Below are positions 1 to 64,000 of a stretch of 64,000 bases of DNA, one piece after another. Position 1 is the stretch's first letter, and each line of letters begins with the position of its first letter. Under the pieces are notes generated by a model that searched no databases, was not told where the DNA came from, and was given only the letters and a program-made list of their open reading frames with translations. Position numbers and translations under genes: made by a program. The stretch comes from Sulfuriferula plumbiphila (GTDB lineage: Bacteria; Pseudomonadota; Gammaproteobacteria; Burkholderiales; Sulfuriferulaceae): assembly GCF_009938015.1 (NCBI RefSeq), contig NZ_AP021884.1, positions 1,537,501-1,601,500 of the forward strand. Reading direction: 5' to 3'.

Positions 1-83
1 AAATCGCGCTGCATGTCGATCACCAGCAAGGCGGTACGGGCGGGGTTGATATTAACAAGCGTCGGTGTGGATGGGCTATTCAC
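1..83 (-). CDS. Cysteine hydrolase (isochorismatase-like), N-terminal part, cut by window edge
   Basis: Only the first 27 codons are visible. A GTG at 83-81 follows AGGA at good spacing, and the peptide runs into TALLVIDMQRD, the signature N-terminus of the isochorismatase-like cysteine hydrolases, whose first catalytic residue is that Asp. The family contains N-carbamoylsarcosine amidase, biuret hydrolase, ureidoacrylate hydrolase and similar C-N amidohydrolases. It starts 10 bases after the creatininase stop on the same strand, so it is very probably the next gene of the riboswitch-controlled operon. An amidohydrolase here would suit breakdown of a guanidino or ureido compound. The substrate cannot be read from this fragment. 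Confidence 0.72.
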   Translation of the reverse strand, partial: MNSPSTPTLVNINPARTALLVIDMQRD

Positions 84-93
84 ATTCAGTTCC

Positions 94-861
94 TCAGGCG
101 AACTCGGCGCGCACTGCATCAGCGATGCGCTGTGCGACTTCCCCGGCCATTTGGCGTCCCTTCTCCGCATCCGCTCCCCGCGCCGAGGACAGTACACCCG
201 AAGCAGGCACCCAGGCGGGGTTGAGCGGATGGATTTCATAAGGCGGAAAGTCTGCCGGGCCATTGTCCGGAATCAGGTCCAGGCGCACCAAGTCAGGGTG
301 GTAGTGCAGCATGATGGAAGTTTCAATGACCGCAGCATGTTCCAGCGCGAAACCCGGAAAACCTGCAGGAAATACTGCGGCGAGTGTGGCCTCGGTCATG
401 AAATCCCAGTATTCCAGCCGCATCACGCGAAGCGGATGATTCGGGCCGAGTTCACGCAGCGCCAGGTCAATGCCCTCGATCAGGAACCACTGGTTTTCGT
501 AATGGCCGTTGAGCACTACCAGTTTCTTCACGCCGTGGCGCGCGAATTCGCGCACGGCATCGCGTGCCTGGCTGATCAGCGTGTGCGCGTCCAGACTGGT
601 TGTGCCGCAGAAATGCTGGCCGCCGCCGCATTTGGGCTGGGATTTGTAGCCGTAGCTCAACGCGGGTGCCACGATGCCATCCACTCGACTGGCGGCGCTG
701 GCGGCCACCGCCGACGCCAGCAGCGCATCGGTACCGAGCGGTAAGTGCGGCCCATGCTGCTCCAGCGCGCCGCAGGGCAGGAATAGCGCCGGGTTGTCAC
801 GGATGATCTTGTCCCGGTAGACGCTCCAACTCATCTGTTCCATCATCACTGTGCCCATCAT
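94..861 (-). CDS. Creatininase-family amidohydrolase
   Basis: A 255-residue protein of the creatininase family, metal-dependent cyclic amide or formamide hydrolases. The family's metal-binding signatures are visible: GALEQHGPHLPLGTD near residues 31-45 (Glu, His, Asp ligands), a NGHYEN motif near residue 120 and a downstream EHAAVIETS segment with the Glu. Family members include creatinine amidohydrolase, MftE and the formamidopyrimidine hydrolase ArfB. The start at 861 or 858 sits just behind GGAGA. It lies 17 bases after the EamA gene in the guanidine-riboswitch operon and precedes a cysteine hydrolase. Creatinine and creatine are guanidino compounds, so context favours an amidohydrolase acting on a cyclic guanidino intermediate. 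The exact substrate is inference. Confidence 0.85.
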   Translation of the reverse strand: MMGTVMMEQMSWSVYRDKIIRDNPALFLPCGALEQHGPHLPLGTDALLASAVAASAASRVDGIVAPALSYGYKSQPKCGGGQHFCGTTSLDAHTLISQARDAVREFARHGVKKLVVLNGHYENQWFLIEGIDLALRELGPNHPLRVMRLEYWDFMTEATLAAVFPAGFPGFALEHAAVIETSIMLHYHPDLVRLDLIPDNGPADFPPYEIHPLNPAWVPASGVLSSARGADAEKGRQMAGEVAQRIADAVRAEFA

Positions 862-877
862 TTTCTCCGGTATAAAA

Positions 878-1747
878 CTATTGACTGCGTGCCTCGATCA
901 GCGCGGCAGAAGCGATCAGGGCACCTCCCAGCCATTCGTGTTGGGAGATTGCCTCGCCGCCAATCAGGACCGCCGACACCAAGGCCGCAATGAGTTCGAA
1001 AATCAGCAGAATGGAAGCCTTGCCCGCCTCCATGTGGGTGACGCCGTATTGTATGGCGAGCGTGGCGAGTAGCAGCCAGGTAAACGCGAACACAAGTATC
1101 AGCCCCCATGTCCCTCCCGCGAGGCTGGGAAAACGGGCACCCTGCAATAGCGCGACGCTGCTCGCCAAAATCGCACAGCCCAGAAAAACCACAAACACCT
1201 TGCTGGTCATTGGAATGCGTTGAGCAGCACGGGTGGTGACGTTGTTGAGAGCAAAGGTGAGTCCGGCAGAAAGCGCCAGCACATCCACCAGATCGAGCGG
1301 GGTGCTAAATGCAGAGACGCCGCCCAGCAGTACAAAAGCGCCCGCCATGGACAAGCCTACGGCGAACCAGCGTTTCGGCGTAATGTGCTCGCGCAGAAAA
1401 ATGCGTCCGCCGAGTACGCCCCACACTGGGGCCAGATAAAACAGCAGCATGACCCGGACGACGTTACCGCTGATCAAGGCGGTAACAAAAGCGATATTCG
1501 ACCATCCGCCCAGCAGCGCTATCAGAACAAGCAAGCCAGTCTGGCTGCGCCAGCGCTGCCGTTGCAGCCATAGGGTGGGCAATGCGAATATCCCCACCAC
1601 ACCATAGCTGGCGACGACCATCAAGGCGCCGCTGAGTCCATGGGCGCCAAAATACTTGAGCGGCCACCAGGATATGCCCCATAGCACTGCTCCGAACAGC
1701 AGTATGCTGACCGTCATGGGCTGCGACCGTATCGACTGGGTAGGCAT
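878..1747 (-). CDS. EamA/DMT-family transporter
   Basis: A 289-residue integral membrane protein of the drug/metabolite transporter superfamily with about ten hydrophobic segments, arranged as two EamA halves (roughly residues 12-140 and 150-285). An internal start at residue 11 (MTVSILL) is also possible, because the first helix begins directly after it. It sits between the second SDR gene and the creatininase gene with gaps of about 15 bases, so it is co-transcribed. DMT proteins move small organic metabolites. In a guanidine-riboswitch operon it could export guanidine or a pathway by-product, as the small SMR guanidine exporters do elsewhere. It belongs to the ten-helix EamA class, not the four-helix SMR class. 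Confidence 0.85.
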   Translation of the reverse strand: MPTQSIRSQPMTVSILLFGAVLWGISWWPLKYFGAHGLSGALMVVASYGVVGIFALPTLWLQRQRWRSQTGLLVLIALLGGWSNIAFVTALISGNVVRVMLLFYLAPVWGVLGGRIFLREHITPKRWFAVGLSMAGAFVLLGGVSAFSTPLDLVDVLALSAGLTFALNNVTTRAAQRIPMTSKVFVVFLGCAILASSVALLQGARFPSLAGGTWGLILVFAFTWLLLATLAIQYGVTHMEAGKASILLIFELIAALVSAVLIGGEAISQHEWLGGALIASAALIEARSQ

Positions 1748-1762
1748 GCAGGTATTTACTTT

Positions 1763-2515
1763 CTAGGCCATGAAGGCGCCGCCATTGGGACCGAGGGTCT
1801 GGCCGCAGTAGAAGCTCGCATAATCGGAAGCCAGGAACACCGCGGTATGGGCGATTTCTGCGGGTTGTCCGACACGCCCCATAGGAATTGCGGTTTCCTT
1901 TTCCACCCACTCCTGACTCATCTTTTCCAGGGAAAGCATGTCGGTGTTTACCGGACCGGGGGCGATGGCATTTACCCTGATATGAGGCGCGAACTCACGT
2001 GCCAGTGAGCGAGTGAGCGTGATTACCCCAGCCTTGGCTGCGGTGTAGGGTGCGTACCCTGCGCGTCCGAGATAACCCAGTTCCGAGGCGATATTGATGA
2101 TGCAGCCTGCGTCGCGCTCGACCATCTGCGGCAGCACCGCACGACAACACAGGAAGACCGACTTCAGGTCACTGTTCAGTACGTGATCCCATTCGGCCTC
2201 GCTGGTATCGAGGAAAGGTTTTTCCAGAATGACGCCAGCATTGTTGACCAGGATGTCGATGGAACCGAACTGCACCAGGCATTGCTCCACCATGCGGTTG
2301 ACCTGGACAATCTGAGTGACATCTGCTTCGACAATGATGGCCGTACCGCCGATGGCCGTGATTTCCGCTGCAACGGCCAGTGCTTGCTGCGGGCGGTTAA
2401 GGTGATTGATGACCAGCGTCGCTCCGGCACGTCCCATTTCCACGGCGATGGCGCGGCCGATACCGCTGGCGGCGCCGGTTACCAGGACGGTTTTGCCTTG
2501 TAGAGAGATATTCAT
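1763..2515 (-). CDS. Short-chain dehydrogenase/reductase (SDR) 1
   Basis: A 250-residue classical SDR. The N-terminal nucleotide-binding motif TGAASGIG is at residues 14-21, NNAG at about 91-94, and the active-site Tyr-x3-Lys is in the YTAAK segment near residue 160 with a catalytic Ser in the IASELG stretch before it. The PGPVNTDM segment that follows is typical of FabG-like family members. All catalytic residues appear intact. It is the fourth gene of the riboswitch operon, 17 bases after another SDR. A pair of SDRs behind an oxygenase-like desaturase suggests stepwise oxidation of a hydroxylated intermediate. Cofactor and substrate are not predictable from this sequence alone. Confidence 0.87.
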   Translation of the reverse strand: MNISLQGKTVLVTGAASGIGRAIAVEMGRAGATLVINHLNRPQQALAVAAEITAIGGTAIIVEADVTQIVQVNRMVEQCLVQFGSIDILVNNAGVILEKPFLDTSEAEWDHVLNSDLKSVFLCCRAVLPQMVERDAGCIINIASELGYLGRAGYAPYTAAKAGVITLTRSLAREFAPHIRVNAIAPGPVNTDMLSLEKMSQEWVEKETAIPMGRVGQPAEIAHTAVFLASDYASFYCGQTLGPNGGAFMA

Positions 2516-2531
2516 ATCGGTATGGGATCCT

Positions 2532-3308
2532 TCAGCTCATTACTTCGCCGTTGCTCACGACGATGGTCTGGCCGGTGATGGCACGTGCGAGAGGGGAGGC
2601 CAGGAACAGGAAAGTCCCCGCGATATCTGCCGGTTCCAGCAGTTCGGGGATCGCCTGCCGCGCCAGGATTTCATTCAGCACCTCGACTTCTGACCGGCCC
2701 ATGTAATCGGATATGTTTTTCAGGGAGCGCATGGCCGTGTCAGTCCTGACCCAGCCCGGGCACACGGCGTTGACACGGATTCTTCGCTTTCCAAGCTCCC
2801 AGGCCAGTGAACGCGTCAGACCGATGACCGCGTGCTTGCTGGCGACGTACGCGGAAAAATCGGCCACCCCGGTTTTCCCCCAGATGGAGGATTGGTTGAT
2901 GATGCTGGCGTCCTGGCGGAACAGGGGGAACAGCGCTCGCGTGAGCAGATACATGCTGGTGACATTGTTGTGCAGCAACGCGGCCCAGCGCTGTGCGGCC
3001 CCGAGCGAGTCGTCATCCAGCGGTGTTGGATATTCGATACCCGCGTTGTTAATGAGCGCGTGTATCCTGATGCCGCGTTCCTGGAGGCAGTGGGCAAAGC
3101 TGGCAACTTGATCCGGCTGCGACAGGTCCACGACATGGGACGTGATGCGAGCGAGTTGGCCACTGGCTTCCTTGAGTGCAGCAGCATCCTTGTCCACCAT
3201 TTCCACACAGGCGCCATGCTCGATAAAAGCGCGTGCAACAGCCAGGCCGATGCCGCTGGCTGCACCGGTGACAACCACCGAAAGCCCGGAAAAATCAAGG
3301 CTACTCAC
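2532..3308 (-). CDS. Short-chain dehydrogenase/reductase (SDR) 2
   Basis: A 258-residue classical SDR with TGAASGIG near residue 15 and an Asp after the second beta strand (VDKD), which usually marks NAD preference. It also has NNAG near residue 89, Ser in NQSSIWG and the YVASK catalytic Tyr-Lys pair. It is clearly divergent from the SDR encoded next to it, so the two are not a recent tandem duplication. The gene starts 2 bases after the desaturase stop, which indicates tight translational coupling. Its place directly after the membrane di-iron enzyme makes oxidation of that enzyme's product a reasonable inference. Confidence 0.87.
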   Translation of the reverse strand: MSSLDFSGLSVVVTGAASGIGLAVARAFIEHGACVEMVDKDAAALKEASGQLARITSHVVDLSQPDQVASFAHCLQERGIRIHALINNAGIEYPTPLDDDSLGAAQRWAALLHNNVTSMYLLTRALFPLFRQDASIINQSSIWGKTGVADFSAYVASKHAVIGLTRSLAWELGKRRIRVNAVCPGWVRTDTAMRSLKNISDYMGRSEVEVLNEILARQAIPELLEPADIAGTFLFLASPLARAITGQTIVVSNGEVMS

Positions 3309-3309
3309 G

Positions 3310-4320
3310 TTAGACGGCAGTCAGGAAGGAAACCCCGACAGCGCCGTAAAAGGCCGCTGCCTTGTTTGTCCCTGTAGTAACTACACCATAGTCGTCGCTC
3401 AGCACGCGCTTGACCCTGTAGGTGTGGAACCCGGCCAGCAATAGGCGCATGGGGATGATTTGCTCGTAGCCCTCGCCGAATAATTCTCGATGTAGCGTGG
3501 GAAGGCGATGCCAGGGTACGGCGGGCTTCTCGTGGTGAGCATTGTGGTAGGGGAAATTCAGTAACAGCAGGTTGAGCCACGGATATTTCAGCGACACCAG
3601 GTTGGAGTAAGTATTGGACTGTTCATAGGCATGGTCGCGCAGCTTGTCGTTGGGAATCCTGTCGGCGCCGAGCATGGCGAATGCGTCATAGGTGTGCTGA
3701 TAGGCGTCGGCAAAGCGCAATACCGTGAGAAACAGCACATAGGCGATGAAATACAGCGCCAGTGCTTTGGGTGAGATTACTCCCAAAGCCAGGAATACAG
3801 CGGCGCGCAGCAGGAAGATGGCGATGATGCGCAGGCGTGCCTGCTTGCGTTCAGGAACAAGAAAAGGAATCGCCATGACGTAGACATGCATGATTATTTC
3901 CACGGCCGGGATGTAAGCCCACTCCAGGGCCAGGATCAGCTTTCTGAACCATGCAGGACTCGCATGCAGAAATTGTTTGGAGTCAAACGTGATCACATCG
4001 GCACGATCCACGTGATGACGCATGTGCTTGCGACGCAAATCCGCAAATGGCGCATAGCAACTGCCGTTGAGCCAGCTCATCAAAGTGCCCCAGTGGGTGT
4101 TTGCGATGGGCGTTTTGAAAATTGTGTTGTGGGCAAACTCATGAATGAAGTAGGCGGAATAAACCAGCACATGGGCAAGCAGTAGTGTGCCAATACCATT
4201 GACCCACCCCGAGGGGTTGAGCAACAACATGATGCCGATCGGGTAGCCCGCGAGGGTATAGGCGAGCGCCAGCACATTGGGCAATACGCCATCCGGATAG
4301 CGAAAGTGTTTACGCAACAT
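3310..4320 (-). CDS. Membrane fatty acid desaturase-like di-iron protein
   Basis: A 336-residue membrane protein of the fatty acid desaturase/hydroxylase superfamily. The three histidine boxes that hold the di-iron centre are visible: HEFAHN near residue 61, HMRHH near residue 99 and HNAHH near residue 262. Hydrophobic helices surround them. Members insert double bonds or hydroxylate C-H bonds with O2 and external electrons. The gene is second in the guanidine-riboswitch operon, between the ABC binding protein and two SDRs, with no lipid genes nearby. It may therefore hydroxylate an alkyl or N-alkyl guanidino compound and not a fatty acid. That function is inference; the family assignment is firm. 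Confidence 0.88.
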   Translation of the reverse strand: MLRKHFRYPDGVLPNVLALAYTLAGYPIGIMLLLNPSGWVNGIGTLLLAHVLVYSAYFIHEFAHNTIFKTPIANTHWGTLMSWLNGSCYAPFADLRRKHMRHHVDRADVITFDSKQFLHASPAWFRKLILALEWAYIPAVEIIMHVYVMAIPFLVPERKQARLRIIAIFLLRAAVFLALGVISPKALALYFIAYVLFLTVLRFADAYQHTYDAFAMLGADRIPNDKLRDHAYEQSNTYSNLVSLKYPWLNLLLLNFPYHNAHHEKPAVPWHRLPTLHRELFGEGYEQIIPMRLLLAGFHTYRVKRVLSDDYGVVTTGTNKAAAFYGAVGVSFLTAV

Positions 4321-4392
4321 TTTGCGGCGTTCCTTGGGTCGGTTTTATTACGCAGTGTCAGGCTGCGGGCGTCAGACGCCCGCAGGTGGCAC

Positions 4393-5403
4393 TTATTTTT
4401 TGGTGAGGGATTTGACGAACTGATCGTCAAAGGTTTTTTCGGTCAGAGGAATGGTGCTGATCTGACCCTTGTTTTTGAGGATTTTGCTGATGATTTCCCC
4501 GCTCGCATAGAATGAAGTGGTGTCCTTGCTCTTGGAAAAATTCTTGCTCATCTCGTTCAGCGGGATGTTGTAAACCCCTTTCCATTGTTCCTTTACTTCA
4601 GCGGGCGAGACACCCATTGCTTTGCCAATGATCTGCGCCGACTCGTCTGGATGCGCTTTCATGTAGGCCAAACCATCTAGATAGCCTTGGATGATCGCTT
4701 TGATTTCTTTAGGGTGGGCCTGGATGTATTTCTGATCAAATACCAGCACGTCGGTAATCAAGCCCGGCGCATTCTTGGAAGAAAACACGACATGGAATTT
4801 TTTCCCTCCCTCCATGCCCACGATTTGCGACAGGCTGGGCTCGTAGGTAACACCGATTTCTATTCCACCGGAAACCATGGCTGCGGGCACGGATTCCGGA
4901 GTCATTGAAACGTCGTGTACGTCCTTATTGGAAAGCCCGTTTTTTTGCAGGGCGTAGGACAGCAGGAAGTCCGATGGCGACAGTGGGTTGAAACCGATCT
5001 TTTTACCCTTGAACTGGCTGACCTTGGTAATGTTCGTGGTCGCGACAATGGCGTCTCCGCCGTTGGAGTAATCGATTGGCATGACTACTTTCTGTTCCAG
5101 TCCTTTCGCCACTGAGCCGATCACCTGGTCGTAGGTCAGCATGCCACCGTCCACAGCCCCGCTTGCAATGGCGGTAGGAATCAAGGCCGGGTCACTGAAC
5201 ATCTGTAGCTTGACATTGACATCGTATTTTTTGTACAGATCCTTGCCTTCGGCCACAAAAAATGGCCCATAGCCGATCCAGACCACGGTGCCAATTTTGA
5301 TGGGAGCGGATGCCTGTGCGGCAAGCGGGTTGAACACAGCAGTAGCGACCAATGCTGCCAGGCAGAGTTGTTTGAGCGACTGAAGGGAGAATGCTAACGA
5401 CAT
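4393..5403 (-). CDS. ABC transporter substrate-binding protein, NitT/TauT (SsuA-like) type
   Basis: A 336-residue secreted binding protein. The first ~30 residues form a Sec signal peptide ending in an AxA-type site (AAQASA). The mature part begins with the IKIGTVVWIGYGPFF segment typical of the NitT/TauT/SsuA class, and an NMT1/THI5-like fold covers the rest. It is the first gene after the guanidine-I riboswitch, with AAGGAG before the ATG. No permease or ATPase gene lies in the visible operon, so they are beyond the left edge or elsewhere. Riboswitch context points to guanidine or a substituted guanidine as ligand. Family members also bind nitrate, taurine and pyrimidine precursors. Confidence 0.88.
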   Translation of the reverse strand: MSLAFSLQSLKQLCLAALVATAVFNPLAAQASAPIKIGTVVWIGYGPFFVAEGKDLYKKYDVNVKLQMFSDPALIPTAIASGAVDGGMLTYDQVIGSVAKGLEQKVVMPIDYSNGGDAIVATTNITKVSQFKGKKIGFNPLSPSDFLLSYALQKNGLSNKDVHDVSMTPESVPAAMVSGGIEIGVTYEPSLSQIVGMEGGKKFHVVFSSKNAPGLITDVLVFDQKYIQAHPKEIKAIIQGYLDGLAYMKAHPDESAQIIGKAMGVSPAEVKEQWKGVYNIPLNEMSKNFSKSKDTTSFYASGEIISKILKNKGQISTIPLTEKTFDDQFVKSLTKK

Positions 5404-5449
5404 GATGGCTCCTTGGATGGGTTTAAAAGCTACGCAACGGGAAAGCAGT

Positions 5450-5556
5450 AACGCTTCTCTCCCGGGCTTTTATCCCTCCGTGGAGCCTCCAACGAGGCCG
5501 GATCGCTCTCGGACCAGACGTCTTTAATAAATCAAAGACCGGAACCCTAGCGCCCC
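5450..5556 (-). promoter_or_regulatory. Guanidine-I riboswitch (ykkC subtype 1)
   Basis: Read on the minus strand, the leader holds all the long conserved blocks of this RNA in order: CTAGGGTTCCGG (5550-5539), CTGGTCCGAGAG (near 5517-5506), an ACGG element, and GGGATAAAAGCCCGGGAGA (5476-5458). GCGCT before the first block can pair with AGCGT after the last block to close P1. The RNA ends about 50 bases before the ATG of the ABC binding protein. A later hairpin (GGGA..AAGC/GCTTTCCC) overlaps the 3' end of the aptamer and may be the expression platform. This class turns genes on when guanidine binds. The matching blocks and spacing make other ykkC subtypes (ppGpp, PRPP) less likely. Confidence 0.92.
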
Positions 5557-6159
5557 TAACAAACAGAATCCTACGCAGTGCTATCGCAACTGCCGTCCCA
5601 TTTGTCCAGAATTGTAAGCAAGCTATATGCCTGGCTTGGATTTCACGACGCAGAGTGTAAAAAATGTCTCTGGGAAATATATCTTGGGCTAATCCCGCAT
5701 GGGTTCTGTGGAATATTTGATGATCTTAACTTAAACAAACAGGCTGATCGTTTTTCTGCACTCATTTCGTGCGGCAGGCAAAATGATGCACCATTGATGC
5801 CGGGTTGATTTGAACGAGAACAATATTATGCCGGCCATGTCGATGGCCGCCTCCTGGAAATTTTGCGGGTGGGAGACTGTCACACTCGAAACAACTAAAA
5901 TCGATGGCTTCATTCCAAATATTGGATTGCTCGTCAGCCTTTACATATTTTCACAGGGTACAGCCTACGAACCATTTCGCTACCTGGAACCGCGGACAGC
6001 GTGGCGAAAAGATTTTAGCTGCGCTGTATGATTACGCCAAAGCGATTGCGCCGGCGCGAAATCAGGGCGTCTGAATTGGGTTGGCCATTGGAGAGGATTG
6101 GTGAGGTGTTGGGTTACAGTGAAATGACTTTGAAATTTACCGGACAGTAGTGGTCTGCG
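5557..6159. other. Intergenic region without recognisable gene
   Basis: About 600 bases between the leftward riboswitch leader and the rightward helicase gene. It must hold the promoter of the riboswitch operon, but I see no convincing -35/-10 pair. Short open frames here (5578-5808, 5810-6031) have no recognisable motifs and no ribosome binding sites. Confidence 0.5.
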
Positions 6160-9132
6160 ATGAAAATTCTCGAGTACACCGGCCTCGACACCTCCCGTGT
6201 CAAGGCAGCTTACCGCAAGGTGGCGGATGCCATTGCCCGCGACGACTTCCGCGCCGCACAGGTGAAGAAGCTCGCCAATCTTGGCCACGGCAAGTTCTAC
6301 CGGGCGAAGCTCGACGACGCGGACCGGCTGCTGTTTTCGCTGGTGCGCCACGGTGATGAAGTTTGCGCGCTGATGCTGGAGGTGATCGCCAATCACGACT
6401 ACGACAAGTCGCGCTTCCTGCGCGGCGCCACCATTGACGAGGCGAAGATTCCCGACATCGATGCGGCAGAAGCCATCAAGGAAGCGCAGCCGGTGCGTTA
6501 CCTGCACCCGGAGCGCACCGCCATTCACCTGCTCGACAAGCCGATCTCCTTCGACGACACCCAGGAGGCCATCTATTGCCAGCCGCCACCGCTGATCGTG
6601 GTGGGCAGTGCCGGCAGCGGCAAGACGGCGCTGACGCTGGAGAAGCTCAAGCACGCCGAGGGAGAAGTGCTCTACGTCACGCACTCCGCCTACCTTGCCC
6701 AGAACGCCCGCGATCTCTATTACGCCAATGGCTTCGAGCATGCCGGGCAGGAGGCAGTGTTTCTTTCCTACCGCGAGTTTGTCGAATCGATTCGCGTGCC
6801 GACAGGGCGGGAAGCGAACTGGCGCGACTTCGCCGGCTGGTTCGCGCGGATGCGGCAGATGTTCAAGGAGTTCGACGGCCACCAGGCCTTCGAGGAAATC
6901 CGTGGCGTGATTGCCGCCGGCGCCGGTGGGGTTCTGTCGCGGGATGATTATCGGGTTCTGGGCGTGCGCCAGTCCATCTTTCCCGCAGGCCAGCGCGACA
7001 AGCTCTACGATCTGTTCGAGAAATACCGCATCTGGCTGTTGGAGGCAAAGCTCTATGACCTCAACCTCGTCGCCCAGGAATGGCAGGCGCTGGCTGCGCC
7101 GCGTTACGACTTCGTCGTCATCGACGAAGTGCAGGATATTACCACCGTCCAGCTTGCGCTGGTGCTGCAGACCCTGAAAAAGCCTGGCTACTTCCTGCTG
7201 TGCGGCGATTCCAATCAGATCGTCCATCCCAACTTCTTCTCCTGGGGGCAGGTGAAAAGCCTGTTCTGGCGCGATGCGCAACTGGCCGAGCGGCAGGAGC
7301 TGCGGGTGCTCACCGCCAACTTTCGCAACGGTCTGGAAGCGACCCGCGTCGCCAATCGGCTGCTCAAGATCAAGCAGCGGCGCTTCGGCTCCATCGACAG
7401 GGAGAGCAACTTTCTCGTGCAGGCGGTCGGGGGCGAAGCCGGGCAGGTGGCGCTGCTGCCGGACAAGGACGGCACCAAGCGCGAGCTCGACCAGAAGATT
7501 CGCCAGTCCACCCAGTTCGCCGTGCTGGTGATGCGCGACGAGGACAAGGTCGAGGCGAGACGCCACTTCGCCACGCCGCTATTGTTTTCGATTCACGAAG
7601 CCAAGGGCCTCGAATACGAAAACATCGTGCTTTACCGTTTCGTCTCCGACCATCGGGCAGAGTTCGCCGACATCGTCGAAGGCGTGGACAGGGCTGATCT
7701 TGCCGCCGACACGCTGGATTACCGGCGGGCGAAGGACAAAAGCGACAAGTCGCTGGAGGTCTACAAATTCTTCGTCAACGCCCTCTACGTCGCGCTGACG
7801 CGCGCCATCAAGAACCTGTATGTCATCGAGTCGGACACCGGACATCCGCTGTTTGGCCTGCTTGATCTCGCCGTCGCCGGACAGGTGAAAGTCGAGGCAA
7901 AGCAGTCCAGTGTGGAAGATTGGCAGAAGGAAGCGCGCAAGCTTGAACTGCAGGGCAAGCAGGAGCAGGCCGATGCCATCCGCCGCACCATCCTCAAGCA
8001 GACAGCGGTGCCCTGGCCGGTGTTCGACGAGACGAAGATCAGGGAGCTGCTGGAGAAGGTGTTTCGCGAACAGGCGCCGGGCGGCAAGCACAAGCAGCAT
8101 CTCTACGAATACGCCACCTGCTTTGATGAGCCGGTGCTGGCGGCGTGGCTCGTTCAGGAAGCAAAGTTCGACACGGCGAGAAGCTTCCAGCAGCAACGCG
8201 CCACGCTGGGCCGCAAGACCTACGTCCAATATTTTGCCAGCCACTTCAAGGATATCCTGCGCCAGTGCGACCAGCATGGCATCGAGCACCGCCTGCCGAT
8301 GAATCAGACGCCACTGATGACGGCAGCGGCGGCGGGCAATGTGCCGCTGGTGGAAGCGTTGCTCGCTCGCGGCGCCGACCGTGAGGCGGTTGACCACTAT
8401 GGCTGGAACGCCCTGCACTGGGCTATGCGCGAAGCCTTCCGCGATCCGAAGTTCGCGCGCGGTCCGTTCGCGGCACTCTACGATCTGGTCGCCCCGGCAA
8501 GCATCGACGTGAACACGGGTGAGCGGTTGGTGCGCATCGACCGGCATCTCTCCGAGTATTTCCTGTTCCAGACGCTGTGGGTGCTGTTCAAGTCGCGTTT
8601 CACCCACGGGCAGTGTCGGCGCTACGGCGCTTTCGAGACGCAGGCAATTCTGGATGCCTGGCCGCACCTGCCGACAAATGTGGTGCGGCCGGAGCGCAAC
8701 AAGCGCCAGCATCTTTCCAGCGTGCTCGCACGCAACGAAATCGAGCGCGACTATGCCTACAACCGGGCGCTGTTCATACGCGTTGCGCAAGGCTGGTACC
8801 AGTTCAATCCGAAACTCTCAGTACGCCGGCGGCGCGGCGAAGAAGCGCTTTGGGTGCCGGTCTACACGGCGCTCAATCTGCCGCTCATCAATGAATTTGC
8901 CTGGGATAGTACTTATGAAGAGCTCGATCTGCCGCTCCTCAACGGGCCTGTCTGGGATTTCTTCGGGCCTCGCATCGACGATTACCTGTCCATGGCAGGC
9001 CTGCCGGAGCGCACCATTCCGCTGGCCGCCGAACGCGCCATTGCACGGCATGAGGCGGCGCAACACCAGAGGCTGATGAGTCAGGAGCTCACGATAAAGC
9101 CCCGCGCCCATAAACGGCAGAAAACAACTTGA
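6160..9132 (+). CDS. RelE-like / UvrD-type SF1 helicase / ankyrin fusion protein
   Basis: A 990-residue multidomain protein. Residues 1-95 resemble a RelE/ParE-type toxin fold (KFYRAKLDDADRLLFSLV, then LEVIANHDYDKSRF). Residues 140-590 form a superfamily 1 helicase core: Walker A GSAGSGKTA near 149-157, Walker B VVIDEVQD near 316, the QXXR-like TANFRNG segment and motif V HEAKGLEYENIVL near 479. Residues about 710-765 carry two ankyrin-type repeats (TPLMTAAAAGNVPLVEALL, then NALHWAM). The C-terminal ~220 residues are unrecognised. No conserved partner is adjacent. Such toxin-helicase fusions could belong to defence, repair or plasmid-control systems. Which one is unknown. Confidence 0.8.
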   Translation: MKILEYTGLDTSRVKAAYRKVADAIARDDFRAAQVKKLANLGHGKFYRAKLDDADRLLFSLVRHGDEVCALMLEVIANHDYDKSRFLRGATIDEAKIPDIDAAEAIKEAQPVRYLHPERTAIHLLDKPISFDDTQEAIYCQPPPLIVVGSAGSGKTALTLEKLKHAEGEVLYVTHSAYLAQNARDLYYANGFEHAGQEAVFLSYREFVESIRVPTGREANWRDFAGWFARMRQMFKEFDGHQAFEEIRGVIAAGAGGVLSRDDYRVLGVRQSIFPAGQRDKLYDLFEKYRIWLLEAKLYDLNLVAQEWQALAAPRYDFVVIDEVQDITTVQLALVLQTLKKPGYFLLCGDSNQIVHPNFFSWGQVKSLFWRDAQLAERQELRVLTANFRNGLEATRVANRLLKIKQRRFGSIDRESNFLVQAVGGEAGQVALLPDKDGTKRELDQKIRQSTQFAVLVMRDEDKVEARRHFATPLLFSIHEAKGLEYENIVLYRFVSDHRAEFADIVEGVDRADLAADTLDYRRAKDKSDKSLEVYKFFVNALYVALTRAIKNLYVIESDTGHPLFGLLDLAVAGQVKVEAKQSSVEDWQKEARKLELQGKQEQADAIRRTILKQTAVPWPVFDETKIRELLEKVFREQAPGGKHKQHLYEYATCFDEPVLAAWLVQEAKFDTARSFQQQRATLGRKTYVQYFASHFKDILRQCDQHGIEHRLPMNQTPLMTAAAAGNVPLVEALLARGADREAVDHYGWNALHWAMREAFRDPKFARGPFAALYDLVAPASIDVNTGERLVRIDRHLSEYFLFQTLWVLFKSRFTHGQCRRYGAFETQAILDAWPHLPTNVVRPERNKRQHLSSVLARNEIERDYAYNRALFIRVAQGWYQFNPKLSVRRRRGEEALWVPVYTALNLPLINEFAWDSTYEELDLPLLNGPVWDFFGPRIDDYLSMAGLPERTIPLAAERAIARHEAAQHQRLMSQELTIKPRAHKRQKTT

Positions 9133-9165
9133 GGTGCCCTTATGCCCTCGAGTACAGCCCATGAA

Positions 9166-10014
9166 TCATCCCGCTGCCTGCAGCCGCAGCCGCCGTGCAG
9201 CATCTTCGGCGCGTGCGTCATCGATTTCCCGGACTATGCTGTCCAGATCAACTGCCTGCGTGCTGTGCTCGAAATGACCGGTGAGGGTGACCTCCGGGTG
9301 TAATTCGCCGTGCTCGAACAGCGACCAGATTTCCTTGCCGTAGTCGGTGCTGAGCAGCTCCGGGGCGAAGCGGCCAAAATAGGCGGTCAGGTTGCCGACA
9401 TCCCGTTCCAGCATGCTGCTGGCGTGGTTGTTGCCTGCGGCATCCACGGCTTGGGGCAGGTCGATGATGACCGGGCCGTCAGCGCCGACCAGGATGTTGT
9501 ATTCGGATAAATCGCCATGGACGATCCCGGCGCACAGCATGCGCACCACTTGCATCATTAATGTGTGATGGTGTGTGCGTGCCTGCGCTGCAGTGAATTC
9601 CACATCGTTGAGCCGGGGAGCTGCGTCGCCATGCGCGTCGGTCACCAGTTCCATCAGCAATACGCCTTCGTGGAAGTTATAGGGTTTGGGAACCCGCACG
9701 CCTGCGGCGGCAAGGCGATACAAGGCATCGACTTCGGCGTTTTGCCAGGCTTCTTCCTGCGCTTTGCGCCCATAGCGCGTGCCTTTTGCCATGGCGCGCG
9801 CCTGGCGGCTGTTTTTGGTTTTGCGGTTTTCGGTGTAATCAACGGCCTGGCGAAAGCTGCGCTTGTTGGCTTCCTTGTATACCTTGGCGCAGCGTATCTC
9901 TTCGCCGCAGCGGACGACGAAGACCATGGCCTCCTTGCCGCTCATAAGCTGGCGGATAACCGCATCTACCAGGCCATCTTCGATCAGCGGTTCGAGTCTT
10001 TTTGGGATTTTCAT
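9166..10014 (-). CDS. RIO-type serine/threonine protein kinase
   Basis: A 282-residue RIO kinase. The catalytic loop HGDLSEYNIL lies near residue 165, the metal-binding segment VIIDLPQAV near 183-191, and the lysine-containing nucleotide-binding segment RCAKVYKE near residue 45. These match the RIO1-type loop and the IDxPQ motif that replaces DFG. Bacterial RIO kinases are widespread but their targets are poorly known; the eukaryotic and archaeal ones act in ribosome maturation. The gene converges with the helicase gene and stands alone, with no obvious operon partner. Confidence 0.88.
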   Translation of the reverse strand: MKIPKRLEPLIEDGLVDAVIRQLMSGKEAMVFVVRCGEEIRCAKVYKEANKRSFRQAVDYTENRKTKNSRQARAMAKGTRYGRKAQEEAWQNAEVDALYRLAAAGVRVPKPYNFHEGVLLMELVTDAHGDAAPRLNDVEFTAAQARTHHHTLMMQVVRMLCAGIVHGDLSEYNILVGADGPVIIDLPQAVDAAGNNHASSMLERDVGNLTAYFGRFAPELLSTDYGKEIWSLFEHGELHPEVTLTGHFEHSTQAVDLDSIVREIDDARAEDAARRLRLQAAG

Positions 10015-10136
10015 GGGGCTATTGTGTGCAGACAGGTTCAGTAACGGACTAATGAAAGGTAATGGGCAGACACGATGGTGAATTTTGTGCCTGATACGAT
10101 TGATGCGTTTATCCCGCCTGCCTTCGTGTTTTTTTG

Positions 10137-10583
10137 TCAGGCGGCGATCAGGTCTTTCGGCTTTTTCGGCCTGCCGCCCAGCTTGCCGTTCTGGCGCGCT
10201 GCCGACGCCTTGGCCGCGCTGGCCGCCTTGCCGCCAATCTTCCCGTTTTCGGCTGCCATCCAGCGCTTTGAGCCGAGGAAGCCTTCCAACAGTGCCGGGA
10301 TGTAGAGGTCAGCATCGAGACGCGGAAAGTGAATGCCCAAGCCGGACGGGCTGATTTCTGCGCCTATCAGATCAGCCGGGTGTGCTTGTTCCAGACCCTG
10401 CACATCCTTGGGCGCGAAAGCCAGTTCCAGGCCGGAGACCAGCGAAATGACCACGCGGGCAATGCGCTGGTCATAGCGCACGGCTACGATAGTGGGGAAA
10501 GCCGTCTTTTTTGCGGCTGCTCTCCGGCTGGCTGCATCAAATGCCTCATTCGTGATGTCCATGTATCTGCCTCCATTTGTCAC
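10137..10583 (-). CDS. DUF2442-domain protein
   Basis: A protein of up to 148 residues; the start may be 10583 or the internal ATG at 10562, and both overlap the end of the upstream gene. The N-terminal half (about residues 28-105) matches the DUF2442 pattern (VAVRYDQRIARVVISLVSG, then DLIGAEISPSGLGIHFP, then DADLYIPALLEG). The C-terminal tail is Lys/Ala/Gly-rich (GGKAASAAKASAARQNGKLGG), likely flexible and nucleic-acid binding. DUF2442 genes commonly pair with DUF4160 genes, as here, in small two-gene modules that look like toxin-antitoxin pairs. Activity of this pair is not established. Confidence 0.8.
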   Translation of the reverse strand: MTNGGRYMDITNEAFDAASRRAAAKKTAFPTIVAVRYDQRIARVVISLVSGLELAFAPKDVQGLEQAHPADLIGAEISPSGLGIHFPRLDADLYIPALLEGFLGSKRWMAAENGKIGGKAASAAKASAARQNGKLGGRPKKPKDLIAA

Positions 10584-10797
10584 AGAGTGTCGCCAGATTG
10601 GCGGCCAGTTCGTCCGCGAGCTTCACCACGTCCTTGCGCGAAAAAGCGTAGTTCTCACGCAATTCGGGAGGCCCATTTGGGCAATGCAAATTAAACACTG
10701 CTTCGCAGCCGTTTCCGATGACGTGCACATGAGCTGGCCGATGCCCGTTCGGATAGAGGACTGCACGCAGCCCAAAGATAGTGAGTGCGGTTGACAT
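10546..10797 (-). CDS. DUF4160-domain protein
   Basis: An 83-residue protein matching the DUF4160 pattern: a short N-terminal strand, the PNGHRPAHVHVIGNGCEAVFNL core with its conserved His-x-His, and the AFSRKDVVKLADELAAN helix. It overlaps the following DUF2442 gene by about 17-38 bases, so translation is coupled. The pair is typical of small mobile two-gene modules, but neither protein has a defined biochemical role that I can state. Confidence 0.8.
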   Translation of the reverse strand: MSTALTIFGLRAVLYPNGHRPAHVHVIGNGCEAVFNLHCPNGPPELRENYAFSRKDVVKLADELAANLATLCDKWRQIHGHHE

Positions 10798-10848
10798 TAT
10801 ATCATAAACCCAAACTGCTTGGGTTTATTATTCGGGTTGGGCAAACCA

Positions 10849-11865
10849 TCAAAGCAGCCCAGCCAGGCTTCCGCGCCGCCAGAATTTCAGCAACATTCCC
10901 CGCGTTACCCGCCATTCCACGATCTCCGCTGCGCCCGGCACAATGATTCGTAGCGCCGGTACCTTGCCTGCTTTGAGCATCGCCAGCAATGGCGCGAACC
11001 AGTCGGTCTCCAGCTGTTGCAAGCCCTCGCGCCAGCCGATGATGTCGCCGTATTGCGCCGCGCCGCGCAGGTGTCCGGCCAGCACCAGCGCATCGTCTGT
11101 GCTGTCCGCCAGCGCGGTGGCGTGGTGCGGCAGTGGGGCGTTGGGGCAGGCGGCGAAGAGTGCGATGGCGCACGCGGTAGGGTCGTTCGCCCACAGTCTG
11201 GTTGTGCCTGCCGGCGTGATCCGAGGCGGGGTGCCGCCACCCCACAGCCAGATGCTGTTCACCGTCAACTCGCCGCGCGCCTCGCGGGCGTCGTTCAGCG
11301 GCAGGCTGAAAAACAGCATCTGGATTTCGTTGTACAGGCGGTGCCATTTGAGCCCGTCAGCGCCTTGCGGCAGGTAGGGATCGAGGTGCTTGCCGGTTAC
11401 CGCGGTGACCGGCTGGGTAGTGAGGGCAGGGGGCTGATCGAGCTTCAGATACCAGCGATCCGGGCGCAGCGGATAGAGTGTGAAACCCTCTGCGCTGAAG
11501 TGCGCATTGAAGGCCTGGGCGTAGGTTTCCGCTTCGCTCTGGGTGAGCTGGAACGCGCCGCTGTCCACCAGCATGAGTTTGTCGCGGGTGGCGCGCAGGT
11601 GCACCGGGTCGGCACGCAGCCAGTAATCCTTACCGGGTTCGCCGCCGTCGGCCAGCAGGGTGACGGGTGCGATCGGCCAGTCCTGTTGCTTGTCCACGCC
11701 GAAGGCGCGGCACAGCCAGCCATCCAGGCCGCCCTCCGCAGGCGCGGTGGTTCTGTCCGCACGTGCCAGCAGGGTTTGCAGGGCGGGCGGCGCAAGCCCA
11801 CCCAGCGCAGCGTCGCGCATCTCAGGCGGGGGAATCAAATCGGGGATGAGCAGGGTGATCAGCAT
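10849..11865 (-). CDS. RpfE-like conserved hypothetical protein (phosphoglycerate mutase-like fold)
   Basis: A 338-residue cytosolic protein of the group annotated in betaproteobacteria as RpfE-type or cofactor-independent phosphoglycerate mutase-like. Visible landmarks are the N-terminal LITLLIPDLIPPPE, the RPDRWYLKL segment and NSIWLWGGG near residue 205. The metal-binding Asp/His set expected of an active alkaline-phosphatase-superfamily mutase is not obvious, so enzymatic activity is doubtful. It is divergent from lolC, a frequent neighbour in related bacteria. Function is unknown. Confidence 0.65.
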   Translation of the reverse strand: MLITLLIPDLIPPPEMRDAALGGLAPPALQTLLARADRTTAPAEGGLDGWLCRAFGVDKQQDWPIAPVTLLADGGEPGKDYWLRADPVHLRATRDKLMLVDSGAFQLTQSEAETYAQAFNAHFSAEGFTLYPLRPDRWYLKLDQPPALTTQPVTAVTGKHLDPYLPQGADGLKWHRLYNEIQMLFFSLPLNDAREARGELTVNSIWLWGGGTPPRITPAGTTRLWANDPTACAIALFAACPNAPLPHHATALADSTDDALVLAGHLRGAAQYGDIIGWREGLQQLETDWFAPLLAMLKAGKVPALRIIVPGAAEIVEWRVTRGMLLKFWRRGSLAGLL

Positions 11866-11975
11866 CGCCGCAGTTTATCACTCCATCCCGGCGCAATTTA
11901 CCCGGTGCGCGATTTTCTGGCGGCAGGCGTGCGCCTGTGGCACACTGCTGCCAGCAAATTCAACTCAAATTCCCC

Positions 11976-13220
11976 GTGCGCCCTTACGAACTCTACATCG
12001 GCTTGCGCTACACCCGCGCCAAGCGTCGCAATCATTTCATCTCCTTCATTTCGCTGATTTCCATGCTCGGCATTGCGCTGGGCGTGGCGGCGCTGATTGT
12101 GGTGCTGTCGGTCATGAACGGCTTCCAGGATGAACTGCGCAGCCGCATTCTGGGGGTGGCGGCACATATCGAAATCACCGGCTTTGACAATACCCTGGCC
12201 GACTGGCAAAAAGTTGCCGCCGAAAGCCGCAAGGAGCCGGAGGTGCAGGCCGCTGCGCCCTATGTGATGGGGCAGGGTTTGCTGGCCTACGATCAGGCGG
12301 TGCAGGGGAGTGTGGTGCGCGGCATATTGCCTGAACAGGAAGACAGCGTGACCGACATCGGCCACAAGATGCGCGTGGGCAGTCTCGCGGCGCTGCGTCC
12401 CGGCGAGTGGGGGATCGTACTGGGTGCCGACCTGGCGCGCATACTGGCGGTGCAGCTGGGCGATAAAGTGACGGTGATTACGCCGCAGGGGCAGATCACC
12501 CCGGCGGGCATGGTGCCGCGTCTGAAGCAGTTCAAGGTGGTGGGGATTTTCCGGATCGGCATGTACGAGTATGACTCCGGCCTGGCGTTGATTAATCTGC
12601 AGGACGCGCAGAAGCTGTTCCGCACCGGCGACCATGTATCCGGCCTGCGCCTGAAAATTGATGATCTGTACCGGGCGCCGGAAGTGTCCAGGAAGCTCGC
12701 CAGCATACTGAGCGGCGACTATTCCATCCGTGACTGGACGCAATCGCACACCAGTTTTTTCAGCGCGGTACAGATGGAAAAACGCGTGATGTTCATCATC
12801 CTGCTGCTGATTGTGGCGGTAGCCGCGTTCAATATTGTTTCCACGCTGGTGATGGTGGTCACCGACAAGCAGCCGGACATCGCCATCCTGCGCACGCTGG
12901 GGGCATCGCCGGGCAGCATCATGAAAATCTTCATGGTGCAGGGTGCGATTATCGGTCTGATCGGCACCGCGACGGGGTTGCTCTCGGGCGTATTGCTGGC
13001 ACTCAATATCGGCACGGTGGTACCGTTCATCGAACGCACTTTTGGTGTCCATTTCCTGTCGTCCGACGTGTATCAGATCAGCGAGTTGCCCTCCAAGCTG
13101 GAGTGGCACGACGTGTGGGTGATCGGCGCGGTGGCGCTGGTGCTGTCCTGGCTGGCGACCATCTACCCCAGCTGGCGCGCATCGCGCACCAATCCGGCGG
13201 AGGCATTGCGCTATGAGTAA
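11976..13220 (+). CDS. lolC: Lipoprotein-releasing ABC transporter permease LolC/LolE
   Basis: A membrane subunit of the LolCDE complex, which releases outer-membrane lipoproteins from the inner membrane to LolA. From the GTG at 11976 it begins [20 protein letters not shown], the conserved N-terminus of the family; an upstream GTG at 11937 would add 13 unrelated residues. One transmembrane segment (residues ~25-48) is followed by a large periplasmic MacB-like domain and three C-terminal helices, ending in the [17 protein letters not shown] motif. Length (~414 residues) is normal. It overlaps lolD by 8 bases. Like many species, this one seems to use a single LolC/E-type permease at this locus. 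Confidence 0.93.
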
Positions 13221-13893
13221 CCCCGTTATTGCCTGCCGCGACCTGAAAAAAACCTACCGCCAGGGCAGGCTGGATGTGCGTGTGCTGACCGGGGTCAATC
13301 TGGTGGTGGAAGCGGGCGAGCGCATCGCCATCATGGGCGCCTCTGGCTCGGGCAAATCCACCCTGTTGCACCTGCTGGGCGGGCTGGATGACGCCAGCAG
13401 CGGCAGCGTGGAAATCATGGGGCGCGACATTCAACATCTGGGCGAAACCGAGCGCGGCAAACTGCGCAACGAATCGCTCGGCTTCGTCTACCAGTTTCAC
13501 CACCTGCTGCCCGAATTCAGCGCACTGAACAATGTTGCCATGCCGCTGCTGATCCGGCGCATGCCCACCGCAGAAGCGCACGAGCGGGCCGCCAGGGTGC
13601 TCAAGGAAGTCGGCCTCGCGCATCGCCTCCATCACACTCCCGGCGAGCTTTCCGGGGGCGAACGCCAGCGTGCCGCGATTGCCCGTGCGCTGGTCACCCA
13701 GCCTGCCTGCGTGCTGGCCGATGAACCGACCGGCAACCTCGACCGCCATACCGCCGAAGGCATCCAGGAACTGATGCTGGCGCTGAACCAACAGCACGGC
13801 ACCAGCTTTCTGGTGGTCACCCACGACCCGGATCTGGCCGGACGCATGCAGCGCGTGTTGCAACTGGCAGATGGGGTGTTGGTGCAGGGTTGA
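13213..13893 (+). CDS. lolD: Lipoprotein-releasing system ATP-binding protein LolD
   Basis: A 226-residue ABC ATPase. Walker [10 protein letters not shown] is near residue 40, the Q-loop is in [11 protein letters not shown], the signature is [15 protein letters not shown] near 145, and Walker [12 protein letters not shown] follows with the switch His in VTHD. The [21 protein letters not shown] stretch is characteristic of LolD. Its start codon overlaps the lolC end, so both subunits are translated together. It supplies energy for lipoprotein release into the periplasm. Confidence 0.95.
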
Positions 13894-14032
13894 GGTGTTC
13901 CTGCGCGTATGCTGACATGATTAAGGATAGCCCGCGTAGCCTGCGGGCCCAATGTTAGTGCGCCGCATGAAACATCCGCTGCAAGGCGCTTTGCTTGTTG
14001 GCACATTACGCCTTAGCGAGTTGGAGAAAAGT

Positions 14033-14530
14033 GTGAAGAAACCGAATTCCCCTGCCGCCCAAACCAGGCGCGTCCGATGGCTCGCCGCCACGCTCCTGGC
14101 AGCAGCGATGGCGACCGGGATTGTGCTCATGCGCCCGGACTCGTCCGAAACGGGCAGGACCGATACATCCGTTCAACGTATCTCGCGCGGCAAAATCGTA
14201 TATGAACAGCATTGCGCAAGTTGCCACGGCGCCAAGCTGGAAGGGGCACCCAACTGGCGCCAGCGTCTGCCCGGCGGACGCATGCCCGCCCCGCCGCACG
14301 ACGATTCCGGCCACACCTGGCATCATCCCGACGAAGTGTTGTTTGGAATCGTCAAATCCGGTGTAGTGCCACCCTATGCACCCGCAGGCTATCTCAGCGA
14401 CATGCCGGCGTTCGGTTCGGTACTGAGCGACGAGGAAATAGGGTCGGTGCTGGCGTATATCCGGAGCCACTGGTCAGAAGAGATTCTCAAGGCAAGAGCC
14501 GAGATGACGCGTTACACCGGCGCAAAGTGA
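14033..14530 (+). CDS. Secreted mono-heme cytochrome c
   Basis: About 165 residues from the GTG at 14033, which has GGAG seven bases upstream; a longer frame from 13952 lacks a ribosome site. A Lys/Arg-rich N-terminus and one hydrophobic helix (WLAATLLAAAMATGIVL) serve as signal or membrane anchor. A single heme site CASCH lies in KIVYEQHCASCHGAKLEG, and a likely Met ligand is in SDMPAFGSVLSDEEI. The fold is that of small c-type carriers or cytochrome subunits of membrane oxidoreductases. It stands alone between lolD and comEC. Its redox partner is unknown. Confidence 0.85.
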   Translation: MKKPNSPAAQTRRVRWLAATLLAAAMATGIVLMRPDSSETGRTDTSVQRISRGKIVYEQHCASCHGAKLEGAPNWRQRLPGGRMPAPPHDDSGHTWHHPDEVLFGIVKSGVVPPYAPAGYLSDMPAFGSVLSDEEIGSVLAYIRSHWSEEILKARAEMTRYTGAK

Positions 14531-15074
14531 GGTCGGCGGCCCCGGGATCAAGCGCCAGTATGGCGAGCGGGCTGCCCGTTCCGGCCCGGATGACAAGTTT
14601 GATGAAGTCGCGGCGTCAGTTTATGAACATTCGGGCTGGGTCCTTGACAGTGAACACGCCGCAAGCGGCGCGCCGCTCAATCCACACGCTGCCCGCCAGC
14701 CTCAATGCGGGCGGGGCGCGAAGCCACGGAAAATCAGGATAGCCACATTACCGGCACTCAGAATTTCCCGTGGCCAGCCGATTACGAAAACCAAAATCAG
14801 CTGCGCATTACGCATATTCAAAGAATCAGTATTCCACCGCTTGCCGTGATGGTGGCAATGCCGATGGTGCTTTGCATAGCGGCCTTTCTTGCCTATCCTG
14901 ACTGCATCCTGCCCTGCGCCGTACGATGCCATGCACCCTGACCCAGATAATGTCGAGCCTGTCCTCTCCGGATTTGCCCAACGTGAGTGGCTCTGGGTCA
15001 TCGCCATAGCGGCAGGAGTGGCAAGCGTCGCCTGGTTCAAGGCGTTCAAGCATTTTGGGCGAGCTGTCTAGCCG
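14531..15074. other. Intergenic region, no supported gene
   Basis: About 540 bases between the cytochrome gene and comEC. A 60-codon frame (14889-15071) ends in one hydrophobic helix (WLWVIAIAAGVASVAWF) and could be a small membrane protein, but it has no convincing ribosome site or family match. I see no RNA gene or repeat. Confidence 0.4.
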
Positions 15075-17432
15075 ATGCGCAGCAGCATACTTGCCTTCGT
15101 CGCGGGCGTGTGGCTGCTGCAACAGCAGGCGGTGCTGCCTGATCCGGCCTGGGGGTGGGGCTTGCCGTTATTGGCTACGGCTTACTGGTTGCCGCGCCAC
15201 AGGCTGCCTGGCGTTGTGCGTCATGGGTTGTTATTGGGCATGCTGTTTGGCGCCGGATTCCTGTTTGCCGCTGCCGCCGCCGGGCAGCGTATGCAGGACG
15301 TGCTGCCGCTGGCGTGGGAAGGCGTGGACATCGTTCTCAGCGGCGTGGTGGCCAGCCTGCCGGTTAAGACCGAACACGGCCAGCGCTTTGAATTCGATGT
15401 CGAGCAAGTCATCACTCCCGGCGCACAAGTGCCGCGCCATATCCAACTCAACACTTACACCACGGCCTTCAACGGCAAGCCGCTGCCCGATGCCCCGCGT
15501 GTGCATGCGGGCGAGCGCTGGCGCTTCACGGTGCGCCTGCGCCGCCCCCACGCCAACGCCAATCCCCATGTGTTCGACCTGGAGGCCTGGTTTCTGGAAC
15601 GCAATCTGGGCGCGCTCGGCAGCGTGCGTGACAGCCCAGATAACCAGCGTTTGCGTGTCTTTGTGGCGCGTCCCGGCTATGCGGTGGAGGCAGTGCGCGA
15701 AGCCATTGCCCTGCGCCTTGACTGCGTGCTGGCAGGTGAGCCCTACGCCGGGGTGCTGAAGGCGCTGGTGATTGGCGACCAGTCCGCCATCCCGCCCGCG
15801 CAATGGGCGCTGTATCAGCGCACCGGAATTACGCATTTGATTTCCATATCAGGCTTGCACGTGACCATGCTCTCCGGGCTGGCGTTCGCGCTGGTGTACT
15901 GGCTGTGGCGGCGCAGCGTGCGGCTGACTCTGCGGTTGCCGGCACGGCGCGCAGCGGTGCTGGCAGGGGCGCTGACGGCACTGCTGTATGTGCTGCTGGC
16001 GGGATTTGCGGTGCCGGCGCAGCGTACGCTTTACATGCTGCTGGTGGTGGCCGTGGCACTGTGGTCGGGGCGGGTGATTGCGCCGACCCGCGTACTGCTG
16101 TGGGCATTGCTGATAGTCGTGCTGCTTGACCCGTGGGCGGTGCTGTCGGCGGGATTCTGGCTGTCGTTCGGTGCGGTGGCAGCGATGCTGTTCGCCACCA
16201 CCGCACGGGTCGGCAAGCTGCACTGGCTGCGCGCCTGGCTGGCAACGCAATGGGCGGTGACGCTGGCATTGGCACCGGTACTGTTGCTGCTGTTTGGCCA
16301 GCTGTCGCTGGTGTCGCCGCTGGCCAATGCGTTTGCCATACCGCTGGTGAGTTTCGGCGTGACGCCGCTGGCACTCGCAGGCAGCGTGCCGGGCATGGAC
16401 TGGCTGCTGTATGCCGCGCACTGGCTGATGGCCGGGTGCGTATGGGTGCTGGACTGGCTGGCACACCTGCCGCTGGCGCTGTGGCAACAGCCTGAACCGG
16501 GTGGCGCCGCTGTGGTGCTGGCGCTGCTGGGTGCGCTGTGGCTGCTGCTGCCGCGCGGCTTTCCGGCGCGCTGGGTGGGGGCGCTGCTGATCTTGCCTGC
16601 CCTGTTGACGCCACCCCCGCAGCCGCAGCCAGGTGCGCTTTGGGTGACCGTGCTGGATGTGGGGCAAGGACTGGCAGTGCTGGTGCGCACTGCGCATCAT
16701 GCCCTGCTGTTCGACACCGGGCCGCGCTACACGGCCGAATCCGACAGCGGCAGCCGGGTCATCGTGCCATATCTGCGCGGCGAAGGGGTGGCGCGGCTTG
16801 ACGGCCTGATTGTCTCGCACGACGATAACGACCACAGCGGCGGCGCGCTGTCGGTGCTGCGCGAAGTGCCGGCAGGCTGGCTCGCCAGCTCACTGCCAGC
16901 CACGCACCCGGTGCTGGCCGCCGGGGTGCGCAGCCTGCGTTGCGTGGCCGGGCAGCACTGGCAATGGGACGGGGTGAACTTCGCCGTGCTGCACCCCACG
17001 CAGGCCAGCTATGACGATGTCCGCCTGAAAGACAACAATCGCGGCTGCGTGCTGAAAATGGATGGCGCGGGCGGCAGCGTATTGTTGTCCGCTGACATCG
17101 AAGCGCGTGATGAGGCCGAGCTGCTGGCCAGCGTGCCTGACAAATTGCCCGCCACCTTGCTGGTCGCTCCGCATCATGGCAGCCGCACCTCGTCCACGCC
17201 GGATTTTATCGCTGCCGTGCATCCTGACGTCACCGTATTCACGGTGGGCTATCGCAACCGCTTCGGCCACCCGCGTGGCGATATCGTGGCGCGCTACGCA
17301 CGGCTGGGCAGCCAGTTGCTGCGCTCCGACAGCCATGGGGCGGTGGAGGCGCACTTTGTCCCGGACCATGCGCCCAGCGTTGCTGCCTGGCGGCAAACCC
17401 GACAGCGTTATTGGCAGGCTGGCGTGCGATAA
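15075..17432 (+). CDS. comEC: DNA uptake channel ComEC/Rec2
   Basis: A 785-residue inner-membrane protein that forms the channel for single-stranded DNA entry in natural transformation. The N-terminal part has DUF4131-type hydrophobic segments and an OB-like region (residues ~50-200). The Competence domain with many transmembrane helices follows; its signature TGITHLISISGLHVTMLSG is near residue 250. The C-terminal metallo-beta-lactamase fold (residues ~515-770) carries SHDDNDHSGG and the later APHHGSRTSS histidines. Length is normal and nothing is truncated. It is followed at once by relA, a common betaproteobacterial arrangement. Other competence genes are not in the window. Confidence 0.94.
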   Translation: MRSSILAFVAGVWLLQQQAVLPDPAWGWGLPLLATAYWLPRHRLPGVVRHGLLLGMLFGAGFLFAAAAAGQRMQDVLPLAWEGVDIVLSGVVASLPVKTEHGQRFEFDVEQVITPGAQVPRHIQLNTYTTAFNGKPLPDAPRVHAGERWRFTVRLRRPHANANPHVFDLEAWFLERNLGALGSVRDSPDNQRLRVFVARPGYAVEAVREAIALRLDCVLAGEPYAGVLKALVIGDQSAIPPAQWALYQRTGITHLISISGLHVTMLSGLAFALVYWLWRRSVRLTLRLPARRAAVLAGALTALLYVLLAGFAVPAQRTLYMLLVVAVALWSGRVIAPTRVLLWALLIVVLLDPWAVLSAGFWLSFGAVAAMLFATTARVGKLHWLRAWLATQWAVTLALAPVLLLLFGQLSLVSPLANAFAIPLVSFGVTPLALAGSVPGMDWLLYAAHWLMAGCVWVLDWLAHLPLALWQQPEPGGAAVVLALLGALWLLLPRGFPARWVGALLILPALLTPPPQPQPGALWVTVLDVGQGLAVLVRTAHHALLFDTGPRYTAESDSGSRVIVPYLRGEGVARLDGLIVSHDDNDHSGGALSVLREVPAGWLASSLPATHPVLAAGVRSLRCVAGQHWQWDGVNFAVLHPTQASYDDVRLKDNNRGCVLKMDGAGGSVLLSADIEARDEAELLASVPDKLPATLLVAPHHGSRTSSTPDFIAAVHPDVTVFTVGYRNRFGHPRGDIVARYARLGSQLLRSDSHGAVEAHFVPDHAPSVAAWRQTRQRYWQAGVR

Positions 17433-17440
17433 TTCAGCCC

Positions 17441-19627
17441 ATGGTTACCACGCATACCCCCAGCGCCAGTTGTGGCGACAACCTCGATTTCGATGCGGCG
17501 CTCAGGCATCTTGCCGAACAGTTTGACGCCAGCGGTGCGGCGCTGATTCGTGCCGCTGGCGCGTTGATTGTGACCGAGCCGGACACGCTCACCGCGTTCG
17601 GCGCAGCGCGTATCAGTCACGCCATCGGCAGCGCCGTGCAGGTGGCCGATCTGCACCTGGATGCCGACAGTGTGGCGGCGGCGCTGCTCACCGGCCTGGC
17701 TGACCACTGGCAGGACGATGTGCTGAGTGCGCGACTTAACCCGCAGGTGGTCAAGCTTGCACGCGGTGTGGCGCGCATGGACGAAATCGGCCAGCTGGTA
17801 GGTGGCGGCGAGTCGGCGCGGCGTGATGGGCAGAGCCAGGTGGAGGGGCTGCGCCAGATGCTGCTGGCGATGGTGGAGGACATCCGCGTGGTGCTGATCA
17901 AGCTGGCGGAGCGCGCCCATGCGCTGCGCTGTCTGGTGCAGAGCAGCGACGATAACGCGCGGCGCCAGGTGGCACACGAGGTGCGTGAGCTGTTTGCGCC
18001 GCTCGCCAACCGGCTCGGAGTGTGGCAGTTGAAATGGGAAATGGAGGATTTGTCCTACCGTTTTCTGGAGCCGGAAAACTACCAGCGCATCGCGCGCCTG
18101 CTGGACGAAAAACGCCTCGACCGCGAGCGTTATATCCATGACGTGGTGGCCAAGCTACAAGCTGAACTGCGCGCTGCCCATATCCAGGCGGAAGTGACGG
18201 GCCGTCCCAAGCACATCGTCAGCATCATCAACAAGATGACGCGCAAGCATCTGCAATTCGACCAGCTCTACGACATCCGTGCGGTGCGTATTCTGGTGCC
18301 GGAACTGCGCGACTGCTACACCGCACTGGGCATCGTGCATAACCTGTGGCAACCGGTTACCGGCGAGTTCGACGACTACATCGCCCAGCCCAAGAGCAAC
18401 GACTATCGCTCGCTGCACACCGGTGTGATCGGCCCTGAAGGCAAGGCGCTGGAGGTGCAGATACGCACCTTCGACATGCATAAACACGCCGAGTTGGGCG
18501 TGGCCGCGCACTGGCGTTACAAGGAGGGCAGCCGCACCGCTGCGGGTGCCGAAGACAAAATCGCCTGGCTGCGCCAGATTCTGCAATGGAAGGACGAAGT
18601 GGCGGACAGTGCCGAACTGGCCGAGCTGTTCAGGAACGAACTGTTTCAGGATCGGGTTTATGTGCTCACGCCACAGGGACGGGTGATCGACCTGCCCGCG
18701 GGTGCCAGTCCGGTGGATTTTGCCTACCACGTGCATTCCAATCTGGGCCATCGCTGCCGGGGTGCCAAGGTGGATGGAGTGATGGTGCCGCTCAACACGC
18801 CGCTGAAAAACGGCCAGCGCGTGGAAATCCTCACTGTCAAAGAGGGCGCGCCGAGCCGTGACTGGCTCAATCCGGCGCTGGGTTATCTGGTCACCCAGCG
18901 CGCCCGCGCCAAGGTCCGGCACTGGTTCAAATATCTGCACTTTGAAGAAAACATCGCCCAGGGACGCGCTATCCTGGACAAGGAGTTGCATCGCCTGGGG
19001 GCTGCGGATGTCAATCTGGACAGGCTGGCGCAGAAATTCGGCGAATCCCGTGCCGATGAATTCCTCGCGGCGCTGGGGCGCGGCGACATCACCCCGCACC
19101 AGCTGGCGAGCGCTGCGCAAGAGCAAATTTCCCCGCTCGTGGAGGCACCCATCAAGCGACGTGCGGTCAGGGCGCCAACCGACAAACCCGCTGACGGCAT
19201 CCTGATTGAAGGGGTCAGCAATCTGCCGGTAACGCTGGCACGCTGCTGCAAACCGGCACCCCCCGATGCGATTGCCGGGTATGCCACACAGGGACGTGGC
19301 GTCACTATCCACCGCCGTGACTGCGCCAACATTCAGCGCATATCGGGCGAGCGCCAGGCACGGCTGCTGGCGGCGGCGTGGGGCGAGGACAGCGCTTTCG
19401 AGAGCGAAATCTGCGTCACGGCATTCGACCGTCACGGTCTGCTGCGCGACATTTCCGACGTGCTGGCAAAAGAACGGCTGGCTGTGGTGCGCGTCAACAC
19501 CGAATCAAAAACCGACATGGCGGTGATGCACTTTTATGTCAACAGCGTCAGCCTGCAACCGATCAACCGCGCGCTGGCGCGCATCCAAGGTCTGGCCAAT
19601 GTCATCGAAGCTGTCCGCAAGGGCTGA
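17441..19627 (+). CDS. relA: (p)ppGpp synthetase RelA
   Basis: A 728-residue long RelA/SpoT homologue from the ATG at 17441. The domain order is a degenerate hydrolase region (~25-190), a synthetase (~230-350, with YDIRAVRILV and PKSNDYRSLHT), TGS (~395-455, VYVLTPQGRVIDLPAGA), a zinc-finger/helical part with ARCCKP, and a C-terminal ACT domain (~655-725). The HD-type metal residues expected of an active hydrolase are missing, and the synthetase loop carries the acidic EFDD instead of RxKD. This is the pattern of synthesis-only RelA that responds to stalled ribosomes. It overlaps the next gene's start. Confidence 0.94.
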   Translation: MVTTHTPSASCGDNLDFDAALRHLAEQFDASGAALIRAAGALIVTEPDTLTAFGAARISHAIGSAVQVADLHLDADSVAAALLTGLADHWQDDVLSARLNPQVVKLARGVARMDEIGQLVGGGESARRDGQSQVEGLRQMLLAMVEDIRVVLIKLAERAHALRCLVQSSDDNARRQVAHEVRELFAPLANRLGVWQLKWEMEDLSYRFLEPENYQRIARLLDEKRLDRERYIHDVVAKLQAELRAAHIQAEVTGRPKHIVSIINKMTRKHLQFDQLYDIRAVRILVPELRDCYTALGIVHNLWQPVTGEFDDYIAQPKSNDYRSLHTGVIGPEGKALEVQIRTFDMHKHAELGVAAHWRYKEGSRTAAGAEDKIAWLRQILQWKDEVADSAELAELFRNELFQDRVYVLTPQGRVIDLPAGASPVDFAYHVHSNLGHRCRGAKVDGVMVPLNTPLKNGQRVEILTVKEGAPSRDWLNPALGYLVTQRARAKVRHWFKYLHFEENIAQGRAILDKELHRLGAADVNLDRLAQKFGESRADEFLAALGRGDITPHQLASAAQEQISPLVEAPIKRRAVRAPTDKPADGILIEGVSNLPVTLARCCKPAPPDAIAGYATQGRGVTIHRRDCANIQRISGERQARLLAAAWGEDSAFESEICVTAFDRHGLLRDISDVLAKERLAVVRVNTESKTDMAVMHFYVNSVSLQPINRALARIQGLANVIEAVRKG

Positions 19628-20915
19628 GGTTGCGCCGGTACAGCGGCGCGAATACTGGGCATGGGCGATGTACGATTTCGCCAATTCCGGTTACACCACG
19701 GTGGTCATCACCGCCGTTTTCAGCGCATATTTCGTCGCCACCATAGCTGGCAACGCGGAGTGGGCAACGTTTGCCTGGACCGCCGGGCTGGCGCTGTCGT
19801 ATCTGCTGATCATGCTGACCGGGCCGGCGCTGGGTGCTTATGCCGATCTCCATGCTGCCAAGAAAAAACTGCTGGCTGTCACCACCGTGGGCTGCGTGCT
19901 GTTTACCGCCGCGCTGGCGCTGGCTGGCCCCGGCGCAGTCGGGCTGGGGCTGCTGCTGATCGTGTTGAGCAATTTCTTTTACGGCAGCGGTGAAAACCTG
20001 ATTGCCGCATTTTTGCCCGAACTGGCAGCGGGGCGCGATCTGGGCAAGGTGTCAGGCTGGGGCTGGAGCCTGGGCTACATGGGCGGGCTGCTCAGCCTGG
20101 GTTGCGCGCTGGCCTACATCAGCTGGGCGCAGGGCCGCGGACAGGATGCGGCGCACTATGTGCCGGTGACCATGCTGATTACCGCAGGGCTGTTTGCCTT
20201 GTCCAGCCTGCCGACCTTTGTGTGGTTGCACGAGCGCGCCGTGCCGCAACCGGGGCGCCATACGCACCTGTGGCGCGATACCTTTTCACGGCTGGCGCAC
20301 ACACTGGTCCATCTGCGCCAGTATCGCGATCTGACGCGGTTTTTTGTGTGCATCGTGTTTTATCAGGCCGGGGTGCAGGCGGTGATTGTGCTGGCCGCCA
20401 TTTATGCGCAGCAGGCCATGCATTTCCAGATTCAGGACACGCTCAAACTGATCCTGGTGGTCAACATCACTGCCGCCATCGGCGCGTTCGTGTTTGGTTA
20501 TGTGCAGGATCGCATCGGCCATATCCGCACCATTGCGCTGACTTTGCTGGGCTGGATCGCGATGGTGCTGATTGCCGCCAGCGCGGAAAGGCGCGACGCA
20601 TTCTGGCTTGCCGCCAATCTGGCCGGGCTCTGCATGGGTGCCAGCCAGTCGGCGGGACGCGCGCTGGTCGGCTATCTCAGCCCGCGCGCGCGGCTGGCTG
20701 AATTCTTCGGTTTGTGGGGCTTCGCGGTCAAATTTTCTTCGATTCTGGGCCCAGTGACGTATGGCGTGGTGAGCTGGGTGTCGAGCGGCGACCACCGTCT
20801 CGCCATGCTGCTGACCGGCAGCTATTTTGTGATCGGCCTGGTCATTTTGATGGGCGTCAATGTGCGCCGCGGGCGCCGCGTGGTGCTGCGCGCAGACCGT
20901 CTAGAACCCGCCTGA
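19599..20915 (+). CDS. MFS transporter, UMF1 (Atg22-like) type
   Basis: A membrane protein of about 438 residues from the ATG at 19599, which lies inside the 3' end of relA; the frame is open further upstream but only in relA shadow sequence. The REYWAWAMYDFANSGYTTVVITAVF segment is the hallmark of the UMF1/Atg22-like MFS group. Some 12 transmembrane helices follow, with the A-type loop GAYADLHAAKKK between helices 2 and 3. Substrates of bacterial members are poorly defined; amino acid export has been suggested from the fungal homologue. Confidence 0.87.
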   Translation: MSSKLSARAEVAPVQRREYWAWAMYDFANSGYTTVVITAVFSAYFVATIAGNAEWATFAWTAGLALSYLLIMLTGPALGAYADLHAAKKKLLAVTTVGCVLFTAALALAGPGAVGLGLLLIVLSNFFYGSGENLIAAFLPELAAGRDLGKVSGWGWSLGYMGGLLSLGCALAYISWAQGRGQDAAHYVPVTMLITAGLFALSSLPTFVWLHERAVPQPGRHTHLWRDTFSRLAHTLVHLRQYRDLTRFFVCIVFYQAGVQAVIVLAAIYAQQAMHFQIQDTLKLILVVNITAAIGAFVFGYVQDRIGHIRTIALTLLGWIAMVLIAASAERRDAFWLAANLAGLCMGASQSAGRALVGYLSPRARLAEFFGLWGFAVKFSSILGPVTYGVVSWVSSGDHRLAMLLTGSYFVIGLVILMGVNVRRGRRVVLRADRLEPA

Positions 20916-20924
20916 AAGGCATAC

Positions 20925-21173
20925 ATGCAAACACTTGAATTCACGCTTGAAGGCGAATATGTAGAACTCAACCAGCTGCTGAAACTGGTTGGCGTGTGCG
21001 CCAGCGGCGGTGCCGGAAAAATGCTGGTCGCATCCGGCGTGGTTTCGGTAGACGGCCAGGCGGAGTTGCGCAAAACCTGCAAGATCCGCGCCGGGCAGGT
21101 GGTGAGCCTGGGGGAGGTGCGCATCAACGTGGCGGCCCCGGCTACCGTGCCGCCTGATGCCGCTCAGGCTTAA
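20925..21173 (+). CDS. S4-type RNA-binding protein, YbcJ-like
   Basis: An 82-residue protein made almost entirely of one S4 RNA-binding motif: EYVELNQLLKLVGVCASGGAGKMLVASG and then VSVDGQAELRKTCKIRAGQVVSL. This is the YbcJ/RlbA-like group of free-standing S4 proteins. The tail after residue 68 is short and Ala/Pro-rich. It follows the MFS gene by 9 bases, so it is probably co-transcribed. Its RNA partner is unknown. Confidence 0.87.
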   Translation: MQTLEFTLEGEYVELNQLLKLVGVCASGGAGKMLVASGVVSVDGQAELRKTCKIRAGQVVSLGEVRINVAAPATVPPDAAQA

Positions 21174-21383
21174 ACCTAAAAACCGTAGTAGACCGCTCAT
21201 TTCCCTCATGAGAGCCGCATGAATACTGAGTGTTCCGCCTTCGTTCGCATTCACCTTCTGGGTGACATCGCTACGCACCCGCCGGTACGTCCGGTCGCGC
21301 GCCTGCCTTTGTCGCGCCTCGTTGCTTCGCGGCAGCCACACGCCCAAACGCACCATCGGGCGCGTCCAACTACGGTTTCCAGG

Positions 21384-21764
21384 TTAAAAGCTCAGCAGTT
21401 TTTTTGCTGCTTCCAGGTAAGGCAGGGCCGCCGCCACGCTCATCGCCGGGATGCCGGGCACCATGTCTTCAGGCTTGAGGCCATGCAAATCCATGGAGGT
21501 GGCACACAGTACAAACTGCGCACCATTTTGCCGGGCCAGGTCCATAAATCCGGCAAGGGATTTGCCGCCTTCTTTGGGAAACACGGTTTCCGCCACACCT
21601 TTTTGCAGCAGCAGCGTACCCAGCCCGGTGAAATAGACCACCACGCTGCGTTCTTCCGCTGCCGCCGTGGCAGCCAGAAAGAATGGCGAGGCCAGGCGCT
21701 TGGGTGTATCCGGGCCACTGGTCATGACGATGCCGAAATCTATAGCGGGTATTTGGTCACTCAT
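21384..21764 (-). CDS. DsrE-family protein
   Basis: A 126-residue soluble protein of the DsrE/DsrF/TusD fold. A conserved cysteine lies in QFVLCATSMDLHGL, at the position of the sulfur-carrying Cys in DsrE proteins, and a YFTGLGTLLL strand-loop precedes it. The protein carries no signal peptide. It is near a DoxX membrane protein and a pirin, not the sulfur cluster far to the right. Persulfide handling is a reasonable family-based guess. Confidence 0.82.
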   Translation of the reverse strand: MSDQIPAIDFGIVMTSGPDTPKRLASPFFLAATAAAEERSVVVYFTGLGTLLLQKGVAETVFPKEGGKSLAGFMDLARQNGAQFVLCATSMDLHGLKPEDMVPGIPAMSVAAALPYLEAAKKLLSF

Positions 21765-21794
21765 GCTGCACTCCTCAAATTGTTCTTAAACGGC

Positions 21795-21900
21795 ATTCAC
21801 CACGGAGAGCACGGAGAATATGAGAAAAACAAGATGACAAAAGGCAATATCTTCTGCTTCATTGTTTTCTCCGTGCGCTCCGTGATCCCCGTGGTTAACT
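21795..21900. repeat. Intergenic inverted repeat of CACGGAG units
   Basis: The left arm (from about 21798) reads CACCACGGAGAGCACGGAGAA. The right arm (to about 21898) reads, on the opposite strand, AACCACGGGGATCACGGAGC followed by GCACGGAGAAAA. The arms enclose about 45 AT-rich bases, so a long hairpin between the dsrE and doxX genes is possible. CACGGAG-type units resemble the dispersed repeats common between proteobacterial genes. Copies elsewhere in the genome are not testable here. Confidence 0.6.
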
Positions 21901-21912
21901 GTTTTTCTACGG

Positions 21913-22338
21913 TCATGTGTGTTCGGCCTGACCCTTGCGGCATTCACGGCGCAGGCTGAACGGCCCGCTGCCATGCACGGCCAGGTACACCATCGCACCC
22001 ATGATAGCGATGTTTTTCATAAAGTGATTCATCTGGTTTTGCATGCCGGCGGCGTCAGCGTGCCAGAACGCATGAAAAGTCAGGGTCACCGGAATCAGCC
22101 AGAAGAAAAACGCGATGGCTGCATAGCGTGTGTAGAAGCCGAGCAGAATCATCAGGCCGCCGCCGATTTCCAGCACGATGGTGAGTGTCAGCAGCAAATC
22201 CGCCATGGGCAGCCCCAAACTGCCCATGTAGCCTGCAGTCTGGGCGAAGCTGCCAATCTTGCTAAAACCGGCCAGCAGGAATATTTGTGCGATCAGCACG
22301 CGTCCGAACAGCGGGCCGTATTTTTGGAGGGTCATCAT
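21913..22338 (-). CDS. DoxX-family membrane protein
   Basis: About 141 residues from the ATG at 22338, chosen because GGAGA precedes it; the frame is open to 22395 without a ribosome site. It has four transmembrane helices with the family's QIFLLAGFSKIGSF start and [27 protein letters not shown] core. DoxX proteins are small quinone-linked or oxidative-stress membrane proteins, related to the thiosulfate:quinone oxidoreductase subunit but usually of unknown role. It follows the pirin gene by about 20 bases on the same strand, so the two are likely co-expressed. Confidence 0.87.
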   Translation of the reverse strand: MMTLQKYGPLFGRVLIAQIFLLAGFSKIGSFAQTAGYMGSLGLPMADLLLTLTIVLEIGGGLMILLGFYTRYAAIAFFFWLIPVTLTFHAFWHADAAGMQNQMNHFMKNIAIMGAMVYLAVHGSGPFSLRRECRKGQAEHT

Positions 22339-22360
22339 GTTGCGTCTCCTTATGATTGGA

Positions 22361-23059
22361 TTATTGAAGATCAAACACCAGCACTTCTGCGGCATGGATT
22401 CCGGTCACAACAATTTCCGTTTCCTGGCTGATCTCTGCGCCATCACCATGCTGCAACGGATAGCCTTTCAGTTCAACATCACCGTGCGCCACCTGTAAAT
22501 AGGCACGCCGGCCAGGTGCCAGCTCCAGACGCGCAGTTTCACCATGGTCGAGTCTGGCGGCATAGAGCAGGGTGTCCTGGTTGATGTGCACCGAGCCGTC
22601 GCGGCCGTCGGGGGATGCCACCATGCGGAAGCGGCCCTGCAGTTGCGCCGGGTCAAATCGGGCCTGTTCATAGCTGGGGGGCACGCCGGTTTTTTGCGGC
22701 AACAGCCAGATCTGCAGCAAACGCGCAGGCTCGGTTTGCGAGGGGTTGAATTCGCTGTGGCGGATGCCGGTGCCGGCGCTCATGCGCTGGACATCGCCAG
22801 GCCGGATGACGCCGCCATTGCCCAGGCTGTCGCGATGTTCCAGTGCGCCTTCGAGCACGTAGGTAACGATTTCCATGTCCTGATGGGCATGCATGGGAAA
22901 CCCGGCAGCGGGCGCGATGATGTCGTCGTTGATGACGCGCAGCACGCTATAGCCCATATGTGCCGGGTCGTAGTAGTTTGCAAACGAGAAGGTATGCCAG
23001 CTGTCCAGCCAGCCGTGTTGCGCGTGGCCGCGGGTATCGGCTTTACGAACCTGGATCAT
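22361..23059 (-). CDS. Pirin-family cupin protein
   Basis: About 232 residues from the ATG at 23059 with AAAGGA before it. This is a bicupin with the pirin signatures: [17 protein letters not shown] near the start, [18 protein letters not shown] with metal-binding His residues near 55-60, and [10 protein letters not shown] with a further His and Glu. Bacterial pirins include quercetin dioxygenases and redox-linked regulators. No more precise role is visible. It precedes the doxX gene in a small leftward operon, a frequent pairing. Confidence 0.89.
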
Positions 23060-23474
23060 TTTTGTCCTTTCATTCAGATTGTGCAGCCAGTCTAGAACTG
23101 GTTTCAGATCAAATAAAGCGGAAATATTGAACACTCATGTTCTGAAATTTTGAACTATCAAGCTGAGGCGCTGCACTATCAATGCCAAAGAAGCGGACCC
23201 GACGCCGATCCCCGGCTCTCACGGGATGCTCATATGCCTATCACGGCACACGGAATGCACTCACCGAATCATCCTTGGCGAAACACTCTCATCGGCAAGT
23301 TCGCCCACGATGGGCGGTGCCCTGCCACGTAGCAAGGCTGGCGAAGGGTAAAGCGGATATTCCTATTTGGCATGCACCAGCGCACGGTCAGCACTTCCGG
23401 TTTCTGCTGCCTAAAATTCAGGCAGGGTATCCGGTTTACTTGGGGCGGTTTCGGGTGGATGGCAACAGCTTTAT
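23060..23474. other. Intergenic region, no supported gene
   Basis: About 415 bases between the pirin start and the end of the Crp/Fnr gene. The short frames here have no ribosome sites and no motifs. I see no RNA gene, repeat or terminator with a clear T-tract. Confidence 0.4.
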
Positions 23475-24188
23475 TTACGACATTTTTAGTAACCCGTGCA
23501 ATAGCTCTTCGCTGTTAATCAGGATGCGGCGGTTATCTATGCTCAAGATACCCTGGCGTTTAAATTGGCCAAGCAAGGTGGTAGCAGTTTGCCGTGTGGT
23601 ACCGATCATGTCGGCGATTTCCTGGTGGGTCAAATGGATGTCGAGATGGATTACCTTTCCTTCCCGGGTGCCGTATTGGGCGCCGAGACGAAGAATCAGT
23701 TTTGCCAGGCGCGTGTCGACATTGTCGCTCACCAGATTGACCAGCATGTCACCCAGTACCCTCATGCGGCATGACAATATCTGCATGATGAGGAATGCCA
23801 CCTTGGGGTGGTGTATCAGAAAGGTGTTGAACTGATTCAGGGGGATCGACGTTACTTCGGAATCTTCGCAGACCTGTGCAGTTACGGCGCGGTCGTTACC
23901 GCGGGTAATCTCGGACAATCCGAACATTTCACCACTGAAGCAAAACCATAGTATGACTTCATGCCCGGCAGGCGAGAGGTTGGAAATTTTGATTCTGCCT
24001 TGGTGCAGAAAGAAAACGTGTTGCCCTGTTTCACCCGGGCGGAAAATGAATGTCCCCTTGGAGTAACGAGAGGTGGTGCCGAGGGAAAGCAGCATGTCGA
24101 ACTCCTGTTTGTCTAACTGCCCAAAACAAGCGGATTCTGAACCAGTCATGGGGTTATTTTGAGGAGAATAATCGGGCTGGATGTCCAC
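23475..24188 (-). CDS. Crp/Fnr-family transcription regulator
   Basis: A 237-residue regulator. A cyclic-nucleotide-binding-like domain (residues ~22-145, FIFRPGETGQHVFFLHQGRIKI) is joined by the long dimer helix to a winged HTH (~165-230, LTHQEIADMIGTTRQTATTLLGQFKRQGIL). The cAMP-type RxS/T pocket is not evident and the N-terminal Cys cluster of FNR is absent, so neither cAMP nor a 4Fe-4S cluster is likely to be the signal. It is divergent from the DASS transporter gene with about 215 bases between, so it may regulate it. Confidence 0.88.
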   Translation of the reverse strand: MDIQPDYSPQNNPMTGSESACFGQLDKQEFDMLLSLGTTSRYSKGTFIFRPGETGQHVFFLHQGRIKISNLSPAGHEVILWFCFSGEMFGLSEITRGNDRAVTAQVCEDSEVTSIPLNQFNTFLIHHPKVAFLIMQILSCRMRVLGDMLVNLVSDNVDTRLAKLILRLGAQYGTREGKVIHLDIHLTHQEIADMIGTTRQTATTLLGQFKRQGILSIDNRRILINSEELLHGLLKMS

Positions 24189-24403
24189 TTCGTCTGCTCC
24201 TGTAAACCATTAATTAACGATTTTAAGTAAACCGATTTTTTTGTTTTTAAGAATGTCGGCTGGCTGACATACACAAGGAAACTTCCTGATGTTAAATCAA
24301 AGTGCAGTCCAATGCGGGTGTAAATCTGTTGAGGTGGCGCCGGAATTTCTCCAACCAGCGATCAGCCCGCAAAAAGTAAATGCTACTCTCAAGGAGAGCT
24401 CTT

Positions 24404-25948
24404 ATGAACCAAGTGGCCAAGGATTCAATCGGTAACGAGAATTTCATCATCAGCAACATAAGAAAAAGCGGTAGAAATCCCACCCGCGTATTGACGGGCT
24501 TCGTGCTGGCCTGGGTAATGTTCGCCCTCATCATGTGGGTGCTGCCGCGGCCAGACGGGTTGTCGCCGGGAGGCATGGCGGTCCTCGCGATTGTGGTCTG
24601 GGCCAGCATCATGTGGGTCTCCGAGGCCATGCCGGTCGGCATCACCGGCCTCGCGATTCCGCTGCTGCTTATCCTCACTCACGCCCTGCCCTGGAAAGAC
24701 GGCAAACCGCCGATGGGTACAGTGTTCAACGGCTTCACCAATCATGTCGTGTGGCTGTGCCTGTTCGCCTTCCTGATAGGATCGGTCATGCAACTGCTCA
24801 AGCTCGATCGTCGCATCGCGCTGGGCATCCTCGACAAGATCAAGGCATCCAGCGTGGGCCGGGTGATCTGGGGCTTCTTCGGCGTCAATGTCCTGCTGGC
24901 ATTTTTCATTCCTGCGGCAAATGCCCGCGCGGCGACCCTGCTGCCGGTGGTGGAAGGCGTCATCGGCCTGCTGGGTAACACCCATAGGGAACAGGAGGCG
25001 AAGAAGGCGATCGTCATTCAGTCGCTGGTATACGGCACCATGATCAGCGGCGTGTTCATCATGACCGCGCACCTGCCCAACCTGATCATGGTCGGCATAT
25101 TCGGCAAGGCCGGCTACAGTATCGGTTACCTGGACTGGGCGCTGCTGCAGTTTCCCTATCTGGGGATGTTCGTCCTGACCCAGTGGTGGGTGAGGTATCA
25201 CTTCAAGACCAAGGGCATTGAGATCGCCGGCGGTTACAGCAATATCCACAGCATGCACAAGGAGCTGGGGCCGATGTCGCGCGGCGAATGGACATTGCTG
25301 ATTCTGTTCACCGCCATCGCCCTGGCCTTCGCCATGGGCAAGGGCAGCCCGATCTATACGCTGCATCACTTCCAGCTCGGTATCATCGGTCTCATCGGCA
25401 TGGTGCTGCTCTTTACACCGGGGCTGTTCCCGTTCAAGTGGAAGGAGGTGCAGGAGCGCACCATGTGGGGTACCTTCCTGCTGCTCGGTGGCGCCCTCAC
25501 CATGACGGCCGCCATGGCCCAGTCGGGCTTGGCCGGCTGGCTGGCGGATCTCATCCATGGCAGCGTGGTGGGCAAACCGTGGTGGCTGATTCTGCTGATC
25601 CTGATGGCCGGTACCCATCTCATCCGCATCGGCATGCTATCGAACGTCGCGGCGATCGCCATGCTGGCGCCGGTGCTCTTCGCCATGGCGCCGAAGCTCG
25701 GTCTGCATCCGGTGGCCTTTACCCTGCTGGTGTCGGATACCGATACCTACGCGTACCTGTTGCCGACTCAGATCACTGCGGCAGTGATTGCCTATGGTTC
25801 CGGCGCTTTCAGTACTGCGGATTATGCCAAGGTCGGCTGGTTGTGCATCCTGCTCGCCATCGCCTACGGCATCCTGGTGATGGCGCCCTGGTATGCGTTC
25901 CTCGGCATGCCGGTATGGGATCCCAGCGTTCCCTGGCCGTTTCACTAA
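24404..25948 (+). CDS. DASS/SLC13-family anion transporter
   Basis: A 514-residue membrane protein from the ATG at 24404, with AAGGAG upstream. It has about 12 hydrophobic segments and the pattern of the divalent anion:sodium symporter family (WASIMWVSEAMPVGITGLAIPLLLI near the start, IPAANARAATLLPVV in the first hairpin region, and IGMLSNVAAIAMLAPV in the second half). Family substrates are di- and tricarboxylates, sulfate and some sulfonates. It is followed after 75 bases by a DUF3604 gene on the same strand, and a Crp/Fnr regulator is divergent. The paired DUF3604 hydrolase suggests an organic anion, which is inference. Confidence 0.87.
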   Translation: MNQVAKDSIGNENFIISNIRKSGRNPTRVLTGFVLAWVMFALIMWVLPRPDGLSPGGMAVLAIVVWASIMWVSEAMPVGITGLAIPLLLILTHALPWKDGKPPMGTVFNGFTNHVVWLCLFAFLIGSVMQLLKLDRRIALGILDKIKASSVGRVIWGFFGVNVLLAFFIPAANARAATLLPVVEGVIGLLGNTHREQEAKKAIVIQSLVYGTMISGVFIMTAHLPNLIMVGIFGKAGYSIGYLDWALLQFPYLGMFVLTQWWVRYHFKTKGIEIAGGYSNIHSMHKELGPMSRGEWTLLILFTAIALAFAMGKGSPIYTLHHFQLGIIGLIGMVLLFTPGLFPFKWKEVQERTMWGTFLLLGGALTMTAAMAQSGLAGWLADLIHGSVVGKPWWLILLILMAGTHLIRIGMLSNVAAIAMLAPVLFAMAPKLGLHPVAFTLLVSDTDTYAYLLPTQITAAVIAYGSGAFSTADYAKVGWLCILLAIAYGILVMAPWYAFLGMPVWDPSVPWPFH

Positions 25949-26023
25949 CCCGTCTTTGCGGCGTCGCACCCGGCAGAGGCAAGTTCTACACCGTGTTTAC
26001 GTAATTATGAAAGGAATCGTTCC

Positions 26024-28408
26024 ATGAAGAAAATGACGAATCAAGAACTGAAAAGCAAACTTGGCGATTATTTTGCGCCCGAGGGGCTGTATCAAAAAAC
26101 CAAGGACATGTCTTTCCTGGGCAAGGTCAGTTGCAATGTGGAAAGCATTGTTGCCGGTTCCTGGCATGAAATTGTGATCGACTACGAGCTCGGTGCTTCC
26201 GGCATGGCCGACGGATCTGTTTTCAAGGCGACTTTTCGCTTCTATTCCGATTGGGCCCTGTTCCAAAATACCGACCCTGCGGGCGCCAACTATATCTCGG
26301 CCGAATATCATGCCAGCCCGACACTGCCGGGCCAGAGCACCGCGACGGTGCAGAAGCTCAGCGTGCGCTTCGACCAGAAGGGCCATGAGCGGCCGTTTCA
26401 GAAGGCAGTGATCGTCGATACTTACGATGGCTATCTCAAGGCCGGCGATCACATCATCATCCGTCTCGGCGACCGTCGTTTCGGCGGCGCGGGGACGCGC
26501 GTGCAAACCTTCGTCGAAGAGAATTTCAAGATCCGCTGCTACGTTGACCCGCTTGGCACCTCGCGCTTCGCCGCCATCGGCGACGATCTCGTCATCCAGG
26601 TCGTGCCGGGGGTGCCGGCGCAGTTGTTGTGGGCAGGTTCGCGTATCGTGCGCGCTGGCGAAAAATTCCCGCTGCGGCTGCGCGCCGAAGATGAGTGGGG
26701 CAACACGTGCAGGAATCATCCGGAGAAAGTCATCATCAGCGCGACCCTGGATGGCAAGCCTGTCTACCAAAAGGAGGCGCTTCTTGCTGAGCAGGGATGG
26801 GCCGTGCTGCTGCTGGAAGACCTGCCGACCAAAAAGACGGGAGAACTTGCCGTGACTGCGCGTTTGCCGGGCCATCTCACTATCAAGCCACAGACTTTCT
26901 ACGTGACCATAGACAAGAACTTGATGTCACCGCGCATTTACTACTGCGACTTGCATGTGCATTCGGAGGACACCATCGGTACTAACTCGACTAGTTATAA
27001 TCTGACTTATGGCCGCGACGTGAGCGGCCTTGACGTGCTGGCTTTCGCACACAACGATTTCAATATCACCACCGAGCGCTGGAACAAAACCGTCGAGTTG
27101 ATCCGCCAGATTACGCACGACGGCAGCTTCGTCGCCTACCCCGGCACCGAGTGGTGCGGCAGTTCGTGCGCGGGCGGCGATCACAATGTGGTGTTCCTGC
27201 ATGACCACGACCCCGAATTCCCCTTCCTCAAGACCGGCGAGCATGTGCGCTCGGTGGACTGGAACGAGGATACCAAGGGGGGGGGAGTTGAGCCCGGCGC
27301 CTGGCCCCTGGAAGAACTGTGGGCGGCGTATGCGAAAGACCCCGAAGGGCATCTGTTGATTCCGCATGTGGGCGGGCGGCGCTGCATTCTCGATTGGCAC
27401 TATCCTAAACTTGAGCGCTTGATTGAAATTGGATCGAGCTGGGGCCACTTCGGCTGGTTGTACCAGGAGGCAATGGAACGCGGCTACAAGATCGGTGCTT
27501 CGATGGCCGGCGACGAGCATCGTGGCCGTTGCGGCGGCGGCGTGCCGGGTACGGCGGTGTTCGGCACCAAAGGGGGTATGGCTGGGGTGATTTCTCCCGC
27601 GCTCACGCGCAAGGACATCGCGCAATCGTTGCGCGCGCGTCACACTTTCGCGTCCACCGGCGAGCGGACTTACGGCATCATCCATTGTGGCGATCACATC
27701 ATGGGCGATGAGTTCGAACACCAGGGCCCGGCGACCATAACCTACCGTTTCCTGGGCGAAGCGGGCTGGGACGAAATTGTCGCGTTCGACCACACCGGCG
27801 AAATCTGGCGCCGCGATTTGCAACAGGAACTCGGCTATTCCGAGCGCAAAATTCGCTTCCGCTGGGGTGGTGCGCGCGTGAAGGATCGCTACCGCTGGGC
27901 CATCTGGAAAGGTACGGTCACCATCACCAACGCCGTGATCAACGACTTCCAGGGGCTGGGCTTCGAGCATCGCGAGGAAACCTGCTGGCGCGAGAGTGCG
28001 ACGACCATCGGCTTCAAGAGTGATACGTATGGCGACGTGGATGCGATCGAAATCGATGTGTCACACCTGGCGACGGCGACGATCCGCGTCGAAGGCACTA
28101 TCGACGGCTACGTGAAGGTAGGCGATCCGCTCAAGGGCAATCCGTTCGTGCATTGCCCGACCTTTAGCTGGGAGATCAGTGGCAAAGAGCTGCTGGAAGC
28201 GGCGCGGCTGAAAAAAGATTTACCCGGTATCGAAATGTTTCTGGGGTTGGAACGCATGAGCGAGCAGCCTGCACCGCGGGATGTTTCAGGCAAAATCGAG
28301 CTGGAGCCGAAGAACGGACCCCATGGGTTCAGGCCGGTGTATCTGCTCGGGCGACAGGTGGATGATGCGAAGGTGTGGACATCCGCCATGTTCATCGAAT
28401 TCAAGTAA
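26024..28408 (+). CDS. DUF3604 protein (PHP-like metal-dependent hydrolase)
   Basis: A 794-residue cytosolic protein, preceded by AAAGGA. The N-terminal ~300 residues look like beta-rich accessory domains. The catalytic-looking part begins with IYYCDLHVHSEDTIG near residue 306, a PHP-type His-x-His metal motif. It continues with HNDFN, PGTEWCG, HVGGRRC, and SMAGDEHRGRCGGG near residue 500, all metal-ligand-like. Family members are large and uncharacterised, often next to sulfatase- or transporter-type genes. It follows the DASS permease gene closely, so it may act on the imported anion. No biochemical activity can be assigned with confidence. Confidence 0.83.
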   Translation: MKKMTNQELKSKLGDYFAPEGLYQKTKDMSFLGKVSCNVESIVAGSWHEIVIDYELGASGMADGSVFKATFRFYSDWALFQNTDPAGANYISAEYHASPTLPGQSTATVQKLSVRFDQKGHERPFQKAVIVDTYDGYLKAGDHIIIRLGDRRFGGAGTRVQTFVEENFKIRCYVDPLGTSRFAAIGDDLVIQVVPGVPAQLLWAGSRIVRAGEKFPLRLRAEDEWGNTCRNHPEKVIISATLDGKPVYQKEALLAEQGWAVLLLEDLPTKKTGELAVTARLPGHLTIKPQTFYVTIDKNLMSPRIYYCDLHVHSEDTIGTNSTSYNLTYGRDVSGLDVLAFAHNDFNITTERWNKTVELIRQITHDGSFVAYPGTEWCGSSCAGGDHNVVFLHDHDPEFPFLKTGEHVRSVDWNEDTKGGGVEPGAWPLEELWAAYAKDPEGHLLIPHVGGRRCILDWHYPKLERLIEIGSSWGHFGWLYQEAMERGYKIGASMAGDEHRGRCGGGVPGTAVFGTKGGMAGVISPALTRKDIAQSLRARHTFASTGERTYGIIHCGDHIMGDEFEHQGPATITYRFLGEAGWDEIVAFDHTGEIWRRDLQQELGYSERKIRFRWGGARVKDRYRWAIWKGTVTITNAVINDFQGLGFEHREETCWRESATTIGFKSDTYGDVDAIEIDVSHLATATIRVEGTIDGYVKVGDPLKGNPFVHCPTFSWEISGKELLEAARLKKDLPGIEMFLGLERMSEQPAPRDVSGKIELEPKNGPHGFRPVYLLGRQVDDAKVWTSAMFIEFK

Positions 28409-28650
28409 GTGCCGCGGATTGAATATGATCGTCTTATGTTCCGTTCGCTTGGGAGCGATGCCGATCAAAAAATCGTGTTCAGGTTTCCGGGGCCAGCTCT
28501 GCCTGGAGATCAATCAGAGTGGTCATCGCAAGAGCAAGAACCGACGACCTGGTGGGGTCTTGCTGCGGCCTGCTCCCGGATAAAGAGGCGTTCTGAAATG
28601 CTAGTAAAGCAGCAGGAACTGGCGACAGTTGTTTCACTGAGTGTAAGAGG

Positions 28651-28863
28651 ATGCCACGGAAGACGAGCATGTTGCTGGTGAGTGCGGGGACCATATTGAC
28701 TTCAATGGCGATAACAGGATTTATCCTGGGATATGGTGTCGATACATGGCTTGATACGCAGCCGATCTTCACTCTCTCGTTTGGATGCCTGGGGTTTGCC
28801 GGAGGGATGCTGAAGTCTTGCCAGCTGCTAGCCGGCGCAAATCCGAAATCGGAGCCCAGGTGA
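28651..28863 (+). CDS. AtpZ/AtpI-type small membrane protein of the ATP synthase operon
   Basis: A 70-residue protein with two transmembrane helices (MLLVSAGTILTSMAITGFILGYGVD and FTLSFGCLGFAGGML) separated by a short acidic loop. It matches the ATPase gene 1 (AtpZ/AtpQ-like) family found at the start of many F-type ATP synthase operons, where it is thought to aid assembly or Mg2+ supply. Its stop codon abuts the ATG of atpI. An internal ATG at 28669 is an alternative start. Confidence 0.75.
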   Translation: MPRKTSMLLVSAGTILTSMAITGFILGYGVDTWLDTQPIFTLSFGCLGFAGGMLKSCQLLAGANPKSEPR

Positions 28864-29226
28864 ATGCATTCGGTGTTGCAGCCTCGTGGCCTTATGGTCT
28901 TGCAGATGGTTGTGAGTATGGGGGTAGCGGCAACATTCTGGATTACAGGATATTTTCCGCAAGCGCAATCCGCCCTTTACGGCGGATTGGCAAGCGTAGC
29001 CCTGGCTGTATTGCTGAAGCGAAGCGTGATCAAAGCCGGGAAAATCACGCTGGATACGCCCGGGAAAAGCGTATTGATTCTGTACTTGGGGGCTGTGCAG
29101 CGCTGCATCATCGTGCTGGGAGTATTCGGTGTGGGTTTTGCGGTATTCAAGCTTGAGCCGCTGGCAAGCCTGATTGGATTTGGAGCGGCTCAACTGAGCT
29201 ACCTGGCCTGCTTGATGAGGGAATAG
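28864..29226 (+). CDS. atpI: ATP synthase protein I
   Basis: A 120-residue protein with four hydrophobic segments. The pattern of a first helix, ATFWITGYFPQAQSALYGGLASV and a final pair of helices is typical of AtpI, an assembly factor for the c-ring and not a permanent subunit. It starts directly after the AtpZ-like gene stop and ends immediately before atpB. The base composition is lower in GC than the atpF-atpD genes downstream. Confidence 0.8.
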   Translation: MHSVLQPRGLMVLQMVVSMGVAATFWITGYFPQAQSALYGGLASVALAVLLKRSVIKAGKITLDTPGKSVLILYLGAVQRCIIVLGVFGVGFAVFKLEPLASLIGFGAAQLSYLACLMRE

Positions 29227-30087
<861 letters not shown>

Positions 30088-30405
30088 AAACTACTTTGAA
30101 TGTGGCCTGCCAACCCTATCACCGGCGGCAGATCGATGTGGCGTTAACGGGACAGCACAATAGCGCTGCCCCGGCCGGTCTCCGATCAATGCACGTGCTG
30201 CCCCCTTGATCACACAGGGTATTAGGCTACGGGGTTCACGCCTCATCTTCCAGCCTGCGTGCGGCGCGGCTGGAGGCGAAGCGTGCTTCGTACATTCAAT
30301 GCTATCTAATCATGATCCCCTGCGAAGGCGCGATTTTTAGCAAGGGGGATTAAGCCGCACCTTCGGGTGTTTCTCGACAGTCCGACTCAATGCAAGGAGA
30401 CAAAA
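30088..30405. other. Unusually long atpB-atpE spacer
   Basis: About 320 bases inside an operon where this gap is usually under 100. It contains a hairpin (CCAGCC...GGCTGG, 30250-30273) without a T-tract and no open frame of note. The gap could hold an internal promoter for atpE onward, or a scar from recombination between two atp operons. I see no mobile element ends. Confidence 0.5.
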
Positions 30406-30699
30406 ATGACAGCAAACATGATCAGCATGATTTATGCCTACACAGCGGCAGGAGTATGCATCATTATCGGCGCAGCCGGCCTGGGTTCCGCCATTGGTTG
30501 GGGGCTGATCTGCTCCAAAACCATCGAAGGGATAGCGCGACAGCCGGAAATGAAGCCCGTCCTGATGACCAACATGTTTGTCTTCGCAGGCCTCATGGAG
30601 TCGTTCCCTTTCATCATTCTCGCATTTGCAATGTGGTTCTTGTTCGCCAATCCGTTTGTGGGTGCCATGGGCGTTGCCATCAAGGCCATAGGCGGTTAA
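30406..30699 (+). CDS. atpE: ATP synthase Fo subunit c
   Basis: A 97-residue two-helix proteolipid from the ATG at 30406, which has AAGGAGA before it; the frame is open to 30367 without support. The loop is IARQPEM. The ion-carrying carboxylate is Glu in FVFAGLMESFPFIILAF, where many proteobacteria have Asp. Nothing resembles the extra Na+-site residues with certainty, so proton coupling is assumed. It makes the rotating c-ring. Confidence 0.92.
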   Translation: MTANMISMIYAYTAAGVCIIIGAAGLGSAIGWGLICSKTIEGIARQPEMKPVLMTNMFVFAGLMESFPFIILAFAMWFLFANPFVGAMGVAIKAIGG

Positions 30700-30738
30700 A
30701 AGCAGCACCGCATCCCGATTCTTACGTGTGGAGGAGGC

Positions 30739-31212
30739 ATGATGGACATTAACGTTACCCTCATCGCCCAGATGGCTGCTTTTGCCATGCTTGTGTGGTT
30801 TATCCATCGAGTTTTGATGAATCCATTGGTGGCAATGCTGTCGCAGCGCCAGAAGCGGATTGCCGACGGTCTGGCCGCTGGTGAGCGCGGCAAGCACGAA
30901 CTGGAGCTGGCCTCCCGTCGGGCTGTTGAAAACCTGCATGAAGCCAAGCAGAAAGCGGCTGAAATTATTGCCCAGGCAGACAAGCGTGCGGCGCAGCTGG
31001 TAGAAGAAGCCAAGGCTGCGGCCAAGCTTGAAGCCGAGCGCATGATTGCGGGCGCGCAGGCCAGCATTGCGCAAGAGACCGTGCGAGCGCGGGAAGCGCT
31101 GCGCGGCCAGGTGGCCGGGCTGGCGGTTGCCGGCGCAGAAAAAATCCTGCGCCGCGAAATCGATGCCAAAGCCCATGCCGAGTTGCTCGACGCCATCAAG
31201 AACGAGCTGTGA
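30739..31212 (+). CDS. atpF: ATP synthase Fo subunit b
   Basis: A 157-residue subunit (ATG at 30739 or 30742, GGAGG upstream). One N-terminal transmembrane helix (TLIAQMAAFAMLVWFIHRV) is followed by a long charged helix that forms the peripheral stalk coiled coil, rich in Ala, Glu, Lys and Arg. From here the operon is distinctly GC-rich compared with atpB and atpE. Its stop precedes atpH by 2 bases. Confidence 0.93.
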   Translation: MMDINVTLIAQMAAFAMLVWFIHRVLMNPLVAMLSQRQKRIADGLAAGERGKHELELASRRAVENLHEAKQKAAEIIAQADKRAAQLVEEAKAAAKLEAERMIAGAQASIAQETVRAREALRGQVAGLAVAGAEKILRREIDAKAHAELLDAIKNEL

Positions 31213-31214
31213 CC

Positions 31215-31751
31215 ATGGCAGAAATTGCAACCATCGCCCGACCATACGCACAAGCCGTGTTCAGCCTGGCCAAACAGGCGGGCGCGCTGGATGCCTGGTC
31301 CGGGCAGCTGGCGCTGGCCAGCGCCGTGGCCGCCGATCCCGAGATGAAGCGCCTGGCGGCCGACCCCCGGGTCAGCGCCGAGCAGCTTGGCAGCCTGTTT
31401 CTCGCGGTGTGCGGAAACAAGCTCGGGGCAGAAGCGGGCAACTTCATCAAGCTGCTGATCGAAAATGGCCGCCTCGGCGTGCTGCCTGAAATCGTCGCCC
31501 AGTTTGAAGCGCTCAGGGCCAGCGAAGGCGGCGTGCTGGATGCGGCGGTCACCAGCGCGTTTGCCCTCAGCGCCACCCAGTTGGCCGAACTGTCTGCCCG
31601 CCTGGAGAGCCGCTTCAAGCGCAAAATCAACGCCAGCGTCACCGTTGACCCCGCGCTCATTGGCGGCGTCATTGTTGCCGTGGGTGACGAAGTGTATGAC
31701 GCCTCGGTGCGCGGCAAGCTGCAAGGCATGGCGTACGCGCTAACCCGTTAA
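31215..31751 (+). CDS. atpH: ATP synthase F1 subunit delta
   Basis: A 178-residue subunit beginning MAEIATIARPYAQAVFSLAK, the standard delta N-terminus. The C-terminal KINASVTVDPALIGGVIVAVGDEVYDASVRGKL segment is the family signature. It links F1 to the b stalk. It is tightly packed between atpF and atpA and is complete. Confidence 0.95.
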   Translation: MAEIATIARPYAQAVFSLAKQAGALDAWSGQLALASAVAADPEMKRLAADPRVSAEQLGSLFLAVCGNKLGAEAGNFIKLLIENGRLGVLPEIVAQFEALRASEGGVLDAAVTSAFALSATQLAELSARLESRFKRKINASVTVDPALIGGVIVAVGDEVYDASVRGKLQGMAYALTR

Positions 31752-31774
31752 GAGATTCCGTCTAGGAGCCATCA

Positions 31775-33316
<1,542 letters not shown>

Positions 33317-33329
33317 TCGGAAAGCAATC

Positions 33330-33431
33330 ATGGCTGCCGGAAAAGAGATACGCACCAAGATCAAGAGCGTGGAAAATACGCGCAAGATCACCCGCGCCAT
33401 GGAAATGGTGGCTGGTGCCGCGGCCGTTTAA
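33330..33431 (+). pseudogene. atpG: Internally deleted atpG (gamma subunit) remnant
   Basis: The frame encodes 33 residues. The first 28 (MAAGKEIRTKIKSVENTRKI, then TRAMEMVA) are the normal gamma N-terminus. The last five (GAAAV) are the normal gamma C-terminus, followed by TAA. The middle ~260 codons are absent, in frame. The junction lies at GAAATGGTGGC, and the intact gene downstream has a similar GAAATNGT(G/A)GC string at both corresponding ends. Deletion between short direct repeats explains the scar. The remnant sits at the canonical place between atpA and atpD. It may still be translated, but it cannot form the rotor. Confidence 0.92.
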
Positions 33432-34838
<1,407 letters not shown>

Positions 34839-35023
34839 GGCCTGAACTTCCCGTCAAAGACACGCAATTTGCCGTAAAGACTCACGCGATACAGGGGGGC
34901 GGGTATGGAGGTGCGTGTGCCTCACTACAAGTGGCACGTGGAAAGCAGAAATCCGTGCCCTGTATTGCGTTTTTCAGTCTGCCAGGAAGTGATTTCTCGG
35001 CGATTTACCTAAGGATGGCAACA

Positions 35024-35887
35024 ATGGCTAGCGTAAAAGAGATACGTGTAAAAATTAAGAGCGTACAGAGTATTCGCCGGATCACGCATACCATGGAAAT
35101 GGTGGCGACATCGAGAATGCGCAGGGCTCAGAACCGCATGCGCGCTGCCCGCCCGTATTGTGAAAAAATTCGCAACGTTGTATCACACCTGAGCCATGCT
35201 CATTCGGAATACAAACACCCGTTCTTGATCGAACGTGAAACGGTTAAGCGCGTCGGAATAATTATCGTGACCTCGGATAAGGGGCTATGTGGTGGCATGA
35301 ACGCGAGTGCGCTGCGCATGGCGATGAATCAAAGCAGGAAATGGGACAGCGACAAAATAGGTGTAGACATCTGTGCTATTGGCGGCAAGGGATTCAATTT
35401 CGTGAGACGGACAGACATGCACATTTTGTCGCGCATAGTCGGTCTCGGCGAAGCGCCACGGATGGATCGGATGACCGGGGCCATCAAGGTTATGCTGGAT
35501 GCCTACACGGAAGGAAAAATCGGCGCGCTCTACATCTGCTATACGCGGTTCCTCAATACCATGAAGCAAGAACCGGTAATCGAACAACTCCTGCCGCTTA
35601 GTGGAGATAGATTCGGGAGCCCTCCCGGCGAATGGGATTACATCTATGAACCTGACGCAGGAATGGTCCTCGACTTGCTTCTGGCCCGATATGTGGAAAC
35701 CTTAATCTACCAGGCGGTGGCAGAGAGCATGGCATCCGAGCAAAGTGCCCGTATGGTCGCTATGAAGGCCGCGACGGACAATGCTGACCATATGATCAAC
35801 GACCTGAAATTGTTGTATAACAAGACTCGCCAAGCGGCAATTACGAAGGAGATTGCCGAAATTGTAGCCGGTGCAGCAGCTATCTGA
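35024..35887 (+). CDS. atpG: ATP synthase F1 subunit gamma, full-length copy outside canonical position
   Basis: A 287-residue gamma subunit from the ATG at 35024, chosen because AAGGA lies eight bases upstream. The N-terminal coiled-coil helix ([20 protein letters not shown], then [15 protein letters not shown]), the [13 protein letters not shown] core and the C-terminal helix ending [11 protein letters not shown] are intact. It lies after atpD, not before it, and has clearly lower GC and different codon use from atpF-atpD. It is the only complete gamma gene in the window, so it probably supplies the rotor shaft and replaces the deleted copy at 33330-33431. Confidence 0.93.
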
Positions 35888-35935
35888 CGGTGTGGATCAT
35901 TTTAGTCCAAAACATCTGTGAAGAGGTACGTAGCA

Positions 35936-36355
35936 ATGGCAATGACCGTACATGTGGATATAGTGAGTACCGAGGAGTCTATTTTTTCCGGCATGGCGGA
36001 GTTCCTGGTAGTCCCGGCCGAAATGGGTGAGATTGGCATTTTCCCGAGCCATGCTCCGCTGATCACCACAATAAAACCCGGGGCAATACGGTTGAAAGTT
36101 CCTGATCAAAAGCAGGAAGAACTGGTTTATGTCTCCGGTGGCATACTGGAAATCCAGGCGCAGGTGGTGACGATACTTTCCGATACGGCAATCCGCGCCA
36201 AGGACATTGATGAGAAAAAGGCAATTGAAGCTAAACGCGAGGTCGAAGAGGCAATGAAACACTGTGCCTCAGAAACGGATTTTACGAAGTTGCAGGCAGA
36301 GCTTGCCAGGGCCTTGGCCCAGATTCATGTCTTTGAAATTCTTCATAAGAAATAG
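35936..36355 (+). CDS. atpC: ATP synthase F1 subunit epsilon
   Basis: A 139-residue epsilon subunit from the ATG at 35936. The N-terminal beta sandwich (MTVHVDIVSTEESIFSGMAE, FLVVPAEMGEIGIFPSHAPL) and the two-helix C-terminal domain (IEAKREVEEAMKHC onward) are present. It follows the downstream gamma gene by about 48 bases and shares its lower GC, so gamma and epsilon look like a co-inherited pair. Confidence 0.93.
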   Translation: MAMTVHVDIVSTEESIFSGMAEFLVVPAEMGEIGIFPSHAPLITTIKPGAIRLKVPDQKQEELVYVSGGILEIQAQVVTILSDTAIRAKDIDEKKAIEAKREVEEAMKHCASETDFTKLQAELARALAQIHVFEILHKK

Positions 36356-36500
36356 AAAAAGAGCTGCGGAGCAATCAAGAAAAGGCTTAAACGACGTAAG
36401 TGCCGCAACAAAATGAGCCTCCCGCCGCACGTCTGCGACCCCCATCTGCCATGGATCGAACGGGTCGGGCGTGGATGCCTGGACCGGATACAAATTCGCA

Positions 36501-36529
36501 TTGAAAGCCGGGCTTAACTCCGTTACAAT
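36501..36529 (+). promoter_or_regulatory. Sigma-70 promoter of tRNA-Val
   Basis: TTGAAA (36501-36506) and TACAAT (36524-36529) are separated by exactly 17 bases. Transcription would begin about 5 bases before the mature tRNA 5' end. Confidence 0.75.
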
Positions 36530-36540
36530 GCGGCCTCCTC

Positions 36541-36617
36541 AGGCGCGTAGCTCAGCTGGTTAGAGCACCACCTTGACATGGTGGGGGTCGTTGGTTCGAG
36601 TCCAATCGCGCCTACCA
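36541..36617 (+). tRNA. tRNA-Val (anticodon GAC)
   Basis: A 77-base cloverleaf. The 7-bp acceptor stem AGGCGCG/CGCGCCT, D-arm GCTCAGCTGGTTAGAGC, anticodon stem CCACC/GGTGG with loop TTGACAT, T-arm with GGTTCGAGTCC, discriminator A and encoded CCA are all visible. Anticodon GAC reads GUC/GUU valine codons. A recombinase remnant and IS fragments follow directly, so this tRNA is a plausible island attachment site. Confidence 0.96.
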
Positions 36618-36651
36618 GATTTCCACAGAAATTCAGGTAGTTGCAGCATCC

Positions 36652-36682
36652 GAGAAAGCCGCCGAGCGCGGCTTTCTCTTTT
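36652..36682 (+). terminator. Rho-independent terminator after tRNA-Val
   Basis: A perfect 11-bp stem GAGAAAGCCGC/GCGGCTTTCTC with a 5-base loop, followed by TTTT. Confidence 0.85.
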
Positions 36683-36702
36683 GCCGTGCCGAAACGGTGA
36701 CG

Positions 36703-36846
36703 TCACACTCCCCATCCGTTCCGGTGTGGGCTTGGCTGTTGCCCACCAACCAGCTGCAGCGGCGGGCGCTCCACCCCTACCCGCAGGTGCTTGCCGCTCA
36801 AATGGGTATACCGCTGCACCATCTTGATGGACGACCACCGCCAGTG
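36703..36846 (-). pseudogene. Tyrosine recombinase (integrase) C-terminal remnant
   Basis: In the minus-strand frame ending at the TGA at 36705-36703 the sequence reads WSSIKMVQRYTHLSGKHLR and continues for about 25 residues. This matches the end of tyrosine recombinases, with the catalytic Tyr in MVQRYTHL. Everything upstream, including the Arg-His catalytic box, is missing; an IS3 fragment joins at about 36847. The position, less than 100 bases from the tRNA-Val 3' end, is where an island integrase would sit. The match is short, so confidence is moderate. Confidence 0.65.
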
Positions 36847-37096
36847 CCAGCGGTTTCTCACGCACCAGGCGCTGTCTTGGCTTGATGCGCAGGTTCAGTT
36901 CCAGCTCCCGGTAGATGCGGCAGACGCGTTTGTGGTTCCAGCCGAACTGCTTCACGTTGCGCAGGTACAGGAAGCCCAGGCCGAAGCCCCAGTTGCGCTG
37001 GGGCGTGGTCAGCCGGATCAACCAGTCGGCAATCGCTTCATTTTCCGGCGACAGCCGGGCGCGATAGCGGTAGCAGGAACTCCTTACTGCCGGCAT
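36847..37096 (-). pseudogene. IS3-family OrfB transposase, N-terminal remnant
   Basis: Residues such as SCYRYRARLSPENEAIADWL, RNWGFGLGFLYLRNVKQFGW and NHKRVCRIYRELELNLRIKP belong to the N-terminal HTH_21-type part of IS3-family OrfB. The reading frame then runs into unrelated sequence at about REKP, where the recombinase remnant begins, so the DDE catalytic core is gone. It is a decayed fragment. Confidence 0.8.
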
Positions 37097-37202
37097 AGCC
37101 CCTCCAAACTCGGGGATGCTCCAGCAATTGCTGGTTAAGTTCCAGCATAATCACGCCAGGTTCTGGCATCGTGAACCCCCATTCTGGTGGGTGGCAAAAT
37201 GC

Positions 37203-37294
37203 GTTCACGTTCGAGCAGAATCCGTGTTCACGTTCCTTCAGAATTACTGTTCACGTTCGCACAGAATGGGTGTTCACGTTGCTCCAGAATATGC
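37203..37294. repeat. Four tandem 23-bp repeats (GTTCACGTT...CAGAAT)
   Basis: Copies begin at 37203, 37226, 37249 and 37272, an exact 23-base period, each with GTTCACGTT, about four variable bases and CAGAAT. A partly inverted copy lies near 37172-37190. Multiple short terminal repeats of this kind are typical of IS21-family ends, so this is probably one end of an older IS21 element whose istB remnant lies at 39388-40160. The intact IS21 copy is inserted directly at its edge. Confidence 0.7.
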
Positions 37295-37369
37295 TGTCAC
37301 CACCGGATGTAAATTGACACACACCGCCGATTGAAAACTGATACACCGATTTGAGAAGATGGCCGGATT

Positions 37370-39234
<1,865 letters not shown>

Positions 39235-39387
39235 GCGGTAGGCAGATGTAATGGGGGTGTATCAGATTTAAATCGGCGTTCGCTGCAAAAGTGTGTCAGT
39301 TTTAAATCGGCGTTGACATATGCAGCCAGGATATCCTGGAGATCGAGATCGCGGAATCGGATCTCTCGCTTTATGAGGGGCATGGGG

Positions 39388-40160
39388 ATGACCACTGACC
39401 GACTGATCACTTCCGGCATCCCAGCCGCAACCGATCCGCTGCGCACACCGTTGGCGCGCCTCAAACTGTCATATGTGTTCGAGCACTTTGAATCGCTGGC
39501 CCAACCAGCCGGCGCCGAACAGTGGCCTCACGTCGAATATCTGGCGCGGCTGATCGAAGGCGCGGCCCATCGGCGCGAAGACCGCAGCATCCAGCGACGG
39601 GTGGGGCTCGCCCGCTTTCCGGTACTCAAGACCCTCGACCAGTTCGACTGGGGCTGGCCGAAGAAGATCAACCAGCCCCAGATCCAGAACCTCTTCCGCC
39701 TGCGCTTCATCGAGGACAAGGCCAATGTGATCTTCATCGCCAACGTTGGCCTAGGTAAAAGCCATCTCAGTACCACCCTCGGGCACACCGCCTGTCTGCG
39801 CGGCTACCCGGTGCTCTTTACCACCGCGGTCGATATCATCACTCACTCTCTGCGGCGCAGACGCATGGCAACCTCAAGCGCGAACTGCACAAGTATCTCC
39901 AGCCGCGCCTGCTCGTAGTCGATGAGCTCGGGTATCTGCCCATCGACAAGCATGGCGCCGATCTGCTCTTCCAGGTCATCAGCGAAAGGTATGAGCGCGG
40001 CTCCTCATCATCACCTCCAACCGCCCCTACAAGCACTGGCCAGAGATCTTCAATAACGACAGTACGCTCACCTCGGCACTCCTGGATCGGCTACTCCATC
40101 ACGCCGAAGCCGTCCTCATCGAGGGCAAAAGCTATCGCATGAAAACCAGATCGAGGCCTG
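39388..40160 (+). pseudogene. Degenerate IstB-like ATPase of a second IS21 element
   Basis: The frame begins MTTDRLITSGIPAATDPLRT and runs to about 39860 with the IstB pattern (RLKLSYVFEHFESLA, FDWGWPKKI, IFIANVGLGKSHLSTTLGHT). It then shifts frame at least twice while the downstream pieces PRLLVVDELGYLPIDKHGAD, TSNRPYKHWPEIFNND and [20 protein letters not shown] are still recognisable. It is a decayed istB, unrelated in detail to the intact one upstream. Confidence 0.85.
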
Positions 40161-40214
40161 ATTCGCCTCGCTTCGCAGGCGATCTTCGATCACGAGTTTC
40201 AAACCGCCAAGTTC

Positions 40215-40732
40215 AAACAAAATTCACGCCGCCGCGCACACGGCACTGAGTCCTTCAATCAATTGCGCAGCCTGCGTGCAATCTGCTGTGGTACCGTGCG
40301 TAACAATAATTCGGATCGGCATACCAAACGCATCCACGGCCAGATGTAGCTTGGTGTTGAGCCCCCTTTTGTAAGACTCATGGCTTGATTGCCGCCACGG
40401 GCGCCTGCGGCATGCGGATGAACCTTGATATGGCTGGCATCAATCATCAGCCATTCGTAATCAGGATCGTCGATCAATTGCTCCAGCAATGCCTCCCAGG
40501 CGCCGTTGTCACGCTATCGGCAGAACCTTCGGTGCGTGTTCTTCCAGTCCCCATACGAGGGCGGCAAATCCCGCCACGGTGCGCCCGTTCTCAAAATCCA
40601 GCATACCGCATTGATAAATCGTCGGTTGTCGTGTGCGATGCCGCCCACACGCCTTTTACGCTCCGGCAATCGCGGCTCAAGTAGCGTCCACGCCGCATCG
40701 GAGATGTCATGTTTTTGATAGGCCTCAGCCAT
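40215..40732 (-). pseudogene. IS5-family transposase remnant
   Basis: From 40732 the frame reads MAEAYQKHDISDAAWTLLEP and ILRTGAPWRDLPPSYGDWKN up to THRRFCR. A second frame gives LIDDPDYEWLMIDASHIKVH, with the first catalytic Asp, and AAGARGGNQAMS. A third gives the NTKLHLAVDAFGMPIR and GTTADCTQAAQLIEGL pieces. Several frameshifts and the loss of the C-terminal half make it non-functional. Confidence 0.85.
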
Positions 40733-40826
40733 TCGCGTCCCCCGCAGTTTATGTAAAAAATTACTTTAACATATCTCGTGACGACACTGTCTAGGGTCTG
40801 CACATGACATACCTATAGGACGAAAT

Positions 40827-42053
40827 TCAGGGCTTGCCCAACACGGACTCCATGTACACGTCGGCCGGGTCCTTGAGCAGCACGGGCAAGGTCACCGGCG
40901 CGCTGCGGGTATTCTTGACCAACGCCTCCACGTTGTCTCCCGTTAGGGTCTTCAGGAAGGCCACCAAGGCGGATTTTTCCTCGGCGTCGAGCTTGAGTGG
41001 CACCAACAATGGCGATTTGTTCTCATTGTTGATACCTCCCTTGTCGTAGAACTCCACCACGTCTTCCAGTGTTGCTAACGATCCGTCATGCATGTAGGGA
41101 GCGGTAAGCGCCACATTACGCAGGATAGGGGTCTTGTAGGCCCAGCGATCCTTTGGATTGTGAGTCACCTCGTAGCGACCCACATCCGCTTGGAGTGGTT
41201 CGAAGGATTGGAGTAGTTTTCCCATTACTTGCACGTAGTTGCCAGGAGCGAGCTGCACCTTGTAGAAGCGGCGTTCCGGAAACATGGTGCGCTCCCATCC
41301 TATGCCGGTATTGTGGAACTGGTGGTCAGTGAACAGGGCGTGCTTTTTTCCCACCAAGTGGCAGACGAAACAACGCCCTTTTCCCATGAACACCTGAAAA
41401 CCCCGTTGTTCTTGGGGATTAATGGCGTTTTTGTCGCCACCATAGTACCAGCGATCAAAACGGGAGTTACCGGAGACAATGGTACGCTCGAAACTTGCCA
41501 ATGCCTGTCCGATGCGTTCTGCCGTGACCGGCCCACCGAAGGCGGCTTTGAACAAGCCCTTGTATTCGGGCAATTGACGCACTTTTTCTACCACATAGCC
41601 CATAGAGGGCATGTCCATCTCAGCTTTGTTGAGCAAGGGACCCCAAACCTGGTTTTCCAGTGTAAATTCGCGTCCATCGTCGAACATGGAACGCTGATAG
41701 CCTACGTTAAAAGTTGTAGGCGTATTGCGGCGCAGGCTACGGCCTTCCGTGCCGATGGCTGTACCCAGATCGTGGGAGGTAAAACCCTGTTCCGGTACGT
41801 GGCACATGGCACAGGAAAAGGTGTTATTGTGGGACAGACGACGATCCACAAACAGCTTGCGACCCAGGTCGATTTTTTCCTGGGTCAACGGATTATCAAT
41901 GGGAATGGGCATCGGTGGCAGGCCCAGGGGCGGATTCAGGGTGACCGGGGTGCCGAGGGCGAAAGCAGTGACTTCGAAGGCAAGACCTAAGGCTAACACT
42001 ATGTGGCGATAAAGATTCACCCAACGTAAGCCGGCATCCTCCCTTCGGTTCAC
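40827..42053 (-). CDS. MauG-like di-heme cytochrome c peroxidase of the methanethiol oxidase operon
   Basis: A 408-residue periplasmic protein with an N-terminal hydrophobic signal region (~15-32) and two heme sites, CAMCH at 81-85 and CFVCH near 226-230. The overall pattern is of the cytochrome c peroxidase/MauG family (FVDRRLSHNNTFSCAMCHVP, TPILRNVALTAPYMHDGS). MauG proteins carry out oxidative maturation of cofactors in partner enzymes. It overlaps the SCO gene by 4 bases (ATGA). The mtoX-SCO-mauG arrangement is known from other methanethiol oxidisers, where these two are proposed to mature the copper-dependent MtoX. Confidence 0.9.
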   Translation of the reverse strand: MNRREDAGLRWVNLYRHIVLALGLAFEVTAFALGTPVTLNPPLGLPPMPIPIDNPLTQEKIDLGRKLFVDRRLSHNNTFSCAMCHVPEQGFTSHDLGTAIGTEGRSLRRNTPTTFNVGYQRSMFDDGREFTLENQVWGPLLNKAEMDMPSMGYVVEKVRQLPEYKGLFKAAFGGPVTAERIGQALASFERTIVSGNSRFDRWYYGGDKNAINPQEQRGFQVFMGKGRCFVCHLVGKKHALFTDHQFHNTGIGWERTMFPERRFYKVQLAPGNYVQVMGKLLQSFEPLQADVGRYEVTHNPKDRWAYKTPILRNVALTAPYMHDGSLATLEDVVEFYDKGGINNENKSPLLVPLKLDAEEKSALVAFLKTLTGDNVEALVKNTRSAPVTLPVLLKDPADVYMESVLGKP

Positions 42054-42799
42054 TGCAGTTTGACCTTCTCTTCCATCAGCAACGTAATAATGTCGTTGTA
42101 GACCATGTCCGGTTTCAGATAGGCCGAGCTATATATCTCGCGGACTTCTCCATTTTGGTCGATAAGAAACACTTTAAGGTTATGGCTAAATCCGCTCACA
42201 GCCTGCTTGGTAACAGGATTTCTTACTCTGAATACGTCCTGACCGTAATAATCCAGAATGGGCAGTAATTCCGTGACAGAGCCCGTGGTTAAAAATTTCC
42301 ACTCCACCCATTTTTTTTTGTCGGTCTCGCCACTACCATACAATTTCATGACCTCGGGCGTGTCTCGCTTAGGATCAAACGATAGGCTAACCAGTCTAAC
42401 TTTTCCATGTAGATGGGAATTCTGTTCCAGACGATTTTTTAACTGATGGAATACCAAATAGGCATAAGGACAACCGGCAGGATCTGAACAGGATGAGTAG
42501 ATAAAAGATAACACTGTCACTTTACCCTTGGTGAATTCCGATAGGTGCTTGCGTTTACCATCAGTATCCAACACCAGACCGTCTCCAGCAGGCATGATGT
42601 GCATTAGTTTATAGGTGCCCGGTGTGGGCATTTCGAAGCCGCTCACTTCTCCTACCGCATTATTGACCGGTTTGAGGTTGGCCGCCTGTGCAGTAAGAAC
42701 AGGCGGAATCAGTAAGCAAAAGAATAGCCAGACAAAAAAACCGCCCCTCCAAAGGGAGGGACGGAACACGCTACGCTGAGTCACATCTGGAACACACAT
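42050..42799 (-). CDS. SCO1/SenC-type copper chaperone of the methanethiol oxidase operon
   Basis: A 249-residue protein with one N-terminal membrane-spanning or signal segment (FFVWLFFCLLIPPVLTAQA) and a thioredoxin-like SCO domain. The copper-binding cysteines lie in SSCSDPAGCPYAY, spaced C-x5-C instead of the usual C-x3-C, and the conserved His is in SGFSHNLKVFLID. SCO proteins load copper into periplasmic enzymes. It lies between mtoX and the mauG gene, so delivery of copper to MtoX is the natural inference. The altered Cys spacing could reflect a specialised metal or redox role. Confidence 0.88.
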   Translation of the reverse strand: MCVPDVTQRSVFRPSLWRGGFFVWLFFCLLIPPVLTAQAANLKPVNNAVGEVSGFEMPTPGTYKLMHIMPAGDGLVLDTDGKRKHLSEFTKGKVTVLSFIYSSCSDPAGCPYAYLVFHQLKNRLEQNSHLHGKVRLVSLSFDPKRDTPEVMKLYGSGETDKKKWVEWKFLTTGSVTELLPILDYYGQDVFRVRNPVTKQAVSGFSHNLKVFLIDQNGEVREIYSSAYLKPDMVYNDIITLLMEEKVKLQ

Positions 42800-42812
42800 T
42801 TTTCCGCTCTAA

Positions 42813-44191
42813 TCAGGGCTTGTTCAGGGCTTGTTTGATGTTATCCAGCCCATCTGCCTCAGCCCGCAACGGTCGAAGTGTGTTCAGGTCAAGCGCCTGG
42901 AATTTCATGTGATGGGCACGCCCGAGTTTTTGCTTGTAGAAATCGATCGCGAAGGCCAGCTTTAACCGTTTGCCGTTCCAGTTGTACATTTTCAGGAACT
43001 GTTCGTCATCCTTACCTTTCTTGTCCCAGTTAGACAACAGGGAGCTGGTAAAATAAATGCGTTTGCCATCCCAGCTCTCGGAGACCATATTGACCTGGGA
43101 GCCGATCTTTTTTTGTAGACTTCCTTCGGATGCATCGGGTCATGGAAATCCCAGAAGCGTGTCATACCGTCCATAAAGGTATTGATCCACATACCTTTGC
43201 CGTCCTTGTTAAGGGAAATGTCAACCGGTAGCGGAATTTTGGCTGGGTCGCCGATGGTAGCTACGTCGTGAGCCTGCCATTCGCCTTTGCTGTCCTGCTT
43301 GTAGACCCATATCTGGGAAGTCAGCGCAGTGGTGGTTACTGCCCAGTTGTCACCCTTCTTCAATGACCAGCGAGCTTCCAGTGGCGCGCCTGGCGTGTTA
43401 AATATCTTAATCGGCTGCATCGTCTTGAAGTTCCACATGATCGAGGTATTGCCGAAGTTCTTCATCGCTTCAGGGTCTTTTACCAGTTTACCCAGATCCA
43501 TCATGTAATTGTTCCAGCCCGTGAAGGATGTGGAGAACATAACGTTTTCGTTCGGGTTGATCGCCACATCGTAGTCATAGCCGTCACCCTTGACGCCATC
43601 GATGATGGTAGTAGGAACAGGTACGGTCTCCACGTACTCACCCTTATTATTGTAAATGACGTTGTTAGTGACGCCACCATGATCCTTGTTGTTGGAAAGA
43701 CCGGTGATGATCATGCGACCGGGGATGGCATAGAAAGTGTGGGGGCCGACAGTGCCGCCGGACTTCGCGACGAAATCCTTGATAACTTTGACCAGCCTGG
43801 GTTTGGCCGGGTTAGTTGCGACGTCGAAGATGAAAATGTGACTGTCATCCAGGCCACCAGCCCAGAGTTCACGGCGATCGTCAGTAAACCCCATATGGTG
43901 AGCCTCGTTGCGACCGCCCACGGATACGCTGTTGATCACCTTGCCGTAGGTCTTGGATTTGGGGTTCACACTCACCGTCACCAGCTTGTCTGAGCCATCA
44001 CCCAAGCCCTTTACACCCAAGGTCCAGACGTAGACAAAGTCTTCCTGACCCTTGATCAAGGGGGTGAATGGGGAGCAACTGGTTTCGTCGGCAATACTTG
44101 TTGTGGGTAGTGCAGTCACACCCAGCGCCACGGCTGCGGACACGGCAACTGCCAAACTTTTTACGGAAAAACGGGGTTTGCATAGGGTCAT
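42813..44191 (-). pseudogene. mtoX: Methanethiol oxidase (SBP56 family) with one frameshift
   Basis: Begins MTLCKPRFSVKSLAVAVSAA at the ATG at 44191 (GAGGAG upstream) with a Sec signal peptide ending near SIADETSC. The rest matches SBP56/MtoX, the periplasmic copper enzyme that oxidises methanethiol to formaldehyde, sulfide and peroxide (GGRNEAHHMGFTDDRRELWA, HTFYAIPGRMIITGLSN, WVTTTALTSQ-type strands). After HPKEVYKK the frame breaks in a run of seven A (plus-strand T at 43108-43114). Eight A would continue as KIGSQVNMVSESWDGKRIYF to the stop at 42813, about 459 residues in all. As written the first frame ends at 42992 with unrelated residues. A base-calling error, a real mutation or slippage are all possible. 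Confidence 0.9.
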
Positions 44192-44282
44192 GTCAGTCTC
44201 CTCAATCCTCAATAATTATCATGGAACTTATCGCACAGACACCCTCTTCCAAGAATGCCAAGGCGACAATCGGACTATATTA

Positions 44283-44298
44283 AGCAATAACCATACCA
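44283..44298 (-). promoter_or_regulatory. Sigma-54 type -24/-12 promoter facing mtoX
   Basis: On the minus strand TGGTATGGTTATTGCT fits TGGCACG-N4-TTGCW at 10 of 12 positions, with GG and GC separated by exactly 10 bases. Transcription would start near 44272, about 80 bases before the mtoX ATG. Confidence 0.7.
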
Positions 44299-44388
44299 TG
44301 GGTGGGTAGTTTTGTTCCTTATCAATTAGTTACCAATATCCCATCTGTCTTCTGCGCTAATGTCGTGACAGTCTGAGTCAATTAATAG

Positions 44389-44445
44389 TGACAATTTGTC
44401 ATATGATCAAGTCATGATACCCATCACGCTGTGACATTTTGTCAC
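44389..44445. promoter_or_regulatory. Twin TGACA-N3-TGTCA palindromes, candidate enhancer sites
   Basis: TGACAATTTGTCA (44389-44401) and GTGACATTTTGTCAC (44431-44445) are near-perfect inverted repeats with centres 43 bases apart, about four helical turns. A weaker relative (TGACAGTCTGAGTCA, 44366-44380) lies two turns to the left. They sit 110-165 bases upstream of both sigma-54 elements, where enhancer-binding activators normally bind. Confidence 0.72.
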
Positions 44446-44544
44446 TTCTCTGATATTGGATAGCTATGATAACTCGTACGAAATGGTTATTTAAAAGGCT
44501 GATTTATTTACATTTTTATTAATCTCCGTAGGCAGGGAAGTCAT

Positions 44545-44560
44545 TGGCATGAGAATTGCT
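44545..44560 (+). promoter_or_regulatory. Sigma-54 type -24/-12 promoter facing the ABC transporter operon
   Basis: TGGCATGAGAATTGCT matches the -24/-12 consensus at 11 of 12 positions with GG-N10-GC spacing. The predicted start is near 44572, leaving a leader of about 147 bases before the first permease gene. Confidence 0.75.
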
Positions 44561-44718
44561 GGTTATTTCTGCGTTTCTTGTTGCGGTATTCCAGTTCAGC
44601 AAAGCTCGCTTGGCGTGACATCAGTTCCTCAGTAACAGTGCAATTAGATGGCGATATTTTCTCAGTTTCGGCCAAATTGCGGGCGATTAAATCAGCACTT
44701 CCCTAAAGGGGGGGATAA

Positions 44719-45528
44719 ATGAAAGCGCTCTGGTGGAAAAGTCGTAAGTTTTGGCTCATGTGGGCGGGGTACGCGGGCGCGATCGCGATTTGGTATGCGA
44801 GCGTGAAATGGCTGCCGATTGATTCGTTCAATCGTCTGCCGGATCCGTGGGCGGTCGCGCGCGAGTGGTTCAGCCCGCATCCTGCTTTCGGGGTCTCCGT
44901 TTTTACGCCGATCTACTATGTCCATATTTTCTATAGCGTCTACCGTGCAACGGCGGCATTTTTTCTCGCGGTTCTGCTCGGTGTTCCCCTGGGTATTCTC
45001 ATGGGGTGGAGCCGTACTTTCGATATGTACGCGTCCGCATTGGTTGGACTCCTGCGGCCGATTCCGCCGCTTGCCTGGATACCGCTCGCGATTCTGATAT
45101 TCCCCGGCATAGAAATCGCCGTTATCTATGTAACCTTCCTCGTGGCTTTCTTCGCGACTACGATGAATACCTATGTGGGCGTGAAATCGATCGACCCCGA
45201 TTATTTTCGCGCCGCCGCGTCGCTGGGCTCCAAACCGCGCGACGTGCTGCGCCATGTGATTATTCCCGGCGCGCTACCGAATATTTTTACCGGATTGCAG
45301 ATCGCGATGGGCGCGGCTTGGTTTTCGCTCGCGGCCGGAGAAATGATTGCCGCCCAGTATGGGCTCGGGTTCATGATTTTCGAGTCCTACAATTTGATCC
45401 AATTCCCGACGATTGTAATCGGAATGGCGACTCTGGGTATTGCCGGTTTCATCAGCAGCACGTTGATTCGCGTGGTGGGAAATCGGCTCATGCGCTGGCG
45501 CGTACAAAGTTTCGGGATGAAGGGGTAA
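44719..45528 (+). CDS. ABC transporter permease 1, NitT/TauT type
   Basis: A 269-residue inner-membrane permease with about six helices and the BPD-transporter EAA-type loop (FRAAASLGSKPRDVLRHVIIPGALPNIFTGL). It resembles SsuC/TauC-like permeases for sulfonate, taurine and nitrate. A strong ribosome site (AAGGGGGGGA) precedes it. It is the first gene rightward from the sigma-54 promoter and is followed after 2 bases by its ATPase. Location next to mtoX suggests an organosulfur substrate, which is inference. Confidence 0.9.
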   Translation: MKALWWKSRKFWLMWAGYAGAIAIWYASVKWLPIDSFNRLPDPWAVAREWFSPHPAFGVSVFTPIYYVHIFYSVYRATAAFFLAVLLGVPLGILMGWSRTFDMYASALVGLLRPIPPLAWIPLAILIFPGIEIAVIYVTFLVAFFATTMNTYVGVKSIDPDYFRAAASLGSKPRDVLRHVIIPGALPNIFTGLQIAMGAAWFSLAAGEMIAAQYGLGFMIFESYNLIQFPTIVIGMATLGIAGFISSTLIRVVGNRLMRWRVQSFGMKG

Positions 45529-45530
45529 GT

Positions 45531-46424
45531 ATGACGGCACAAGCAAGCCATGCGATCGACGCAGCGATGGAGAAGTCATTAACGGCCATGGCACCCAGGC
45601 CAGATGTGGGAAGCCTTTCAATCGAGAGTGTCAGCAAGACATACGACCCAGAGGGTGCGCGCGTGGTTGCGCTGCACGATTGCAGCGTCGATATCGCACC
45701 CGGTGATTTTCTGGCGATCGTGGGGCCGTCGGGTTGTGGCAAGAGCACGCTCATGAACATCATCGCGGGTTTTGACAATGTGACGGAAGGACGGGTACTG
45801 CTGGATGGGCAATTGTTAGCTACACCGTCGTCCCCGCCGAAACCCGGCCCGGATCGTGTCGTGGTGTTTCAGAACGGCGCCCTGTTTCCTTGGAAGACTG
45901 TCTTGGAAAACGTCATGTACGGTCCTCTTGTCCAGCACAAGATGGCGCTCGATGCGGCGGAGGAAAGGGCAATGGATCTCTTGACCAAATGCGGCGGCTT
46001 GGACAAGGTCGCGGCATCCTATCCTCCTCAGCTCTCATCGGGAATGCAGCGCCGTGTCGAAATCGTGCGCGCATTGATAAACGAACCCAAAATCCTGCTG
46101 CTCGACGAACCTTTTCGCGCGATGGATACGGTATCGAAAAACACCATGCACCAGCACTTGCTCGAGATGTATCGCGTGTGCCGCAAGACGATCCTATTCA
46201 TCACGCACGATCTCGAAGAAGCCATTTATCTGGCCGATAAGGTGATTGTCATGACCTCGCGTCCCGGCACGATCAAATCGACGATCGCCGTGAATCTGCC
46301 TCGTCCGCGCACGCCGGAGATGATGCTGGGCGCGGAGTATCTGGCGCTCAAGGCGCAGGCGATCGCGAGCGTGCATGAAGAGGCCAAGAAGGCTTTCGAG
46401 CGTGGGGAGCGGGAACATGCTTAA
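45531..46424 (+). CDS. ABC transporter ATP-binding protein 1, NitT/TauT type
   Basis: A 297-residue ATPase from the ATG at 45531. Walker A GPSGCGKSTLMN, the Q-loop VVFQNGALFPWKTVLENV, the signature SSGMQRRVEIVRAL (slightly altered from LSGGQ) and Walker B ILLLDEPF with the switch His in ITHD are all present. The C-terminal ~60 residues continue past the core domain as in SsuB/TauB. It overlaps neither neighbour but is tightly spaced between the two permease genes. Confidence 0.9.
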   Translation: MTAQASHAIDAAMEKSLTAMAPRPDVGSLSIESVSKTYDPEGARVVALHDCSVDIAPGDFLAIVGPSGCGKSTLMNIIAGFDNVTEGRVLLDGQLLATPSSPPKPGPDRVVVFQNGALFPWKTVLENVMYGPLVQHKMALDAAEERAMDLLTKCGGLDKVAASYPPQLSSGMQRRVEIVRALINEPKILLLDEPFRAMDTVSKNTMHQHLLEMYRVCRKTILFITHDLEEAIYLADKVIVMTSRPGTIKSTIAVNLPRPRTPEMMLGAEYLALKAQAIASVHEEAKKAFERGEREHA

Positions 46425-46433
46425 GGGGAGAGG

Positions 46434-47258
46434 ATGATGAAAGCGGCTGAAGAAAGTATGAAAGCTTCCATCGCGGATCGGCCTGTCAAGCGCAGCAGGC
46501 GGCTGCCTAAAATGAATTGGCGCGGCGCGCTCGCCGTGGCTGCTTTCTTTTTGGCCTGGCATCTTCTGGTGCTGCTGAAAGCACCGGGTTTTCGGGAGGT
46601 TGCCTCTCCTGTCGAAGTGCTGCACACCTTCCTCACGCAGTATATGGGTAACCCGAAGTACTGGAATTCGTGGGTGGCAAGCTTTAAACGCGTTATCTAC
46701 GGTTTTGTGCTGGCGCAGGTGCTGGGTATTCCCTTGGGGCTGTTGCTTGGCACCCGGGAGACTTTCCACAACCTGGTTTACCCGGTGATCGAGATATTGC
46801 GGCTGATTCCGCCGCTGGCATGGGTACCGATTTCCATTCTGTTTTGGCCGACGACAGAGCTGAGCATTATCTTCATTACTTTCATTGGTGCATTTTTCAT
46901 TATCGTGATCAACGTGCATGACGCGGTACGCAATATTAAAAAAGAACATTACTGGCTCGCGCTATCGCTAGGAGCAAATGGCAGCCAGGTGTTTCGCCGC
47001 ATCATGATCCCATCGGTGATCCCGTCCATCGCCGTGGGGATGACGCTCGGCATGGCCGTTACCTGGAACGTCGTGATCGCGGCCGAAATGATCGCGGGCG
47101 ACAACGGACTCGGGCGTCTTACGTGGGAAGGTTATGTAAGCCATACGGTGACTGTCGTGATCATCGGTATGATCAGTATCGGACTTGCTGGGTACTTGTC
47201 GACCATTGGTGTGGATTATCTGGAAAAGAAAATGATGCCATGGCGCAGCACGCGTTAA
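46434..47258 (+). CDS. ABC transporter permease 2, NitT/TauT type
   Basis: A 274-residue permease (ATG at 46434 or 46437, AGGGGAGAGG upstream) with six or so helices and the loop LALSLGANGSQVFRRIMIPSVIPSIAVGM. It is clearly homologous to, but well diverged from, permease 1, so the pair probably forms a heterodimeric channel and not two recent copies. Its N-terminus has a longer basic cytoplasmic region. Confidence 0.9.
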   Translation: MMKAAEESMKASIADRPVKRSRRLPKMNWRGALAVAAFFLAWHLLVLLKAPGFREVASPVEVLHTFLTQYMGNPKYWNSWVASFKRVIYGFVLAQVLGIPLGLLLGTRETFHNLVYPVIEILRLIPPLAWVPISILFWPTTELSIIFITFIGAFFIIVINVHDAVRNIKKEHYWLALSLGANGSQVFRRIMIPSVIPSIAVGMTLGMAVTWNVVIAAEMIAGDNGLGRLTWEGYVSHTVTVVIIGMISIGLAGYLSTIGVDYLEKKMMPWRSTR

Positions 47259-47272
47259 AGGAGACGGTGGGG

Positions 47273-48079
47273 ATGAATACGACGGCGCTAAAAGGCGAAT
47301 TGACAGTAACAGGTTTGCGGAAATGGTATCACCGCAGAGATCAAGCACCGGTGCATGTGCTCGAGGATTGTTCGTTCCGAATCGAGCCGGGGAAACTGAC
47401 CGTCGTGATGGGCACTTCGGGCTGCGGTAAATCCACATTGGCTTACATCTTGTGTGGCTACATCAGCCCGGACGAAGGCCAGGTCTTGATGGACGGCCAA
47501 CCGGTTAAAGAACCGGGATCCGATCGCATTATGGTATTCCAGGAAACGGCTTTATGGCCGTGGATGACGGTGATGGAAAATGTAGTTTTCGGGCCGCTGG
47601 CTAAATCGCGCACCGGCCGCGATGAAGCGACGCGCAAGGCGCTGGAGTTGCTCCGGAAATTTGGCTTATCCGAATTCAAGGACAAATATCCCGGGCAGCT
47701 TTCGGGCGGCATGAAACGCCGCGCGGAATTGGCGCAAGCCTTGATCAATAGCCCGAAGCTCATGGTGCTGGATGAGCCTTTCCGGGGACTGGACGTCATG
47801 ACCCGGGAATTGATGCAGGAATACTATATCAAGCTGTTCGAAGAAACGCGGCTGACAACCGTGTTCATTACTTCCGAGCTTGAAGAAGCGATTTTTCTAG
47901 CCGACCGGATTCTGATCATGGGCGGCACGCCCAGCAGAATCGTCCGCAGCCTGGAGGTCGACCTGCCGCGCCCGAGAACTTTCGATGTGCTGGCGACCGC
48001 GCGTTATCTCGAGATCAAGAAGGAAGCACTAGAGGTACTTTATGGCGAGAGCATGGAACAGCAGGCCATGGCCTGTTAA
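47273..48079 (+). CDS. ABC transporter ATP-binding protein 2, NitT/TauT type
   Basis: A 268-residue ATPase from the ATG at 47273 (GGAGA upstream; upstream frame is shadow of the permease). Walker A GTSGCGKSTLAY, Q-loop MVFQETALWPWMTVMENV, signature LSGGMKRRAELAQAL and Walker B LMVLDEPF are visible; the switch region is ITSELEEAIF with Ser replacing the usual His. Permease 2 precedes it by 14 bases. The missing switch His could make this half catalytically weak, as in asymmetric ABC ATPase pairs. Confidence 0.88.
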   Translation: MNTTALKGELTVTGLRKWYHRRDQAPVHVLEDCSFRIEPGKLTVVMGTSGCGKSTLAYILCGYISPDEGQVLMDGQPVKEPGSDRIMVFQETALWPWMTVMENVVFGPLAKSRTGRDEATRKALELLRKFGLSEFKDKYPGQLSGGMKRRAELAQALINSPKLMVLDEPFRGLDVMTRELMQEYYIKLFEETRLTTVFITSELEEAIFLADRILIMGGTPSRIVRSLEVDLPRPRTFDVLATARYLEIKKEALEVLYGESMEQQAMAC

Positions 48080-48148
48080 GACTTTGCCAGCTTGACCGCG
48101 AAACGGAGCGCGCGGTTTAGTTCGCTTCACTACCAGGAGGAAATCACC

Positions 48149-49240
48149 ATGAAATGGGGATATAAATGGATCGTTGGCAGCTTACTCGCGGGCATACTTG
48201 CCGGGGGGGCGACAGTAGCAAGCGCGGAAGAAGCAGTACACATTACCTATGGTTACCACCCTTACTGGACGGGGGGGTGGAGCGGCGTGATCATCAAGGC
48301 CAAGGATCTGTGGAAGAAGTACTTGCCGCCAGGCAGCACCGTTCGTTTCGAGCCGCAGCTTACCGGGCCTCCCATGGTAGCGGCACTCTTGGCAAACAAA
48401 ATGCAAATCGGGACCATGGGCGACATGCCTTCCTTGGTGGCGACGACCAAATTCAAAATTGCCGACATCCGCTTGGTTTCAGTGCCGATGTATAGCAACG
48501 GGCAAATTTGTAACAAAATACTGGTGCGCAAGGATGCACCGCAGTTCAAGGACTACAAGGAAGCGATGAAATGGCTGTCGGGCCGTCCCTTTGCCGTGCA
48601 CAAGGGCACTTGTACGAATCGTTTCGTGGAGTCACTGATAGATCAAGGTGTATTCAAGCCTTCCGAAGTATTGAGCATGCCGATCGAGGTGATCGCCAGC
48701 AATTTCGAGGCAGGGAAACTCGATGCGGCGGCGATGTGGGAGCCCCATGCCCGTAGACAGGTAGACCTGGGTAATGCCCGTTACGTGGCGACAGGCGCGC
48801 CTTGGGGCGAGACCGATGCGGACTTCACTCTCATGCGTGAAGACTTCATCCAACAGCATCCGCAAGCGGCGGTTGGGTGGCTTAAAGCAGAGATTGAAGC
48901 AATCCAATTCATGGGTAAACACCCCAAGGAGACGGCGCAGATCATCGAGAAAGAGTTGACGGGCTATCCCGCGAAAACCGCATGGGCGGCGCTGTATGAG
49001 CGGAACCCACCTGAAATCGGCGGCGATCCGGTGAATTACATCGGCAAGATGGTTTTCGATCAGGACGTTCTTAAATTGATGAATAAGGGGTATGCCTTCC
49101 TGTACAAGCTCAAAGTGACGGATACGCCGAATATGCCCGCGCATCCCATTGACGATGCACCGCTTAAACAGGCATTAAAGGAAATGTCGCTAACACCTCC
49201 CATCGCGGTAATTCACGGCATGCCGAAAACCGCATATTGA
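48149..49240 (+). CDS. ABC transporter substrate-binding protein, SsuA/TauA-like
   Basis: A 363-residue secreted protein from the ATG at 48149 (AGGAGG upstream). The signal peptide (WIVGSLLAGILAGGATVASA) is followed by a periplasmic binding fold: HITYGYHPYWTGGWSGVIIK, MVAALLANKMQIGTMGDMPS and ASNFEAGKLDAAAMWEPHAR. The last pattern is typical of aliphatic sulfonate- or taurine-type binding proteins. It is the only binding protein for the two permease/ATPase pairs just upstream, so one importer complex is likely. Confidence 0.9.
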   Translation: MKWGYKWIVGSLLAGILAGGATVASAEEAVHITYGYHPYWTGGWSGVIIKAKDLWKKYLPPGSTVRFEPQLTGPPMVAALLANKMQIGTMGDMPSLVATTKFKIADIRLVSVPMYSNGQICNKILVRKDAPQFKDYKEAMKWLSGRPFAVHKGTCTNRFVESLIDQGVFKPSEVLSMPIEVIASNFEAGKLDAAAMWEPHARRQVDLGNARYVATGAPWGETDADFTLMREDFIQQHPQAAVGWLKAEIEAIQFMGKHPKETAQIIEKELTGYPAKTAWAALYERNPPEIGGDPVNYIGKMVFDQDVLKLMNKGYAFLYKLKVTDTPNMPAHPIDDAPLKQALKEMSLTPPIAVIHGMPKTAY

Positions 49241-49307
49241 TAGTAAGCGTGATTGCCGGAGACATGGGTCTCCGGCGTTACCGAAGTTGCTATCAAAAGG
49301 AGAAACG

Positions 49308-49715
49308 ATGGAAACGCATACCGCCAGCTGTTCCTGGGCGCCCGCATCGGGGTATCAGGCGCAAACGCCCTATGGCGAGATTAAGATGTTCGATGAGGGG
49401 GGGCATCGCGCGGTCGAATTGATGCTGCTTGCCGCCGCCGCCTGCCTGGATTTTTATCTGGTCGAATACGTCCGTGAGCGAAAGCTCCCCGTAACGCTGC
49501 TCCATGTGACTTGCGAAGGCGAGATCAGCCAGCATCCGGAACGGGTGTCCGCGATCAGTACCAAGATCAAAATCGACGGCGAATTGAGTGATAAAGAAGT
49601 GAAAAAAATGGTAAGCATGTGCGAACGCGCGTGCAAAGTAATGAACACATTTAAGCATCAACCGCAATTGCATGTCACTGTCGAACCGCTATCCACAGCG
49701 CCGGCTCATCAGTAG
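49308..49715 (+). CDS. OsmC-like protein 1
   Basis: A 135-residue OsmC/Ohr-fold protein from the ATG at 49308 (AGGAGA upstream). It has HRAVELMLLAAAACLDFYLV with one Cys in the central helix and MVSMCERACKVMNTF with two more near the C-terminus. These correspond to the peroxidatic/resolving Cys region of the family, which acts on organic hydroperoxides or persulfides. It lies between the transporter and a lipoate-binding protein gene. A role in handling the peroxide or persulfide products of methanethiol oxidation is possible. Confidence 0.82.
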   Translation: METHTASCSWAPASGYQAQTPYGEIKMFDEGGHRAVELMLLAAAACLDFYLVEYVRERKLPVTLLHVTCEGEISQHPERVSAISTKIKIDGELSDKEVKKMVSMCERACKVMNTFKHQPQLHVTVEPLSTAPAHQ

Positions 49716-49749
49716 CATTAGTTCGCAAACTAGGTTCGCGAAAAGGAAA

Positions 49750-50139
49750 ATGAGAATGACCCCGACAGATCGTTTGTATCATAAGGACCACCTATGGGTG
49801 AGGCAGGAAGGAGAAAACGAGGCGTGGATCGGCGTGACACATCACGCCCAGGATAGCCTCGGTGAGGTGGTGTACATCGAGTGTGCCGAAGTGGGTACCG
49901 AGATCAGACAAGGAATCTCTTTCGGAATCATCGAATCGGTAAAAGTCATGTCCGATCTTATCTCCCCGGTTTCGGGGACGGTTCTCTCCGTGAATGACAT
50001 GGTATCGGCTGATCCCTGTTGCATCAACCGCGACCCCTATATGGAAGGGTGGCTTTTGAAAGTAAAGATCGCGGATATCAGCGAGCTGAGCGGATTGATG
50101 ACCGCCGAAAACTACGAACGTCACGTAAAAGGTTCCTAG
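49750..50139 (+). CDS. GcvH-like lipoate-binding protein (LbpA type)
   Basis: A 129-residue H-protein fold (start 49750; the ATG at 49756 is also possible). The lipoylated Lys is Lys65 in FGIIESVKVMSDLISPVSG. The rest (HLWVRQEGENEAWIGVTHHA, GEVVYIECAEVGTEI) is standard H-protein. No glycine cleavage genes (gcvT, gcvP) are near. The neighbours are TusA, DsrE, an SQR-like enzyme, a lipoamide dehydrogenase and lipoyl synthase. This is the setting of LbpA, the lipoate carrier of the sHdr sulfur oxidation pathway, so I favour LbpA over GcvH. Confidence 0.85.
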   Translation: MRMTPTDRLYHKDHLWVRQEGENEAWIGVTHHAQDSLGEVVYIECAEVGTEIRQGISFGIIESVKVMSDLISPVSGTVLSVNDMVSADPCCINRDPYMEGWLLKVKIADISELSGLMTAENYERHVKGS

Positions 50140-50265
50140 CCTGAATGTTTTTCTAAATTCGTGTGGTATTCGCGCATGGTTTTGATGCCGAAAGTTTTGT
50201 GAAGAAACATCGCCGCTGAAACTTTTCCTGGCAAAGAACAGACAGTGACGGACATTATATATTTC

Positions 50266-51297
50266 GGTTCTTCAGACATTTCTGTGGGTAAGTAGTACGC
50301 CGCTGCGCATGTTATTCAAGGAGGATATGCGATGGACAGCGTGGCGTTGTACCGGCAACTGCATGGGCTGAGTGAGCCTTGGACGGTGGAGCGAGTCGAA
50401 TTGGATATGGCGCAACAGAATGTGGAAGTTCATGTGGGCCACCCGGCGGGGCAGCGGTTTGCCTGTCCGGAATGCAGACGGGAGCTGGGTGTGTATGACC
50501 ACATGGCCGCGCGCGGCTGGTGCCATCTGGACAGCTGCCAGTTCCGCACCTACCCCTATGCGCGCCCGCCGCGGGTATCGTGTCCAGAGCATGGCGTGCG
50601 GCAAATGGCGTTGCCCTGGGCGCAAGCCGGCAGCCGCTTCACGAAGCTGTTCGAAGCACTGGCCATTGATGTCCTGCTGGCGGCGAACGTGCAGAGGGCA
50701 GCTTTGATCCTGCGCATCACCTGGGACGAAGCCTTGCACCTGATGGAACGGGCCGTCAACCGGGGCCGTGCGGCCAAGGCAAACACGATACCGGAATTGA
50801 TCGGCGTGGACGAGAAGGCGATTGCCCAGGAGCACCGTTACATGATTCTGGTGTGCGATCTGGAAGAATCGACGGTGGAATACATCGGGGAAGGCCGCAA
50901 GGAGACGAGCCTTGCCCCATACTTCGAAGCTTTCCCTGCGGTAGCCCGAGAGAGAATCGGGGCCATTAGCCTGGATATGTGGCCGGTTTTTATCAACGCC
51001 TGCCGGGCCCAGGTGCCCGGTGCCGATAGGAAAATGGTGTTCGACCGCTTCCACCTCATGCCCCACGTCATGGCGGCGGTGGACAAGGTCCGGAAACAGG
51101 AGCACAAGGCGCTGATGCAGGTAGGTGACGACACCCTGACCAAGAGCAAATATCTGTGGCTGACCAACCCGGAGAACATGACAGACAAGGCTCGCGTTCG
51201 TTTCGATGAATTGAAGGCGCTGGAACTCAAGACGGCTCGCGTCTGGGCGTTGAAATTCGATAAAGCTTCCTTAAAACGCATTGGGTGATGTCTCAGC
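50266..51297 (+). mobile_element. Truncated ISL3-family insertion sequence
   Basis: A left end is suggested by GGTTCTTCAGACATTTCTGT near 50266, followed by a transposase gene that loses its C-terminus at 51288. No right end is visible before the SCO gene at 51298. The insertion separates the lipoate-binding protein gene from the SCO-DsrE-TusA genes. Confidence 0.65.
50332..51288 (+). pseudogene. ISL3-family transposase, C-terminally truncated
   Basis: 318 residues are encoded, against roughly 400 or more for intact members. The N-terminal zinc-finger motif (RFACPECRRELGVYDH, RVSCPEHGVRQMAL), the DDE-core start ELIGVDEKAIAQEHRYM, the AISLDMWPVFINACRAQVPG segment with the second Asp, and MVFDRFHLM are all present. 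The last catalytic region is lost. It probably cannot transpose on its own. Confidence 0.85.
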
Positions 51298-51870
51298 ATG
51301 AAAACAAATGTGCGTCGCATTTTGTACAAATGCTTGGTGATGATTCTAGGTCTTCTCGTGGTGTCGAGTGCCTCTGCGCGTTCACTTGGGGGCGATTTTG
51401 AACTCGAAGATACTGCTGGGCACTCTGTAAGGTTAAGCATGTTTCACGGCAAAGTGGTATTGCTCGCATTTGGTTTTACCCATTGCCCAGATATCTGTCC
51501 AACTACCTTGCTCCAATTCGCACAACTCTCGTCAGCCCTCGGTTCCAACAGTGATCGCGTACAAGCCATTTTTATTTCGGTCGATCCAGCACGCGACACG
51601 CCGGAGGTACTGACCAACTATGTAGGTGCCTTCAATAGGAAAATTCTTCCGCTCACGGGTACGCGGGCCGAACTGATGAAGGTTGCGAAACAATATGGTA
51701 CGTATTTCCGCTATGTTAATACCGGCGGATCCTTGGGATACAGCGTCGATCATTCTGGCAACACCTATGTAATTGACGCGCAGGGCAAACTCAGCGCGAT
51801 TTATCCGTTTGGTACACCGCTTGAGGAAATTGAACGTTATGTCGAAGCACTATTGCAGCACTCAAGATGA
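51298..51870 (+). CDS. SCO1/SenC-type protein 2
   Basis: A 190-residue protein with an N-terminal signal/anchor helix (CLVMILGLLVVSSASA) and an SCO domain: FGFTHCPDICPTTLLQF with the standard C-x3-C pair, FISVDPARDTPEVL, and VDHSGNTYVID with the conserved His. It is distinct from the SCO encoded in the mtoX operon, which has C-x5-C. It starts 10 bases after the broken transposase and is followed by DsrE and TusA genes. It may serve a terminal oxidase or a thiol-redox role in the sulfur cluster. Confidence 0.88.
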   Translation: MKTNVRRILYKCLVMILGLLVVSSASARSLGGDFELEDTAGHSVRLSMFHGKVVLLAFGFTHCPDICPTTLLQFAQLSSALGSNSDRVQAIFISVDPARDTPEVLTNYVGAFNRKILPLTGTRAELMKVAKQYGTYFRYVNTGGSLGYSVDHSGNTYVIDAQGKLSAIYPFGTPLEEIERYVEALLQHSR

Positions 51871-51929
51871 GCTGGGGAAATCGCCACCGGATCTCACATC
51901 GTAAAAATCGATAAACAGGAGGTTTATAA

Positions 51930-52316
51930 ATGGCATTGAACATTGTTCTCGTGACCGGTACCCGCGAAAAACTGCAAATGGCAGCGATGATCGCCGCTGT
52001 ATCTGCTGTCAGCGAAGAGGAAGTAAACGTTTTTGTTTCAATGAATGCCATTGAGTATTTCATGGTTGATGGTGCTGGAAAATGTGCGCCTTCAGAAGGA
52101 AAACTCGGAGAACTCTTGGAGAGCAAAAATGCACCTCCATTTATGCAGATAGTGGAGCAGGCAGTTGAGTTGGGAGGTGCAAAATTTTATCCCTGCTCGA
52201 TGGCCATGGATTTGTTGGGTGCAGGCCAGCCGGAATTATTGCCCTTTATGGAGAAGCCGCTTGGCCTCACTAAATTTTTGGCAGACACCAGGGGTCAACA
52301 AGTCCTGGTGTTTTAG
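51930..52316 (+). CDS. DsrE-family sulfur carrier (cytoplasmic)
   Basis: A 128-residue soluble DsrE-fold protein from an ATG with AGGAGG upstream. The conserved Cys is Cys89 in GGAKFYPCSMAMDLLGA, the place where DsrE proteins carry persulfide. TusA follows immediately, as in many rhd-tusA-dsrE clusters of sulfur oxidisers, where the two exchange sulfur and feed a dissimilatory enzyme. Which DsrE subgroup this is cannot be decided by eye. Confidence 0.87.
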   Translation: MALNIVLVTGTREKLQMAAMIAAVSAVSEEEVNVFVSMNAIEYFMVDGAGKCAPSEGKLGELLESKNAPPFMQIVEQAVELGGAKFYPCSMAMDLLGAGQPELLPFMEKPLGLTKFLADTRGQQVLVF

Positions 52317-52346
52317 TACCTAAAACATTTGGAGAATAAATCCGAA

Positions 52347-52580
52347 ATGAGTGAACAAAGTAAAGTGGTGGACGCACGTGGAACGTTTTGTCCTGGCCCC
52401 TTGATGGAATTAATCGCACAGATGAAGCAATCACAGATAGGTGACTTAATCGAAGTGTGGTCCACAGACGCGGGGTCAGCCGCAGACATTCCTGAATGGA
52501 TTAATAAGGTCGGCCACGAATACATATCCAGCATAGAAGTGGAGGGCGTGTGGCGAGTCCTGGTTCGCAAGAAAAAATAG
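52347..52580 (+). CDS. tusA: TusA-family sulfur transfer protein
   Basis: A 77-residue protein from the ATG at 52347. The TusA signature VVDARGTFCPGPLMELI has the sulfur-carrying Cys15 in the CPGP motif, and the small alpha-beta fold is completed by GDLIEVWSTDAGSAADIP. TusA moves persulfide sulfur within the cytoplasm. It sits between dsrE and the SQR-like gene, so in this cluster it probably acts in sulfur oxidation and not only tRNA thiolation. Confidence 0.92.
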   Translation: MSEQSKVVDARGTFCPGPLMELIAQMKQSQIGDLIEVWSTDAGSAADIPEWINKVGHEYISSIEVEGVWRVLVRKKK

Positions 52581-52634
52581 TTCGCGTAGCTAGTCACCGA
52601 TAGCAAATTAACATTTTATACAAGGAGTAGTGAG

Positions 52635-53771
52635 ATGAAGATACTTGTGGTGGGTGGAGGTACGGGCGGTACCATTGTTGCCAACAATATGGCGCGCAGA
52701 TTGCACCATGAAATGAAGGCGGGCAAGGCGCGGATTACCATGTTGTCGGCATCCGAGCGACACATGTATCAGCCAGGCCTGCTTTATGTGGCGGTTGGTC
52801 GCATGGCACCCGATGAATTGTACCGGGACCAGAAAGGGCTGCTCGAGCCAAGTATCGAGTTTCACGTTGACCCCGTAGAAACCTTCGATTTTAAAGAAAA
52901 CAAAGTGATCACCAAGAGCGGCCGCACCCATCAGTATGACATCCTGATCATCTCCACGGGTTCGCGAATGATGCCAGAATCGATACCGGGATTGGCGGAA
53001 AGCGCAGAGACTTTTTACACCGAAGAGTCAGCGATCAAGATGTTCAAACGCCTGCGTGAGTTCCAGGGTGGAAAGGTTGTTATCACCGTTGGCGTCCCGC
53101 ACAAGTGTCCGATGGCACCTCTGGAAATCACCTTCATGCTCCACGATTACTTCAAGGAGCGTGGGCTGCTGGATAAAGTGCAGATTCATTACACCTACCC
53201 GATAGGCCGCGTCCACAGTCTGGAAAATGTTGCCAAATGGGCGAAACCAGAATTCGATCGGCTAGGAATTACCTACGAAACTCTGTTCAATATGAAGGAG
53301 GTTGATGCCACGAATAGTATCTTGAAGAGTGAAGAAGGCACCGAAGTCAAATATGACCTGCTGATCGGAATACCTCCACATAAAGGGATGGAGGTTATCG
53401 AGAAAAATAGCATTGGACAGAGTGGCTGGATACCGACCAATCGGAATACCCTAAACATGGATGGGGAGTTCAAGAATGTATATGTATTGGGGGATACTAC
53501 CAATATTCCAATAAGTAAAGCCGGCTCGACAGCACACTATGAGGCGGAGGTAGTGGCGGAGAACGTGGCATCTATAGTAAAAATGGGGGTGCCCGTGCGC
53601 GAATATGACGGAAAGGTTTTCTGTTTTATCGAGGCCGGGAAAGACAAGGCTACCTACGCCATGTTTACCTACAATAACCCACCCGACCCCAAGGAACCGA
53701 CTCAAGCCGTGCATTGGTTCAAGATGGCATACAATAAGCTGTACTGGTCCAGCGTGCGCGGTATCCTTTAA
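52635..53771 (+). CDS. Sulfide:quinone oxidoreductase-like flavoprotein
   Basis: A 378-residue FAD-dependent pyridine nucleotide-disulfide family protein. The N-terminal dinucleotide fold reads MKILVVGGGTGGTIVANNMA. A redox-type Cys158 lies in VGVPHKCPMAPLEITFMLHD, at the position of one of the two persulfide cysteines of SQR, and a second candidate Cys is in GKVFCFIEAGKDKATYA. The YVLGDTTNIPISKAGSTAHY segment closes the flavin site. A DUF1641 gene follows after 10 bases, a frequent companion of SQR-like enzymes. Oxidation of sulfide with quinone as acceptor is the likely reaction. Confidence 0.85.
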   Translation: MKILVVGGGTGGTIVANNMARRLHHEMKAGKARITMLSASERHMYQPGLLYVAVGRMAPDELYRDQKGLLEPSIEFHVDPVETFDFKENKVITKSGRTHQYDILIISTGSRMMPESIPGLAESAETFYTEESAIKMFKRLREFQGGKVVITVGVPHKCPMAPLEITFMLHDYFKERGLLDKVQIHYTYPIGRVHSLENVAKWAKPEFDRLGITYETLFNMKEVDATNSILKSEEGTEVKYDLLIGIPPHKGMEVIEKNSIGQSGWIPTNRNTLNMDGEFKNVYVLGDTTNIPISKAGSTAHYEAEVVAENVASIVKMGVPVREYDGKVFCFIEAGKDKATYAMFTYNNPPDPKEPTQAVHWFKMAYNKLYWSSVRGIL

Positions 53772-53781
53772 GAGGCCCACT

Positions 53782-54537
53782 ATGAATAAGCAAGCTGAGC
53801 AGGTTGAAATACCGGGCGCTGGCGCCGTTTCCGCAGATGTGACGCGGCTGGCCGAAAGTGCCCGAGATGCACTTTCTGATGACATTGTGGCGCGGCTAGC
53901 CGGCACGCTCGGGGAGGCGGTTGACTTACTCGACCGCCTTAATCGAAGTGGTGTAGCGCAAGCGTTCCCCACTATTTCGGCGTTGGTGTCGAACGGAGAT
54001 TTGGAACGGCTTGTACACCTGGCCCGGTTGGTGGGTTCTGCTCAGGACGCAGTGAGCGACGATATCGTCGGTCGTGTGGCAACCGTAGCAGCGGATGGCA
54101 TTGATCTGCTTGATCGTGTCAATCGAAGTGGAGTTGCCACGGCCCTGCCTGCCATTACCCAACTGGTTCAAAACGGCGATCTTGACCGGCTGATCGGGCT
54201 TGCACGGGTTGTGGGCTCAGCCCAGGATGCACTCTCCGACGACATTGTGTCCCGTTTGGCAGCAGCGATGAGTGACGGGCTGTCGTTGCTTGAAAAAGCC
54301 AATCGGAGCGGGCTTGATCGATTACTGGAAGCCCTCGAGAGGGAAAATCTTGTAGCCGATTTCTTTGGTTGTCTAAACCGGGCTGCGAAGGATGCGAAAG
54401 CAGCCGGGAAATCGCGCGGCGGGATCGGCGGCCTCTGGGATATCGCCAAGGATCCCGGCACACAAGATGCGATACGTTATTTTGTGGCCTTCGGTAAGCA
54501 TTTCCGGGATTGTCGGCTGGCTCAGGATGGAGGCTGA
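53782..54537 (+). CDS. DUF1641 protein with three internal repeats
   Basis: A 251-residue soluble protein from the ATG at 53782. It contains about three copies of a ~68-residue unit, each starting near RLAESARDALSDDIVARLAG, RLVGSAQDAVSDDIVGRVAT or RVVGSAQDALSDDIVSRLAA and continuing LLDRLNRSG-like and ALPAITQLVQNGDLDRLI-like. The C-terminal GGLWDIAKDPGTQDAIRYF is the usual DUF1641 end. Members accompany SQR-like flavoproteins; a membrane-docking or scaffold role has been guessed but not shown. Most family members have fewer repeats. Confidence 0.82.
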   Translation: MNKQAEQVEIPGAGAVSADVTRLAESARDALSDDIVARLAGTLGEAVDLLDRLNRSGVAQAFPTISALVSNGDLERLVHLARLVGSAQDAVSDDIVGRVATVAADGIDLLDRVNRSGVATALPAITQLVQNGDLDRLIGLARVVGSAQDALSDDIVSRLAAAMSDGLSLLEKANRSGLDRLLEALERENLVADFFGCLNRAAKDAKAAGKSRGGIGGLWDIAKDPGTQDAIRYFVAFGKHFRDCRLAQDGG

Positions 54538-54704
54538 CCGAGTTCGGCATCGCAGCCCCTCTTGTTTCACTCGCGATGCCTTACCCGCTTAGCGCCCTCG
54601 GGAATCGGCCTTCCTGCCCATGATGGGTGGCGAAAGATTTTTAACATCGCGTTGCGCGTTGCACTTAGACGGTAGGTTTAAGTTTTAAACGAGGAGCGCA
54701 TATC

Positions 54705-55979
54705 TTGGTTCCGTATTCGCAGTGGTTTCTAGCAGGAGCAGCATCGCTACTCGCGATGGTGGCCGTGGTCGTCTATGTCCTGGCGTTGAACCGACGTCTC
54801 CAGCAATCAAAACACGAGCTCGAAAAGGAAATTGCCGAGAGGCGACGAGCCGAAGAACGGTTAGCGGAAAAGGAGAACCGCCTGCGGCTGATCATCGAAT
54901 CCGAACCTGAGTGCGTAAAGTTGCAGACGATCGATGGCAAGCTACTGGAAATGAACCCTGCCGGGCTGGCCTTGGTCGACGCGGAGAGGCCGGAGGAAAT
55001 TGTGGGTTCCTCAGTTTATCGCTTCATCGCACCTGCATACCGGTCGGCCTATGAGGCTCTGACAAAGCGCGTGTTCCAAGGAGAATCCGGGGTCATGGAA
55101 TTTCAGATCATCAGTTTGAAAGGCCATCACCGCTGGCTCGAGACGCACGCGGTTCCATTACTCGGTTCCAGTGGGGAGACTGTGGCACTGCTTGGCATCA
55201 CCCGGGACATTACAGGCAGGAAGCGTGCGGAAGAGGAAATGCGAAGGCACAATACAGAACTCGCCCATGTTTCGCGCCTCACGATGATGTGCGAAATGGC
55301 ATCTACGCTTGCGCACGAACTCAATCAGCCCTTGTCGGCCATTTCCAACTACACGCGCGGATGCATGCGCAGAATACGCTCCGCCAGCAGCACCAGAGAA
55401 GAAATTCTTGCCGCGATGGAGCTTGTCTGTGTCCAGGCAGAGCGGGCAGGGGAAATAATTCGAAGCATCCGGGCCTTTGTGAAGAAAGGGGAGTCGTCCC
55501 GAATGCCTTCGCAAATCAACGCCATTGTGAGAGACGCGGTGCGCTTTGCCGATCCGGAAGCGCGCCAGCATGGCGTCGGTATCCGCTTGCAGCTCGCCGA
55601 GCAGTTGCCGCCCGTGCTCGCAGACGCGATACAGATCGAGCAGGTGATCCTGAACATTGTTCGAAATGCAATTGAAGCCATGGACAGCATGAAATTCGGC
55701 AAGCGAGAAATCGTCATCGAGACGGCGCTTGGCGAATGCGATGCTCTCGAAGTGCGTGTGACAGACACCGGTCCCGGCATGTCGAGTGTGAAATTTGAGG
55801 AGGTATTCGATCCCTTTGTTTCGACCAAGCCGACTGGCATGGGGATGGGGCTGACGATCAGCCGATCTATCATTGAAGCGCACGGCGGACGGCTATGGGC
55901 TACGCCAAACCCGGGCCGGGGACTTACGTTCCGGTTCAAGCTACCAATGACGAGGGAGGTACACGATTATGCTGCCTGA
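54705..55979 (+). CDS. PAS-domain sensor histidine kinase
   Basis: A 424-residue kinase from a TTG at 54705 with GAGGAG upstream. One N-terminal transmembrane helix (WFLAGAASLLAMVAVVVYVLAL) is followed by a charged coiled coil and a PAS domain (~65-175). A HisKA segment follows with the phospho-accepting His near 204 in STLAHELNQPLSAISNYTRG, then a HATPase domain (VILNIVRNAIEAM, VTDTGPGM, GMGMGLTISRSIIEAHGG). No heme-binding His of FixL type is obvious in the PAS. It overlaps the response regulator gene by 11 bases, so they are partners. Confidence 0.91.
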   Translation: MVPYSQWFLAGAASLLAMVAVVVYVLALNRRLQQSKHELEKEIAERRRAEERLAEKENRLRLIIESEPECVKLQTIDGKLLEMNPAGLALVDAERPEEIVGSSVYRFIAPAYRSAYEALTKRVFQGESGVMEFQIISLKGHHRWLETHAVPLLGSSGETVALLGITRDITGRKRAEEEMRRHNTELAHVSRLTMMCEMASTLAHELNQPLSAISNYTRGCMRRIRSASSTREEILAAMELVCVQAERAGEIIRSIRAFVKKGESSRMPSQINAIVRDAVRFADPEARQHGVGIRLQLAEQLPPVLADAIQIEQVILNIVRNAIEAMDSMKFGKREIVIETALGECDALEVRVTDTGPGMSSVKFEEVFDPFVSTKPTGMGMGLTISRSIIEAHGGRLWATPNPGRGLTFRFKLPMTREVHDYAA

Positions 55980-56577
55980 ATCGACCGTTTTCGTTGTCGA
56001 TGACGATGAGGCGATGCGAAATTCGCTACGCTGGTTGATCGAGTCCGTGAAGCTGCCGGTTGAAACCTACGCTTCCAGTGCCGAGTTTTTGGATGCGTTT
56101 GAGGGGATGCCTGGATGCCTCATCCTGGACGTGCGCATGCCGGGTATGGGGGGGCTGGACTTGCAGGGAAAACTGCGGGAAAAAAGCATATGCCTGCCTA
56201 TCATCTTCATATCCGGGCACGGGGATATCCCGATGGCGGTGAATGCAATGAAAGCCGGCGCCATTGATTTCATCGAAAAGCCGTTTAACGACCAGGTGCT
56301 GTTGGACCGGATATATTACGCCATCGAGCTTTGCAAACGCATGCGCAAGACGCGTGAGGCACAATTCAACATCGTCGCCAACTACCGCTTGCTGACTTCT
56401 CGAGAATGCCAAGTGGTGGAGGGGGGCGTCGCTGGAAAATCAAACAAGGTTATTGCCGCTGAACTGGGTGTGAGTTGGAAAACCATCGAAGTGCATCGTG
56501 CCAATGCAATGCGCAAAATGCAGGCCAATTCGCTCTCCGAATTGGTCGGAATGGTACTCCACCTGCGCGCCGCCTAA
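55969..56577 (+). CDS. FixJ/TodT-type response regulator
   Basis: A 202-residue regulator. The receiver domain has the acidic pocket VVDDDEA at residues 9-15, Asp54 in CLILDVRMPGM as phosphorylation site, and Lys in FIEKPF. The C-terminal LuxR-type HTH (LLTSRECQVVEGGVAGKSNK, then VIAAELGVSWKTIEVHR) binds DNA. It lacks an AAA+ domain, so it cannot itself activate sigma-54 RNA polymerase. It likely controls sulfur genes with sigma-70 promoters. Confidence 0.91.
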   Translation: MLPESTVFVVDDDEAMRNSLRWLIESVKLPVETYASSAEFLDAFEGMPGCLILDVRMPGMGGLDLQGKLREKSICLPIIFISGHGDIPMAVNAMKAGAIDFIEKPFNDQVLLDRIYYAIELCKRMRKTREAQFNIVANYRLLTSRECQVVEGGVAGKSNKVIAAELGVSWKTIEVHRANAMRKMQANSLSELVGMVLHLRAA

Positions 56578-56749
56578 GTGAATTCCCTAATCCACTCTAC
56601 ATGTTCGTCCCAATTTACAGGTGGTGCTGTCCGGCGCTGTAATGGAAGCACGTGGCAGGCATTTGCTTCATTCTCCTGCTGCTGCGCGGTCTTGAATGGC
56701 CACCATCGCGGGGCCGCGATCCAAATCACTTTAAAATGGAGGAGAAATC

Positions 56750-57310
56750 ATGTCTCAAGCATCAGTTAAAGCAGCTCTGCTCAACACGATCGAATCGATC
56801 AAAGCCAACCCTGGCGCAGCGCGCCTTGTCTTCCGTGCCGACACCGAGTTGGTCGAGGACGTTCGTTGTAGCGCGAAGGTGCGGGATTTTGCGTCAATCA
56901 CCGTAACCGAACCTCCGGCGCTGGGAGGTAAAGATGAGGCTATGAGTCCCGTTGAGCTCGTGCTGGTCGCGCTCGGAACCTGTCAGGAGATTATGTATGG
57001 CGCATACGCCTCCGTGATGGGGGTCCCGTTGTCCAAGGTCAAGGTGGGAGTGAAGGGTAATCTCGATTTGCGGGGCCTCTTCGCCATGGATGACGCTGTG
57101 CCGCCAGGCTTCCAGAAGGTGACTTTCGAAACCACCATCGACAGCGCGGCGGACGAAGCGACCATCAAGAAGCTGATCGAAACCGTGGAAAGCCATTGCC
57201 CGGTACTGGACACGCTGGTGCGTGCTATCGAGGTCACGGGGAAGGTATCGATCAACGGCGGGCCCATGAAATCACTCCAGTCACACCAAGAAGCCGCAGT
57301 CGCGACCTGA
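56750..57310 (+). CDS. OsmC-like protein 2
   Basis: A 186-residue OsmC-family protein preceded by GGAGGAG. The central helix is MSPVELVLVALGTCQEIMYG with one Cys, and the C-terminal SHCPVLDTLV has the second, the usual two-Cys pattern. It is longer than OsmC-like protein 1 at 49308 and more typical of the OsmC/YhfA-type group. It lies between the response regulator and dsbD genes. Peroxide or persulfide reduction is likely; a link to the lipoamide dehydrogenase encoded downstream would echo lipoyl-dependent Ohr/OsmC peroxidases. Confidence 0.87.
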   Translation: MSQASVKAALLNTIESIKANPGAARLVFRADTELVEDVRCSAKVRDFASITVTEPPALGGKDEAMSPVELVLVALGTCQEIMYGAYASVMGVPLSKVKVGVKGNLDLRGLFAMDDAVPPGFQKVTFETTIDSAADEATIKKLIETVESHCPVLDTLVRAIEVTGKVSINGGPMKSLQSHQEAAVAT

Positions 57311-57313
57311 TCA

Positions 57314-59245
57314 ATGAAAATCACAAATTTCGGAAACTTAACGATGACTAACAAATACGAATCTTTTCGCACTAGCCGAAGTTTGATTATGCGTTTTCTG
57401 CTCATGTTGTTCATGCTGTTCCCGATTTACGCTCAGGCAATTGCAGAAGGGGATTTGCTGGAACCCCAGCAAGCGTTCAAGTTTTCGGCAAGGGTGCTGG
57501 ATGCTGATACCATCGAAGTCCGCTATCAGATAGCGGAAGGCTATCACCTCTACCGCGACAAATTAAAGTTCGAAGTATCGCCCACCGATGTCACGCTGGT
57601 AACCCCGCAACTCCCCCCCGGCAAAGTGGAGCAGGACGCGATTTTCGGCCACATGGTAGTCTATCGCCACGATGTCAAAATCAGGTTGCCTCTAAAACGT
57701 GGCAACCCAAATCTCCAAACCATCACTTTAAAAGCCGTCTCTCAGGGATGCGCCGATGCGGGCGTATGTTACCCCCCTCAGGCACAGGAAGCAGTGCTTC
57801 AATTGGCTGCTCAGCCTACGCTGGAGGCGGGAGGTGGCTTGGCCGGACTCGCACAATCGCAAACCGCTGCACCCTCGCTCCAACCAAGCACCAAGGAAGC
57901 AACGAGTCCCGCTCTTGCAGCCACCGAAGCGCCGCAATCCGAATCCTCCCGGATCGAAAATTTGTTCAAAGGCGGCAGTTTCTGGCTGATTGTGAGCTTT
58001 TTCTTCGGTGCCGGACTGCTGCTGGCACTGACCCCTTGTGTATTCCCGATGATCCCCATCTTGTCCGGCATTATCGCGGGGCAAGGCCAGCACCTGACCA
58101 AAAGGCGTGCTTTTGCACTTTCGCTTTCCTACGTCTTGGGCATGGCGATGACCTATGCGCTTGTCGGTATTGCGGCTGGACTGTCTGGCAGCATGCTCTC
58201 GGCTGCGTTGCAGAACCCTTGGGTGCTAGGTGCATTTGCACTGATCTTTGTCGTGTTGGCTTTTTCCATGTTTGGCTTCTATGAACTGCAACTGCCGAAT
58301 GCCATTCAAAGCAAGTTTTCGAATGCCAGCAACAAAATGAAAGGCGGCAGTACGGTCGGCGTATTCGTCATGGGCGTGTTGTCCGCAGTGATTGTCGGGC
58401 CGTGCGTAGCAGCACCCCTGGCGGGTGCCCTGTTGTATATCGGACAGACCCACAACGTCTGGCTCGGCGGCTCCGCGTTATTTGCCATGGCATTGGGCAT
58501 GGGTGTGCCGCTGATTCTGGTGGGCGTATCTGCCGGTGCGCTTTTACCTAAAGCGGGCGGCTGGATGAACGCAGTCAAGAGCTTCTTTGGCGTGCTGTTG
58601 CTGGGCGTGGCAATCTGGCTGATTTCCCCTGTGATTCCCGATCTCGTGCAGATGCTTTTATGGGCTGCGTTGTTGATTGTTTCCGCAATCTATCTTAGTG
58701 CGGTTGATCCTTTACCGTTGACCGCGCGGGGCTTTTCCAAATTTTGGAAGGGTGTAGGCATGATTGCATTGGTCACCGGTATTTCCCTGCTAATCGGCGC
58801 TTTGAGCGGCAGTCGCGACATTCTGCAGCCTTTGGCAGGTTTGCATGGAAATACGGCGACAAGCGCCGGTGCACAAATTGAACCTACCCTTAAATTCGAG
58901 CGAGTCAAAAGTGTTGCTGATTTGGAGACGCGCATCAAGCAGGCCAGCGGCAAATTTGTCATGCTGGATTTTTATGCGGACTGGTGTGTTTCCTGCAAGG
59001 AGTTCGAGCGCTTTACCTTCAGCGACGCTCGGGTGCGAGACAAACTCAAGGATGTTGTACTGCTTCAGGCAGATGTTACTGCCAACAATGCCGAGGACAA
59101 GGCGCTGCTCAAGAAATTCAGTCTGTTCGGCCCACCCGGGATTATCTTTTTTGATAAAAATGGCAACGAAGTCAAGTCGGCGCGCACTATCGGTTATCTG
59201 CCCCCAGACAAGTTTTTGGATAACCTTAACATGGCTCTTCGCTAG
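57314..59245 (+). CDS. dsbD: Thiol:disulfide interchange protein DsbD
   Basis: Up to 643 residues; starts at 57314, 57344 or 57389 are possible, and the last gives a compact signal peptide (MRFLLMLFMLFPIYAQA). An N-terminal beta domain with Cys in GCADAGVCYPP accepts electrons. An eight-helix core has LLALTPCVFPMIPILSG and VGPCVAAPLAGALL, and a C-terminal thioredoxin domain has FYADWCVSCKEFE. The protein carries reducing equivalents from cytosolic thioredoxin to the periplasm, here probably to the TlpA-like, DsrE-like or SCO proteins of the cluster. All six redox cysteines are visible. Confidence 0.93.
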   Translation: MKITNFGNLTMTNKYESFRTSRSLIMRFLLMLFMLFPIYAQAIAEGDLLEPQQAFKFSARVLDADTIEVRYQIAEGYHLYRDKLKFEVSPTDVTLVTPQLPPGKVEQDAIFGHMVVYRHDVKIRLPLKRGNPNLQTITLKAVSQGCADAGVCYPPQAQEAVLQLAAQPTLEAGGGLAGLAQSQTAAPSLQPSTKEATSPALAATEAPQSESSRIENLFKGGSFWLIVSFFFGAGLLLALTPCVFPMIPILSGIIAGQGQHLTKRRAFALSLSYVLGMAMTYALVGIAAGLSGSMLSAALQNPWVLGAFALIFVVLAFSMFGFYELQLPNAIQSKFSNASNKMKGGSTVGVFVMGVLSAVIVGPCVAAPLAGALLYIGQTHNVWLGGSALFAMALGMGVPLILVGVSAGALLPKAGGWMNAVKSFFGVLLLGVAIWLISPVIPDLVQMLLWAALLIVSAIYLSAVDPLPLTARGFSKFWKGVGMIALVTGISLLIGALSGSRDILQPLAGLHGNTATSAGAQIEPTLKFERVKSVADLETRIKQASGKFVMLDFYADWCVSCKEFERFTFSDARVRDKLKDVVLLQADVTANNAEDKALLKKFSLFGPPGIIFFDKNGNEVKSARTIGYLPPDKFLDNLNMALR

Positions 59246-59252
59246 GTAACCC

Positions 59253-60677
59253 ATGATTAAACACATCGTGATAATCGGTGGAGGACCTGCTGGCTACGTC
59301 GGCGCTATCCATGCAGCGACGCACGGCGCGAAGGTCACGTTGGTGGAAGCCGCGGAAATCGGCGGTACCTGCCTTAACCAGGGTTGCATTCCGACCAAGA
59401 CCTTGGTAGCCACCTGCGCTTTGTTGGAAAAGATACGCCACGCTGCAAGCGTCGGGATACAACTCGATGGCAATGCAATTCCGCGCTGGGATGCGATGAA
59501 AAGCAGCATGAACAAAACCGTCAATACTTTGACGGGCGGCGTGCGGGCATTGCTCGCCGATCGCGGAGTGATCTCGATCTCGGGGCTTGCGCATATGAGC
59601 GGCCCACAGTCGGTGATGGTCGAGGGCCACGGAGAGATATGCGGGGATTTTATTCTGCTTTGCACGGGATCGCATGCTATACGCCCATCGACTTTTCCAT
59701 TCGATGACGAACGTGTCGTGACGAGTGACGAATTGCTGCGCTGGGAGACGCTGCCTCGGTCTCTCGTCATTGTGGGCGACGGCGTCATCGCGTGCGAATT
59801 TGCCTTCATCATGAATACCCTGGGTGTCGAGGTCACTGTGATCGGAATGGGCAAGAGCCCGCTCTCGACGCTCGATCATGAAATATCTGCGCTTATCGGT
59901 TACGAGATGCGCAAGAAGAAGATCCGTTTCGTGGGTAATAGTGCGGTCCGCGCATTGAATTTGCATGCCGGATCCGTAACTGCAGAGTGCGATGGCGACA
60001 TCACTGTGGAGGCTGAGCGCGCGCTGGTTGCGGTGGGAAGACGCCCAAATACATCTGCTCTCGGATTGGAAGCGATCGGATTAAAAACGGGGGCATTGGG
60101 TGATATCCCGGTAGATGAGTACATGCGATCGCAATTTCCCAGTATCTATGCTGCTGGAGACGTCAACGGCCGCGTTTTGCTTGCCCACGCTGCTTCAGCT
60201 CAGGCGCGCGTGGCAGTCGATCACATGCTCGGGCTTGCGCCGCGGAAGATCAATGCTAGGGATATCCCGCTTGCCGTATTCACTTCCCCAGAGGTAGGTT
60301 GCGTCGGTCTGACGGAGAATGAGGCGAAGAATATGGGAATCGATGTTCGCTGCGGAACGTTCAACCTGCGTGGGCTCGGCAAGGCCCAAGCCATGGGTGA
60401 ATTATCGGGGATGGTTAAGGTAGTTGCAGAAGTGCAAACAGGACGCTTGCTCGGTCTTCATATAGTTGGAGCCCATGCTTCGGATTTGGTCCATGAGGGA
60501 GCCATCATACTGCGTCAGGCTGGAACCGTGGAAGACCTTGAGCACACCATACACGCGCATCCCACGCTCGCTGAAGGAATACAGGAAGCAGCCGAAGACG
60601 TCTTCGGTCACGCGATTCATAAAATATTGCAGAAAAAAGAAAAAATCCGGGTATCACCTTTGGATAATTGTTTGTAG
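59253..60677 (+). CDS. lpd: Dihydrolipoamide dehydrogenase
   Basis: A 474-residue FAD-disulfide oxidoreductase. The N-terminal GGGPAGYVGAIHAA, the redox pair Cys40/Cys45 in IGGTCLNQGCIPTKT, the NAD-binding VIVGDGVIACEFAFI and the C-terminal catalytic His-x3-Glu-type motif HAHPTLAEGIQEA (near residue 435) are intact. It lies 7 bases after dsbD, far from any 2-oxoacid dehydrogenase genes. The lipoate-binding protein at 49750 is its obvious partner, so it probably reoxidises or reduces that carrier with NAD(H) as part of sulfur oxidation. Confidence 0.92.
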   Translation: MIKHIVIIGGGPAGYVGAIHAATHGAKVTLVEAAEIGGTCLNQGCIPTKTLVATCALLEKIRHAASVGIQLDGNAIPRWDAMKSSMNKTVNTLTGGVRALLADRGVISISGLAHMSGPQSVMVEGHGEICGDFILLCTGSHAIRPSTFPFDDERVVTSDELLRWETLPRSLVIVGDGVIACEFAFIMNTLGVEVTVIGMGKSPLSTLDHEISALIGYEMRKKKIRFVGNSAVRALNLHAGSVTAECDGDITVEAERALVAVGRRPNTSALGLEAIGLKTGALGDIPVDEYMRSQFPSIYAAGDVNGRVLLAHAASAQARVAVDHMLGLAPRKINARDIPLAVFTSPEVGCVGLTENEAKNMGIDVRCGTFNLRGLGKAQAMGELSGMVKVVAEVQTGRLLGLHIVGAHASDLVHEGAIILRQAGTVEDLEHTIHAHPTLAEGIQEAAEDVFGHAIHKILQKKEKIRVSPLDNCL

Positions 60678-60928
60678 CACACCAAACGCACTTGATGGAG
60701 TGGGGAGCGAGGCCGGCACGGTATGGCGATAATCACATATCCCATGAAACCATGCGTATTTGGATTCGCCTCTTTTTGTGGAGTTAATTTATTGGAGGAA
60801 TTTTTATAGCCCTTGGGGAATTATAATCACTCACTGAACGTAAGTTTGTGACCGGTGCATGGATTTTATGAGTTTGCACGGGTTGTAAATGCGTAGTTTT
60901 TCTTATTTCAAACGAAAAGGAGAGCGAG

Positions 60929-61435
60929 ATGAAAACCAAACCGTTTTTCATGGTGTTGTCATTGTTTTTGTGGGTATTAAGTGCCAGTTTTTCCGTTTAT
61001 GCCGCGCAACCTCCTGATGACAAAGAGGCATTGATGGGATTAACCGATGTTAAAGTGATTTTTGACATAACCACGGGCGATGCAAAAAAACTTTTGTCGC
61101 GTTTAGGATTAATTGAAGAGACTCGTGATGGAATGGTCAAGCAAAGGGTCAAACCGCATTTTATTCTCGCTTTTCGAGGACCAGCCAGCCTCCTCGTACA
61201 GAAGGATCAAAGTCGGGTTAAGTTGGAGGATATTGAGGTGATGGAAAAAATTCAACAAAAGCTTAAGGAAATGAGTAAGGATAAAAGTTACAACCTGGAA
61301 CAGTGCGCAGTAGCCAACCGTTATTTAAAGATCAAGAACGAAGACACTATTCCAGAACTTAAAGTGATCGGGAACAGTTTCATTTCAATGGCGGGGTACG
61401 AGAACAGAGGATACGCTTATATACCAATCGACTAA
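60929..61435 (+). CDS. Periplasmic DsrE-like protein
   Basis: A 168-residue protein with a clear signal peptide (MVLSLFLWVLSASFSVYAAQ) and a DsrE-like fold: VKVIFDITTGDAKKLLSRLG, HFILAFRGPASLLV, and Cys126 in NLEQCAVANRYLKIKNE. Exported DsrE-like proteins are found near sulfur oxidation genes but are little studied. GGAG is well placed before the ATG. It begins a small group with a secreted unknown protein and a TlpA-like thioredoxin, which could keep its Cys reduced or move sulfur in the periplasm. Confidence 0.8.
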   Translation: MKTKPFFMVLSLFLWVLSASFSVYAAQPPDDKEALMGLTDVKVIFDITTGDAKKLLSRLGLIEETRDGMVKQRVKPHFILAFRGPASLLVQKDQSRVKLEDIEVMEKIQQKLKEMSKDKSYNLEQCAVANRYLKIKNEDTIPELKVIGNSFISMAGYENRGYAYIPID

Positions 61436-61450
61436 GACGAGAATATAAAC

Positions 61451-62035
61451 ATGGCATTGAATAAATTATTAGCGCTAACAATTGCCGCAATGGCTTTTGT
61501 CTCGGTTCCGGCTGTTGCTGATAACAGCCGGGTGAAAATTCAACATGCTGTCGATCCAAAAACAAGTATTGAATCATGGGTGCTGCAGGACGATGGCGTC
61601 GAAGTTGAGCTGATACAGATTAGCCCTGACCAAGCCCGCGGTTTTTTCCTCGCCCGTGGCTTTAATCGGGGGGATGTAGATTACTATGCGGCAAGCTGCG
61701 TTTTTGCAACTGTGGTAAGGAATCAATCGCCAATGACTATTTCGTACCACCTGGCCGATTGGCGATACGCGACAGCAGATAGTGTGACACGAAAACTTAA
61801 ACTTAAGGATGACTGGTTGCGTGAATGGCAGCAACGTGGTGTTTCGAAAAGTGCGCAGATTGCATTCGAGTGGTCTCAACATCCCACTAACCAGACGCTG
61901 GAGCCCAAAGACTGGAATCAGGGCATGACCACTTATCAAGTGCCGCATGGAAGTCAGTTCGATTTGACCGTAAAATGGAAAAAAGGAAACAAGAATTATG
62001 TGGACACAATCAGAGGGATTCGCTGTGCAGATTAA
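61451..62035 (+). CDS. Secreted protein of unknown function
   Basis: A 194-residue protein with a signal peptide (LLALTIAAMAFVSVPAVADN). The mature part has no family I recognise. It is rich in Trp and aromatic residues (ESWVLQDDGVEVELIQ, SYHLADWRYATAD, WLREWQQRG, EPKDWNQGMTTYQVPHG) and has two cysteines (CVFATVV and the final RGIRCAD) that may pair. It overlaps the TlpA-like gene start by 11 bases and lies between thiol-redox genes. A beta-rich periplasmic fold is likely. Confidence 0.75.
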   Translation: MALNKLLALTIAAMAFVSVPAVADNSRVKIQHAVDPKTSIESWVLQDDGVEVELIQISPDQARGFFLARGFNRGDVDYYAASCVFATVVRNQSPMTISYHLADWRYATADSVTRKLKLKDDWLREWQQRGVSKSAQIAFEWSQHPTNQTLEPKDWNQGMTTYQVPHGSQFDLTVKWKKGNKNYVDTIRGIRCAD

Positions 62036-62582
62036 GCGGCTTCGAGTGCTTTTGTTTACGCTTGCCATCGCATCCGGATTGCTGCTTAACATGGAAGCCA
62101 GTTGCGCCGCTGGTGAAGAAGTTTTCAGCCCGTTTCCCGGTCACCCAGCTGCACCGAAGCTCAAGCTGCTTAACATGGATGGTAAGCAGGTAGACCTTGA
62201 AAAACTGAAAGGCCAAGTGGTGCTCGTCAACTTCTGGGCGACCTGGTGTCCTCCGTGTCGACGTGAAATGCCTTCCCTGCAACGGCTTTGGCTAAAACTC
62301 GGGAAATCAAAGCTACAAATCGTGGCGGTAAATGTAGGAGAGGATGCGGATACGGTTCTCAGCTTTATGGGAATGCTTGACGTTTCACCGACTTTTCCGA
62401 TCGTCTTCGACAAAGACAGCGCTGTCTTGCGCGCCTGGCCTGTCAAGGGCTTGCCTACGACTTTCCTGATCGACAGAAAAGGCCATATTGCTTATCGAGC
62501 AATCGGTGGTCGAGATTTCGATAGTCCGGAGAATATTCGCTTTATAACTGAGCTATCGGCCAGTAAAATTGGGAGCAAATAA
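62025..62582 (+). CDS. TlpA/ResA-like periplasmic thioredoxin
   Basis: About 185 residues from a GTG at 62025 (AGAGGGA before it); a longer start at 61998 would lie inside the previous gene. A signal or anchor helix (VLLFTLAIASGLLLNM) leads into a thioredoxin domain with the active site NFWATWCPPCRREMPSLQ and the cis-Pro loop WPVKGLPTTFLID. TlpA proteins reduce SCO proteins and other periplasmic disulfides, with electrons from DsbD. Both partners are encoded nearby. Confidence 0.9.
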   Translation: MQIKRLRVLLFTLAIASGLLLNMEASCAAGEEVFSPFPGHPAAPKLKLLNMDGKQVDLEKLKGQVVLVNFWATWCPPCRREMPSLQRLWLKLGKSKLQIVAVNVGEDADTVLSFMGMLDVSPTFPIVFDKDSAVLRAWPVKGLPTTFLIDRKGHIAYRAIGGRDFDSPENIRFITELSASKIGSK

Positions 62583-62666
62583 TACCCCGTATTTTGAAAA
62601 TAAAAATGGGCATTAGCAACTGTCCTCCAATTTTGTAGGCACCCGAGCGTTATTAAGATAACTGTG

Positions 62667-62824
62667 ATGGATGTGCGTTTGAGTGGGAAGCAATATGTCG
62701 AAGGGTTCAAGATTGAAGTAGCCGGGTAATGGGTGGATCGGGATTGTTCCGAATCTGATGTGGAGGATAGCTCGGCGTTACCACTAAGCGCCTGTATGGC
62801 TGGATCAAGGAATACGGAGATTAG
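62667..62824 (+). pseudogene. IS3-family OrfA remnant
   Basis: The 362-base gap between the TlpA-like and lipA genes holds broken pieces of an IS3 OrfA. MDVRLSGKQYVEGFKIEVAG is followed by a stop at 62729 and then, in another frame, LGVTTKRLYGWIKEYGD and a stop. The second piece is the typical OrfA helix-turn-helix (recognition helix TKRLYGWIKEYG). OrfB is absent. The rest of the gap shows nothing else. Confidence 0.6.
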
Positions 62825-62944
62825 AATGATCAACAATCATTCAGTTTATGCGCAAATTCAAGAAGAAAAGGTGACCAGTTCGGGCTCCGCCAGCGTGCGC
62901 AGTTCCATTTCCTCATATTAACTGTCGATTAGGAGGCAAGTCCG

Positions 62945-63841
62945 TTGGGTAACCAAACTGCTCGGCCAATACTTTTACGCAAGCCGATCTGGATAACAAC
63001 GAAACTCGCCGGGGAAGGGCTGTACGGACGGACGGACCTTGCTGTACATGGGGGTCTGCTCCATACTGTTTGCGAGGAGGCGAAGTGCCCCAACCGCAGT
63101 GAATGCTGGAGTCGCGGCACGGCGACCTTTATGTTGTTGGGAGATATATGCACGCGCGCATGCGGGTTTTGTGCGATAAAAAGTGGACGTCCGACCTTTC
63201 ATGAAACCGATGAGCCGCGCCAAGTCGCTGACGCAGTGGCGGCAATGAACCTCAAGTACGTTGTCCTCACGTCTGTTAACCGTGACGATCTACCAGACGG
63301 CGGGGTTGGCGTGTTTGCGGACACGTTGCGTGAACTGAGGCGACGCTGGCCGGGGATTGGAGTCGAATTTTTGACCCCCGACTTTCGTAACTGCCAGGAG
63401 AAGGCAATTCAGGGCGTGCATGATGCGCTTGCGGGCTTGCCCGAAGGAGCGAATCGGACCCTTGTATGGGGCCACAACGTCGAAACCGTACCCAGACTCT
63501 ACCGGCAAGTAAGAAAAGGGTCGAAATACGAGCGCTCCCTCGCGCTGTTGGAGGCGGTTGCACGCCTGGATGCTGTGGAAACCAAGTCCGCGTTAATGCT
63601 CGGTCTGGGGGAGACGCGAGATGAGGTCGTGGAAGTGCTTGCTGACCTGCGCGCGCGCGGTGTGAGGCGCGTTTCGCTCGGGCAATACTTGCAGCCCACG
63701 CTGCATCACTTGCCGGTCCTGCGATATTTGCCTCCGGACGAGTTCGCAGACTATGAGCTAGTTGCGCGCAGATTGGGTTTTACGTGGGTGAAGGCAGGAC
63801 CATTAATGAGAAGTTCGTATTACGCCGAAGAGCAGTCGTAA
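62945..63841 (+). CDS. lipA: Lipoyl synthase
   Basis: A 298-residue radical SAM enzyme from a TTG with AGGAGG upstream. The auxiliary cluster motif C-x4-C-x5-C is Cys43, Cys48, Cys54 (VCEEAKCPNRSECW). The SAM cluster C-x3-C-x2-C is Cys69, Cys73, Cys76 (CTRACGFC), and the C-terminal RSSYYAEE carries the conserved cluster-ligand Ser. It inserts two sulfurs into octanoyl groups to make lipoate. Its place in this cluster suggests service to the lipoate-binding protein at 49750. Other sHdr systems often use LipS1/LipS2 for this step, so a LipA-type enzyme is notable. Confidence 0.93.
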   Translation: MGNQTARPILLRKPIWITTKLAGEGLYGRTDLAVHGGLLHTVCEEAKCPNRSECWSRGTATFMLLGDICTRACGFCAIKSGRPTFHETDEPRQVADAVAAMNLKYVVLTSVNRDDLPDGGVGVFADTLRELRRRWPGIGVEFLTPDFRNCQEKAIQGVHDALAGLPEGANRTLVWGHNVETVPRLYRQVRKGSKYERSLALLEAVARLDAVETKSALMLGLGETRDEVVEVLADLRARGVRRVSLGQYLQPTLHHLPVLRYLPPDEFADYELVARRLGFTWVKAGPLMRSSYYAEEQS

Positions 63842-63854
63842 TTTATTTCCGGGC

Positions 63855-64000
63855 GTGACAGGAAAATCGTTGCTCGAAGCACCCTCCAGTCCAGTGCTGA
63901 CGTTCGAGTCCGCGCGCGATTATGGCGATGTCTGGGCACTGACCGAATTGTGGAATTCGCTAGGTTTTGACCGCCTGCGTCAGATATTTCGGCGTACACG
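63855..64000 (+). CDS. IS1634-type transposase, N-terminal part, cut by window edge
   Basis: An open frame from about GTG 63855 reads LTFESARDYGDVWALTELWN and SLGFDRLRQIFRRT to the edge. The GDVWAL-x-ELW pattern followed by FRRTR-like residues is typical of the N-terminal region of IS1634-family (DDE) transposases. The frame is open back into lipA with no good ribosome site, so the 5' end may be missing. It marks a mobile element at the right side of the sulfur genes. Confidence 0.55.
   Translation, partial: MTGKSLLEAPSSPVLTFESARDYGDVWALTELWNSLGFDRLRQIFRRT

Follow-up and report, generated by a model that had tools for sequence, protein, structure and literature searches.

A Guanidine-I riboswitch operon of Sulfuriferula plumbiphila that encodes desaturase-family and MgdL-family proteins, a probable guanidine-releasing module

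Guanidine riboswitches are common, and the source of guanidine is an open question, for which an operon at the left edge of a 64,000 nt stretch of the Sulfuriferula plumbiphila genome points to substituted guanidines. This stretch, the window, covers C1:1537501-1601500 of the source genome (G000), which is a single contig. A preliminary description of its sequence had called the leader a Guanidine-I riboswitch and the genes behind it a substrate-binding protein (SBP), a desaturase-like enzyme (DES), two short-chain dehydrogenases (SDR), an EamA transporter, a creatininase-family hydrolase (CRE) and a cysteine hydrolase (CYS). Using Rfam covariance scanning, the leader was assigned to the full-length Guanidine-I model with an E value of 1.4e-13 for the 64-kb window. 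In a permissive scan of positions 5390-5620 (E up to 10), the ppGpp, PRPP and other ykkC-type classes were all unmatched, and the only further matches were two weak ones on the plus strand to unrelated viral families. The leader is thus confirmed as a real Guanidine-I riboswitch, with guanidine binding and gene control predicted; a predicted stem in it overlaps the 3′ part of the aptamer, with a z-score of only -1.71. The gene calls were likewise borne out by the Pfam and TIGR profiles. The minus-strand operon runs in the order riboswitch, SBP, DES, SDR, SDR, EamA, CRE, CYS, an MBL-fold hydrolase (MBL) and an unannotated last gene (UNK), and the GTG at position 83 was our choice for the CYS start (Table 1).

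Table 1. Coordinates of the riboswitch and operon genes; positions are those of the window, or of the contig where prefixed C1.
Feature	Position	Strand	Basis
Guanidine-I riboswitch aptamer	5457..5561	-	RF00442, cmscan 84.2 bits, gathering 63, model 1-107
SBPb, NitT/SsuA-type periplasmic substrate-binding protein	4393..5403	-	PF09084 E 1.2e-24; TIGR01728 121.7 bits, under cut-off
DES, FA_desaturase-family membrane protein, putative N-alkylguanidine hydroxylase	3310..4320	-	PF00487 E 1.1e-33
SDR1, short-chain dehydrogenase	2532..3308	-	PF13561 E 3.5e-51
SDR2, short-chain dehydrogenase	1763..2515	-	PF13561 E 1.5e-63
EamA-type transporter	878..1747	-	PF00892 E 2.8e-22
CRE, creatininase-family amidohydrolase	94..861	-	TIGR04448 355.7 bits, cut-off 235
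CYS, isochorismatase-family cysteine hydrolase, first codons	1..83, on to C1:1536894	-	homology to pMET-2 enzyme
MBL, MBL-fold hydrolase, outside window	C1:1536115-1536903	-	
UNK, MgdL-family, unannotated last operon gene, outside window	C1:1535318-1536118	-	

Recovery of the genes left of position 1, as the preliminary description had proposed, gave most of the CYS gene, MBL and UNK, and beyond them a second Guanidine-I riboswitch (C1:1527229-1527336, plus strand, 87.1 bits) that precedes ABC transporter genes, a UAAP1/UAAP2 pair and a urea/guanidine carboxylase gene. This carboxylase operon is convergent with the DES operon, and the carboxylase stop codon lies 71 bp from UNK. The familiar guanidine genes, which had been described as absent, are indeed missing from the window but not from the genome, and the separate route suggested on that ground was not upheld, since these genes adjoin the operon under a guanidine riboswitch of their own. 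Because they lie next door under this second switch, the DES operon most likely supplies guanidine to the adjoining carboxylase pathway. The neighbouring operon is of the same kind as the guanidine carboxylase operons under Guanidine-I in the available portion of PMC12186494; in contrast to those, the DES operon carries no carboxylase, deiminase or allophanate hydrolase gene.

The strongest clue to the chemistry came from UNK. In the accessible text of PMC12508155, MgdL is a proven N-(hydroxymethyl)guanidine lyase, reported as specific for that compound, which partners the dioxygenase MgdH in the demethylation of methylguanidine by Vreelandella boliviensis. Pairwise alignment of UNK with V. 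boliviensis MgdL indicated near full-length homology (31% identity over 240 aa, E 8e-27); the reference gene was taken from locus L133, where each of the four published primers matches exactly in its gene-specific part. The MgdL catalytic residues D49 and R51 correspond to D43 and R45 of UNK, which are invariant in 40 aligned rows including the window genome, and MgdL shares 23 of the 29 residues invariant across these rows. An AF2 model of UNK (pLDDT 92.9, pTM 0.90) consisted mostly of strands; Foldseek returned FABP-type barrels weakly at E about 0.01 and none at E ≤ 0.001, and a sequence search of solved structures with UNK gave no usable relative. By homology, UNK is assigned to the MgdL family and is predicted to cleave N-(hydroxymethyl)guanidine, although, as the identity is only 31% and MgdL is reported to be specific, the hydroxylated compound could differ.

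The partner of this lyase appears to have been exchanged. MgdH was found at E ≤ 0.001 in none of the 12 genomes carrying DES (S. plumbiphila and 11 others), and the same search did match in G171 and G365. Reciprocally, a profile search found DES in none of the 20 genomes that have the lyase but lie outside the DES group, and the control with this profile matched 12/12 DES genomes; the 20 come largely from a single genus, and G365, G171 and G084 among them were known to lack DES from an earlier search of 369 genomes. MgdL homologues adjoin an MgdH homologue in all 19 loci (L125 and 18 from a single genus); in L125 and L127, MgdL follows a carboxylase gene that has a Guanidine-II switch, as in the published layout. 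The MgdH and MgdL genes of genome G399 (L146/L147) matched in pieces and were left unmended. The distributions of DES and MgdH are therefore complementary, and DES stands in MgdH's place. The linkage has gaps: genome G084 (L124) has a UNK homologue next to guanidine genes but lacks both DES and MgdH, DES and UNK are on separate contigs in G213, and DES loci L026-L030, L032-L034, L055, L074 and L075 lack UNK, no guanidine genes being recognised near DES in L032 or L034. Per-genome UNK counts are perhaps too low, with at most seven candidates scored in each. In G365 (L128), a second, more distant dioxygenase lies beside a UNK-like gene, and similar loci are L148-L151.

DES itself passes the PF00487 profile and carries three histidine boxes (HEFAH, HMRHH and HNAHH), the histidines of which are invariant in 38 aligned rows. 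Its AF2 model was of high confidence (pLDDT 91.9, pTM 0.91), with no Foldseek match at E ≤ 0.001 (best, 8xks_K, a chloroplast FtsHi motor complex subunit, E 2.5e-3, TM 0.60) and no usable relative among solved structures searched by sequence; among the operon genes, none was recognised as an electron donor for DES. Characterised members of this family act mostly on lipids, and guanidine is a chaotrope, so that DES might desaturate or hydroxylate lipids, adapting membranes to guanidine stress, within a mix of detoxification genes, with the EamA transporter as a possible exporter. We consider this improbable, because DES is linked to MgdL-family and guanylurea-hydrolase-like genes, complements MgdH in distribution, and directly follows Guanidine-II switches in loci L027 and L033. 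DES would instead be an N-alkylguanidine hydroxylase.

Next, the recurrence of the gene set was surveyed. The search of 369 genomes gave 23 with a DES match at E ≤ 0.001, of which 12 were kept at E ≤ 1e-27, one of these (G048) being a partial gene at a contig end. The best 80 of 162 DES relatives came from numerous species of proteobacteria, among them sulfur oxidisers, pseudomonads and Burkholderiales; a plasmid-borne origin was rejected, DES matching five plasmid records with 36.6% identity at best. From 91 DES loci (L025-L115), 90 were counted after dropping L035 (partial DES), and 55 with DES at ≥50%, >2.5 kb upstream and >6.5 kb downstream formed a full-context set, in which same-strand genes from -3.5 to +8.5 kb were counted; these loci come from related species and are not independent. 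SBP was found in 54, UNK in 51, CRE in 47, CYS in 46, SDR2 in 44, SDR1 and EamA in 40 each and MBL in 39 of the 55, and a same-strand permease and ATPase followed in 33 and 35, respectively. A motif script placed Guanidine-I ahead of DES at 70 of the 73 loci, and Rfam, in scans covering 44 loci besides the window, confirmed it at 27/27 DES loci given, which were picked for short length; in L027 and L033, a Guanidine-II switch lies directly before DES. Thus, the set from riboswitch to UNK recurs, with gaps, across proteobacteria, and the desaturase, creatininase and SDR combination proposed for survey in the preliminary description proved to recur under Guanidine-I.

A second homology concerns CYS, which is 60.9% identical to the guanylurea hydrolase of pMET-2. 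We infer, from the plasmid, the family and a neighbouring deaminase, that this gene is BB_00025, a proven enzyme that, in the part of its source available, acts on guanylurea and little on biuret. CYS is thus a close homologue of guanylurea hydrolase, with guanylurea activity predicted; it also resembles biuret hydrolase, with a score under the cut-off of that model. The pMET-2 gene has LysR, SBP, nucleoside deaminase, permease and ATPase genes as neighbours, and no desaturase is annotated in the 18.6 kb stretch, in contrast to the DES operon. Residues D23, K129 and C162 (trimmed CYS numbering), which we take to be the catalytic positions, are invariant in 57 rows, a set that takes in the plasmid protein and counts the window protein twice; the thresholds for the family sets were 40% identity and 80% coverage.

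Collectively, the operon is probably a guanidine-releasing module in which DES and the lyase dealkylate methylguanidine or a related compound. Directly supported are the riboswitch match, the gene content, the UNK and CYS homologies, the conserved linkage and the complementary distribution of DES and MgdH. Substituted guanidines would enter through the NitT-type binding protein, the permease and ATPase for which are probably borrowed here from the neighbouring operon; DES, with its di-iron-site histidine boxes, would hydroxylate the carbon attached to a guanidine nitrogen, the likeliest target being the methyl group of methylguanidine; and UNK would cleave the N-(hydroxyalkyl)guanidine to yield guanidine plus an aldehyde. 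CYS would release guanidine from guanylurea or a similar acylguanidine, and oxidation and hydrolysis of related carbinolamines or acylguanidines would probably fall to the SDR, creatininase-family and MBL proteins. Once released, guanidine would keep both riboswitches on and would then be broken down by the neighbouring carboxylase pathway. For S. plumbiphila we infer all of these activities, as well as the roles of SDR1, SDR2, CRE, MBL and EamA. The uptake and C-H oxidation of a substituted guanidine, already envisaged in the preliminary description, gained support from the MgdL-family gene left of the window. In V. boliviensis, according to the accessible text of PMC12508155, the Guanidine-II class binds methylguanidine as well as guanidine and the Guanidine-I aptamer does not bind methylguanidine; induction of the operon would therefore need free guanidine.

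Compared with the MgdH/MgdL system, as far as the available text of PMC12508155 describes it, the DES operon likewise has an MgdL-family gene encoding the catalytic Asp-x-Arg, lies under a guanidine riboswitch and is linked to an ABC importer and to genes for guanidine carboxylase. It differs in that a desaturase-family membrane protein is present and the 2OG/Fe(II) dioxygenase MgdH was not found, in the additional SDR, SDR, EamA, creatininase-family, cysteine hydrolase and MBL genes, and in standing as an operon apart, under a Guanidine-I switch of its own. The operon would be a variant of the known methylguanidine/guanidine pathway with a little-described conserved gene set. At about even chances, a membrane di-iron desaturase-family enzyme has turned into an N-dealkylase of small water-soluble guanidinium compounds, replacing MgdH before the same dedicated hemiaminal lyase in a widespread riboswitch operon through which methylguanidine and guanylurea, and possibly creatinine-type compounds, are turned into guanidine. 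Concrete predictions are thereby available both for an unannotated protein family and for proteins labelled fatty acid desaturases, and the operon is also relevant to what becomes of methylguanidine and of guanylurea, which arises from metformin breakdown. Within the accessible parts of the literature searched, no desaturase family was tied to substituted guanidines and no creatininase was matched with a guanidine riboswitch, although riboswitch-survey supplements may list such genes.

SDR1, SDR2, CRE and MBL are unexplained by the methylguanidine scheme, and two further routes were weighed. CRE might open creatinine itself or a derivative of it that DES and the SDRs have hydroxylated or oxidised, with further hydrolysis to methylguanidine or guanidine. 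Consistent with this, CRE exceeds the TIGR04448 creatininase equivalog cut-off, the presumed metal-ligand positions of the family, as placed on CRE, are kept in 60 or 61 of 61 rows and the W154 equivalent is also conserved (the window protein is counted twice among these rows, limited to 40% identity and 80% coverage); moreover, SDR and CRE co-occur in the 55 loci (both in 45, CRE alone in 2, SDR alone in 0). The creatinine route is nevertheless unlikely: W174 and D175, which we take to be pocket residues of creatininase from P. putida, the presumed source of PDB 1j2t and 1v7z, are replaced by F/Y and A in 61/61 rows, so that CRE resembles that enzyme in sequence family and metal-ligand positions but not in these residues; no creatinase partner was recognised in the operon; and 8 of the 55 loci have DES with neither CRE nor SDR.

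Alternatively, an SDR might oxidise the N-(hydroxyalkyl)guanidine made by DES to an N-acylguanidine, which CRE, CYS or MBL would hydrolyse to guanidine and an acid, UNK then being a parallel exit or repair enzyme. This is tentative, though somewhat less doubtful than creatinine opening, and it adds to the guanidine-releasing module without excluding it. Creatinine and guanylurea are both acylguanidines, which accords with it, as does the SDR and CRE co-occurrence; on the other side, the sequence of no SDR or hydrolase here gives a sign of such a substrate. The MBL and UNK pattern is compatible with partly interchangeable exits, with UNK alone in 15 of the 55 loci, MBL alone in 3 and neither in 1, but both genes are kept at most loci (36).

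The leader of the operon belongs to the Guanidine-I class, as the preliminary description had proposed: Rfam matched this class once in the window, over its full length and with 84.2 bits where the gathering threshold is 63, and a permissive scan of the leader (5390-5620) returned no competing riboswitch class. A leader stem overlapping the aptamer 3′-end is possible, its fold being weakly better than those of shuffled sequences (z -1.71; 10 of 200 shuffles as good). The genome, one contig (C1) of 3.45 Mb on which the window occupies C1:1537501-1601500, carries two Guanidine-I matches in all. The absence of familiar guanidine genes noted earlier holds within the window, but not in the genome, where a carboxylase and UAAP1/UAAP2 operon adjoins on the left under the second Guanidine-I. 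The two operons are convergent, with 71 bp from stop to stop between the last operon gene and the carboxylase. This carboxylase is named urea carboxylase by NCBIfam, and the UAAP1/UAAP2 pair we take to be the carboxyguanidine deiminase subunits CgdA/B. Past the window edge, the operon holds the remainder of CYS (isochorismatase-family cysteine hydrolase), then MBL, an MBL-fold hydrolase whose top-ranked NCBIfam hits, to the models of AHL lactonase AiiA and 4-pyridoxolactonase, both fall far under the cut-offs, and then UNK, with zero Pfam or NCBIfam matches at E <= 0.01.

Coordinates of features in the window, on the contig (C1) and in compared loci (L)
Feature	Location	Strand	Remarks
Guanidine-I aptamer	window 5561-5457 (C1:1542957-1543061)	-	operon leader
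Second Guanidine-I	C1:1527229-1527336	+	then SBP, permease, ATPase, UAAP1, UAAP2, carboxylase
Genes farther left	C1:1513509-1524778		near guanidine operons: allophanate hydrolase, second urea carboxylase; reads as also including a urea-type ABC transporter
UvrD-like helicase	window 6160-9132	+	divergent from operon
tRNA-Val (gac)	window 36541-36617	+	
MgdL-family gene	L124 8348-9463		adjoins guanidine transport genes
Second divergent dioxygenase	L128 7556-9380		also in L148-L151
PF01261 protein	L033 8586-9416		after DES
PF01261 protein	L028 8443-9285		after DES
Type III glutamine synthetase (TIGR03105)	L033 10470-11915		over cut-off
Type III glutamine synthetase (TIGR03105)	L124 13605-15756		over cut-off

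Relatives of DES, the FA_desaturase-family membrane protein of the operon, numbered 162 in GTDB species genomes; the best 80 of the 162 span 55-70% identity and come from Thiomonas, Sulfuriferula, Acidithiobacillus, Thiobacillus, Pseudomonas, Stutzerimonas, Halopseudomonas, Hydrogenophaga, Polaromonas, Paraburkholderia and other genera, and 11 further DES loci were taken from a class-wide survey. A scripted motif search of the coding strand, reaching up to 3 kb ahead of DES, found Guanidine-I in 69 of 73 loci with DES >= 50% identity and > 2.5 kb upstream; Rfam added L043, giving 70/73, and gave no match in L041, L074 and L075. Rfam also confirmed Guanidine-I upstream of DES in 27/27 additional loci, every one motif-positive beforehand. 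With DES < 50% and > 2.5 kb upstream, 0/7 loci carried the motif there. Among loci with DES below 50%, Rfam placed Guanidine-II immediately before DES in L027 and L033, Guanidine-I was present in L031 (48%, shorter upstream), and L028 and L034 lay outside the Rfam scan. Across the class survey, Guanidine-I occurred in 29/369 genomes, and these include 6 of the 12 with a clear DES match (one-sided Fisher p 9e-5, kinship of genomes uncorrected); in G213 Guanidine-I and DES are on separate contigs. Same-strand gene content was counted in 55 loci with full context (DES >= 50%, > 2.5 kb upstream, > 6.5 kb downstream): SBP (NitT-type binding protein) 54, UNK 51, CRE (creatininase-family protein) 47, CYS 46, SDR2 44, SDR1 40, EamA 40, MBL 39, ATPase 35 and permease 33. 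All eight accessory genes were present in 24, and guanidine carboxylase or UAAP genes lay nearby in 17 (stretches of at most about 21 kb).

In Vreelandella boliviensis, the 2OG/Fe(II) dioxygenase MgdH converts methylguanidine to N-(hydroxymethyl)guanidine, which is cleaved by the lyase MgdL with catalytic residues D49 and R51 (available text of PMC12508155). L133 (genome G377) is an exact match to each of the four published primers in its gene-specific portion, so this locus holds the published mgd genes or near-identical ones. Judged by sequence, UNK is an MgdL homologue: it shares 31% identity with the L133 MgdL over 240 aa (E 8e-27), D49/R51 correspond to UNK D43/R45, invariant across 40 UNK rows, and 23 of the 29 invariant UNK residues also occur in MgdL. 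A profile of 40 UNK proteins found homologues in 7/369 genomes, four with DES (co-occurrence p 2e-5), two with MgdH (G171, G365) and G084, the genome of locus L124, with neither. Within the genus of G365, the lyase was found in 18/82 genomes, and an MgdH homologue adjoins it in 18/18 (in pieces in G399) as well as in L125. In the lyase tree, 17 rows of this genus and L125 form a supported group (100/99); the division between that side and the DES-linked one has weak support (49/86), and long branches meet.

Searches for MgdH recovered no relative among DES-locus ORFs (E <= 1e-5) and none in the 12 DES genomes (E <= 0.001), the latter search matching G171 at 69% and G365 at 84%. Reciprocally, DES was found in 0/20 lyase genomes outside the DES group (18 of G365's genus, G171, G084), using a profile that matched 12/12 DES genomes and 0/2 MgdL genomes. 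This complementary distribution has the pattern of non-orthologous replacement of MgdH by DES, the 20 genomes being mostly of one genus and three of them previously known to lack DES. Against replacement stand G084, with a UNK homologue and neither oxygenase, G213, with DES and UNK on separate contigs, and L032 and L034, with zero recognised guanidine genes near DES. The three-box histidines of DES are invariant in 38 rows and its structure model is confident, in line with a functional di-iron site in the membrane. In four genomes of G365's genus, the second dioxygenase (42-44% to MgdH) adjoins a UNK-like gene and perhaps acts on another guanidine. The PF01261 xylose-isomerase-like TIM barrel of two distant loci is a possible third exit enzyme.

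CYS is 60.9% identical (family 51-64%, median 60.7%) to a pMET-2 plasmid cysteine hydrolase (CP098607), whose gene adjoins a nucleoside deaminase gene, the same neighbour as described for BB_00025, a purified guanylurea hydrolase of 11 umol/min/mg (available text of PMC9800807). CYS bears a resemblance to biuret hydrolase too, scoring 253.9 bits, under that model's cut-off of 370. CRE was above the creatininase model cut-off; however, the adjacent W174 and D175 of P. putida creatininase are replaced by F/Y and A in 61/61 rows of its family, so creatinine is not assured as the substrate. SDR and CRE genes co-occur across loci, which suggests a submodule whose chemistry is a guess. The glutamine synthetases adjoin a creatininase-family protein, NitT ABC genes and guanidine genes.

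DES would hydroxylate an N-alkylguanidine, with methylguanidine as the best guess, and UNK would release guanidine and an aldehyde; CYS may convert guanylurea or a like acylguanidine to guanidine, which would enter the neighbouring carboxylase pathway and keep the switches on. Methylguanidine is not bound by the Guanidine-I of V. boliviensis (available text of PMC12508155), so induction would come from the operon's own product or imported guanidine. The literature searched, as far as available and outside riboswitch-survey supplementary lists, yielded no account of the operon, nor of any protein in the desaturase family with alkylguanidines as substrates; in the available text of an older metagenome riboswitch survey, a desaturase is tied to a cobalamin switch, not ykkC (PMC2211319). 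Beside the operon, the UvrD-like helicase carries an ankyrin-type stretch and weakly matches GajB-type defence helicase models.
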